Virus record (IMG/VR): IMGVR_UViG_3300044511_000248
Span: 1-34,536 of that record
DNA from: a virus
Length of the DNA: 34,536 nucleotides
Strand: one strand, 5' to 3'
Positions within the stretch are counted from its first letter, which is position 1. Each line of letters starts with the position of its first letter. The notes under the pieces were generated by a model. That model saw nothing but the letters and a program-made list of their open reading frames with translations. It searched no databases and was not told the origin of the DNA. Shown here piece after piece: positions 1 to 34,536 of the stretch. Both the position numbers and the translations under genes were made by a program.

Positions 1-1
1 C

Positions 2-478
2 CTAATCCAGCCTCGGGATAATCTCGCCGGCCCCGAGCCCGGCGAGCGGCCCCGGCTTGACGGCGAGAGAGCGAGCTTCGGCCACACTGATGCGCCGGTA
101 CGGTGTCCCAGTGCGCTGCTCCTGCGACGGTCCGGCCGGCACGATGTTCGTCCACGGAAGCGGGCGCTCCTCGGGCGGCAACGTGGGCGGCGCGTCATAC
201 TGGATGCGCCACGCGGCAGGAGACGGCTGAAGCGCGTTGCCACTGTAGCGCTCTTTCTCGCCCCGCGTCGCGCCCTGGGCCCACTTGGGCACGGCCGGCT
301 TGTCCGGCACACCGAGCAGCGCCTTTCCGGCCTCCACGGCGCCGTCCGCGAACGCCGAAGCGAACTCGTCCTCCTGCTGGATCTTGCGTCGCTGCGGACC
401 GAGCGTCAGGGCGTCAACCGCGGCCTCGCCTGCCTTGACGATGCCGTCTCCGAACAGCGCATCGAAGGGATCGGCCAC
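2..478 (-). CDS. Hypothetical virion-module protein, 158 aa
   Basis: Last gene of the minus-strand structural module, complete with a TAG stop at the very edge of the window. It lies 3 bp after the 642-aa gene, so it is probably co-translated with it. No family is recognised. The N-terminal half has an internal repeat, F[GA]DG[IA]V[KE]AG[EK]A, at residues 9-19 and 43-53, each probably an amphipathic helix. The C-terminal half is proline-rich with no predicted membrane segment. Position after the internal-protein candidates suggests a minor virion or ejection protein; that is inference from gene order only. Confidence 0.65.
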   Translation of the reverse strand: MADPFDALFGDGIVKAGEAAVDALTLGPQRRKIQQEDEFASAFADGAVEAGKALLGVPDKPAVPKWAQGATRGEKERYSGNALQPSPAAWRIQYDAPPTLPPEERPLPWTNIVPAGPSQEQRTGTPYRRISVAEARSLAVKPGPLAGLGAGEIIPRLD

Positions 479-481
479 GGG

Positions 482-2410
482 TCACGCGATGCCCTGCTGC
501 CGCTTCCACTCGCCCCAGAGCCGGCGTTTCGTCGTGGCTGGCAGGTCCATCGCGTTGATGCGGTCGAACATGCGGCGCTTGGCATCGTCGGCGCTGCCCT
601 CGTCGGCCTTGCGTTGCGGCTGAGGCGTCGTGGGCTCGGCGGCGCCAGGTGGATTCGTGGATCGCTGGAGTTCGCTCTCATCCTTGAAGCCGTTCAGATC
701 GAGGATTCTTTGGACCCGGCGCTCGCCACCCAACTCGTCTCGCGCTCTCTCGATCTGGCGACGCACGTCTGCCTTCTTCGCCTCCAGCGCCTCCCACTTG
801 CGCAGTGCGGCGTTCTTCGCAGCCTTTTCTTTGCGCAGCGCGGCGTCCTCCGCAGCCTTTTCCTTGCGCAGTCGTTCCGCGTCCGCGTACTCATCGGCAC
901 GGCGATTCGCGTTGGCCACAGCGCCGGGCGTGTTGTCGTAGATGCGCTGCCGCACGGCCATCGTGACGTCCGGGTTGTCGAGCAGCAACTTCAGCGCTTC
1001 GGAACGGGCCGTTTTGCGCAGTTCCTTCGACTGAGCTTCGTCTGATGCCACCCGTAGCCGATCTCGGATCACGCCGAGCGTGCCGTACTGGACCGGAGTG
1101 AGGCGACCGACCATCCCCTTGTCGCGAATGACTGCGTCGATCTCCAGCGCGTTCGCCGCCGAGGCCCCGAAGGTGCGTGTCTGCGGCTTGCCCTTCGTGT
1201 CCTTGACCGTGACGGCGCCGCCAGGAATAGGGATCGACGCGAAGTCCTCCTGTTCGGGCGGCACACGCTGGTCGATGTAGATGGACGATCGACCGGCCCT
1301 CGCACGACGCGTGGCCTGCTCCTCACCCTTCTTCTGCTGCGCCGTGAGGAGCCCGTACATGGCGTCCGTCATCGGCACGTCGATGAGCGCGTCAACGCCG
1401 CGGTAGCGGACCAACTGAAGAAGCTTCGGCGGGAGTGCCGCCAACGCGCGCACCGCGTCACGATCACCTGCCATCGCGAGCTGCACGAGCCAGCTCGCCT
1501 TGAACGGCACCGGAGCGTGCTCGATCGCCATCTTCCTGAGCGTCCCGTCCGCGTAGAGCTTCGTCGGGTCGGCGCGGTCGAACGCGGCGGCGGTGTCCGC
1601 GCGCGTCTTAGCGGCGTACTGCTCGAACTGCCGCTCGTTGTCCGTGCCAATGTCGGCGGTCTTGGTCTCCGTCAGCCGCGTCTTGGCCGCGGCGGCTTCA
1701 CGGGCCGCGTCGCTCACGATGCCGCGAGGCGTGCGGTACTCGACCTGCGGCGCGTTCGGCCGCAGTCCGAGCGCGGCGGCGGCTTCGCGCGGACTCGTCT
1801 CGGCGTCCACGGACGCGTAGGGGGACGTCGCGCGGAAGTCAGCCGGTGCAGCCTCAATGCCACGTGCGCGGCGGCGAGGGGCCGTGTCGATGTTCTCGCC
1901 ACGGCGGATGACTTTCTCGTCGTAGATGGCGGGATGCGTCTCCGTTGCTGGCTCGATCGGCTCCTGGGCGCGGCGTATGATGTTCGGCGCGTAGTGCTCC
2001 TGCGGCGCGTCGCGCGACGGCGAGAGCCGCATGTTGCTCGCGTCGGGAGGCGTCAGGTCGGACGCTTCGCGCGTCACGCCCGCGTAGCGCTTCGAGAGTT
2101 CGTCGAGCGCCTCGGTCGTGGCGACGTCGTTGATGTCCTTCTGCGCCGCCTTGATCTTGTCGATGTCGAAGGCGTCGGCCTCCGAGGCCTGGCCCTGGGC
2201 GGCCGCGGCGTTCTTCCGCTGGTCCTCGGTGAGCCAGTGCCCGAACGCCCGCGCGCCCATCTGCGCGCCCGTCTGAAGCGGCACGCCCACGAACGCGTTG
2301 AACAGCGCGTGCTTCCACGCGTCGTCACGCGCCCGCGCGTTCTCTTGCTCCTGCGCGCGGATGCTCGCCTGCTGGTTGAACCACCCGGGCGCGATGTTCT
2401 GGATCGGCAT
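482..2410 (-). CDS. Putative internal virion/ejection protein with coiled coil, 642 aa
   Basis: Long, charged, alanine-rich protein without a recognised enzyme domain. The N-terminal 60 residues are amphipathic, the middle is low-complexity and Arg/Ala rich, and the C-terminal third contains a strong coiled coil built on repeats of the type LRKEKAAxxAA, ending in a basic tail. It lies 3 bp after the 546-aa gene. Its position after the adaptor/nozzle and beta-helix genes matches where P22-like phages carry their three ejection proteins (gp7, gp20, gp16), but no sequence match to those can be claimed. A tail-associated structural role is the main alternative. Confidence 0.7.
   Translation of the reverse strand: MPIQNIAPGWFNQQASIRAQEQENARARDDAWKHALFNAFVGVPLQTGAQMGARAFGHWLTEDQRKNAAAAQGQASEADAFDIDKIKAAQKDINDVATTEALDELSKRYAGVTREASDLTPPDASNMRLSPSRDAPQEHYAPNIIRRAQEPIEPATETHPAIYDEKVIRRGENIDTAPRRRARGIEAAPADFRATSPYASVDAETSPREAAAALGLRPNAPQVEYRTPRGIVSDAAREAAAAKTRLTETKTADIGTDNERQFEQYAAKTRADTAAAFDRADPTKLYADGTLRKMAIEHAPVPFKASWLVQLAMAGDRDAVRALAALPPKLLQLVRYRGVDALIDVPMTDAMYGLLTAQQKKGEEQATRRARAGRSSIYIDQRVPPEQEDFASIPIPGGAVTVKDTKGKPQTRTFGASAANALEIDAVIRDKGMVGRLTPVQYGTLGVIRDRLRVASDEAQSKELRKTARSEALKLLLDNPDVTMAVRQRIYDNTPGAVANANRRADEYADAERLRKEKAAEDAALRKEKAAKNAALRKWEALEAKKADVRRQIERARDELGGERRVQRILDLNGFKDESELQRSTNPPGAAEPTTPQPQRKADEGSADDAKRRMFDRINAMDLPATTKRRLWGEWKRQQGIA
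797..871 (-). repeat. 33-nt tandem repeat inside the coiled-coil gene
   Basis: Two full units (797-829 and 830-862) and a 9-nt start of a third (863-871). Each unit encodes 11 residues of the LRKEKAAxxAA type. The two full units differ at only a few positions, so the coiled coil appears to have grown by recent in-frame duplication. Confidence 0.8.
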
Positions 2411-2413
2411 CGG

Positions 2414-4054
2414 CTAACCTCCCGCCCACTTCTCCCACTCGGCCTTCTTCTCGTCGTCGGAAAGCGCGTCCCATGCCCCGCTCCAGTCGGGGCCAAGGAA
2501 GTTGGAACTCGCTTCCGAGTCGCTCCACGTGCTGCCTGTCGGTACAGACTCCACCGGGCTCCATCCTGGGGGCGCGTGCTCGTAGGAGATGGTAGCGCCA
2601 GATTCGGTCGTCGACTCGCCCTTCTTCTGCCACTTGCCGTCCGCGTCGATCTCAAGTCCGAACTTGGCCAACGCGTCCCCGAGCGGGGTTCCGTCCTTCA
2701 TGGCGTCCTCGATCGCGTCGAGCAAGCCCGGCAAGTCGTCTGGGCTGACCGCCTTCGCACCCACGGCCGCAGACACGTTGTTGAGCACGGCGAACGCGTT
2801 GCTCAGGCTGTTGTCCTTGAGCCACGCCTCGAGCTTCTGCTGCTCCATGCCGAGCTGCTGCGCCGCGAGTTCGTTCCCCTTGTCGCCCTGGTAGAGCCCG
2901 GCGAGCGTGTCGATGCGGTGCGCCATCTGGTCGGCGTTGAACTGCTCGGTCTTGAACCCGAGCTCGTTCTTGGCCTTCAGCGCGCCGACATCGATGTTGC
3001 CGACGCCGTAGCCCTCGGCGCCGGAGCCGACGAGGCCGGAAGCGGCCATCTGTTGCGAGAGGTTGGCCTGGGCGAGGTTGGCGTCCTTGTCGATCTCGGA
3101 CTGCATGCCGGCGAGCGCCTCGTCGCTGATGCCAGGCGTGGTGTCGAGGCCGGCGAAGAGCTTATCGATGACCTGCTGGTCCACGTCGTCTTCGGACGTA
3201 GGACCGAGCCCCTCTTCTGCGGCATACAACACCTTCGACGGCACGTACGCCGGTGCGGAACCGCCGCCTTCCTCCGTGTACTGCGACGACGTGCCGTCCT
3301 CGAACTTGAGCAGGTAGCCGCCCTGGCCGTTGTCGTACACGCCCTGGACCACCTTGCCCTTGTAGGTGTCGCCAGCCTCGGGCGGCGGGGAAACAGCCTG
3401 TTGCCCCTCGGGAGCGACGCCGGCCGCGTGCTTGGCGTCAGGCGTGTCCCCGGCCGGGTGCCACTCGCCGTACTGGTCGAGCCACATGCCCTTGTCATTC
3501 GTCTCGACCGCGTAGGGCGCTTCCTGCTCTCCGCCGCCGGGCTTGCTCGCGCCCTGCTTCTCGGCCGCGTTCTGCACGGCCTCCTCGAAGTCGGCGCCGC
3601 CTGCGGCGTACGACGGCTCGGCCTGGTATACCGGAGCGCCGGACTGCGCCATGTACTGGTCGAGCGCCGTGTCCGGGTACATGCCGCCGCCGATCTGCTG
3701 CGGCTGGTGGTCCGGGTTCGGGTACGCGACATTCGGCGCCAGCGCCGGAAGTGGCGGCGGGGTCGCGAATCCGGACATCGCCTTGGGCGTCATCGCGTCC
3801 GCTCGCTTCGATGCGGTCTGCGGCTGCGGTGCGTACCTGCCCGAGAGCACGTCAAGCACGTCGTCGCCGTACATGCCCGGCCGGTGGTCCGGATTTGGGT
3901 AGTTCGTCGCAGTCGGGACGGGCGGCGCGCCGTTCGGCATCGGCGTCGACAGCGCGCGGGGCGGCGCCTGGATCTTGCTGGACCGCGACCCTGGGCCGTT
4001 CCTTCCTTGCATCTTGACCGTGTCGAAAGGGCGCGTGTTGTTCTGCCAGGCCAT
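2414..4054 (-). CDS. Putative internal virion protein, 546 aa, carries two M-Y-x-D motifs
   Basis: The start is set at the ATG at 4054 (MAWQNN), which has AGGAGG 6 nt upstream; an upstream in-frame GTG/TTG lacks this. The N-terminal 180 residues are Pro/Gly/Asn rich and contain two related blocks, YPNPDHRPGMYGDDVLDVL and YPNPDHQP...GGGMYPDTALDQY. The same motif recurs in two small proteins beside the portal gene. The middle has a short Tudor/SH3-like stretch (YKGKVVQGVYDNGQGGYLLKF), and the C-terminal half is helical and acidic. No catalytic motif is visible. Gene order suggests an ejection/internal protein; this is inference. Confidence 0.7.
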   Translation of the reverse strand: MAWQNNTRPFDTVKMQGRNGPGSRSSKIQAPPRALSTPMPNGAPPVPTATNYPNPDHRPGMYGDDVLDVLSGRYAPQPQTASKRADAMTPKAMSGFATPPPLPALAPNVAYPNPDHQPQQIGGGMYPDTALDQYMAQSGAPVYQAEPSYAAGGADFEEAVQNAAEKQGASKPGGGEQEAPYAVETNDKGMWLDQYGEWHPAGDTPDAKHAAGVAPEGQQAVSPPPEAGDTYKGKVVQGVYDNGQGGYLLKFEDGTSSQYTEEGGGSAPAYVPSKVLYAAEEGLGPTSEDDVDQQVIDKLFAGLDTTPGISDEALAGMQSEIDKDANLAQANLSQQMAASGLVGSGAEGYGVGNIDVGALKAKNELGFKTEQFNADQMAHRIDTLAGLYQGDKGNELAAQQLGMEQQKLEAWLKDNSLSNAFAVLNNVSAAVGAKAVSPDDLPGLLDAIEDAMKDGTPLGDALAKFGLEIDADGKWQKKGESTTESGATISYEHAPPGWSPVESVPTGSTWSDSEASSNFLGPDWSGAWDALSDDEKKAEWEKWAGG

Positions 4055-4062
4055 GAGCCCTC

Positions 4063-4566
4063 CTACGTTCGGTGCGACGTCTTGCCCCACAGGGTCATGG
4101 TCACGTAGCTCGGCGTGTTGGCGCCGGACGTCACGAGCTCGAAGTGCAGGATCGTTCCCGCAGCGATGCTCGACGTGGTGAACGTCGTGACCTCTACCAG
4201 CGAGTCGGCGGCGCTGGTAGCTGCGGCAGAGCTGATGGCCGTCCCGCCGATTCCGGCGCGCACGTTGAGCGTGCAGACCGTGTCCGCGCCCGACTCGACG
4301 TCGTGGACTACCTGGAGCGATACGGGCTCGAATGCAGCGCTGAGCGACGCCGGGATCTTGACGTAGTAGTTGTACGTGCCGTTCGCGATGGTGGCGCGGC
4401 TATCCGTCACCACAATCGGGCAGTCCGCCTTCGGGAACTGGAGCGAGTCGCGGTCGAGCTTCGTCGTCTCGATGAGCGTCTTGATGACGTTCAGGTACGT
4501 CATCAGCGTCGCGCCGCTGTTCACGCTCGCGTCGGTCAGGGTGCCTGGGTAGGTGACGGTGCTCAC
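4063..4566 (-). CDS. Hypothetical beta-rich virion protein, 167 aa
   Basis: Compact, Thr/Ser/Val-rich protein with alternating beta-strand pattern throughout (for example TYNYYVKIPASLSAAFEPVSLQVV), ending in a short basic tail. The composition is typical of phage decoration, fibre-head or other beta-sandwich virion proteins; no specific family is recognised. It starts with ATG at 4566, immediately downstream of an intergenic hairpin and a 19-bp element also found upstream of the scaffold gene, so it may have its own promoter or operator. It ends 8 bp before the 546-aa gene, whose Shine-Dalgarno overlaps its stop codon region. Confidence 0.65.
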   Translation of the reverse strand: MSTVTYPGTLTDASVNSGATLMTYLNVIKTLIETTKLDRDSLQFPKADCPIVVTDSRATIANGTYNYYVKIPASLSAAFEPVSLQVVHDVESGADTVCTLNVRAGIGGTAISSAAATSAADSLVEVTTFTTSSIAAGTILHFELVTSGANTPSYVTMTLWGKTSHRT

Positions 4567-4580
4567 GGGCTACACCTTAC

Positions 4581-4617
4581 CACGAGCGGTGTGGGCTCGT
4601 GACCAGAAGTTGGACAC
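4581..4617 (-). promoter_or_regulatory. Intergenic hairpin plus 19-bp element shared with 11484
   Basis: The plus-strand sequence GTGACCAGAAGTTGGACAC (4599-4617) matches 18 of 19 bases at 11484-11502. Both copies lie in gaps just upstream of a minus-strand gene. Here it overlaps a perfect 7-bp hairpin, CACGAGC (4581-4587) with GCTCGTG (4595-4601), loop 7 nt. There is no U-tract after the hairpin on the minus strand, so an operator, promoter element or processing site is as likely as a terminator. Confidence 0.5.
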
Positions 4618-4619
4618 AG

Positions 4620-5411
4620 CTACGGCCTCACGTTCACGGCGCCGATGTTCATGGTCGCGTCCCCAACGTTCGCGTCCGGCGCCGCAACCGTCTTGTAGTT
4701 CGCCACATAGGTTGAGCCCGACGCTGCGACGTTGCCCATGAAGACGCTCGTGCTCGTCGTGTCGCTCGCGTAGATGCTCGACGTGGGCGCCGACTCAAAC
4801 TGGTTGCCAAGGAACTGGCACCGGCTGTGCGTGCCAGCCGCAAGCATGGAATACGACGTGTTGCGCGCCGCGAGCACGTAGTTGTTGCGGATCATCGCCC
4901 TGGTTGCCGTGCCGCTCAGGCTCACCGCCAGTTCGCAGTCCTCGAACACGCAGTCCTCGACGACGTTGCGTGTACCCTTGAGGTTGATGCACGCGTCGCC
5001 GCTAGCGCCCACGCTGTCGACGAAGCGCAGTCCGCGAAACTGCACGTCGTTGCCCGTCACGGTAAGCACGTCAGCGCGTGACGGAAGGACCACGTTCGAC
5101 GCGCGCCGGAACACGGTGCGGCCTGGGGCGAGCGCCACGAAGTTGATGCGGTGGAGCGCGATCGTGAACGTCGTCGCGCCGAAGTCCCACGTCCCCTCGG
5201 AGAAGACGAGCGTACAACCGTCCGGAGACGAGCCGCCCGCCGAGGCCCACGAGAGCGCGGTCACGAGCGGCACGTCCGGCGTCACAAGGCAACCCCAGCT
5301 CATGACGCGGCTCGCGACGCTGCGTAGGTCGCTGCACATCTGTTCGATCCGCGGGTCGCCACGGAACATGTGGACATGAAGCTGCGGGCCGCCCTGGCGC
5401 GAGAGGCTCAT
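4620..5411 (-). CDS. Right-handed beta-helix tail protein, 263 aa
   Basis: The start is the ATG at 5411 (MSLSRQGG), which overlaps the stop of the upstream gene as ATGA; the longer open frame upstream is antisense-like Arg/His-rich and was not used. Residues about 90-230 show the short repeating strands of a pectate-lyase-like parallel beta-helix: runs such as ACINLKGTRNVVEDCVFEDC, IRNNYVL and FLGNQFES. Such folds are used by tailspikes and tail fibres that bind or degrade surface polysaccharide. No catalytic residues can be assigned. It is short for a full tailspike (often above 500 aa) and lacks an obvious virion-binding head domain. Confidence 0.7.
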   Translation of the reverse strand: MSLSRQGGPQLHVHMFRGDPRIEQMCSDLRSVASRVMSWGCLVTPDVPLVTALSWASAGGSSPDGCTLVFSEGTWDFGATTFTIALHRINFVALAPGRTVFRRASNVVLPSRADVLTVTGNDVQFRGLRFVDSVGASGDACINLKGTRNVVEDCVFEDCELAVSLSGTATRAMIRNNYVLAARNTSYSMLAAGTHSRCQFLGNQFESAPTSSIYASDTTSTSVFMGNVAASGSTYVANYKTVAAPDANVGDATMNIGAVNVRP

Positions 5412-7282
5412 GGGTCGCGCTCCGCGTCGGCTAGGATGGTGATCGACCGCACACACACGAGGTTCCCGCGGGCGAACGTCGTGGGGTCGTCCTTGACGCC
5501 GATCCGGACCGACGGTGACTTGATGTAGCCATCTGTTGTGGAGTCGAACCAGTCCGGGCTCGTGTAGCTGCCTGACGCGGCGCTCAGCGTCCCGAGCCCA
5601 TCCAGGAACGGGTTGGTGGCCGCCGTGAACGTGCCGCCGCTTGACCACGGGTGCGTCGTGAGCGCCGCTGTGCTCTCCGTGGACCCTCCGTCGTAAGGAG
5701 TCGACTCACCCGTCAGCGTAATCGTCGGCGGTAGCGAGCTCGGCGTCTTCCCGATCCCGAGCATCTTGAGCTTCGTCCGGACGTACGTGTGGTCGAAGCG
5801 CTCCGACGGCTTGAGGCGGGGCGTGCGCCAGAACATCGGCACGCCGTAGTCCTCGCCGCTGCCCGTGTCACGGTGGAACCCGAAGCGCGACAGGTAGCCG
5901 GCGTTGTCGATGCACCACACGATGTCGGCCTGTCCGCGGCGCTGCACGACGGCGCCGGACACCATGCACGAGCCGGAGGTGGACGTCTTGCTCCATACGC
6001 TCCACGCTCGATGGATGAGGTCGTAGACGAGCGTGCACGAGAAGGTCCCGGACGTCTCGCCCTCGACCGGTAGCGACCACCATATCTGCTTCTGCGACGG
6101 GACGTAGAGCCCCTCGCTGTACTCCAGGTCACCACGGTTCGCGCGAAACGGGTAACCGAGCGTCCCGAGCTTCGTGGCCCATGTGTTCGGAACCGCAAGC
6201 TGCTCAAAGGCGTGCGAGAAGATGGCGTCGATGGGCGCCGACACCTTCGTCACGCCCGGGGCCGACAGGCCGCCGAACGCGTAGATGCCATCCGAGGCCA
6301 TGAAGTAGAGCACGCCCTGGTTCTCGACGATGGAGTTGGGCGCGATGCAGCCCGTGCCAGACACAACGCGGTGAATCGTGTAGGCCCGTGCGTAGAGGCC
6401 GTCACCCGCGTTCGTGAGCACGTAGATCGATGCAGGCGTGAACACGTACAGGTTCTCGCCCAGCACCTTGAGGCCGGTCACGCGCTCGCGGTTCGGCGTC
6501 TGGAGGATGCGCACGGCGCCCACGTCGGCCGGGCTTGAGTTGTCGGACCACGCGAGCATCCACGGCTGGAGCACTACGCCGCCCCGGCTCGCCGTCAGGA
6601 TGTCCGATGGCACGACGTCCTGACTCGTCGGGATGGCCCCGGTGAACGTCACGCCCTCGCCGGGACGGAACCCCGCATAGAACGTCTGCGACTGCCACGA
6701 TGCGACGATCGGTCCGTGGGGCGGCGTTGACCAGTAGGCGAAGTTCGCGAGGTAGAGCTTCATCGCGTCGCCACCCGCCGTCACGAGCGACGTCGACAGC
6801 TTGCGCGGCGTCACGCTCGGGTTCGTCGGCTCGAAAACGTACGTGTTGTACTCGGTGGACACGAGCGTGACCTTGCGGTTGCCGCTGATGCCGCTGGAGT
6901 CGCCGATCGGGATGGTGGCGTCCACGAAGCCGACGCGCTTGCGCGCGCTCACGGGCTCGCCGTAGAGCGACGTCAGATTCCACAGGCCGATCGCCACGCC
7001 GTTGTGCGACGCGGCGGCCATCCACACGTTCGTGCTGATGGTGAAGACGATAACGAGGCACTGCTCGATGCCGTCGGCCGACGACGAGAGGTGCATGCGC
7101 GGCAGGTTGCACGCGCCGACCACGGTCACGACGTACTCGAATCCCTTGCGGGCCTCCTTGCGCCCGCGGCTGTAGTCGACGTTGATGCTGATCTCGTCGT
7201 GCTGCGGCGTCTGCCGCGACTCGTCGAGCTCTAGCCCGCGCCACGGGCCTTCGATGACGATCGGCTTGGGGTTGCCGGCCAT
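5408..7282 (-). CDS. Putative tail nozzle/hub (DNA stabilisation) protein, 624 aa
   Basis: Starts with ATG (MAGNPKP...). The N-terminus IVIEGPWRGLELDESRQTP and the body consist of repeating beta-strand blades, with phrases such as YFMASDGIYAFGG, LYVFTPASIYVLTN and DIVWCIDNAGYLSRFG that look like propeller blades. This fits the P22 gp10/T7 gp12 type of nozzle or packaged-DNA stabilisation protein, which follows the adaptor in short-tailed phages. The gene lies right after the adaptor-like 226-aa gene and before the beta-helix protein, consistent with that order. Recognition is by architecture and position, not by a diagnostic motif. Confidence 0.6.
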   Translation of the reverse strand: MAGNPKPIVIEGPWRGLELDESRQTPQHDEISINVDYSRGRKEARKGFEYVVTVVGACNLPRMHLSSSADGIEQCLVIVFTISTNVWMAAASHNGVAIGLWNLTSLYGEPVSARKRVGFVDATIPIGDSSGISGNRKVTLVSTEYNTYVFEPTNPSVTPRKLSTSLVTAGGDAMKLYLANFAYWSTPPHGPIVASWQSQTFYAGFRPGEGVTFTGAIPTSQDVVPSDILTASRGGVVLQPWMLAWSDNSSPADVGAVRILQTPNRERVTGLKVLGENLYVFTPASIYVLTNAGDGLYARAYTIHRVVSGTGCIAPNSIVENQGVLYFMASDGIYAFGGLSAPGVTKVSAPIDAIFSHAFEQLAVPNTWATKLGTLGYPFRANRGDLEYSEGLYVPSQKQIWWSLPVEGETSGTFSCTLVYDLIHRAWSVWSKTSTSGSCMVSGAVVQRRGQADIVWCIDNAGYLSRFGFHRDTGSGEDYGVPMFWRTPRLKPSERFDHTYVRTKLKMLGIGKTPSSLPPTITLTGESTPYDGGSTESTAALTTHPWSSGGTFTAATNPFLDGLGTLSAASGSYTSPDWFDSTTDGYIKSPSVRIGVKDDPTTFARGNLVCVRSITILADAERDP

Positions 7283-7286
7283 CGCA

Positions 7287-7967
7287 CTACCACCGAATGC
7301 CGGCGCGGTGGCGGTAGGTGACGTGCTTCGGGCCGACGGTGCGCTTGGCAGCCGCGGCGATCTTCGCCTGCCACTCGGCCCACCCGCGCTCGATGGCCGG
7401 GTTCGTGCCCGACTGCCGCGCGTTGAGCAGGTGGGCGAGGCAGAAGGTCACCGCGTCGCCGAACGACTCGGCCTTCCCGTTGAGTACCTCGGTGCTAGAC
7501 AGGGTGAGTGCGGCAGCCTGCGGGATCCAGAGCGCGCGGCAGTTGAGCGTCTGACCGAAGAGTGGGGCCACGAATAGGTTGTCCCCCTCCATGATGTAGT
7601 GCGGCACGGTCCACTGGTAGTGGTAGCCGGGTCGCTGCGACGACTCCATCGTCTCCCACTTGCGCGGCAGGTTACCGGCGCCGATGCCGCCTGTGCTCGG
7701 GTAGTCCTCGATGGAGATGAGCTTAAGTGGGTCGGCGTTGAGGTACGACGCGCCGGTGAAGTCCGCGCTCTCCGTGTTCGCGGGCCAGGTGAAGCTCGTG
7801 GACGTCACGACGTAGTGCGAGCACTTGGCCACGATGAGGTCGTAGACGTGCCGATTCGCCATGTCGGCGAACGTCGTCTGCACCGTGGGCGTCATGAGCT
7901 GCGTCGTGTTCTCGTTCACGAGGAGCATCGCGGCGTCGATGACGTTCTGGCGCGTCAACGCACTCAC
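7287..7967 (-). CDS. Putative head-tail adaptor, 226 aa
   Basis: GTG start with GAGGT upstream on the minus strand. The N-terminus (residues 3-45, NVIDAAMLLVNEN...FADMANRHVYDLIVAKC) is helical, the middle is beta-rich (ESADFTGASYLNADPLKLISIED) and the C-terminus has a long helix (AVTFCLAHLLNARQSG...WAEWQAKIAAA). This helix-beta-helix layout and length resemble adaptor proteins of the P22 gp4/T7 gp11 type that dock on the portal. Position just before the nozzle-like gene supports this. No residue-level signature was checked, so the assignment is moderate. Confidence 0.55.
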   Translation of the reverse strand: MSALTRQNVIDAAMLLVNENTTQLMTPTVQTTFADMANRHVYDLIVAKCSHYVVTSTSFTWPANTESADFTGASYLNADPLKLISIEDYPSTGGIGAGNLPRKWETMESSQRPGYHYQWTVPHYIMEGDNLFVAPLFGQTLNCRALWIPQAAALTLSSTEVLNGKAESFGDAVTFCLAHLLNARQSGTNPAIERGWAEWQAKIAAAAKRTVGPKHVTYRHRAGIRW

Positions 7968-7973
7968 TGCGGT

Positions 7974-8591
7974 CTACCTCGTCGCGATGATGATGCCGGT
8001 CGGCTTGCCGCGCCCGGTCGCGCCGACGTTGTTCTTGAGCGCGCCGTCGTAGAACCACCTGCGCTCGCCGCCAGAGCCCTCACGCCCTACGAAGCCGAGG
8101 TGTGCGTCCGCCCATCGCGCGAACAAGCCAAACTCGTCCTTGGCCCGCAGTCGGTGCGTTTCCGACCGCGCGGCCTTAGCGCGGGCCTTCGCATCCTTGA
8201 TGCGCTGCCGCTGTGCCGCCCGCTCGTCGCAGACGTGCCGGTGCGTATCCCCCGCGTTCCACAGCGTCATCATGCGCGGGTCGTAGATAGGTAGCGGCTC
8301 GTTCGTTACCTCGTCGCGGAACGGGTGCCACACGACGGGCGCGAGTGCCCAGTCGCCGGTCGGTCGCAGCGGCTCGCCGGCCAGGATCTGCACCTTGCAC
8401 ATGCGCGCGAAGAGCCAGCACCCGACCCGCGGCGAGTCGGCGTCGCCGTTGAGCGTCGCACTCGCATCGAAGCCGACGCAGGCCCGCGGGTCGTTCAAGG
8501 CCGCGGCGATGAGCCGCGTGTGCTCGTTGTTCCAGTGGATCGCCCGGACCCACTGGAGCTCTGCGACGGTCATGGTGGCCTGCCGCGGCAT
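7974..8591 (-). CDS. Hypothetical virion-module protein, 205 aa
   Basis: Unrecognised. The N-terminal 110 residues are mixed alpha/beta with several Trp (ELQWVRAIHWNNEHTRLIAAAL), followed by a basic helix (AAQRQRIKDAKARAKAARSETHRLRAKDEF) and a glycine-rich C-terminus. ATG at 8591 is used; a second ATG seven codons later is equally plausible because neither has a good Shine-Dalgarno. It lies between the capsid-proximal 233-aa gene and the adaptor-like gene. It could be a connector, a head-completion protein or a non-structural insert; the sequence does not decide. Confidence 0.6.
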   Translation of the reverse strand: MPRQATMTVAELQWVRAIHWNNEHTRLIAAALNDPRACVGFDASATLNGDADSPRVGCWLFARMCKVQILAGEPLRPTGDWALAPVVWHPFRDEVTNEPLPIYDPRMMTLWNAGDTHRHVCDERAAQRQRIKDAKARAKAARSETHRLRAKDEFGLFARWADAHLGFVGREGSGGERRWFYDGALKNNVGATGRGKPTGIIIATR

Positions 8592-8594
8592 TGG

Positions 8595-9296
8595 CTACGC
8601 GTTCGTCGGTGCGGCCGCCCTCGCGCGGTGCTTCTCGTTGTCGCGCGAGAACTTCGGTATGTACAGAAACTGCACGCCATGCGCGAGGCAGGACGTGAGG
8701 CCCGTCTCCGTCTGATAGTTGAGATCGAGCACGATCCAGTCCTTGGTCGACGGGTTGATGGTGCCCGCGTTGATCTTGCCCCATGTCGTCGCCTGCATGA
8801 TGTTCGCCGTGGCGACACCCTTGGTATCCGTGACGATGGCCGTGTCGAGCGCCGTGCCGGCGAGCGTGCCCTGTGCGATCACGTTGTTCCACGAGCCGAG
8901 ATCGTACTTGATTCGCCACAGGATGCTGTCGGTCGCGGTGGAACTGGACGACGACCACACGACGCGCATGTAGATGTCGTTCGCGTAGTCCACGCCCGTC
9001 GGCAGCGGCATGAAGTGCCGCATGAACTCGCCGTCGTTCGAGAAGAGAACGCCGAGCGTGGCGAGGGCGCCCACTTCGCGCACAGGCAAGGCGTCCGCCG
9101 CGCCGATGATGTCCTTCGTTCCGACCGTGATCGGCCAGGTCGTGCCTGCCGGGATGGCGACGGGCGGTCCCTGGTCCAGCGACAGGCTGCTCGGTGCCGT
9201 CGTCGCCGCGATGCTGAGGAGCCCGCAGCCAGAGAAATCCTTCGCGGGCAGGTAGTGCGATGCGTAACGGTAGTCGATGTTCTTGTCGCGAATCAT
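8595..9296 (-). CDS. Hypothetical beta-sandwich protein downstream of capsid, 233 aa
   Basis: ATG start with GGGAGG 4-5 nt upstream on the minus strand. Almost entirely beta-strand in pattern (TTWPITVGTKDIIGAADAL, YMRVVWSSSSSTATDSILWRIKYDL, DWIVLDLNYQTETGL), with a short basic tail NEKHRARAAAPTNA. First gene after the major capsid protein, from which it is separated by a strong hairpin. A capsid decoration/cement or fibre-like protein is a reasonable guess; the family is not recognised. Confidence 0.6.
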   Translation of the reverse strand: MIRDKNIDYRYASHYLPAKDFSGCGLLSIAATTAPSSLSLDQGPPVAIPAGTTWPITVGTKDIIGAADALPVREVGALATLGVLFSNDGEFMRHFMPLPTGVDYANDIYMRVVWSSSSSTATDSILWRIKYDLGSWNNVIAQGTLAGTALDTAIVTDTKGVATANIMQATTWGKINAGTINPSTKDWIVLDLNYQTETGLTSCLAHGVQFLYIPKFSRDNEKHRARAAAPTNA

Positions 9297-9366
9297 GATG
9301 CCTCCCTGCCCGTGGGCACAGTTGACCCCCGGCGCGACCCCGACGCCGGGATACTGAGCACGCGCG

Positions 9367-9400
9367 CTCCGGACGGGTCAGGGGGATCACCCGCCCGGAG
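9367..9400 (-). terminator. Hairpin after the capsid gene (terminator or attenuator)
   Basis: Arms CTCCGGACGGGT (9367-9378) and ACCCGCCCGGAG (9389-9400) pair over 12 bp with one mismatch that becomes G-U in the minus-strand RNA; the loop is 10 nt. It begins about 10 nt after the capsid stop codon. No U-run follows, so it may be an attenuator or mRNA-stabilising 3' hairpin rather than a full intrinsic terminator. It fits the need for much more capsid protein than downstream products. Confidence 0.6.
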
Positions 9401-9409
9401 CGGCTAGGA

Positions 9410-10651
9410 CTAGCTCGCGAAGGCCGTCTGGTTCGTCGAGTTGATCGACCGCAGGAGCTGCCCGTCCGCGCCGCCGATCCACCCGAACTCGGCCGAGTAG
9501 CCGAACTGGAAGTAGTCGTAGTTCACGGCGTAGAGGTTCGTCATGGGGCACCACATGTCCTCCATGACCGGGATGGCCGTGGAGCCGGCGACCCACTTGA
9601 ACGCCTCGCGGTCGAAGCCGCCCGTGATCGTCACGGGCATGTAGCGCACGTCGCCGTCGATCGTGTCCATGAGCGCGTCCATGACGCGCTCCTGACAGAA
9701 GAGGGCCTGCGGGTGCTTGCCGCCGACGCTGCGGATGAGCGAGACGAACGCGTTGACGTCGCCGCGCGAGATCGTGCCGGCCGAGTCGACGTTGATGCCC
9801 TTCCACGCGTTGTACGTGATCGGCGAGATCCCGTACAGGCTGTCGTTGACGACCGCGCCGGACACCGTGGAGTCGTCGGCCACGTGGTCGAGGCCGGTCA
9901 GCATCCGGTTGTACTCGTGCCAGCCGTCCGCAGCGAGGTCGCCGGCCACGACGAGGTCGTCGTCCGTGACGTTGAACGCAGCGACCGTCGTGAGCGTGAT
10001 GACGCCGGCCGCGCTGACCGACACGCTCTGCACCGTCGCCGCCGAGCCGGCCGTGTCCGCCGTGTCCGCCTCCCACTCCGCTTCGGTCGCCGCGATGAGC
10101 CGCAAGCCGGGGTAGAAGTGGTTGGGCGTTCCGTTGTCGAGCGTGGTCGTAGTCGCGTTCGACGTCCCGTTCACGAAGGCGCGCACGCCGGTCGGGAACC
10201 GGGTCGTGCCCGTGCCGTCCACTAGGTCGACCCGGTTGCCCCAGAGGGCGATGCACAGCGAGCGCGCCGTCTCGGCGAGCATGTTGTCCATCTTGAACTG
10301 CTGGCCAGACGCGAACGCCTGCTCACCCGCCTTCGCGGCGTCGGAGAGCTGCTTGTACGTCCACTTGGCGTGACCGACGATCTCCTTCGTCACGGAGCTG
10401 CCCTGCGGCGACCCCGCCTCGCCGGTGTTGACCGGGAGCGCGCCACCCTCGGCCACCCAGCCGGCGTTCCCGGGCAAGCTCATGAGCGTCGGCCAGAATA
10501 TCCCGCCGCCGCCGTGCTTGACGCGGTCCGCACCGCCGTCGCGCATGTAGTCGAGGAAGGGCGTCTCCTCGCAGATCTGCCCGAACATCTCCTCGCCCAC
10601 ATAGATGCGCTTCAGGATGCCGGCGAACTCGCCCAGTGTGTTGTCAGCCAC
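9410..10651 (-). CDS. Major capsid protein (HK97-fold type), 413 aa
   Basis: GTG start (VADNTLGEFAGILKRIY) with GGAG 7 nt upstream. Follows the scaffold gene closely and has the usual length. N-terminal helical region to about residue 35, then beta stretches and the spine-like helix region around YKQLSDAAKAGEQAFASGQQFKMDNMLAETARSLCIALWGNRVDLVDG, typical of HK97-fold capsid proteins of the major-capsid/coat class. The middle (residues 150-230) is beta-rich and may be an inserted domain. C-terminus WIGGADGQLLRSINSTNQTAFAS. Its position between scaffold and post-capsid genes and its aromatic/acidic composition support the call. Confidence 0.85.
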   Translation of the reverse strand: MADNTLGEFAGILKRIYVGEEMFGQICEETPFLDYMRDGGADRVKHGGGGIFWPTLMSLPGNAGWVAEGGALPVNTGEAGSPQGSSVTKEIVGHAKWTYKQLSDAAKAGEQAFASGQQFKMDNMLAETARSLCIALWGNRVDLVDGTGTTRFPTGVRAFVNGTSNATTTTLDNGTPNHFYPGLRLIAATEAEWEADTADTAGSAATVQSVSVSAAGVITLTTVAAFNVTDDDLVVAGDLAADGWHEYNRMLTGLDHVADDSTVSGAVVNDSLYGISPITYNAWKGINVDSAGTISRGDVNAFVSLIRSVGGKHPQALFCQERVMDALMDTIDGDVRYMPVTITGGFDREAFKWVAGSTAIPVMEDMWCPMTNLYAVNYDYFQFGYSAEFGWIGGADGQLLRSINSTNQTAFAS

Positions 10652-10661
10652 GACTCATCTC

Positions 10662-11405
10662 CTAGTGGCGCGTGGGACGGTTCTGTTCCATCCACGCGAT
10701 CCGTTGCCTGGTGGACTTGAAGCTTTTGGGCATCTCCGGAAGATTCGGCGCCACGCGCTCCATGAGCCCGGCCGCAGGCGGGACGTCCCGGGACTTCCGG
10801 TACTCCTCGCGGTCGGCCGCGATCTGCTCGTGGACCTGCTTGACGATGGCCTCGACGGGCGCCTGCTGGCCCTGCTGCTGGTAGCGCCGAATGGCCTCGA
10901 CGACGGTTCCGATCGCGTACTGCGGGATCGGGTGCTTCGCCGTGGCCTTCTCGATGCGCGACTGCAACGCGGTGACCTGCGCTTGCCGCTCCTGCGCCGC
11001 GATATACTCCTCGGCCTTCTTGAGCCGTTCCTCGGCGCTGGCGACTCGAACGAGCGCCGGGTCATCCGGCAACTCCGCCTCCGGTTCCGGCGCGAAGAGC
11101 TTTCGCATCCCGCCCAGCACCGAGGCGTCGGCCGCGCGTTCCTGCCGCATCACTTCGAGCTGTTGCGCCAGTTGCGCGACCCGCGCGTCCGCCTCCCTTG
11201 CCTTCTCCTCCGCTGCCCGTGCCCTCGCCGCCTCCTCGCGGAGTCGGCCCGATGGGACCATCGCCTGCTGACGGTCGGCGCCCGAGGTGTCGCCCTCGGC
11301 GGCTTGGCGCTGTTGCGTCTGCTGCTGGTCCGACGAGGCGGACGGCGCGCCGCCTCCCGCCGCCGAAGCGGCGCCCGTGTCGCCCTGGGGAATCGCGTCT
11401 GCCAC
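10662..11405 (-). CDS. Scaffolding protein, 247 aa
   Basis: GTG start with GAGGT 4 nt upstream. The N-terminal 45 residues are low-complexity Gly/Ala/Ser/Gln. A long coiled coil follows (about residues 50-95, REEAARARAAEEKAREADARVAQLAQQLE), then more helices (EERLKKAEEYIAAQERQAQ), and a basic C-terminal tail FKSTRQRIAWMEQNRPTRH. Highly helical, charged proteins with a basic C-terminus between portal and capsid are the hallmark of phage scaffolds, which direct procapsid assembly and leave before maturation. No protease gene is seen next to it. Confidence 0.8.
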   Translation of the reverse strand: MADAIPQGDTGAASAAGGGAPSASSDQQQTQQRQAAEGDTSGADRQQAMVPSGRLREEAARARAAEEKAREADARVAQLAQQLEVMRQERAADASVLGGMRKLFAPEPEAELPDDPALVRVASAEERLKKAEEYIAAQERQAQVTALQSRIEKATAKHPIPQYAIGTVVEAIRRYQQQGQQAPVEAIVKQVHEQIAADREEYRKSRDVPPAAGLMERVAPNLPEMPKSFKSTRQRIAWMEQNRPTRH

Positions 11406-11483
11406 GTCTACCTCGATGGGCGTGTCGTGCCCGATACGTGGCTATCACGGTACGGGCAGCGCGGACGGCGCGTCAAGGCAAAA

Positions 11484-11522
11484 GTGACCAGAAGTTGAAC
11501 ACGCTGCACAGAATCTGGTCAC
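11484..11522 (-). promoter_or_regulatory. Intergenic inverted repeat with the shared 19-bp element
   Basis: Lies in the 124-bp gap between portal and scaffold. GTGACCAGAAGTTGAACAC (11484-11502) differs at one base from the copy at 4599-4617. In addition GTGACCAGA (11484-11492) pairs perfectly with TCTGGTCAC (11514-11522) across 21 nt. A related sequence, TGTTCAACnnCTGGnC on the minus strand, is also found at 28470-28485. Candidate operator/promoter upstream of the scaffold-capsid genes. Confidence 0.5.
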
Positions 11523-11529
11523 CGCAAGG

Positions 11530-13935
11530 CTACTGCCCACCGTCCCACGGGCCGACGCCGGGCCCGTGCGGTTGATCGGTTGGCAGATCGCGCTTGATCT
11601 CCGGCGCGGCCTCGGCGCGATTGCCGAGCGCTGCGAGTAGTTCCGGAGGGAGCTGCGGCGCCCCGGGCGGTGGGAGTTCGGCAGGGTCAGGGCCGAAGGC
11701 GTCCACGGGCGGCCGTTCTGGAGCTTGTGGCCCTTGTGCGCCAGGCGGTGGGGGCGCATTGGGCGCGGGCGGCATCGCGGGGAACAGCTGCGCGGCGAGC
11801 GTCCAGAACGGCACATTCGCGGCGAGCATCGACTTGAAGTAGTAGTGCCAAGCGAAGTGCCACTCGCCGATCTGCTGCGCGAGCGGGGACGCGTTCCGAT
11901 AGTCGACGGACGTCAGCCAGTCGTTGAGCTCGTCGATGTGGACGTCGTGGTTCTCGCGAGCGAGCGGCATGGGGATGTGCGACGCGTCGCCGGCCGCGAT
12001 CCACTCGTTCTCCTCGTTCGCGTAGCGCCGCTCGCGCGTCTGCTGGTTCTGGACGACCTCGAGATCTCCGAACTCCATCGCCCTGAGGAGCTGCGACCGC
12101 ACCTTCGGGTCGTTGACGACATCGCCGGCGAAGCCCTGCGCGCCCGTCTGGAGGATCTGCTCGCGCCGGTAGTTGAGGCCCCGCGGGAGCATTGAGTTGT
12201 GCTCGATGTGCACGTCGGTCGAGCGGATGTCGCCGCTATGAAACTCCAGCACTTCCACGCGCCGATCGCGGCCGACCACCCGCAGCGTCTTCCGCGCGGG
12301 CGCGTAGTCACGCCAGAAGCGCAAGATGCGCGACGCCACGTCCTCGAGCGCGCGCTCTATCTCGCGCACCGTCGGCCCGAGCGTCGATGCCATCTGGTCT
12401 TGGAGAAAGCCGATCGCTCGGCCGCTCAGCCCGGACGGCACCTCACCGAACACGATGTCATTGACCAGCGAGATGCGCTTCATCGCTTCGAGTAGGTCGA
12501 TGGCGATCGTCCGGTTCGCCGGGTTCATCGGCGGAGCCGCCACGGGCCGCGGTGGTGGCAGCATCGGGTTGTACCGGATGATCTCGCCCGGCGACGCGTC
12601 GATCTCATCGTTCTCGATGGAGCCCTCGGCCACGAGCCACTTGTTCGCGACGATAAGGTTGGCGGCTTCGATGTCCTGCGAGATGCGCGTGTTGAGCTCG
12701 ATCTGAAGCGGGATCAGGTCTCGTGGCGTACCGTCGCCCGCGAGTCGGCGTGGCAGAGGCATGTGACGTGCGGCGACAAACGGCAGGTCGCCCGTCGGCA
12801 GGTAGTCCTTCTCGTCGAGGAGCCGGTTGTTGGCGACGACGAGGTATCGGCCCTTGGGGTGACGGAGCGACGGCCGCTCGAAGTACTCGATCACCCGCAC
12901 GCGGTCGAGGTTGCGGTTCTTGCTGCTGTGGCGGGCGGTGGAGCGCGTGTCGAGGTCGCGGCGCCACGAGTCCTCGTCGATGCTTGTGTCTGGCGTGCAG
13001 TAACGGCCCTTTGGCCAGCGCGCCGCCACGTCGTCGATGTGCACGGACGCCTCGTCGAAGGCGTACCGCGCGCTGGCGATGTCCGATGCGCCAGGGTCCA
13101 CATGGACCTCGAAGCACGAACGCACTTCGATGCGCACACCCCCCTCGCGGCGCGGCGGCGGCTCGGGGATGCCCTCCGCGATTTCGCCGTTGCCGTCGGT
13201 CAGCTCCTCGGGGAAGTTCTCACGAGCGAGGCTTTGCCCGAGGAGGTCGGCCACGTCCGGGTCCTGAGGCTCGCCGTTCGGGAAGAGCGGCACGACGTCC
13301 GCGTCCGCGACGAACTCACCGCCGTCGGGCACGTTGTCCTCCTCCGGGGGCGGGCGCATCGGAATGATGCTCGCTAGCGGGCCGAGGACCGCCCGCTCTT
13401 CCTCCGTCGGTATCGCGAGGTCGCCGCCGTCCGGATCCCACCACACCTTGAAGTAGCCGATGCCCGTGAGGAAGACGAGCTGCCCAAACTCACGCGTCTT
13501 GAGGATCAGCCGCTGGTCGTGCCAGACGTACTGCACGAGCGACTCGCTGCACCGGGCGCGCTCGATGTCATCGTCGTCCTGGGTCGCCGGCAAGACGGTA
13601 ACCGTTGGCTGGTTCTCGGTCGCCTTCGCCGTCTGCGTGTCGACGATCGGCCGGATCTGGTTCATCACGAGCCGGACCTGCCACTCCTCCGTCTCCACGT
13701 CCGAGAGAAAACCGCCAGCCGGCATGCTGTCGTTCGCGGTCCAGACGGCCCACTGACGGCCGCTGTACATCGCGAGCGAGATGGCTGCGTCCTTGATGAG
13801 CTGCCGATTCGCGAGCCGCGTGCTGTCCACGATGCCCCGGACGTAACCGACCGTCTCGGTCTCGTGCGCCGTCGGTCCCTCGTAGACGGGCGGCTTGAAG
13901 AGCTTGCGGTACTCGGCGGCGAGCGGGCTGTCCAT
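11530..13935 (-). CDS. Portal protein (P22-like), 801 aa
   Basis: ATG start (MDSPLAAEYRKLFKPP). Length and content match the large P22-type portal family. It has an N-terminal helix with ANRQLIKDAAISLAMYSGRQW and MNQIRPIVDTQTAKATENQPTVTVLP, typical of portal N-termini. A long central part contains FEVHVDPGASDIASARYAFDEASV and the stem/wing helices SLVNDIVFGEVPSGLSGRAIGFLQDQMASTLGPTVREIERALEDVASRIL. A Pro-rich C-terminus follows. The protein forms the dodecameric DNA channel at one capsid vertex. An acidic insert (about residues 190-255) is variable. Flanked by terminase-side small genes and by scaffold, as expected. Confidence 0.88.
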   Translation of the reverse strand: MDSPLAAEYRKLFKPPVYEGPTAHETETVGYVRGIVDSTRLANRQLIKDAAISLAMYSGRQWAVWTANDSMPAGGFLSDVETEEWQVRLVMNQIRPIVDTQTAKATENQPTVTVLPATQDDDDIERARCSESLVQYVWHDQRLILKTREFGQLVFLTGIGYFKVWWDPDGGDLAIPTEEERAVLGPLASIIPMRPPPEEDNVPDGGEFVADADVVPLFPNGEPQDPDVADLLGQSLARENFPEELTDGNGEIAEGIPEPPPRREGGVRIEVRSCFEVHVDPGASDIASARYAFDEASVHIDDVAARWPKGRYCTPDTSIDEDSWRRDLDTRSTARHSSKNRNLDRVRVIEYFERPSLRHPKGRYLVVANNRLLDEKDYLPTGDLPFVAARHMPLPRRLAGDGTPRDLIPLQIELNTRISQDIEAANLIVANKWLVAEGSIENDEIDASPGEIIRYNPMLPPPRPVAAPPMNPANRTIAIDLLEAMKRISLVNDIVFGEVPSGLSGRAIGFLQDQMASTLGPTVREIERALEDVASRILRFWRDYAPARKTLRVVGRDRRVEVLEFHSGDIRSTDVHIEHNSMLPRGLNYRREQILQTGAQGFAGDVVNDPKVRSQLLRAMEFGDLEVVQNQQTRERRYANEENEWIAAGDASHIPMPLARENHDVHIDELNDWLTSVDYRNASPLAQQIGEWHFAWHYYFKSMLAANVPFWTLAAQLFPAMPPAPNAPPPPGAQGPQAPERPPVDAFGPDPAELPPPGAPQLPPELLAALGNRAEAAPEIKRDLPTDQPHGPGVGPWDGGQ

Positions 13936-13944
13936 GTGCGCGTC

Positions 13945-14226
13945 CTACATCGCCCCGCCGTTGTGGCGGAGCAGGTTCCAGAGATCGCCGGCCGACATCA
14001 CATGCGACCGGCGTAGCAGCTCGTCCAGGTCGGGCTCCGCGTCGACGCCGGCCTCAGCACCGAGCGGGTCGCCCGTGTACCGGCCAGCGACGTCGTCGAG
14101 CACGGCGTCCGACCACATGCGCTCCTCGGCGCGCACGTCCGGAAGCTCGGCGCTCAGTCGTTCGCGTCCGGCGCGGTCCGCCTCGCGGTCGCCCATGCGC
14201 CGGCCGGTGGTCGTATAGCGGCTCAT
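13945..14226 (-). CDS. Small virion-module protein with M-W-x-D motif, 93 aa
   Basis: Start ATG overlaps the stop of the 107-aa gene (ATGA), so translation is coupled. Acidic and helical; contains MWSDAVLDDVAGRY (14077-14118), which matches the motif MYxDxxLDxxxxRY seen in the 107-aa protein and twice in the 546-aa protein. The C-terminus SAGDLWNLLRHNGGAM is also amphipathic. No known family. Proximity to portal and the shared motif suggest a role in head or portal assembly or in packaging of internal proteins; this is inference. Confidence 0.65.
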   Translation of the reverse strand: MSRYTTTGRRMGDREADRAGRERLSAELPDVRAEERMWSDAVLDDVAGRYTGDPLGAEAGVDAEPDLDELLRRSHVMSAGDLWNLLRHNGGAM

Positions 14227-14546
14227 ACGCGGCCTCCGTAGCGCCGTTCGAACTCGTCGAGGATGTCGTCGTGGTACATGCCAGCTCCCAAGCCCGTCGC
14301 CACTTGCGGCGCCTGGATCGGGCGCGACGTGGGCATCTCGGCGGCGATGGGCTGGTACGTCTTCGCGAACGCGGCGTTCTTCTGTGCCGCGAGGGTGCGG
14401 TCCCGCGCGGCGCTCTCGTCGGAGGCGTCGCCTATGCCGCCGAGGCCGGAGCCGATGGCGCCGCCAATCCCGGCGCCAACTGGCCCGCCGAACACCGCGC
14501 CTACCGCCGTACCAGCCGCGCCAAGAAGACTAGACCAGAACCCCAT
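14223..14546 (-). CDS. Glycine-zipper virion protein with M-Y-x-D motif, 107 aa
   Basis: ATG with GGGAGG upstream. Residues 2-40 (LLGAAGTAVGAVFGGPVGAGIGGAIG region) form a glycine-zipper stretch like those in membrane-inserting ejection proteins. The rest is polar and ends in GMYHDDILDEFERRYGGRV, with the motif at 14238-14279. A membrane-active zipper plus a shared C-terminal motif fits an internal head protein that is ejected with DNA. A holin-like or other membrane protein is an alternative, but the motif shared with a large virion protein argues against that. Confidence 0.65.
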   Translation of the reverse strand: MGFWSSLLGAAGTAVGAVFGGPVGAGIGGAIGSGLGGIGDASDESAARDRTLAAQKNAAFAKTYQPIAAEMPTSRPIQAPQVATGLGAGMYHDDILDEFERRYGGRV

Positions 14547-14548
14547 GA

Positions 14549-14833
14549 CTACCTCCCTCGCAAAGTGCGTTCGAACCGCTCCCTGTACTGCGCGTGGAAA
14601 TCCTCGTGCGCCTGTTTCAGCCGTGCATCGAACTCGGCTTTCTGCTCTGCCGTGTGAAGGCGACGCGCCAGGACGTCGGCGGGCGGGTCGACGGCGCCCG
14701 CGAGCGGGGGCAGCTTTGCGATGGCGCGCTTCAGTTCGACAAGCGCCCTCACGTAGCGGCGAGACGCGCGCCAGACCATGACGACGAGTGCCACATCGAG
14801 CGCAATCCCAAGCGATAGCAGGGCGATGGTCAC
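14549..14833 (-). CDS. Small single-pass membrane protein, 94 aa
   Basis: GTG start at 14833 overlaps the terminase stop (GTGA) and has GGGAGG 8 nt upstream; the longer frame inside the terminase gene was rejected. Residues 2-20 (VTIALLSLGIALDVALVVMVW) form one transmembrane helix followed by RASRRYVR, then a long charged helix to the end. This N-anchored helical layout resembles inner-membrane spanins, but no outer-membrane lipoprotein partner or endolysin is visible nearby, so a lysis role is only a possibility. Confidence 0.6.
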   Translation of the reverse strand: MTIALLSLGIALDVALVVMVWRASRRYVRALVELKRAIAKLPPLAGAVDPPADVLARRLHTAEQKAEFDARLKQAHEDFHAQYRERFERTLRGR

Positions 14834-16713
14834 GTCACGCCTCCCATGTACCCACCGTAACGCCCTGCGCGCTTCGGGCGCGGCGCACGAGCCTGGCGGC
14901 GCCACTCGGCAAGCGCCTGCTCCAGTTCCGACTGGACCTCATGCACCGTCTCAACGACTGGGCGCGGCGCCGGGAGTGAGCGGTGCCCGTGCCAACAGAG
15001 CGCCGACGCCGTGATCGCGTCTGACTTCCGGCCCTTCATGTGGTCTGGCCGGTCCCACTGGTCGTACACGAACGTCTCGCACTCGCCCGCGAGACGCTTG
15101 GAGATCGGGATGTAGTTCCCCTCGCGCACGGCGTCCGCCCACGCGTCGAAGAGCGGCGTGCGGCTCGTCAGGTCGGTCCAGAACCCGATGCTCTCGTTCA
15201 TGCGCGGCCCAGCGCGGGGTGCGCGCGTCGTGTTGCTCTCGCGGTAGAGGTGTCGGTAGCCGTGTTCCACGAGTCGGTCGATGGTCGTGCCGCCGTGGTT
15301 GTTGCGCTCGACCACGACAAAGGCGCCATTGTAGAGCACGGCGGCACGCAAGGCCTGGATTCCGAGCGGGCCAGGCTCCGTCACCTTCGAGTAGAACTCC
15401 GCGACTTGGGTCTTCGTGTGGCGGTCGAAGACCTGGATCGCCGCGTAGTCGCCTTGAGCGCGGCTGTCGCTCGCTTCGTCCGTGCCACGCCCCGCAGCCG
15501 CATCGACACCGATCACGTACTCGTGGCCCGACTGCGGCGGCGTGTATATCTGCCAATAGGGCTCGCCGTGCGGGTCGAGCTCGAAGCCGGAGCGGCCTGG
15601 TTCCAGCGACGTGCCGACGATCGTGGCCTCGGGCAAGGATCGCTCGCGCCACGCGTCCAAGTACTCCCGCGCGAGCACCGTTCGGCCGCCCGCCGCGAAC
15701 GCGATCTGCCAAGTCAGCGGGTACTCGCGGTCGAACGCGACGATATCGCCCTTGAACTTGTCGGCCTGGGTCTTCTGCGCCCACCGCACATGGACAGGCG
15801 AGAGCCCTTCCTTGAGTGCGCGCTGGAACCAAACATCCTTCTTGATGCCGAGCTGCGTCCCGAGTGCGCGGGCCTCGGCGACCTCTCCACGTGCCCAGTG
15901 CGCGCGCATCCGCTCGTCCAGTTCCACGTCCTCGGGCGTGAGATCGGCGATGATGCCGGCGCCGGGCCGGTACTTGTCCGAGTCCTTCCACGAGAAGAAT
16001 AGCCACGCCCACGACGACTCGCCGCTCTGCGCCATGAGGAAGCGGTCGTAAAACTCGCCTGCCGGACCGCGCGACGTCGTCTCGCCCACGACCGTCGTGC
16101 CGGCGACCTCGTCCATGCCAGAGAGCGTCGCCTGCATCATGCTCGCAGCCGAGGTCTTCTCGCGCTGCGCGTCGTAGAAGCTCATCTCCGAGAGCAGGCG
16201 CATGGACGGGCGGGCGGACCGCGCTGCCTCGTCCGACCGGGCCGTCTCAATGCGTAGCGTCGACTTGTTCTTCCACGTGAGGCCGCCGTACCGCGACTTG
16301 CCGCCGATGCGCGGAGCGGCGAACGCCGGAAGTCCGTCGTTGAACGTCTGCGCGATGCCAGAAAGCTTCGCAGCCGACTCTTTGAGGTGGGCCGTCACGA
16401 CGAACTCGAAGTAGTCGTTGAAGCAGTCGCGCCAGAAGCCGAGCCCAACGATGTCCGTCGAGCACCCTTCCTGGCGGCTCTTGAGGATGAGCAGCCGTTC
16501 TTCCATGCCTGCCTGCGACTGCGCGAAGAGTGTGGCGTTGATCTTGCGCTGGAGCGCGTTGTGCACGAACGGGTCAAGGCCCTCGGTAGCCAGCGCGGAG
16601 TTGCCGCGTCGGCGGTTCGTGCGGATCTTCAAGAAGTGCTTCGCAAAGAACTCGTAGTCGATACGTGCGCGCGACCAGATCGCCGCCTTGTCGGCTATAG
16701 TGAGCCCGGCCAC
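14830..16713 (-). CDS. Terminase large subunit, 627 aa
   Basis: DNA-packaging motor: N-terminal ATPase and C-terminal RuvC-like nuclease. Start GTG (VAGLTIADKAAIW) with GAGGG upstream. The Walker A-like loop is LILKSRQEGCST (about 75-86), which lacks the usual GK before S/T as in many terminases. The Walker B-like strand is MRLLSEMSFYD (171-181). The coupling motif is VVGETTSRG (208-216). The nuclease acidic residues are probably D404 in YVIGVDAAAGRG, E469 in VVVERNNHGG and D565 in GRKSDAITAS. It follows the candidate small subunit by 3 bp. Confidence 0.93.
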   Translation of the reverse strand: MAGLTIADKAAIWSRARIDYEFFAKHFLKIRTNRRRGNSALATEGLDPFVHNALQRKINATLFAQSQAGMEERLLILKSRQEGCSTDIVGLGFWRDCFNDYFEFVVTAHLKESAAKLSGIAQTFNDGLPAFAAPRIGGKSRYGGLTWKNKSTLRIETARSDEAARSARPSMRLLSEMSFYDAQREKTSAASMMQATLSGMDEVAGTTVVGETTSRGPAGEFYDRFLMAQSGESSWAWLFFSWKDSDKYRPGAGIIADLTPEDVELDERMRAHWARGEVAEARALGTQLGIKKDVWFQRALKEGLSPVHVRWAQKTQADKFKGDIVAFDREYPLTWQIAFAAGGRTVLAREYLDAWRERSLPEATIVGTSLEPGRSGFELDPHGEPYWQIYTPPQSGHEYVIGVDAAAGRGTDEASDSRAQGDYAAIQVFDRHTKTQVAEFYSKVTEPGPLGIQALRAAVLYNGAFVVVERNNHGGTTIDRLVEHGYRHLYRESNTTRAPRAGPRMNESIGFWTDLTSRTPLFDAWADAVREGNYIPISKRLAGECETFVYDQWDRPDHMKGRKSDAITASALCWHGHRSLPAPRPVVETVHEVQSELEQALAEWRRQARAPRPKRAGRYGGYMGGVT

Positions 16714-16716
16714 GAT

Positions 16717-17145
16717 CTAGCCCTCATCCACGATGTCGTCGTCCCTCGCAGCCGAGCCAGGCAAGAGCGTGATGACCTGGCCTGGTACGCGTTGCGCCTC
16801 CTCGGCCGCAGCGATGAGTCCGTCATCCCATCCGTCATCTGACTCGGGCGGGCGCTCGCTGATGTGGCCGCCAATCTTGAGCATGCGGATGGCCTCGACG
16901 TGCCGGCGCGCAACGAGAATCGCGGCGCCAGGATCGCCCGTGCGCTCGTACTGCGAGCCGGCTAGCTGCACGTCGAAGGCCATGAGACGGGTCACGTTCC
17001 GTACGTCGACCGTCTTCTTGTTCATCTCCGACTCGATCAGTTTCTCCAATGCTTTCCGCCTAGTACGGTACTTCTCCGCCTCGCGCACGCTCGGTGTAAT
17101 GACCTTGGGCGCTTGCTTGCTCGTTGGCGGCTTCGAGGGCGGCAT
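16717..17145 (-). CDS. Putative terminase small subunit, 142 aa
   Basis: First gene of the minus-strand virion operon, directly upstream of the large terminase (3-bp gap). Basic N-terminal tail followed by helices (REAEKYRTRRKALEKLIESEMNKKTVDVRNVTRLMAFDVQLAGSQYERTG) and an acidic C-terminus ending DDDIVDEG. Size, helical content and position fit a small terminase that recognises the packaging site; no helix-turn-helix was identified with certainty. Its promoter should lie in the inverted repeat region just upstream (17155-17209). Confidence 0.6.
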   Translation of the reverse strand: MPPSKPPTSKQAPKVITPSVREAEKYRTRRKALEKLIESEMNKKTVDVRNVTRLMAFDVQLAGSQYERTGDPGAAILVARRHVEAIRMLKIGGHISERPPESDDGWDDGLIAAAEEAQRVPGQVITLLPGSAARDDDIVDEG

Positions 17146-17154
17146 CGCAGAGGA

Positions 17155-17209
17155 AGCCTACCACCGGCGCACTTCGCCGTGTACAACTATTGAACACCGG
17201 TGGTAGGCT
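17155..17209. promoter_or_regulatory. 13-bp perfect inverted repeat between divergent operons
   Basis: AGCCTACCACCGG (17155-17167) and CCGGTGGTAGGCT (17197-17209) are perfect inverted arms 29 bp apart. Between them is TGTACAACTATTGAACA (17181-17197), an imperfect palindrome that contains a TGTTCAA half-site seen in other intergenic regions. The element fills most of the gap between the small terminase (minus) and the plus-strand pair, ending 8 bp before the ATG at 17217. It is a candidate operator for both directions or a terminase recognition site. Confidence 0.6.
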
Positions 17210-17216
17210 GCCAGGC

Positions 17217-17813
17217 ATGGCCAGACCCAAGAAGCGGCTCAGTGACCCACCCCAGCCGAAACGCAAGTACACCCGGAGGAGCCCCGTGCCCAACGCGACA
17301 ACAGCCACGGAAACGCCCGATGTGGCGCGCGTGACGACCACGCGGCCATCTGTGACACCGGTCATGGCACAGGCGCCGCCACCGTGGCCCGAGCCTGGCG
17401 TGCTGTCACGCGGCTGCGACGCTCGTGGCGTGACCACCATCGCCGTCGACCATAGCTTTGCGCTCCGCATCTCCGGCAACGTGAAGGGCTACAAGATGCC
17501 GCTCCAGTCGGTCGTCGACTTCCTCGCGACGGCGCTGTGCGAGCGCTTCGAACCGCTCGTGCCGGTCGGCGCCAATCCGTCGCCGCTCCGGTCGCATCCG
17601 GGCCACCTGACCGCCGAGCTGCCGATAAGCGTCGCGGCGATGGAACGACTCGAGTCGCTCGCACGCCACCTGGACCGCGCGCCGTCCGTGCTGCTGCTCG
17701 ACTCGTGGGTCACGCACCGCTCGCTCTTCGACAAGGTCAAGTTCCCCGTCGACAACGCCTTCATCGCCACGAAGGCCGCCGTCAGTGCCGCGAAAGCCCG
17801 CGCCGCCGCCTGA
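17217..17813 (+). CDS. Hypothetical protein with basic N-terminus, 198 aa
   Basis: Two starts are possible: ATG at 17217 (MARPKKRLSDPPQPKRKYTRR..., AT-hook-like basic tail, weak ribosome site) and GTG at 17286 (175 aa) with GGAGGAG 4 nt upstream. The C-terminal 120 residues are mixed alpha/beta (TTIAVDHSFALRISGNVKGYKMPLQSVVDFLATALCERF) without a known family. It overlaps the next gene by 29 bp. Transcribed away from the terminase; the pair 17217-18378 is a plus-strand island among minus-strand genes. DNA binding is suggested by the basic tail only. Confidence 0.6.
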   Translation: MARPKKRLSDPPQPKRKYTRRSPVPNATTATETPDVARVTTTRPSVTPVMAQAPPPWPEPGVLSRGCDARGVTTIAVDHSFALRISGNVKGYKMPLQSVVDFLATALCERFEPLVPVGANPSPLRSHPGHLTAELPISVAAMERLESLARHLDRAPSVLLLDSWVTHRSLFDKVKFPVDNAFIATKAAVSAAKARAAA

Positions 17814-18378
17814 GCTTCGGGTCGACGAAGCGGCGCTCGACCACTGGCTCAGGCTCGACCACCGACCTGGACTGCGGGCGGCGACGCTCGAACTGCTCAC
17901 CACGCTTCTCGGCACTGCGTCATACGTCGAAACCGTGGCTGCCATCCGCGCCAATCCAGCCGCGGCACGACGTGCTGTCGTTGCACGCGCCAAAGCCGCG
18001 TTCCTCGGACGTGAACTGCGTGACAGTGCGTTTCGCGTTATCCGGCAACCGCCAGGCGTGATCCTTGACCGTACCGTGGTTCGGCTCGCGTTTGACCGCA
18101 TCGCTCACGACCTGAGTACGTTCGGCCTCAGCTACAAGGAGATCGCCGACCTCGACCGCGAGCGGGTACGGGTGCTGCCGGATGGCATCTGGCTCTGGTG
18201 GGCGAACGCGTGGCTGCCGTTCGCCACAGACGCGGCGGGCGCGAATGCGGTGCGGCTCTGGCTCGACTTTCGCGGCAAGCGGGCGGGCGCGCTCCTCGGC
18301 TCGCTCGTAAACCCGGTGGCTTCCGTCGGCGCGGACCACATCAAGAAGGCCGTGGCGCGGTGGCGAGCGCCGCTGTGA
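17785..18378 (+). CDS. Hypothetical protein, faintly tyrosine-recombinase-like, 197 aa
   Basis: GTG start inside the end of the preceding gene (29-bp overlap). Helical N-terminal half, then LSYKEIADLDRERVRVLPDGIWLWWANAWLPFATDAAGANAVRLWLDFRG...GALLGSLVNPVASVGADHIKKAVARW. The order of helix, short strands, WLPF...LRLWLDFRG, LL.S and final helix recalls the catalytic domain of phage integrases. However, the R-H-R-Y catalytic residues are not in place, so it would be an inactive relative if related at all. It converges on and overlaps the VRR-NUC gene by 38 bp. Confidence 0.55.
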   Translation: MPRKPAPPPELRVDEAALDHWLRLDHRPGLRAATLELLTTLLGTASYVETVAAIRANPAAARRAVVARAKAAFLGRELRDSAFRVIRQPPGVILDRTVVRLAFDRIAHDLSTFGLSYKEIADLDRERVRVLPDGIWLWWANAWLPFATDAAGANAVRLWLDFRGKRAGALLGSLVNPVASVGADHIKKAVARWRAPL

Positions 18379-18697
18379 TGTCCTCGACTGACCGCGCCTC
18401 AACGTACAGCCCGCCGAGCCGCTGGAACATCTGCCGAAACCACTCCTGATTCTTGCTCAGCTTCGCGCGTCCGGTCTTGCACTCGACGGCGAGCGCGCGG
18501 CCCTTCCACGTCCCGCCCAGGATGCCGCCGATGTCCGCGATCCCGGTCATGCCGACGGACACGATGCGCTCCCCGTCTAGCGCCCGGAACGTGCCGCACG
18601 TCTGCCGCCATGCCCGGACGTCGGTGCGGCCGTTGAGGTAGACGATGCAGTCGTCCACGAGCTTCGTGTGGGCGGCGCTGGAGCCCTGAGCGGTCAC
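18341..18697 (-). CDS. VRR-NUC domain nuclease, 118 aa
   Basis: GTG start at 18697 overlaps the stop of the upstream gene (GTGA). The protein matches the small phage VRR-NUC nucleases of the PD-(D/E)XK superfamily: N-terminal helix HTKLVDDCIVYLN, then GMTGIADIGGILGGTWKGRALAVECKTGRAKLSKNQEWFRQMFQRLGGLYVEARSVEDI. The catalytic D (in GIADIGG), E and K (in AVECKTG) are all present. Such enzymes are structure-specific (Holliday junction or flap) nucleases used in phage recombination or replication. Last gene of the early minus-strand operon. Confidence 0.87.
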   Translation of the reverse strand: MTAQGSSAAHTKLVDDCIVYLNGRTDVRAWRQTCGTFRALDGERIVSVGMTGIADIGGILGGTWKGRALAVECKTGRAKLSKNQEWFRQMFQRLGGLYVEARSVEDITAALATAPRPS

Positions 18698-18936
18698 GGG
18701 CTGCCCTTCATTCTCGTGGGCCACAGCATCGTCCGCGCTGGTGGGCGTGGTGATGTAGTGGCGATGTCCTGGATCGCCGGACCCGGCCCGAACACCCGCG
18801 CCATCAGCTTCTTGTACCGATCGAGACACCGCTTGTGGGCGCCAGTCTCCACCGGTTTACGCGGCACCTTGTGGCAGAACGGGCACCACTGAAACGACGC
18901 CCGGAGCGCTGCGGCGCTGAAGCCTGGATGTGTCAT
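18694..18936 (-). CDS. Small zinc-finger-like protein, 80 aa
   Basis: ATG start overlaps the stop of the zinc-ribbon gene as ATGA. Contains WCPFCHK near residue 18 and a later HKRCLDRYKK, giving a possible Cys2-His/Cys zinc site, followed by a Pro/Arg-rich tail. Function unknown; many phages carry such mini-zinc proteins near helicases and nucleases. Translationally coupled to VRR-NUC downstream (GTGA). Confidence 0.6.
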   Translation of the reverse strand: MTHPGFSAAALRASFQWCPFCHKVPRKPVETGAHKRCLDRYKKLMARVFGPGPAIQDIATTSPRPPARTMLWPTRMKGSP

Positions 18937-19172
18937 GGTCCAGGCGCCCGCATCTTGCACGCGCGAATGACAGCGCCCGTCTTCCTGTGTGCGCGCTGAA
19001 GTTCTAGCTTGAGGAAGCGCACCTCCGACTCAAGGTCATGAAGGCGAGCTTTCAGTCGCAGTTCCGCGTGGCAAATGCAGTGCGGGTCGAGTGGTCGCCC
19101 ATGACAGTGGGCCTGGTTCGTGCAAATCACCGATCGATGCCGCTTGCGACCGCAGTCCACGCAGATGGTCAT
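18933..19172 (-). CDS. Small zinc-ribbon/coiled-coil protein, 79 aa
   Basis: ATG start overlaps the helicase stop (ATGA) with GGAGGGACGGAG just upstream. The N-terminal 35 residues hold six cysteines and several histidines (MTICVDCGRKRHRSVICTNQAHCHG, then HCICH), probably a zinc-binding module. The rest is a coiled coil (ARLHDLESEVRFLKLELQRAHRK). No family recognised; a regulator or partner of the adjacent helicase is possible from position. Confidence 0.6.
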   Translation of the reverse strand: MTICVDCGRKRHRSVICTNQAHCHGRPLDPHCICHAELRLKARLHDLESEVRFLKLELQRAHRKTGAVIRACKMRAPGP

Positions 19173-20596
19173 CTCCGTCCCTCCGCTGTCATCGCCAACA
19201 GCGCCGCATCCGGATACCCACCGAACCGAGCCCGCCAGCGGTGGAAACTCCAGCCTCGCTTGTAGCCTTTCAGGATCCGCTCGCGTTCGATGCGGATCCA
19301 GAAGTCGCGCCGCTCGCTCATCGGCGCCGGTGGCCGCACCTCGCCCGGCGCGAGTTCGCGCACTGACCGCCCTCGCGTCCGCATGTCGATCGCCTTCACC
19401 GGCTTGCTGTACCCGCACTGCGGGCACGGCCCCGCGAATGCGTACACCGCGAAGCACCGCTCGCACCTTCGGCACTTGGGGCCCGTCGGCTTCTTCGGGT
19501 CGGCCACGACGCCCTCGAGCGTGTAGTCCGCCGTCAGGTCCCGCGTCGGCCACCCGAGCCGGACCGTGTTGCCGCCGCAGTCGATGACGAGCGCGTGCGC
19601 CTTGCCGCCGAACGGCCGAAGACCACGACCCACCATCTGAAGGAACAGTCCGAGGCTTTGGGTCGGCCGCGCGAGCAGGACGCACTCGACGGCCGGGCAG
19701 TCGAAGCCCTCGGTCACGATGCCGACGTTGCTCACGAGCCGCGTGGTGCCGGAGCGGAGCCGCGCGAATATCGCGTTCCGCTCGGCCTTCTGTGTCGTCC
19801 CGTCAACATGCTCGGCCGTCCACCCTCGAGATCGAGCGTAGGTCACGAGCGCCTCGCTGTGCGCCACCGTGACCGCGAAGCAGAGCGTCAACGCCGGCTG
19901 GCCCGAGAGGACGGCGTGGCTCTCCCACGCGCTTATGACGTCGGGTATGGATTTCATAACGATCGGCTGGAGCTCGTCCTCGGCGTAGTCGCCGCCCACG
20001 CGCCGGAGACCGCGGAGGTCCGGATTCACGTCCGCGAAGATGCGGGGGGGCACGAGGTGGCCGTCCGCGATGAGCCGCTCCGGCGTCGTCGCGACCAAGA
20101 TGGACTGGAAACCGGCCATGCCGAGGCCGCGGCCAGAGGTCGTGAACGGCGTAGCGGTGGGGCCAACCACGAACGCGGACGGGTAGCGGGCGAGCAGCTT
20201 GCGGTACGACTCGGCGACTGCGTGGTGCGCCTCGTCGATGATGACAAGCTGCGCTTCGGGCGCCGCCCGCCGAGCGAGTGTCTGGATGCTCGCCACCTGC
20301 ACGAGCGGCTCGGGGTCCGCCCGTGGGTCGTCGGCCATGATGACCCCGGCCGGAACCCCGAAGCCCTCCGGGTCAGGCATCGTCACGCGGTCGTAAATCT
20401 GGTCGATGAGTTCCTTGCGGTGGGCGACGACGAGCACGCGCTTACCCCGGCTCGTGGCCGCGCGGACCATCTCCCCGAGGATCGTCGTCTTCCCGCACCC
20501 AGTCGGGCCCACCAGCACGACGCGACGCTTGCCGGCGCGGAACTCGTCCGACACCGCGCGAATCGCGTTGTCCTGGTATGGACGCAGGGTGAGCAC
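19169..20596 (-). CDS. DEAH-box SF2 helicase with C-terminal zinc ribbon, 475 aa
   Basis: GTG start right after the upstream stop (GAGAGG upstream). ATP-dependent nucleic-acid translocase of the phage RAD25/type I restriction-like SF2 group. Motif I is GPTGCGKT (30-37), Ia VVAHRKEL, II DEAH (121-124), III GPTATP (145-150) and VI QMVGRGLRP (320-328). A four-cysteine ribbon follows (C375, C378, C391, C394; C381 is nearby), then a C-terminal WSFHRWRARFGGYPD segment common in phage versions. Likely role in replication or recombination; the nuclease and zinc proteins downstream are translationally coupled to it. Confidence 0.93.
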   Translation of the reverse strand: MLTLRPYQDNAIRAVSDEFRAGKRRVVLVGPTGCGKTTILGEMVRAATSRGKRVLVVAHRKELIDQIYDRVTMPDPEGFGVPAGVIMADDPRADPEPLVQVASIQTLARRAAPEAQLVIIDEAHHAVAESYRKLLARYPSAFVVGPTATPFTTSGRGLGMAGFQSILVATTPERLIADGHLVPPRIFADVNPDLRGLRRVGGDYAEDELQPIVMKSIPDVISAWESHAVLSGQPALTLCFAVTVAHSEALVTYARSRGWTAEHVDGTTQKAERNAIFARLRSGTTRLVSNVGIVTEGFDCPAVECVLLARPTQSLGLFLQMVGRGLRPFGGKAHALVIDCGGNTVRLGWPTRDLTADYTLEGVVADPKKPTGPKCRRCERCFAVYAFAGPCPQCGYSKPVKAIDMRTRGRSVRELAPGEVRPPAPMSERRDFWIRIERERILKGYKRGWSFHRWRARFGGYPDAALLAMTAEGRR

Positions 20597-20598
20597 GT

Positions 20599-20844
20599 CT
20601 AGTACCTCTCCCCGTCGAGCAGCGGAACCCCCGTCCACCCGATCCGTTCCTCGTCGGGCGCCGCGCACCCGTTCACGGCGATGTCATGCCGCCGCATCCA
20701 GTCCCGCACCGCGGCCTCGTGGGCGTCGTCGACCTGCCAGATGCCACGGCCTCGGTACGAGCAGCCGAGCGCGAGGACTTCCGCTAGCAAGGCGGGCGTC
20801 AGGGCGCAGCCACTGAGCGACGTTTCGAGGTGATGCGTCTTCAT
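20599..20844 (-). CDS. Hypothetical protein, 81 aa
   Basis: ATG (MKTHHLETSLSGCALTPALLAEVLALGC) overlaps the stop of the preceding 65-aa gene (ATGA). The N-terminal extension of the open frame is antisense-like and was removed. Contains a hydrophobic helix LTPALLAEVLALG and an acidic helix DDAHEAAVRDWMRRHD. No family recognised. Part of a chain of coupled small genes between the methyltransferase and the DEAH helicase. Confidence 0.55.
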   Translation of the reverse strand: MKTHHLETSLSGCALTPALLAEVLALGCSYRGRGIWQVDDAHEAAVRDWMRRHDIAVNGCAAPDEERIGWTGVPLLDGERY

Positions 20845-21038
20845 GCGCCCTCCCGCTCGTGCTGCGAACCCAACGCCTGCACGAACCGCCACGAGCCGGG
20901 CAGCGCCGCCCACCACGAGAGGGGGCGCGTCACGAGCTTGCGCAGGTCCGTGCCGAAGCCGCCGCGGACGGCGACCATGCGCACGCGCTCGTGCCCGTGC
21001 TCGTCGGTCCAGCGGCGCTCGTAGCAGCCGTCTTTCAC
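20841..21038 (-). CDS. Hypothetical protein, 65 aa
   Basis: GTG start overlaps the stop of the upstream gene (GTGA). Basic, Trp-containing protein (MKDGCYERRWTDEHGHERVRMVAVRGGFGTDLRKLVTRPLSWW). No recognisable domain. Kept because of the exact stop-start overlaps on both sides. Confidence 0.5.
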   Translation of the reverse strand: MKDGCYERRWTDEHGHERVRMVAVRGGFGTDLRKLVTRPLSWWAALPGSWRFVQALGSQHEREGA

Positions 21039-21229
21039 GAGTCATCCTCCGGGTCGTGCCACAGGATCACCGGCCCGATCTCCCGCCCGTCGCCCAAGAG
21101 CGCCAGCACGGGGCGCACGGCCTGTAGGGGCAGCGGCGCGAGAGGGGCGCAGTCGACCTCGGACACGAGCGCGTCAAGGCCCACGGCGTGGCGCAGGGCG
21201 GTGTAGAGGTCGGGGTCGGGGTGGCTCAC
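21035..21229 (-). CDS. Hypothetical protein, 64 aa
   Basis: GTG start at 21229 (VSHPDPDLYTALRHAVGLDALV) forms a GTGA overlap with the preceding stop; the longer frame is rejected. Acidic C-terminus ILWHDPEDDS. No domain recognised. Support comes from the overlap pattern and amino acid composition. Confidence 0.5.
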   Translation of the reverse strand: MSHPDPDLYTALRHAVGLDALVSEVDCAPLAPLPLQAVRPVLALLGDGREIGPVILWHDPEDDS

Positions 21230-21522
21230 TCGTCCACCGTCCTCTCGAAGAGGGGCACCAGCGGCCCGCGCACCGGCGCCTTGCCGAGTCCGAGCGCGTC
21301 CTTGAGGAGCTTCCGCTCCTTGAGCCATGCCTTGTACGGGTGATGCTCGCGCGGCCCGAACGGGTAAGCCGCGTCGCAGTGCGCCAGAACCTCGCTGGCC
21401 GAGTTGGACGCGGCGACCTCAGACAGCGCCTCGATGATGCGCTTGCGTGCTTGCCGGCGCCAGTAACCCGGGGCCACGTTCTGCTGGGCGAAGAAGCGGC
21501 GCGCTCGCTCGGCTGGAGTCAT
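21226..21522 (-). CDS. Hypothetical phage protein, 98 aa
   Basis: ATG start (MTPAERARRFFAQQNVAPGYWRRQARKR) overlaps the upstream stop (ATGA). Basic helical N-terminus, then AHCDAAYPFGPREHHPYKAWLKERKLLKDALG, a phrase that looks like a conserved phage family of unknown function. Ends FERTVDE. May bind nucleic acid through its basic helices; not established. Confidence 0.6.
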   Translation of the reverse strand: MTPAERARRFFAQQNVAPGYWRRQARKRIIEALSEVAASNSASEVLAHCDAAYPFGPREHHPYKAWLKERKLLKDALGLGKAPVRGPLVPLFERTVDE

Positions 21523-21722
21523 GTGCTCGTCCGTTCCACGCGATCGACCGCGTCGTAGAGTTCCCCGAGCAGGGTGCACATGGTTCGCGGATGTCCGCCG
21601 TTCGGGAGCCGCGACAGGTCGCGCAAGTCGCGCGCACGGGCCAGGACCGCGGCCACGGCGATGCGGCGGGCACGGTAGCGGTGGATGGCGGCGCGAAGGC
21701 CGTGGGCCAGATCAGACAGCAT
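21519..21722 (-). CDS. Hypothetical helical protein, 67 aa
   Basis: The ATG at 21722 overlaps the methyltransferase stop by 11 bp (ATGCTGTCTGA); a GTG 36 nt earlier would overlap more. Arg/Leu/Ala-rich helices (LAHGLRAAIHRYRARRIAVAAVLARARDL) and a second helix TMCTLLGELYDAVDRVE. No family known. A similar 11-bp overlap (ATGCTAGCTGA) joins the SNF2-like helicase to its upstream gene. Confidence 0.5.
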   Translation of the reverse strand: MLSDLAHGLRAAIHRYRARRIAVAAVLARARDLRDLSRLPNGGHPRTMCTLLGELYDAVDRVERTST

Positions 21723-22614
21723 CGGCCGCAGCTCCAAAGTCGAAAGCCAGTTGGTCACGCGCCGTCTCCAGGTTCTTCACGCCGATACGCCAGTACTCCG
21801 GCTTGAGCTCGGCGCCTACGAACTTGCGACCGCACCGCAGCGACACCACCCCCTCCGACGCGATGCCGCCGAACGGCGAGAACACCGTGTCACCTGCGTT
21901 GGAGTAGAGCCGCACCACTCGCTCGATGAGGTCGAGCTGCAACGGGCACATGTGCTTTTCGTCGCGGTCGTCGCGCGCCTGCTGCACGTTCAGCACGTTC
22001 GTCTGGTCGATGGTCATCCAGACGGGCGACGCCCACTCCTGCCACTGGTTGAGCGTGAAGCTCCGCTCCGTGTGCGTCACCGGAACCACGAGCGGGTCTT
22101 CGTCGGACGCCCACTTGCGAAAGTAGAGCACGTACTCGGCGAGGCCCATGCGTGAGAACGTCGAGTCAGCCCGAAGCTGCTTGTAGAGCAGGCCATGCGC
22201 CTTCGTCCTCTGCATCTCCGTGACAGGGCACTTCCAGACGGTACACCGCGAGTGGTACTTCCAGCCCGCGGACTCGTGCACACGGATGAGGTCACCCGGA
22301 AAGTCCCGCAGACCAGCCCGGCCCGCGCTTCCCTTGTAGTCCACGAGGTCCTTGCAGTGGACCGCGCAGAGTCGGCCTGGCCGCGTGATGCGAAGCAACT
22401 CGCCGACGATGAACCCGTAGTGGGTCAGGAACTCGCGGTCGCTCGCGGCGTTGCCCATGTCCCGCTCGGAGGCGGAGTACGTGTACACGCTCGAGAACGG
22501 CGGCGAGAAGACGCTCAGGTCCACGCTGTTGTCAGGCATGGCACGGACAACATCGACGCAGTCGGCGTTGTAGAAGCTCCAGTCCGGCCCGTGAATCTGG
22601 TCAATCACCTGCAT
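21712..22614 (-). CDS. DNA methyltransferase (beta class, SPPF motif), 300 aa
   Basis: ATG at 22614 with GGAGGGAC before it, joined to the helicase stop as TGATG. S-adenosylmethionine-dependent amino-methyltransferase of the N-4/N-6 DNA methylase family. Motif IV is SPPF (37-40) near the N-terminus and the SAM-binding motif FSPFGGIASEG lies near the C-terminus (about 245-255), the order of the beta class. SPP[YFW] is seen in N4-cytosine and some N6-adenine enzymes, so the base cannot be decided. No cognate restriction enzyme is adjacent; likely an orphan enzyme protecting phage DNA. Confidence 0.9.
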   Translation of the reverse strand: MQVIDQIHGPDWSFYNADCVDVVRAMPDNSVDLSVFSPPFSSVYTYSASERDMGNAASDREFLTHYGFIVGELLRITRPGRLCAVHCKDLVDYKGSAGRAGLRDFPGDLIRVHESAGWKYHSRCTVWKCPVTEMQRTKAHGLLYKQLRADSTFSRMGLAEYVLYFRKWASDEDPLVVPVTHTERSFTLNQWQEWASPVWMTIDQTNVLNVQQARDDRDEKHMCPLQLDLIERVVRLYSNAGDTVFSPFGGIASEGVVSLRCGRKFVGAELKPEYWRIGVKNLETARDQLAFDFGAAADAV

Positions 22615-24017
22615 CAGTCCCTCCTCATCCAGCGCGGTAGTTCGAAGCAAACAGACGCGGCGTAGGTGCCTGGCTTCGCGTAAGCGCGGCGGTTGCGCCG
22701 TGCGGCATCGAACATCGAGGACTTCATCGTCTCGAAGTCGCCTCGCTTACGCTCCAAGATGGCCCACACAGGCCGTTCCGTTGATGCCATCACGACGTGA
22801 ACGTGGACTGGTCGCTGTTGTCCGAAGCGCCACACGCGCCGAATGGCCTGGTAGTACGACTCGAAGCTGTAGGTCGCGCCGACGAACACCACCCTGGCGC
22901 AGTGCTGTAGGTTGAGCCCAAAGCCCGCGATCTTGGGCTTAGTGAGCAGCGCCGGGATCGACCCGTCCGCGAAGCCAACGAGTCGGAGTTCCTTCTTGTC
23001 GGGCGAATCCGGCCCGCGCACCTCGACCAGTCCAGGAAGAACGTCAGCGACGGCGGCACGAACCGCATCCGCTTCGTAGTCCGTCTCACACCAGAGCAAC
23101 CACGGTTCGTGCGGCTCCGCTGCGACGATGGCCGCGACTTGGCCCGCGCGCGCGTCCGCCGTCCGACGTCGCTCACCGTGCACGCTCGTCGCATTGAGTT
23201 CGACGGTGCGAAAGAGCGTACCGCGCTCAACGTCAGCCCCGCCACCATCCTCGGCGTCAACGACGTGCTCGTGGGTCACGAGGTCAGGCAACACATAGCC
23301 GGAGTCGCTGAAGTCGCCCAGGTCCGACGGCAACGACCCCATGACCGCCCACGAGGACACCCAATCCCAGAAGTCCTCGACAGCGTGGCCTTTGAGCCGG
23401 TAGGTGCCGAAGGTACTCGTGTCGTTGATGAACCACCGCGCAATCATCTGGTGGCTCGACATCACGTCCAAAAACTCGGCGTGGTTGCCGAGTTCCAAGT
23501 GGTCGTTTGGCGCCGGAGTGGCCGTGCATGCGAGCTTGTATGGCGTCCGTGCGAACGCATCGAAGATGGCGCGCTTCGTCGAGCCGGAGTACGCCTTGAG
23601 GATGCTCGACTCGTCTAGCACGACTCCTCCGAAGGTGGATGCGTCGAATCGGTCGAGGCGTTCGTAGTTCGTTACGACGATCGGGCCGATAGCGCCCCCT
23701 TCATCTCGCGCATAGGCCGTGCCGGCAACATGGCAGCGTGCCGCCTCCCGGACGGTCTGCTGCGCCACGGCCAGCGGCGCGAGAATGAGCACCGGCTTGC
23801 CCGTGTGAACGGAGACCTGGTGAGCCCATTCAAGCTGGCACCGCGTTTTCCCCATGCCCGTGTCCAAGAACAGCGCAGCACGGCCCTGCCTGACTGCCCA
23901 GCGCACCACCTGCGCCTGGAACGGGAAAAGGTCGGCGCTCAGCGCGGTGGGCTCGAACCCGCTCGGTGGTACGCGCAGCGTCTTGCTGGAGATGAACTGC
24001 TCGTACTCAGCTAGCAT
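22614..24017 (-). CDS. SNF2-like SF2 helicase/translocase, 467 aa
   Basis: ATG at 24017 (MLAEYEQFISSKTLRVPPSGFE) overlaps the upstream stop by 11 bp. Helicase motifs: Q-like FPFQAQVVRW (31-40), Walker A DTGMGKT (52-58), motif II VVLDESS (132-138, DES instead of DEAH), motif III TATPAPND (165-172), motif V KPKIAGFGLNLQHC, and motif VI YYQAIRRVWRFGQ, typical of SNF2 ATPases. Usually a DNA translocase. Phages often carry this gene directly before a DNA methyltransferase, as here; a role in overcoming host restriction or in replication is plausible. Confidence 0.9.
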   Translation of the reverse strand: MLAEYEQFISSKTLRVPPSGFEPTALSADLFPFQAQVVRWAVRQGRAALFLDTGMGKTRCQLEWAHQVSVHTGKPVLILAPLAVAQQTVREAARCHVAGTAYARDEGGAIGPIVVTNYERLDRFDASTFGGVVLDESSILKAYSGSTKRAIFDAFARTPYKLACTATPAPNDHLELGNHAEFLDVMSSHQMIARWFINDTSTFGTYRLKGHAVEDFWDWVSSWAVMGSLPSDLGDFSDSGYVLPDLVTHEHVVDAEDGGGADVERGTLFRTVELNATSVHGERRRTADARAGQVAAIVAAEPHEPWLLWCETDYEADAVRAAVADVLPGLVEVRGPDSPDKKELRLVGFADGSIPALLTKPKIAGFGLNLQHCARVVFVGATYSFESYYQAIRRVWRFGQQRPVHVHVVMASTERPVWAILERKRGDFETMKSSMFDAARRNRRAYAKPGTYAASVCFELPRWMRRD

Positions 24018-24219
24018 GTTCACGATCCGCCATCGCCAGGTGATGCTCCACGGAGCCCGCCGTCGCCAGGTTGGCCCGACGGTAGATGCGGTCTTCGACG
24101 TATGCTGCCGCCATCCACCACGCCGCCGCGAGGTGGTACGGCCGACCGCCATTCACGAGGTTGCGCCGCATCTCGGCCAACGCAGCGACCTTGAGCGACT
24201 TGACGTCATCCAGCGACAT
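24007..24219 (-). CDS. Hypothetical small helical protein, 70 aa
   Basis: ATG start (MSLDDVKSLKVAALAEMRRNLVNGGRPYHLAAAWWMAAAYVEDRIYRRA) inside the end of the preceding zinc gene (14-bp overlap). Helical with an aromatic/alanine stretch AAAWWMAAAYVEDRIY. No known family. Its translation probably couples to the SNF2-like helicase. Confidence 0.6.
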   Translation of the reverse strand: MSLDDVKSLKVAALAEMRRNLVNGGRPYHLAAAWWMAAAYVEDRIYRRANLATAGSVEHHLAMADREHAS

Positions 24220-24559
24220 TCGCCGCCTCCCGCATTCGCTTCGTGTGGGCCCGGCACGACGTCTGCCGGCCACGCGTCGTGTTCCGAGCCAGGGCGAAGT
24301 CCTCGGGTGCGTGCGCGGCCTTGCAGCCCGTACACCACAGCATCCCGGCCGGCACCGTCTTCTGGTGCGGGATCCAGTGACGCGGCGCCTTCGGCGGCTC
24401 AACGGCGCGACCCCGGTGGGCCGCGCAGTGGTGCTCGTCGACCTTGGCGTACTCGCACCGGGCCACCTCGCAGATCCATCGCGGCTTCTTGCGCTTCGCC
24501 TCGACCTTCTCCGCGTAGGCCGCCGCCGCCGCTTGACGGGCTTCGTAGTGGGTCGTCAC
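24206..24559 (-). CDS. Putative zinc-binding protein, 117 aa
   Basis: GTG start overlaps the stop of the XRE gene (GTGA). Helical basic N-terminus (HYEARQAAAAAYAEKVEAKRKKPRW), then CEVARCEYAKVDEHHCAAH and MLWCTGCKAAHAPEDF...SCRAHTKRMRE. The Cys/His spacing suggests two zinc sites, similar in general style to HNH-adjacent or recombination-associated zinc modules; no HNH catalytic triad is convincing. Function unknown. Confidence 0.6.
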   Translation of the reverse strand: MTTHYEARQAAAAAYAEKVEAKRKKPRWICEVARCEYAKVDEHHCAAHRGRAVEPPKAPRHWIPHQKTVPAGMLWCTGCKAAHAPEDFALARNTTRGRQTSCRAHTKRMREAANVAG

Positions 24560-24759
24560 GCGATCCGCTCCTCTTCCTCGGGCCACGCCACGTCATGCTC
24601 GGCCACATCGAAGAATGCAGCGATGCGCCGTCGCGACGACGCCTTAGGGCGCGCACCGGCCTCCCACCGCTGCAAGATCGAAAGCGACACGTCAAGGCTC
24701 CGCGCAAGCGACTCCTGAGTGAGACCAGCCGAGAAGCGAAGTTGGCGCAACGTCTTCAT
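24556..24759 (-). CDS. XRE-family helix-turn-helix regulator, 67 aa
   Basis: ATG start. A single HTH: LRQLRFSAGLTQESLARSLDVSLSILQRWEAGARPKASSRRRIAAFF, with the GLTQESLA...VS...LQRWE signature of Cro/CI-type DNA-binding proteins, plus an acidic tail. First gene of the minus-strand early operon. A 16-bp palindrome lies 10 bp upstream of its start, so autoregulation and control of the divergent primase are likely. Lacks a CI-type dimerisation/cleavage domain, so it is more like Cro. Confidence 0.85.
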   Translation of the reverse strand: MKTLRQLRFSAGLTQESLARSLDVSLSILQRWEAGARPKASSRRRIAAFFDVAEHDVAWPEEEERIA

Positions 24760-24769
24760 GGATCGCGAC

Positions 24770-24785
24770 GGTAAGCGGGCTTACC
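24770..24785. promoter_or_regulatory. Operator-like palindrome of the XRE gene
   Basis: GGTAAGCGGGCTTACC has perfect 7-bp arms (GGTAAGC/GCTTACC) separated by 2 bp. It begins 10 bp upstream of the XRE start codon in the divergent gap. Size and symmetry fit a Cro/CI-type operator. Confidence 0.6.
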
Positions 24786-24791
24786 GCAAAA

Positions 24792-24823
24792 GTCAACATA
24801 TTTTCCGCAGCAAAATTGTTGAC
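24792..24823. promoter_or_regulatory. GTCAACA/TGTTGAC inverted repeat in divergent promoter region
   Basis: Perfect 7-bp arms GTCAACA (24792-24798) and TGTTGAC (24817-24823) separated by an AT-rich 18 bp. The right arm contains TTGACC, usable as a -35 for the plus strand. The 96-bp gap between XRE and primase is much more AT-rich than its surroundings. A TGTTCAAC sequence follows at 24839, directly before the primase ATG. Confidence 0.5.
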
Positions 24824-24855
24824 CATCTGGCCCCGTCCGTGTTCAACTCGCGCCC

Positions 24856-27324
24856 ATGTCCGCGCCTTCAAGCCTCGATACAGCCCGTGCCTACCTGGCT
24901 CGTGGCTGGACCCCCGTCCCCGTCACCTACCGCGACAAGCGACCCACCATCCCCCGCGGGTGGCCCACCTTGCGCTATGAGGGCGAGAGCGTCACCTACA
25001 CGCACGAGGGGGCCGGCGAGGTCACGACCTCCCTCGCCGACCTCTTCAGCAAGCGTGTCAACGTCGGTGTCGTGCTCGGCGCCCCATCTGGCGGTCTCGT
25101 GGACGTCGACCTCGACTGCCCCGAGGCCGCCCGTCTGGCAGAGCGCCTGTTGCCGCTGACCCCGGCCGTCTTCGGGCGGGCATCCAACCCGGCATCGCAT
25201 CGGCTCTACGTCGCCCACGGCGCAGTGACCCGCAAGTGGGCGAGCCCCAAGGCGAGCAAGGCGCAGACGCTTCTCGAACTCCGCTCCACGGGCGGGCAGA
25301 CCGTCTTTCCCGGCTCGGTCCACAAGAGCGGCGAACCCGTCGAGTGGGCCGGCGACGGCACCCCGGCCACCGTGGCGCCGCCCGATCTCGAGCTCGCGTG
25401 CCGCCGTCTCGCCGTCGCCGCCCTCCTCGTGCGCGACGCCGGCCTGACCGACGACGAGGCCATCCTCTTCGCGCTCGACGACGAGGCCATCACCACCCTA
25501 CCCGGACCGCTCGGGCTGCACGTGCGCCCGTGGTTCGGCCTCGCCACACCCCCGCCACCGAAGAAGAACGGCCACGCGCGCCCCTCCGGTCCCATCGACT
25601 TCCAGACCGCCGTCGACCACTACAACGCCGACCACCCCAAGGACTACGGCACCCCAGGCGCCAACCCCTGCCCCATGTGCGGTTACGATCGCGGCTTCGG
25701 GCGCTTCGGCAACACCGGCAAGTGGTCCTGCTTCGCCGCCGTTCACGTCTCCAACGGCGGCCCCGGTCGACCGGGCGGCAACGGCAACAGCTTCCACGGC
25801 GATGCCCTCGACATCGACGCCCACGAGGCGGGGCTCAGCCGCCACGAACAGCTCATCGCGACGGGATACCTCCAACCACCCCGAGAACGAGCCCGGCCAC
25901 GACACGACGACGCCCCGCCGTGGGAGCCGCCGCCCACCAGTGAACCACCCCCCGACGCACCGCCACCCGTCCACGAGGCCGCGCCCACTCGACCCGCTGT
26001 GCCCAAGTACTGGATCCTCGACGGCGACGGCTACGCCGCACGCATCGCCGGCCGGTGGGCCATCATCAAGAGCCAGAAGGCCCTACGCCAACACCTCGTC
26101 CACGACGACAACGTCAGCTTCGATGAGGCCAAGCTCAAGGTCGAACGACTCCCCCCCGCCGAAGGACTCACCTTCGACCCCACACGCACCGACCCCGCAC
26201 GGAAGTACCACGGCCGATGGCGCCTCAACACCTGGTACGGACTCCCTGAGCGCCCAGCGCGCGACGAGAGCGGGGCAGGCTATGCCGCCTTCATCGCCCT
26301 CTTCGATCACCTCTTCAACGCCGACAAGGACTGGTGCCTCGACTGGCTCGCCCGGCCCCTCCAGTCCCTCGCCTCAGGCAAAGGCGCCTTCCGAAATCAC
26401 ACCGCCATCGTCCTCTTCGGGCCCCAAGGCGCCGGCAAGGGATGGCTCTCCGAGATCCTCGCCGAGATCTACGGCGAGTACTTCCAGGCCGCCCAGCACC
26501 ACGTCATCGAGTCGCAGTTCGTCCCCGGCTACCTCGCCCGCACCCTCTTTCTCTTTCTCGATGAAGTCGCCTCCAACTCCTCCACCAGCGACCTGAAGGT
26601 CCTCGACCGACTCAAGGTCTGGGTCACCGAGTCCCGCAACACCGAACAACTCAAGTTCAAGGACGCAGAGCCCTTCGACTTCCTCTTCAACATCCTCTTC
26701 GCCTCCAACCACCGACAACCCCTCATGCCCGAGGAGACCGACCGCAGATACGCCTTCATGGAGCAGACCAGCCCCCTCCCGCGCCCCATCGTCGACGCCC
26801 TCATCGCCGAGAAAGAAGCCGGGTGGCCCTCCATCGGACGCCTCCGGGACATGCTCCTCGCCCGACCTGTCCCCCGTAACCGACCACCGCCCCCCAACAA
26901 CGCCGCTCGACGAGGACAACTCCTCCTCGCGCAAGACGCCTATCAAACCTTCTGCGACGAGCTCCTCGACGTCGGACTCGCCGGCATCGCCGCCGAGTGG
27001 GAAGCCGAACAGCAGAAGCGAGAGCAAGGCACCTTCACCTGGCACACCAGCGAGTCCAACCGCTGCGTCTCCATGCCCATCGCCCGTCTCAACCAGCTAT
27101 TCGAGTGGTACTGCAAAAACCGCGGCTTCCGTGGCGGCATCCCCAAGAAGCTCCCCGCCGAAATGCAACGCCGCATCCCCGGATGCCAGCACCGCGACCG
27201 CGACGGCAACTGGTGCCGTGCCAGCATCGCCGGCGTCCGCGTCCGCGCCGTCATCGGCATCCCCTTCCGAGGACGCGACGACGCCCAGGAGAGGACGCCA
27301 CAGGGCGAGTTCTTCCAGAACTAG
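24856..27324 (+). CDS. Primase-polymerase/SF3-type helicase fusion, 822 aa
   Basis: Replication protein. The N-terminal PrimPol domain (residues 5-230) has TARAYLARGWTPVPV, the metal site VDVDLDCPE (82-90), SHRLY (114-118) and GGQTVFPGSVHKSGE (146-160). A zinc site follows at C272, C275 and C292 (with H297). After a Pro-rich linker the C-terminal DUF5906/SF3-like ATPase has Walker A FGPQGAGKG (521-529), Walker B FLFLDE (565-570), sensor LFASN and arginine finger near R630. ATG start lacks a Shine-Dalgarno. It likely opens and primes the origin, perhaps the 27.6-28.5 kb region. Confidence 0.9.
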   Translation: MSAPSSLDTARAYLARGWTPVPVTYRDKRPTIPRGWPTLRYEGESVTYTHEGAGEVTTSLADLFSKRVNVGVVLGAPSGGLVDVDLDCPEAARLAERLLPLTPAVFGRASNPASHRLYVAHGAVTRKWASPKASKAQTLLELRSTGGQTVFPGSVHKSGEPVEWAGDGTPATVAPPDLELACRRLAVAALLVRDAGLTDDEAILFALDDEAITTLPGPLGLHVRPWFGLATPPPPKKNGHARPSGPIDFQTAVDHYNADHPKDYGTPGANPCPMCGYDRGFGRFGNTGKWSCFAAVHVSNGGPGRPGGNGNSFHGDALDIDAHEAGLSRHEQLIATGYLQPPRERARPRHDDAPPWEPPPTSEPPPDAPPPVHEAAPTRPAVPKYWILDGDGYAARIAGRWAIIKSQKALRQHLVHDDNVSFDEAKLKVERLPPAEGLTFDPTRTDPARKYHGRWRLNTWYGLPERPARDESGAGYAAFIALFDHLFNADKDWCLDWLARPLQSLASGKGAFRNHTAIVLFGPQGAGKGWLSEILAEIYGEYFQAAQHHVIESQFVPGYLARTLFLFLDEVASNSSTSDLKVLDRLKVWVTESRNTEQLKFKDAEPFDFLFNILFASNHRQPLMPEETDRRYAFMEQTSPLPRPIVDALIAEKEAGWPSIGRLRDMLLARPVPRNRPPPPNNAARRGQLLLAQDAYQTFCDELLDVGLAGIAAEWEAEQQKREQGTFTWHTSESNRCVSMPIARLNQLFEWYCKNRGFRGGIPKKLPAEMQRRIPGCQHRDRDGNWCRASIAGVRVRAVIGIPFRGRDDAQERTPQGEFFQN

Positions 27325-27581
27325 AGGCAAACTACACGCCCTGTTGCGGGGTCAAGACGTTGGGCGGTAAGCGCCCCGCCCCGACGACTGCGCGCCGATC
27401 GCCTGCGAATGCCGTGCTTCTTAAGTCGCCGGTGAACCCAGTTCTTGGATGCACCACAACGAAGGGCGATCTCCCGAATCGTCATCCGCTCCAGCACGTA
27501 CCAGCGCCGGAGCAGTTCACGCTCCTCACGCGCCATGCGAAGAGCTTCTTCGTCTAGCATTCGTCCATACATGCGTCCCAT
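27321..27581 (-). CDS. Small HTH DNA-binding protein, 86 aa
   Basis: Convergent with the primase gene, sharing 4 bp (CTAG). ATG at 27581 has GGGACGTAAG upstream; other nearby ATG codons are possible. Helical N-terminus (DEEALRMAREERELLRRWYVLERM), then TIREIALRCGASKNWVHRRLKKHGIRRRS, a helix-turn-helix like that of sigma region 4 or homeodomain-like transposase/resolvase ends. A DNA-binding role at the adjacent repeat region (possible origin) is attractive but unproven. Confidence 0.65.
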   Translation of the reverse strand: MGRMYGRMLDEEALRMAREERELLRRWYVLERMTIREIALRCGASKNWVHRRLKKHGIRRRSARSRRGGALTAQRLDPATGRVVCL

Positions 27582-27645
27582 CTTACGTCCCAACCATAGC
27601 GGGAGCAAGACCCCGGGACGCGATTTCCTCTTGACCACCACCCCA

Positions 27646-27939
27646 GGACAGGATTACAACTTCCCCAATGAACTCCACCTCTTAACGGACACTCGGGACA
27701 GGAACTTACGTTCCTGTCCAAAAGATGTCCCGGCCTAAACGGCCCCCACCTCCACCGAACAGGACAGGACGGACATAACGGTCAGGATTTTCTCGCGCGC
27801 TACATGCGCGCCCACGCGCGCGTAATACGCGCATGCGCGCGCATGCGTGAGGGAGTGTGTCCTTTATGTGCCATCCTGTCCTGAATGAAGTAAGTAGAGG
27901 CTCTAGAGGAGGGGACATGATGAGGACAGTCCGGACAGT
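27646..27939. repeat. GGACAG repeat cluster (candidate origin iterons)
   Basis: Seven copies of GGACAG[G/T] on either strand: 27646, 27696, 27713 (inverted), 27762, 27875 (inverted), 27924 and 27933. The second and third form a perfect 9-bp hairpin, GGACAGGAA (27696-27704) with TTCCTGTCC (27711-27719). No gene is convincing here and base composition is less GC-rich than in the flanks. Closely spaced 6-7 bp repeats next to a replication protein gene are typical of initiator-binding iterons. Confidence 0.6.
27792..27849. repeat. Alternating CG/GC tract with palindromes
   Basis: A run of alternating purine-pyrimidine steps (GCGCGC, TACATGCGCGCCCACGCGCG and similar) including the inverted repeat GCGCGTA-A-TACGCGC and two GCGCATGCGC palindromes. 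Such tracts can adopt left-handed or cruciform DNA under supercoiling. It sits within the GGACAG cluster. Confidence 0.6.
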
Positions 27940-28106
27940 TTTGGGGTAGAACCGAAAATCGCGCGGAAATGGCCTATAGTGGCGAGGAAGGCTACAGGGG
28001 CCAGGGAAGTCCGGGTGGCGAGTTGCGAGCGAAGGAGACGCCGTTTACGCCACGATTTCAGATGGTGCGGCAATTAGGGCACTGGCATGAAGGGGTCGTG
28101 AAAAAA

Positions 28107-28196
28107 GGTCCCACGGGACCCACACCACTGGGGACCCCGCCCCCCCACCCCCGCCAAGGGCTACCGGGGGGGGTAGGTCTGGTAACGTGACCAGAC
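28107..28196. repeat. Group of short perfect hairpins and C/G runs
   Basis: GGTCCC-ac-GGGACC (28107-28120), GGGGACCCC, a run of seven C followed by ACCCCC (28140-28152), eight G (28166-28173), and GTCTGGT (28177-28183) with ACCAGAC (28190-28196). The C/G runs can pair as a strong stem. No open frame here has a ribosome site. Possible terminator or origin-associated structure. Confidence 0.45.
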
Positions 28197-28281
28197 GGTC
28201 ACCATTGTACTGCGCCCCCAGTTCCCCGAGCGCCCCCAGCTGAATAATCGTCAATTTCACAGATTCGACCGAATCCGGGAA

Positions 28282-28365
28282 CTATTCGATGCACCGCGCC
28301 ACAATTGGCAACTCAGTTGCCATCCGGTGTGACGCCCTGTCACAGTGGCGCGGTACATCGAATAG
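28282..28365. repeat. 84-bp cruciform/three-way-junction element
   Basis: Outer arms 28282-28302 and 28345-28365 are complementary over 21 bp with a single mismatch (28292 with 28354), which would be G-U in a minus-strand RNA. Inside are TGGCAACT-C-AGTTGCCA (28306-28322, 8-bp arms) and TGTGAC-gccct-GTCACA (28328-28344, 6-bp arms) immediately abutting the outer stem. The result is a cloverleaf-like fold with two side hairpins. Likely a replication origin, resolution site or structured RNA; nothing coding is seen. Confidence 0.7.
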
Positions 28366-28407
28366 CCACTATACTACGTAGACAATGCGTGTTACAGTGA
28401 CAGCATC

Positions 28408-28444
28408 GTTGTGCTTCTGACAACGGCGTTGTGTTTTTGACAAC
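28408..28444. repeat. Two 17-bp direct repeats, each a mini-hairpin
   Basis: GTTGTGCTTCTGACAAC (28408-28424) and GTTGTGTTTTTGACAAC (28428-28444) share 15 of 17 bases and are 3 bp apart. Each has GTTGT/ACAAC arms, and the junction ACAACGGCGTTGT is a palindrome. Regular, symmetric sites like this are usually protein binding sites. The second contains TTGACA, a possible -35 box for plus-strand transcription. Confidence 0.55.
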
Positions 28445-28469
28445 ATTGGTCTGTGTGACCATATGCCAA

Positions 28470-28496
28470 GTCCAGTTGTTGAACAGGCTGTTCAAC
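28470..28496. promoter_or_regulatory. 19-bp perfect palindrome GTTGAACAG-G-CTGTTCAAC
   Basis: The palindrome occupies 28478-28496. On the minus strand its left part reads TGTTCAACAACTGGAC, which aligns with the intergenic elements at 4601-4616 and 11486-11501 (TGTYCAACnnCTGGnC). TGTTCAAC also occurs just before the primase ATG. Probably an operator for a phage regulator. Confidence 0.55.
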
Positions 28497-28625
28497 TCGC
28501 GTGCACGTCGCAGTGCGTTGGTTTCTGCGGTCTTTCCTAAAAGTGTCCAGTCCGTGAACATCGCGTGACGCGCTGCGCCAGGTGTTATGGCTTCTACGTG
28601 CATCGGTTTCGTGACGCGCTGCCGT

Positions 28626-28642
28626 TTGGCACGTAGCCTGCT
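28626..28642 (+). promoter_or_regulatory. Sigma54-like promoter match
   Basis: TTGGCACG-tagc-CTGCT fits the sigma54 consensus TTGGCACGnnnnTTGCW with one mismatch; the invariant GG (28628-28629) and GC (28640-28641) are 12 bp apart as required. It precedes the densely structured non-coding stretch, whose first stem begins about 8 bp downstream. No enhancer-binding protein gene is visible, and a chance match is possible. Confidence 0.35.
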
Positions 28643-28648
28643 ACAGTA

Positions 28649-29570
28649 TCCAGCATCCGAAGCGAAGCGAAAGCCGAGCTCTGGATGGTAAGACGCGCCG
28701 GATAGGTGGGCGTCGATAGGGGTCGCAGTAGGGCGCGTATGCGCCCCGAGCGGGAATCGGTCCCGTCGCCCGGAGCCTGATACGCTCCGGTCGGAAGGTG
28801 CGACTAGGTGCACGACCGCTGTGCACCGTTTCAGCCGCGCGCGGTGAGTCCACGCGGGTTGCCTGACTCGACCGAAGCAGCCTGAGTCCCGGTGCGGGGT
28901 CGCACGTCGCGACCCGTAGGATCGAGCGGACCGTGCGCGAGCACCTAACGCCGCCATATCACGGCGAGATCCTGGACAAGTCGACGCCCGCGACCGCGCC
29001 AATAACCGGTCAGTGCGGGATGCGCCTGAACGACACGGCGCGCGGATCACGAGCTTGACCGTAAGGGGTCAAGGTCGGTGACGTCACCGGAAACGCGGGA
29101 ACGCGGGGAAGGCCGTCACTGACACCGAATCGTGCCGCGCCGCGGGATAGGGCGCCAGACCCGAGCGCGAAGGCGCTGCGATGATCTCCTGCACGGCCAT
29201 CAGGGCACGGCAGGGTAGGCGAGGCCCGTGAGGCTTCCTCGTCCGAGTTGCAGCGCGGGACGCGTGGCGGGGAAAACCGGCTGGTCACGAGCCGTGGCGG
29301 GGTCGCGCCCGCAATCGTGGCAGGCGAAGCTCGTGGGCCGCACGTCACGAAAAGGCGTGTTCGCCACGGGCAGGGACTAGGCGACTGACGGCGCTAGAGC
29401 GCCTGGCGGGTCGCGTCGGAGCTGGCACGGGACGGGCACACAAGCGAGTGCTTACCTCGGCGGCTGCGGCGTGACGAGCTGGGCGTGACGGCGCGGAAGG
29501 TCGCCCGGTTCCGCGAGGATCCGACGACTCGGGTTCTCGCGGGACCGATGGACGGTCCGCGAAAGGATGA
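28649..29570 (+). ncRNA. Candidate large structured RNA (~0.9 kb)
   Basis: No credible gene lies here; the open frames are Arg-rich minus-strand shadows without ribosome sites. Perfect short-loop stems follow one another: 28731-28746 (6 bp), 28770-28790 (7), 28807-28827 (7), 28897-28915 (7), 29054-29073 (7), 29076-29089 (palindrome), 29164-29177 (5), 29278-29294 (5), 29297-29312 (5), 29492-29515 (7). 28918-28973 folds as a three-way junction: AGGATC/GATCCT closing GTGC-gcga-GCAC (a GNRA loop) and CGCCG/CGGCG. 28987-29019 makes a 9-bp bulged helix. Strand is inferred from the downstream plus-strand genes. Large phage RNAs of this style exist (GOLLD, ROOL), but no match is claimed. Confidence 0.45.
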
Positions 29571-29572
29571 CC

Positions 29573-29638
29573 ATGTTGACCGTAGCATTCTGCGTCTTCG
29601 TGACCCTGGCCTCGCTCTTCGCCGCGGCGGAGGCGTGA
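29573..29638 (+). CDS. 21-aa hydrophobic micropeptide
   Basis: ATG-TTG-ACC... to TGA, 21 codons. Sequence begins MLTVAFCVFVTLASLF and ends AAAEA: one short hydrophobic helix, like a signal or membrane peptide. Start is preceded by CGAAAGGATGACC, the same ribosome-binding leader found before the gene at 30035, and by a bulged 8-bp hairpin (about 29539-29560). The next gene starts 2 bp after its stop with GGAGG located inside this reading frame, so the two are a translational unit. Could act as a leader peptide or a membrane microprotein. Confidence 0.55.
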   Translation: MLTVAFCVFVTLASLFAAAEA

Positions 29639-29640
29639 CC

Positions 29641-29895
29641 ATGAACGCTATCGACCGTCGGATCGCGCGGGCGACGCACGCCAGGGACGTTCGTGACCTC
29701 GCCGCCGCGCTGGACTCACTGATTGAGCACGGTGCAGAGCTGACCAAGCTCCAGTTCGCGACGTCGCTCCGCAACGCGCGGCTCGCGTACGAAGAGCTCA
29801 TCAAGGACCTGCAAGGTGCGTCCTTCAAGTCCGCTGTGACGATGGGCGAATACGGCATCACCACGGGCAAGCCGGCCCCGGTGGTGTACCCATGA
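29641..29895 (+). CDS. Hypothetical helical protein, 84 aa
   Basis: ATG at 29641 with GGAGG 7 nt upstream; the longer in-frame extension is rejected. Helical (MNAIDRRIARATHARDVRDLAAALDSLIEHGAELTKLQFATSLRNARLAYEELIKDLQG) with a polar glycine/proline tail. No family recognised. First normal-size gene of the plus-strand accessory operon and directly upstream of the hammerhead ribozyme. Confidence 0.65.
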   Translation: MNAIDRRIARATHARDVRDLAAALDSLIEHGAELTKLQFATSLRNARLAYEELIKDLQGASFKSAVTMGEYGITTGKPAPVVYP

Positions 29896-29931
29896 GACGT
29901 GAGTACCGCCAGACGCGTCCGGTCTCACCCT

Positions 29932-30004
29932 GGCACGCAACCCGCTGACGAGTCCCGAGGCGTCGGGACGAAACGCGCATGAAGCGCGTCCGGGAAGCTA
30001 CGCC
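29932..30004 (+). ncRNA. Type I hammerhead ribozyme
   Basis: Self-cleaving RNA with the complete core. CUGACGA at 29945-29951 is followed by stem II G-TCCCG (29952-29957) with CGGGA-C (29964-29969), loop 6 nt. GAAA is at 29970-29973. Stem III is CGCGC (29974-29978) with GCGCG (29984-29988), loop AUGAA. Then U29989 pairs with A29973 and C29990 is the cleavage residue (GUC). Stem I is CCCG (29941-29944) with CGGG (29991-29994), then an AA/AA internal loop and GC/GC and GGC/GCC pairs. Predicted cut is between 29990 and 29991, 44 nt upstream of the start codon at 30035. Stem I is the open end, so type I. Confidence 0.9.
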
Positions 30005-30034
30005 GCGACAACCCGCGCGGCCGAAAGGATGACC

Positions 30035-30580
30035 ATGCAGATCGCCATCACGAAGACGCGCGAGACGCCCGCCCGCAAGGGCGAGTGGTTCGCGACTTCG
30101 ACGAACCCGCGCCGGTGGAATCCCGGCGTCAACCCGTTCCTGGAGGCGCGCCACCCCACGAAGGGTGAGCGGGGCGTGTTCGGTAGCGAGTGCAAGCGCA
30201 TGGTCGACGTCCGGGCCATCGCAACGAAGGGCGCCGCGTTCACGCACGGGCAGAAGGGCGAGGGCTTCCGGCACTACGTCGTGACGGACGTCACGCCCAC
30301 CAGCATCACGGCGGCCGAGTGCCCGAGTTGGGAGGACGCGATGCGCAGCGTCACGATCGACGACGCGGCGGAGACGCGCGCGGCCGCCGAAGAGGCCCGG
30401 CGCATCAACGCCGAGTCGGAGGCGCGTCGCAACGCGGCGATCATGGAGGACACGTCGTTCGACTTCGGGCCGGAGCCCGAACGCGTCCCCGTTCGGACGA
30501 CGCGGGCGCAGTTGGAGGAGACGATCGCGTCGCTCATGGCGCAGTACAACGCCCTCCTCGCGTCGGAGGTGACGTCGTGA
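30035..30580 (+). CDS. Hypothetical protein downstream of the ribozyme, 181 aa
   Basis: ATG at 30035 (MQIAITKTRETPARKGEWFATSTNPRRWNPG), 6 nt after GAAAGGATG; an ATG at 30029 inside that element is less likely. The first 90 residues are beta-rich and basic (FRHYVVTDVTPTSITAAECPSWEDAMRSV). The rest is a charged helix (AETRAAAEEARRINAESEARRNAA) ending in a probable coiled coil (RAQLEETIASLMAQYNALLAS). No family recognised. Its mRNA leader would begin with the 3' product of hammerhead cleavage. Confidence 0.7.
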   Translation: MQIAITKTRETPARKGEWFATSTNPRRWNPGVNPFLEARHPTKGERGVFGSECKRMVDVRAIATKGAAFTHGQKGEGFRHYVVTDVTPTSITAAECPSWEDAMRSVTIDDAAETRAAAEEARRINAESEARRNAAIMEDTSFDFGPEPERVPVRTTRAQLEETIASLMAQYNALLASEVTS

Positions 30581-30888
30581 AGTACACGTTCAATCACGGC
30601 AACGGCTACTACTCGCACAACCTGAGCGCGCGCGAGTGGTGGTGCCTGACATGGCGCGCCGTACGCGAGACGGCGGGCCCGGCGCACGCGGGCGAGTTGT
30701 TCTCGGGCGACGCCTGGATGTGGCGTCTTGCGACGGAGGCGGAGCGATACATGCAACTGCGGCGCGCCCGTGCGCGACTGGCCTACTGGGCGGCGATGGC
30801 TCGCGACTCTCGCGGCCACACGGCTCAGTGGATGCTCGCGAGTGATGTGTACCGCCGCGCTCTCGCGGCAACGGGAGGTGGCCGATGA
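30577..30888 (+). CDS. Hypothetical Trp-rich protein, 103 aa
   Basis: GTG start overlaps the preceding stop (GTGA), GGAGG located 8 nt upstream. Sequence MKYTFNHGNGYYSHNLSAREWWCLTWRAVRETAGPAHAGELFSGDAWMWRL, then helical Arg/Ala-rich C-terminus. Aromatic-rich N-terminus, no known domain. Coupled to the next gene (GATGA overlap). Confidence 0.6.
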   Translation: MKYTFNHGNGYYSHNLSAREWWCLTWRAVRETAGPAHAGELFSGDAWMWRLATEAERYMQLRRARARLAYWAAMARDSRGHTAQWMLASDVYRRALAATGGGR

Positions 30889-31085
30889 CCGCCCACGACT
30901 ACGTGGTCACGGCCCGTCGCGCGGCGGTGCGCGACCTTGCCGCGAAGATCGCGGCGGACGTCGACACGGCGGACACGGCCACGATGGCCGCGATGGTGGA
31001 CCACTTGCGGCAACTGACGGCCGAGTTGCGGCGCGCCATTGAGCGCCCCGACCCGGTCGCGGAACGGCAAGTGCTCCTGTTCTGA
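30885..31085 (+). CDS. Hypothetical helical protein, 66 aa
   Basis: ATG overlaps the previous stop, GGAGG upstream. Predicted to be almost all helix (MTAHDYVVTARRAAVRDLAAKIAADVDTADTATMAAMVDHLRQLTAELRRAIE). No family recognised. Last gene before the first copy of the conserved leader (31088-31165). Confidence 0.6.
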   Translation: MTAHDYVVTARRAAVRDLAAKIAADVDTADTATMAAMVDHLRQLTAELRRAIERPDPVAERQVLLF

Positions 31086-31087
31086 CG

Positions 31088-31165
31088 CCTGCACGCCTGC
31101 GGGGGCTCTCCGAGCACGGTTCGGCGGGCTCCCGGAGTCGGCTAGGTCCGCTCCAGGAAAGGATG
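31088..31165 (+). promoter_or_regulatory. Conserved structured mRNA leader, copy 1
   Basis: CCTGCACG-ccTGCGGGG, then an imperfect hairpin GGGGGCTC (31101-31108)/GGGCTCCC (31126-31133) enclosing CCGA/TCGG, then CCCGGAgtCGGCtAGGTCCGC and GAAAGGATG. The same order and sequence blocks recur at 32427-32498. It leads directly to the start codon at 31170. Confidence 0.6.
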
Positions 31166-31169
31166 CAAG

Positions 31170-31349
31170 ATGGAAGCGCCTAACAAGAACTACTGCGATC
31201 CCTCCGAAAATTGCCCTGAGTGCCAGGGCATCGGAATGATCAACGGCTGCCCGGTCTGCGGTGGCCGGGACAACCCGCCGCCAGACGACGAGTGCCAGTG
31301 CAACGGGCGCTACGTGCGCCGGTGCAAGGCGTGCGAGGCGGTGGTCTGA
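31170..31349 (+). CDS. Zinc-ribbon mini-protein, 59 aa
   Basis: ATG at 31170 after GAAAGGATGCAAG. Ten cysteines, mostly in CxxC-type pairs: CPEC, CPVCGG, CQC and CKAC, starting MEAPNKNYCDPSENCPECQG. Resembles DnaJ-type or rubredoxin-like zinc ribbons in spacing. TGATG links it to the next gene. Likely a small metal-binding regulator or partner; function unknown. Confidence 0.65.
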   Translation: MEAPNKNYCDPSENCPECQGIGMINGCPVCGGRDNPPPDDECQCNGRYVRRCKACEAVV

Positions 31350-32002
31350 TGGCCGGACAATTGACGCTACTCGGCCGCGCGGAAACGCGACCCGACCGCG
31401 ACACGCGCGACGACTCGGAGCGCATGGAAGCGATCTCCCGCGCGGCGACGGCGGAAGCCCGCGTGCGCGAGCTCGAGGTGGAGCGGCCGATGCTCGCGGC
31501 GCGCGCTGACGCGGCGTTGCGGCGGGCGATCGATGCGGAGCGCGTGCAGGGCGAGATGGCCGAATCGTTGCGCCGAGAGCAAGCTCGGGTGCGCGCCGCG
31601 GACCGCGAGGCGGCCCGGCTCAGTGCCGAGCTGGTGGCGCGCACGGTAGAGCGCGACGACGCCAGCGCTGTTCTGGCGCCACGCGCCGGGAGCGTGGCGG
31701 CCGACCGCAACGTGTGGGAGCTGGACGACGCGCCGAGCGCCGAGGACGTGGAGCGGGCGCGCGATACCGTGCTCATGCTCGCGCGTCAGGCGGCGACTGC
31801 CGCTACTAGCTCAACGCGGATCGCGGCGCTGCGCGGGCTCCTGTCCGCGGCCGAAGTGCTGCCCGAGGAAGCCGGCGCGCCGCGTCCGGTGGAACGCTCC
31901 GACCGCGCGGCGATGCTGGAAATCGAGGCGCACCCGGACGAGGGGAAGCGCGGTGAAGGGCCGTCGGCCGCGTGGTTCGCCGCTTTGGAGTTGGACCCAT
32001 GA
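31349..32002 (+). CDS. Hypothetical coiled-coil protein, 217 aa
   Basis: ATG within TGATG. Long Arg/Ala/Glu coiled coil (residues about 25-110, ERMEAISRAATAEARVRELEVERP... to REQARVRAADREAARLSAELVART), then helices (AEDVERARDTVLMLARQAATAA) and an acidic C-terminus. No enzymatic motif. The next gene overlaps by ATGA. Confidence 0.6.
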   Translation: MAGQLTLLGRAETRPDRDTRDDSERMEAISRAATAEARVRELEVERPMLAARADAALRRAIDAERVQGEMAESLRREQARVRAADREAARLSAELVARTVERDDASAVLAPRAGSVAADRNVWELDDAPSAEDVERARDTVLMLARQAATAATSSTRIAALRGLLSAAEVLPEEAGAPRPVERSDRAAMLEIEAHPDEGKRGEGPSAAWFAALELDP

Positions 32003-32424
32003 GCGCCAACCTGTGCTGGTGTACGCACACCATCGCGAACGTCGCAATCGAGGTGACGGGGCATAAGACCGTCACTGCGACGCTTGGCGGCGACTGCTCC
32101 GGGTCGGCCGAGCTGCCGCTGGACGCGGAAGCGATAACCGCCTGGATCGGACAGCGGACGGGCCTATCCTGCCTCGCTGTAGCACTCGACAAGGCGATCG
32201 TGGCCGCGAAAGCGGAGCATGACGCCCGCTACCCGGACCGTCGGCCGCCGACCATCGCGCTTGAAGCGGCGGCCGAGTGGGAGCGGTCGCGCAAGGTGGC
32301 GTTCCGGCGCGCGCTGGCCGCGCCCGAACGGGCCCACGAAGGGCAGGGCGCGATGACGCGCCCGAAGTACACGCTAGATGTGGCGGCCGAGTCGCGGGCG
32401 ACCGTCGCAGTGCGACTTGGCTAG
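31999..32424 (+). CDS. Hypothetical protein, 141 aa
   Basis: ATG overlaps the previous stop (ATGA). N-terminus MSANLCWCTHTIANVAIEVTGHKTVTATLGG is beta-rich with CWC; the central part is helical and the tail ends TRPKYTLDVAAESRATVAVRLG. No family. Followed by the second conserved leader. Confidence 0.6.
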   Translation: MSANLCWCTHTIANVAIEVTGHKTVTATLGGDCSGSAELPLDAEAITAWIGQRTGLSCLAVALDKAIVAAKAEHDARYPDRRPPTIALEAAAEWERSRKVAFRRALAAPERAHEGQGAMTRPKYTLDVAAESRATVAVRLG

Positions 32425-32426
32425 GT

Positions 32427-32498
32427 CCTGCACGTGTGCGGGGTGCGCCCGAATCGTCGGACGCACCCCGGACCCGGCAAGGTCCGCAACGAAAGGAT
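32427..32498 (+). promoter_or_regulatory. Conserved structured mRNA leader, copy 2
   Basis: CCTGCACG-tgTGCGGGG opens a perfect 9-bp hairpin CGGGGTGCG (32439-32447)/CGCACCCCG (32462-32470) with inner CGA/TCG. Then CCCGGAccCGGCaAGGTCCGC and GAAAGGATG, as at 31131-31165. It precedes the RadC-like gene by 6 nt. Confidence 0.6.
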
Positions 32499-32504
32499 GG
32501 AAAC

Positions 32505-33032
32505 ATGCTGCGAGAGATCATCATCCGTTACCGTGACGTAGAAGGGCCCGCAACGCGGGCGATCTTCAACGGCGCGGACCTGGCAGAGTACGCCTACCAC
32601 GCCCTGGAACTCGTCAACGGCACGCCCGACCGCGAGGCGCTGGTCATCATCCCGCTCGACGCGCGCCGGATGCCGCTCGGACACCTGCGCGTTGACGGCC
32701 TCGCACACGCCGTCATCATGGACGTGCAGACCGCGATCGGGACAGTGCTGCGCCTCGGGGCGGACGAGTGGGCGATGGCGCACGTCCACCCGAGCGGTGA
32801 CCCACGCCCGTCGCAGGAGGACATCGACACCACGGAACGACTGGCTACCGCGTCCGCGCTCGTGGGGGTGCGGCTCGTGGGCCACGTCGTCGTGACGCAC
32901 GGCGGCAAGTGGCAGAGCGTCACGAACCGAGCGAGCTACGGCGAACTGGACCGCGTGCAGATGGCCGGGCCGGACGTGGCGGCGCATGAGCCCGCGGACG
33001 TAGTGGAGCGTCCGCACTTGGAACTGGACTAG
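32505..33032 (+). CDS. RadC/JAB-domain protein, 175 aa
   Basis: ATG after GAAAGGATGGAAAC. JAMM metal site of the RadC family: E44 (REALVIIPLD), H93-x-H95-P-S-G-D (AHVHPSGDPRPSQEDIDTTERL) and the downstream GHVVVTHGGK strand. N-terminal 40 residues are an extra alpha/beta segment (MLREIIIRYRDVEGPATRAIFNGADLAEYAYHALELVNG). RadC proteins are of uncertain biochemical role, once linked to repair, and are common in mobile elements, often near defence or anti-restriction genes. Here it lies in an accessory phage operon. C-terminus is acidic. Confidence 0.85.
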   Translation: MLREIIIRYRDVEGPATRAIFNGADLAEYAYHALELVNGTPDREALVIIPLDARRMPLGHLRVDGLAHAVIMDVQTAIGTVLRLGADEWAMAHVHPSGDPRPSQEDIDTTERLATASALVGVRLVGHVVVTHGGKWQSVTNRASYGELDRVQMAGPDVAAHEPADVVERPHLELD

Positions 33033-33042
33033 GAGGAACACG

Positions 33043-33246
33043 ATGGAACGGGATTTCGACTCCTTCGATGGGGTCACTAGCAAGATCCTCAGCAACGGCG
33101 ACACGCTGGAAGTCGTCAGGGCCAGCGGGGACGGACTGCGGCCCCAGTGGGAACTTGTCCGCGTCCACCATGGCGGTTGCGCGGACCCTTCAACAACCTT
33201 CCGCACGAAGCGTGAGGCGCTTCGTGCCTTCGCTGCGATGACCTGA
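33043..33246 (+). CDS. Hypothetical protein, 67 aa
   Basis: ATG preceded by AGGAGGAACACG. Small mixed protein MERDFDSFDGVTSKILSNGDTLEVVRASGDGLRPQWELVRVHHGG... with beta-strand core LEVVRASG...WELVRVHHGGCADPSTTF and a basic C-terminal helix KREALRAFAAMT. No family known. May be cotranscribed with RadC (gap 10 bp). Confidence 0.6.
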   Translation: MERDFDSFDGVTSKILSNGDTLEVVRASGDGLRPQWELVRVHHGGCADPSTTFRTKREALRAFAAMT

Positions 33247-33280
33247 CAGACGGGCGCCCGCGGTGGCGCCATGGCCCCCC

Positions 33281-33326
33281 CAGCTCGCGGCGTGCACGTC
33301 GCGGGGGCTGCACACCGACGCGGTGT
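33281..33326 (+). promoter_or_regulatory. Structured gap with leader-like elements, copy 3 (diverged)
   Basis: CAGC-T-CGCG (33281-33289) pairs with CGCG-GGG-GCTG (33300-33310) around GCGTGCACGT. The hairpin ACACCG-acg-CGGTGT (33312-33326) follows. The phrase TGCACGTCGCGGGGG resembles the start of the leaders at 31088 and 32427. Gene 33364 follows with GCGAAGGAG as its ribosome site. Confidence 0.4.
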
Positions 33327-33363
33327 CGGTGACGGACGGCGAGCAGAACGCGAAGGAGCACGC

Positions 33364-33585
33364 ATGAACGACGACAACCGACAGACGATCCGAGCCTTCC
33401 TCGCACTGCCGCCTGAGGCGCTGCCCGCCGCCCGCGTCGTGCACGATGAGGACGGTACCGGCAGCGTGTGGAGCGCCCTGCGTGACCGCGCTGCCGACCG
33501 TCCGCCGCGCTACGGCTACCCGGTCGAGATCCTCTTGACCGCCGATCGGCCCGAGTGGCGCAACGGCAGCACCGTGACCGCGTAG
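33364..33585 (+). CDS. Hypothetical protein, 73 aa
   Basis: ATG (MNDDNRQTIRAFLALPPEALPAARVVHDEDGTGSVW) with GAAGGAG upstream. N-terminal helix, then a short acidic/beta core and ends GSTVTA. No known family. Confidence 0.55.
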   Translation: MNDDNRQTIRAFLALPPEALPAARVVHDEDGTGSVWSALRDRAADRPPRYGYPVEILLTADRPEWRNGSTVTA

Positions 33586-33592
33586 GATTCCA

Positions 33593-33761
33593 GACCGCGC
33601 AGTCCCGCGACTGCGCTCGACCCCGGAGCCGCCTCCGGGGTCGGGCAGAGCCGCGGTCAAGCATGGGCCCGGCAACGGTGCCGGGCGTGCTCCCCTGCCG
33701 CGACTCCGACCTGTTCACGCCGGCCGGCGAAGCTTTCATCCTTTCGCGGCGCCGGTCGGCG
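33593..33761 (+). ncRNA. Four-hairpin structured RNA with anti-RBS loop
   Basis: No gene in this gap. GACCGCG (33593-33599)/CGCGGTC (33652-33658) can close CAGTC-ccgc-GACTG and the perfect 11-bp hairpin CGACCCCGGAG (33618-33628)/CTCCGGGGTCG (33633-33643). Next are GCCCGGC (33667-33673)/GCCGGGC (33680-33686) and the 12-bp hairpin 33718-33729/33750-33761 (one G-U). The 20-nt loop of the last one contains TCATCCTTTCGCGG (33736-33749), the exact complement of CCGCGAAAGGATGA, the ribosome-binding leader at 29557-29570. Confidence 0.55.
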
Positions 33762-33787
33762 TGGACTTCTTTCGATGGAGGTGCACT

Positions 33788-34048
33788 GTGACCTGGACCC
33801 CGCCCGCCGACTGGTACACGATGACGACGCCGGAACGTCTGCGGACGCTCCGCGAGGCCGTCGGCTGGAACCAGGCGCAGGCGGCGATCGTCTTCGGCGT
33901 CGCCGCATCGACCTGGAACCGCTGGGAAGTGGGCGTGCGCGTCCCGTCCAGCGGCGTACTCACGCTGCTGGACCTGCTCGGAGACGCTGACGTAGCGCCG
34001 CTCGTCCTGGCGCGTCTTCGCGCCGGCGCGCTCGGGGGTCAGTCGTGA
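33788..34048 (+). CDS. HTH (XRE-like) DNA-binding protein, 86 aa
   Basis: GTG at 33788 with GGAGG 6 nt upstream; an in-frame upstream ATG at 33761 lies in the hairpin and is less likely. Core TPERLRTLREAVGWNQAQAAIVFGVAASTWNRWEVGVRVPSSGVLTLLDLL is a Cro/CI or HigA/MqsA-type helix-turn-helix (WNQAQAA...VAASTWNRWE). The N-terminus WTPPADWYTMTTPERL is unusual. Potential regulator of this operon. Joins the next gene by GTGA. Confidence 0.8.
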   Translation: MTWTPPADWYTMTTPERLRTLREAVGWNQAQAAIVFGVAASTWNRWEVGVRVPSSGVLTLLDLLGDADVAPLVLARLRAGALGGQS

Positions 34049-34155
34049 TCTACGCGTGCATCTTCTTGCTCATGGTCCAGGCCGTCATCGGCGCGATCTG
34101 GTGCGCCGTGACGGGCCGCGAGGCCGTTCCGTACGAGGACGATGGACGTGCCTAA
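34045..34155 (+). CDS. Single-pass membrane microprotein, 36 aa
   Basis: GTG overlaps the preceding stop (GTGA); frame ends with TAA. Residues 2-19 (IYACIFLLMVQAVIGAIW) form one membrane helix, the tail is short and acidic (REAVPYEDDGRA). Too short for a typical gene call, but the exact overlap with both neighbours supports it. Confidence 0.5.
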   Translation: MIYACIFLLMVQAVIGAIWCAVTGREAVPYEDDGRA

Positions 34156-34536
34156 GCGCGACTGGACCGACGAAGAGCGCGCGGCAGTCCGCGCGCGGTT
34201 CGAGGCCGGCAAGGCCGCTGCGAAGGCCGCGCGCAAAGCGGCCGGACTGCCTGCCACGAAGCGACGCGGACGCGATCGAACCGTTGCCGCCCGCCGTTGC
34301 GCCACCGTTGGCGAGAAGTACGGCATAAGCGGACCGACCCTGCGCGCACTGCTCAAGGACGCGCCCGACTTACTACTGGACTCGCTGCTGCACCCAGAGG
34401 TCGGTCCGCTCCTCGCGACGTTCGCGGCTCGACGCGGCATCGGCGCGCCGTGCTTCGCCCCACTCGGGCAGGTGGTCGCGCACCGATGCGAGCCCGTCAC
34501 CATCGTCACAGCTGGCGCGCCGGCCCCTAGACCGCG
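34142..34536 (+). CDS. Hypothetical basic HTH-like protein, cut by window end
   Basis: ATG at 34142 with GAGGACG upstream, overlapping the end of the 36-aa gene by 14 bp. The frame stays open to the window end (131 codons). N-terminus MDVPKRDWTDEERAAVRARFEAGKAAAKAARKAAGL is a basic helical region, followed by VGEKYGISGPTLRALLKDAPDLLLD, a possible helix-turn-helix. The C-terminus is not in the window. Function unknown; DNA binding likely. Confidence 0.55.
   Translation, partial: MDVPKRDWTDEERAAVRARFEAGKAAAKAARKAAGLPATKRRGRDRTVAARRCATVGEKYGISGPTLRALLKDAPDLLLDSLLHPEVGPLLATFAARRGIGAPCFAPLGQVVAHRCEPVTIVTAGAPAPRP

Follow-up and report, generated by a model that had tools for sequence, protein, structure and literature searches.

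The window, i.e. the whole stretch of 34,536 bases that was analysed here, is a tailed-phage genome from IMG/VR (virus record IMGVR_UViG_3300044511_000248). On its plus strand, an 84-aa gene (29641–29895) and a downstream 181-aa gene (30035–30580; 183 aa with a start at 30029) run in the same direction, their coordinates being derived from open frames and codon usage and both frames showing a plus-strand coding signal. The 139-nt gap between them (29896–30034) lacks coding signal in every frame, and neither of the two flanking proteins matched PHROG or Pfam. Readings of this gap as a terminator or a promoter were discarded, as neither a T-run nor a terminator match was present and nothing was found in the gap for either. 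No relatives of the 181-aa protein or of the portal protein were confirmed in IMG/VR, and no DNA similar to the window was found among GenBank phages. No close relative of the phage was found with which this exact gene junction could be compared. The portal and primase proteins have matches in GenBank phages, but these were too remote for naming a host.

Elsewhere in the window, positions 32505–33029 encode a RadC-like JAB domain protein (PF04002, E 3.6e-19), and about 2.2 kb (27330–29560) show neither coding signal in any frame nor an Rfam match. This non-coding stretch, which contains a 21-nt inverted repeat (95%; 28282–28302/28345–28365), is possibly a control or replication region. The leader CGAAAGGATGACCATG is present twice (29560–29576 and 30022–30037), each time preceded by a short G+C-rich hairpin, and its first copy would open a 21-codon frame (MLTVAFCVFVTLASLFAAAEA), the reality of which is uncertain.

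Our analysis confirmed that the gap between the 84-aa and 181-aa genes holds a complete type I hammerhead ribozyme (29931–30004, plus strand, including its 3′ pseudoknot strand), in which all core nucleotides are present and whose activity is predicted from the sequence. The element reads CCCG-CUGACGA-GUCCC-GAGGCGUC-GGGAC-GAAA-CGCGC-AUGAA-GCGCG-UC^CGGG. Its catalytic core is composed of CUGACGA (29945–29951; letters invariant in the alignment except N7) and GAAA (29970–29973), the final A of which (A15.1, 29973) pairs with U16.1 (29989), and both direct reading and the RF00163 alignment revealed the full set of type I core nucleotides (C3 U4 G5 A6 N7 G8 A9, G12 A13 A14, A15.1–U16.1 and H17). 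Three helices surround this core, of which stems II and III are capped by loops and stem I is open. Stem I pairs CCCG (29941–29944) with CGGG (29991–29994), as supported by the fold and by covariation. Stem II (29952–29969) pairs GUCCC (29952–29956) with GGGAC (29965–29969) and can be extended by GA/UC, while stem III (29974–29988) pairs CGCGC (29974–29978) with GCGCG (29984–29988) around the loop AUGAA, its letters varying among relatives that keep the pairing. Judging from hammerhead chemistry, cleavage is predicted between 29990 and 29991, 3′ of C17 (29990), and the downstream message would then begin with the stem I 3′ strand. Direct reading agrees with the original prediction on the position of every invariant hammerhead nucleotide, and its type I topology, its cleavage site, its location between two co-directional genes and its distance of 44 nt from the start codon were likewise borne out.

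The minimum-energy fold includes the entire three-way junction, for the element alone or with its flanks and with or without the downstream RNA. The fold energy of the element is modestly below that of shuffles (z –1.6 to –2.0), a modest score as expected given the G+C-richness of the sequence (~70% in this region).

When the window was compared with all Rfam families, RF00163 aligned from 29941 to 29994 at 27.1 bits (E 0.011), which does not reach its gathering score of 34 bits, a curation threshold rather than a biochemical criterion. Rfam alone would therefore miss the window hammerhead, and when eight related phage loci were scored, only one of their hammerhead matches passed this same threshold. 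No other Rfam family was matched in the window at E ≤ 1 and a single short leader repeat was found, so that the operon's claimed richness in RNA leaders was not confirmed. Our own covariance model, built from 45 phage hammerheads with the window sequence included, scored the element at 62.7 bits (E 4.8e-17, filters off), a value that is partly circular as the window is among the 45 training sequences. The next best match in the window had an E of 0.39, and the window holds one hammerhead only.

As a test independent of this model, we scanned IMG/VR with a pattern comprising the core and a five-pair stem II (CTGANGAGTCCC N4-14 GGGACGAAA), with stems I and III left out of the pattern. This yielded 63 stretches, while control patterns, either with two core letters broken or reversed, yielded 0 each. 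Stems I and III were in the correct register in 57 of the 62 distinct matches, as compared to 0.5 on average and at most 4 over 200 shuffles. Applied to the collected loci, our covariance model returned 143 matches, 102 of which were distinct. Among these 102 hammerheads, 97.7% of the cells were standard pairs and 321 cells were changed on both sides, and in the structure-fitted alignment the covariation score amounted to 0.586 versus 0.121 when shuffled and at most 0.079 in slid registers; a MAFFT alignment gave the same covariation picture. Relatives thus co-vary in all three stems, the failure of which would have counted as a refutation of the original prediction.

A tertiary contact may be provided by either a loop II pseudoknot or an extended stem I with internal loops. 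For the pseudoknot, GGCGU in loop II (29959–29963) can form five Watson–Crick pairs with ACGCC in the tail (30000–30004), and relatives retain GCGU/ACGC. Across the family, at least four such loop II/tail pairs were found in 44 of the 87 non-redundant ribozymes, versus 15 with tails swapped (maximum 25, 500 rounds). For the extended stem I, GGC (29932–29934) can be drawn against GCC (30002–30004) via internal loops, and the two contacts are mutually exclusive. The stem I CCCG/CGGG of the original prediction stands, but the tertiary contact may be the loop II pseudoknot instead of a stem I internal loop, the extended stem I being equally drawable. This pseudoknot is present in about 40% of hammerheads, and its disruption slows cleavage (Perreault et al. 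2011, PMC3088659).

In the window, the hammerhead lies on the coding strand of both flanking genes, and the predicted cleavage falls 44 nt before the ATG at 30035, or 38 nt before the ATG at 30029. Family members have their cleavage site a median of 31 nt (quartiles 25–41) before the next start codon on the same strand. On the other side, an upstream ORF is present in 76 cases, and in 60 of them (an approximate count, given the mechanical ORF choice) its stop codon either precedes CUGA by 3–8 nt or coincides with the UGA of the core; in 23 of the 76, the longest upstream ORF ends in frame at this core UGA. That the ribozyme adjoins the upstream stop codon, as it does at most family loci (e.g. 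L045, L059, L049, L002 and L010), is a regularity observed here rather than an established definition. The window departs from it, since its upstream stop is located 45 nt 5′ of stem I, leaving 49 nt before CUGA versus a family median of 4 nt.

Many phage records carry multiple copies (2–9), with nine in G022 (locus L027), seven in G001 and in G027, five in G004, and four in G035, G039 and G046. Together with the 63 stretches retrieved by one narrow pattern, and with the prophage arrays published in 2011 (PMC3088659), these copy numbers contradict the earlier claim that such hammerheads are rare. The nine copies of L027 occupy 3.5 kb (2982–6437) of a 6.6-kb record, where a hammerhead apparently sits between nearly every gene pair. 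In L045 (9603–11434) and L059, with four copies each, the stem I 3′ strand GGGAG is located ~10–17 nt before the start codon and resembles a Shine-Dalgarno sequence, which stem I would mask until cleavage.

The nearest relatives in sequence are the IMG/VR loci L005/L022/L044 and L007/L063, which have the same loop II as the window, with stem II being GGCCC/GGGCC around the unchanged loop in L007/L063. The hammerheads of L005/L022/L044 and L007/L063/L090 also share the GCGU/ACGC pseudoknot with the window and, in most of them, stem I CCCG/CGGG, whereas their stem III sequence differs and their flanking genes are unrelated. At the nucleotide level, the window resembles L005/L022/L044 in the ribozyme only (88% over 59 nt), and the window proteins compared gave no match to proteins around the L005/L022/L044 ribozymes. 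Since similarity stops at the ribozyme and the neighbours are not shared, the ribozyme seems to have been kept or transferred independently of the adjacent genes. No hammerhead was detected at E ≤ 0.1 in the primase relatives (L065–L089). In bacterial genomes, the loop II signature gave no match, hence no host was inferred, and a broader hammerhead pattern matched seven scattered genomes (Paenibacillus, another Bacillota MAG, Chloroflexi, Planctomycetes, Gammaproteobacteria).

Minimum-energy folds of the leaders that would follow the cut had the first or second nucleotide paired in 72 of 87 non-redundant cases, versus 33 in dinucleotide shuffles, and the mean z of these 87 was –1.16 for the 32-nt leader versus –0.01 for the next 32 nt. 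Hairpins starting at +1 or +2 (nt +1 to about +15) are present in L027, L029, L042, L052, L003, L039 and others. Of the 44 ribozymes whose pseudoknot comprises at least four pairs, 30 have a tail that can in addition form four pairs with the first five post-cut nucleotides; with one ribozyme taken per locus, the count is 23 of 50, versus 9.4 (maximum 17) when swapped. Moreover, folding through +40 with the pseudoknot energy left out retained stem I in only 33 of the 102 hammerheads. This excess of post-cut hairpins, the dual complementarity of the tail and the loss of stem I suggest that strand exchange may follow cleavage in the phage hammerhead family; no description of such an exchange or of a post-cleavage 5′ hairpin was found in the literature searched, the coverage of which was incomplete.

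In the window itself, this 5′ hairpin signal appears weaker than in the family. The predicted leader hairpin 3′ of the cut (GCCGCG/CGCGGC, 30002–30021, –11.8 kcal/mol) starts at +12 and not at +1, its stability is not above chance for its G+C content (z –0.55), and it overlaps the pseudoknot strand in GCC, which prevents both from forming fully. As a tentative extension, which we regard as possible if doubtful, phage hammerheads might be one-way RNA switches, in which the 3′ tail would pair with loop II first, allowing faster cleavage, and then, after stem I has come apart, with its 3′ strand, or in the window within hairpin 30002–30021, with the 5′-terminal hairpin blocking religation and shielding the 5′-OH end from decay.

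Taken together, the locus probably carries a functional type I hammerhead within a rightward (plus-strand) phage operon, which would cut after C29990 and uncouple two messages. From the fold, core, covariation and context established by computation, we infer that the RNA would be cut, when this would happen and how expression would be affected, as follows. Once the polymerase is at or soon past about 30004, stems II, III and I and the loop II pseudoknot would assemble, and the transcript would cut itself in cis after C29990. The upstream message, with the 84-aa gene, would be left with the stem II and stem III hairpins and a 2′,3′-cyclic phosphate at its end, and the downstream message, from the 181-aa gene onward, would begin with 5′-OH CGGGAAGC, ~40 nt before the start codon, and retain its ribosome-binding site. 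This uncoupling would give each message its own rates of translation and decay. RNase III processing likewise uncouples messages in some phages. Message separation is the most likely role. It agrees with published work on prophage hammerheads, for which cleavage was seen in E. coli and also in vitro, within polycistronic RNAs of about 2 kb, and for which the authors proposed operon processing as a role (PMC3088659).

A real hammerhead might instead act mainly as a regulated switch, with an alternative fold (the leader hairpin, or a refolded stem I 3′ strand) competing with cleavage, the level of the downstream message then being set by which fold is adopted or by a ribosome that completes the upstream gene. 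The overlap between leader hairpin and pseudoknot strand in the window would fit such a switch, as would the family-wide retention of stem I in only 33 of 102 folds through +40 and the pairing from +1/+2 in 72 of 87 leaders versus 33. However, the ribozyme fold is the predicted optimum in the window with or without downstream RNA, the window leader does not pair from +1 and no ligand or protein site was identified, and we consider such regulation unlikely. It is very unlikely that the element is a fossil, kept by descent or transfer and folding too poorly in its context to cleave usefully, e.g. because of the competing leader hairpin. Its core nucleotides and stem pairs are all intact while the surrounding sequence has diverged beyond recognition, and the score below the Rfam cut-off, which could be read as decay alongside the clash between pseudoknot and leader hairpin, is shared by most of the phage hammerheads found.

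Hairpins in G+C-rich DNA that mimic the motif, or a terminator, could account for a fold only modestly better than shuffles at ~70% G+C, but the exact core and stems, the register of stems I and III (57/62 versus 0.5), the empty control patterns and the covariation strongly disfavour a chance likeness and make it extremely improbable that this is not a ribozyme. Finally, viroids and retrozymes use hammerheads for their circular RNAs (PMC7761336), and the window hammerhead could by analogy serve RNA circularisation or ligation and not message separation. This is hardly credible, as circle excision needs two cuts while the window has one hammerhead only, and as the 2011 study sought spliced or circular products of prophage arrays and found none (PMC3088659).

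The window provides a further, clean case with a single site in an unrelated phage, alongside the hammerheads that have been reported in bacteria and phages since about 2011 and whose role is so far putative. The about 100 distinct ribozymes gathered show a consistent placement, usually just past a stop codon and ~30 nt before a start, as well as a recurrent predicted post-cleavage 5′ hairpin, by which the idea of phage message processing becomes specific and cheap to test. Phage RNase III sites, such as those of the T7 early region, are cut between genes of an operon transcript to leave hairpin ends, as proposed for the window, but there the cut is made by a host protein enzyme and not by the RNA itself, and the end chemistry is different. 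It is well supported that the window hammerhead joins a known phage ribozyme family, as such elements and their role were described in 2011 (PMC3088659). With the type I hammerheads of bacteria, prophages and phages (RF00163; Perreault et al. 2011, PMC3088659) it shares the core, the topology and the possible pseudoknot between loop II and the 3′ strand, together with an intergenic location in phage operons and a proposed cutting of polycistronic RNA, while it differs in being a single copy, in a phage for which no close sequenced relative was found, and in scoring below the RF00163 gathering threshold. The HHphage elements of haloviruses HF1/HF2 (PMC3088659) likewise precede a phage gene start by a short distance (13 nt in HF1/HF2), yet these are core variants, whereas the core in the window is canonical and its leader longer.
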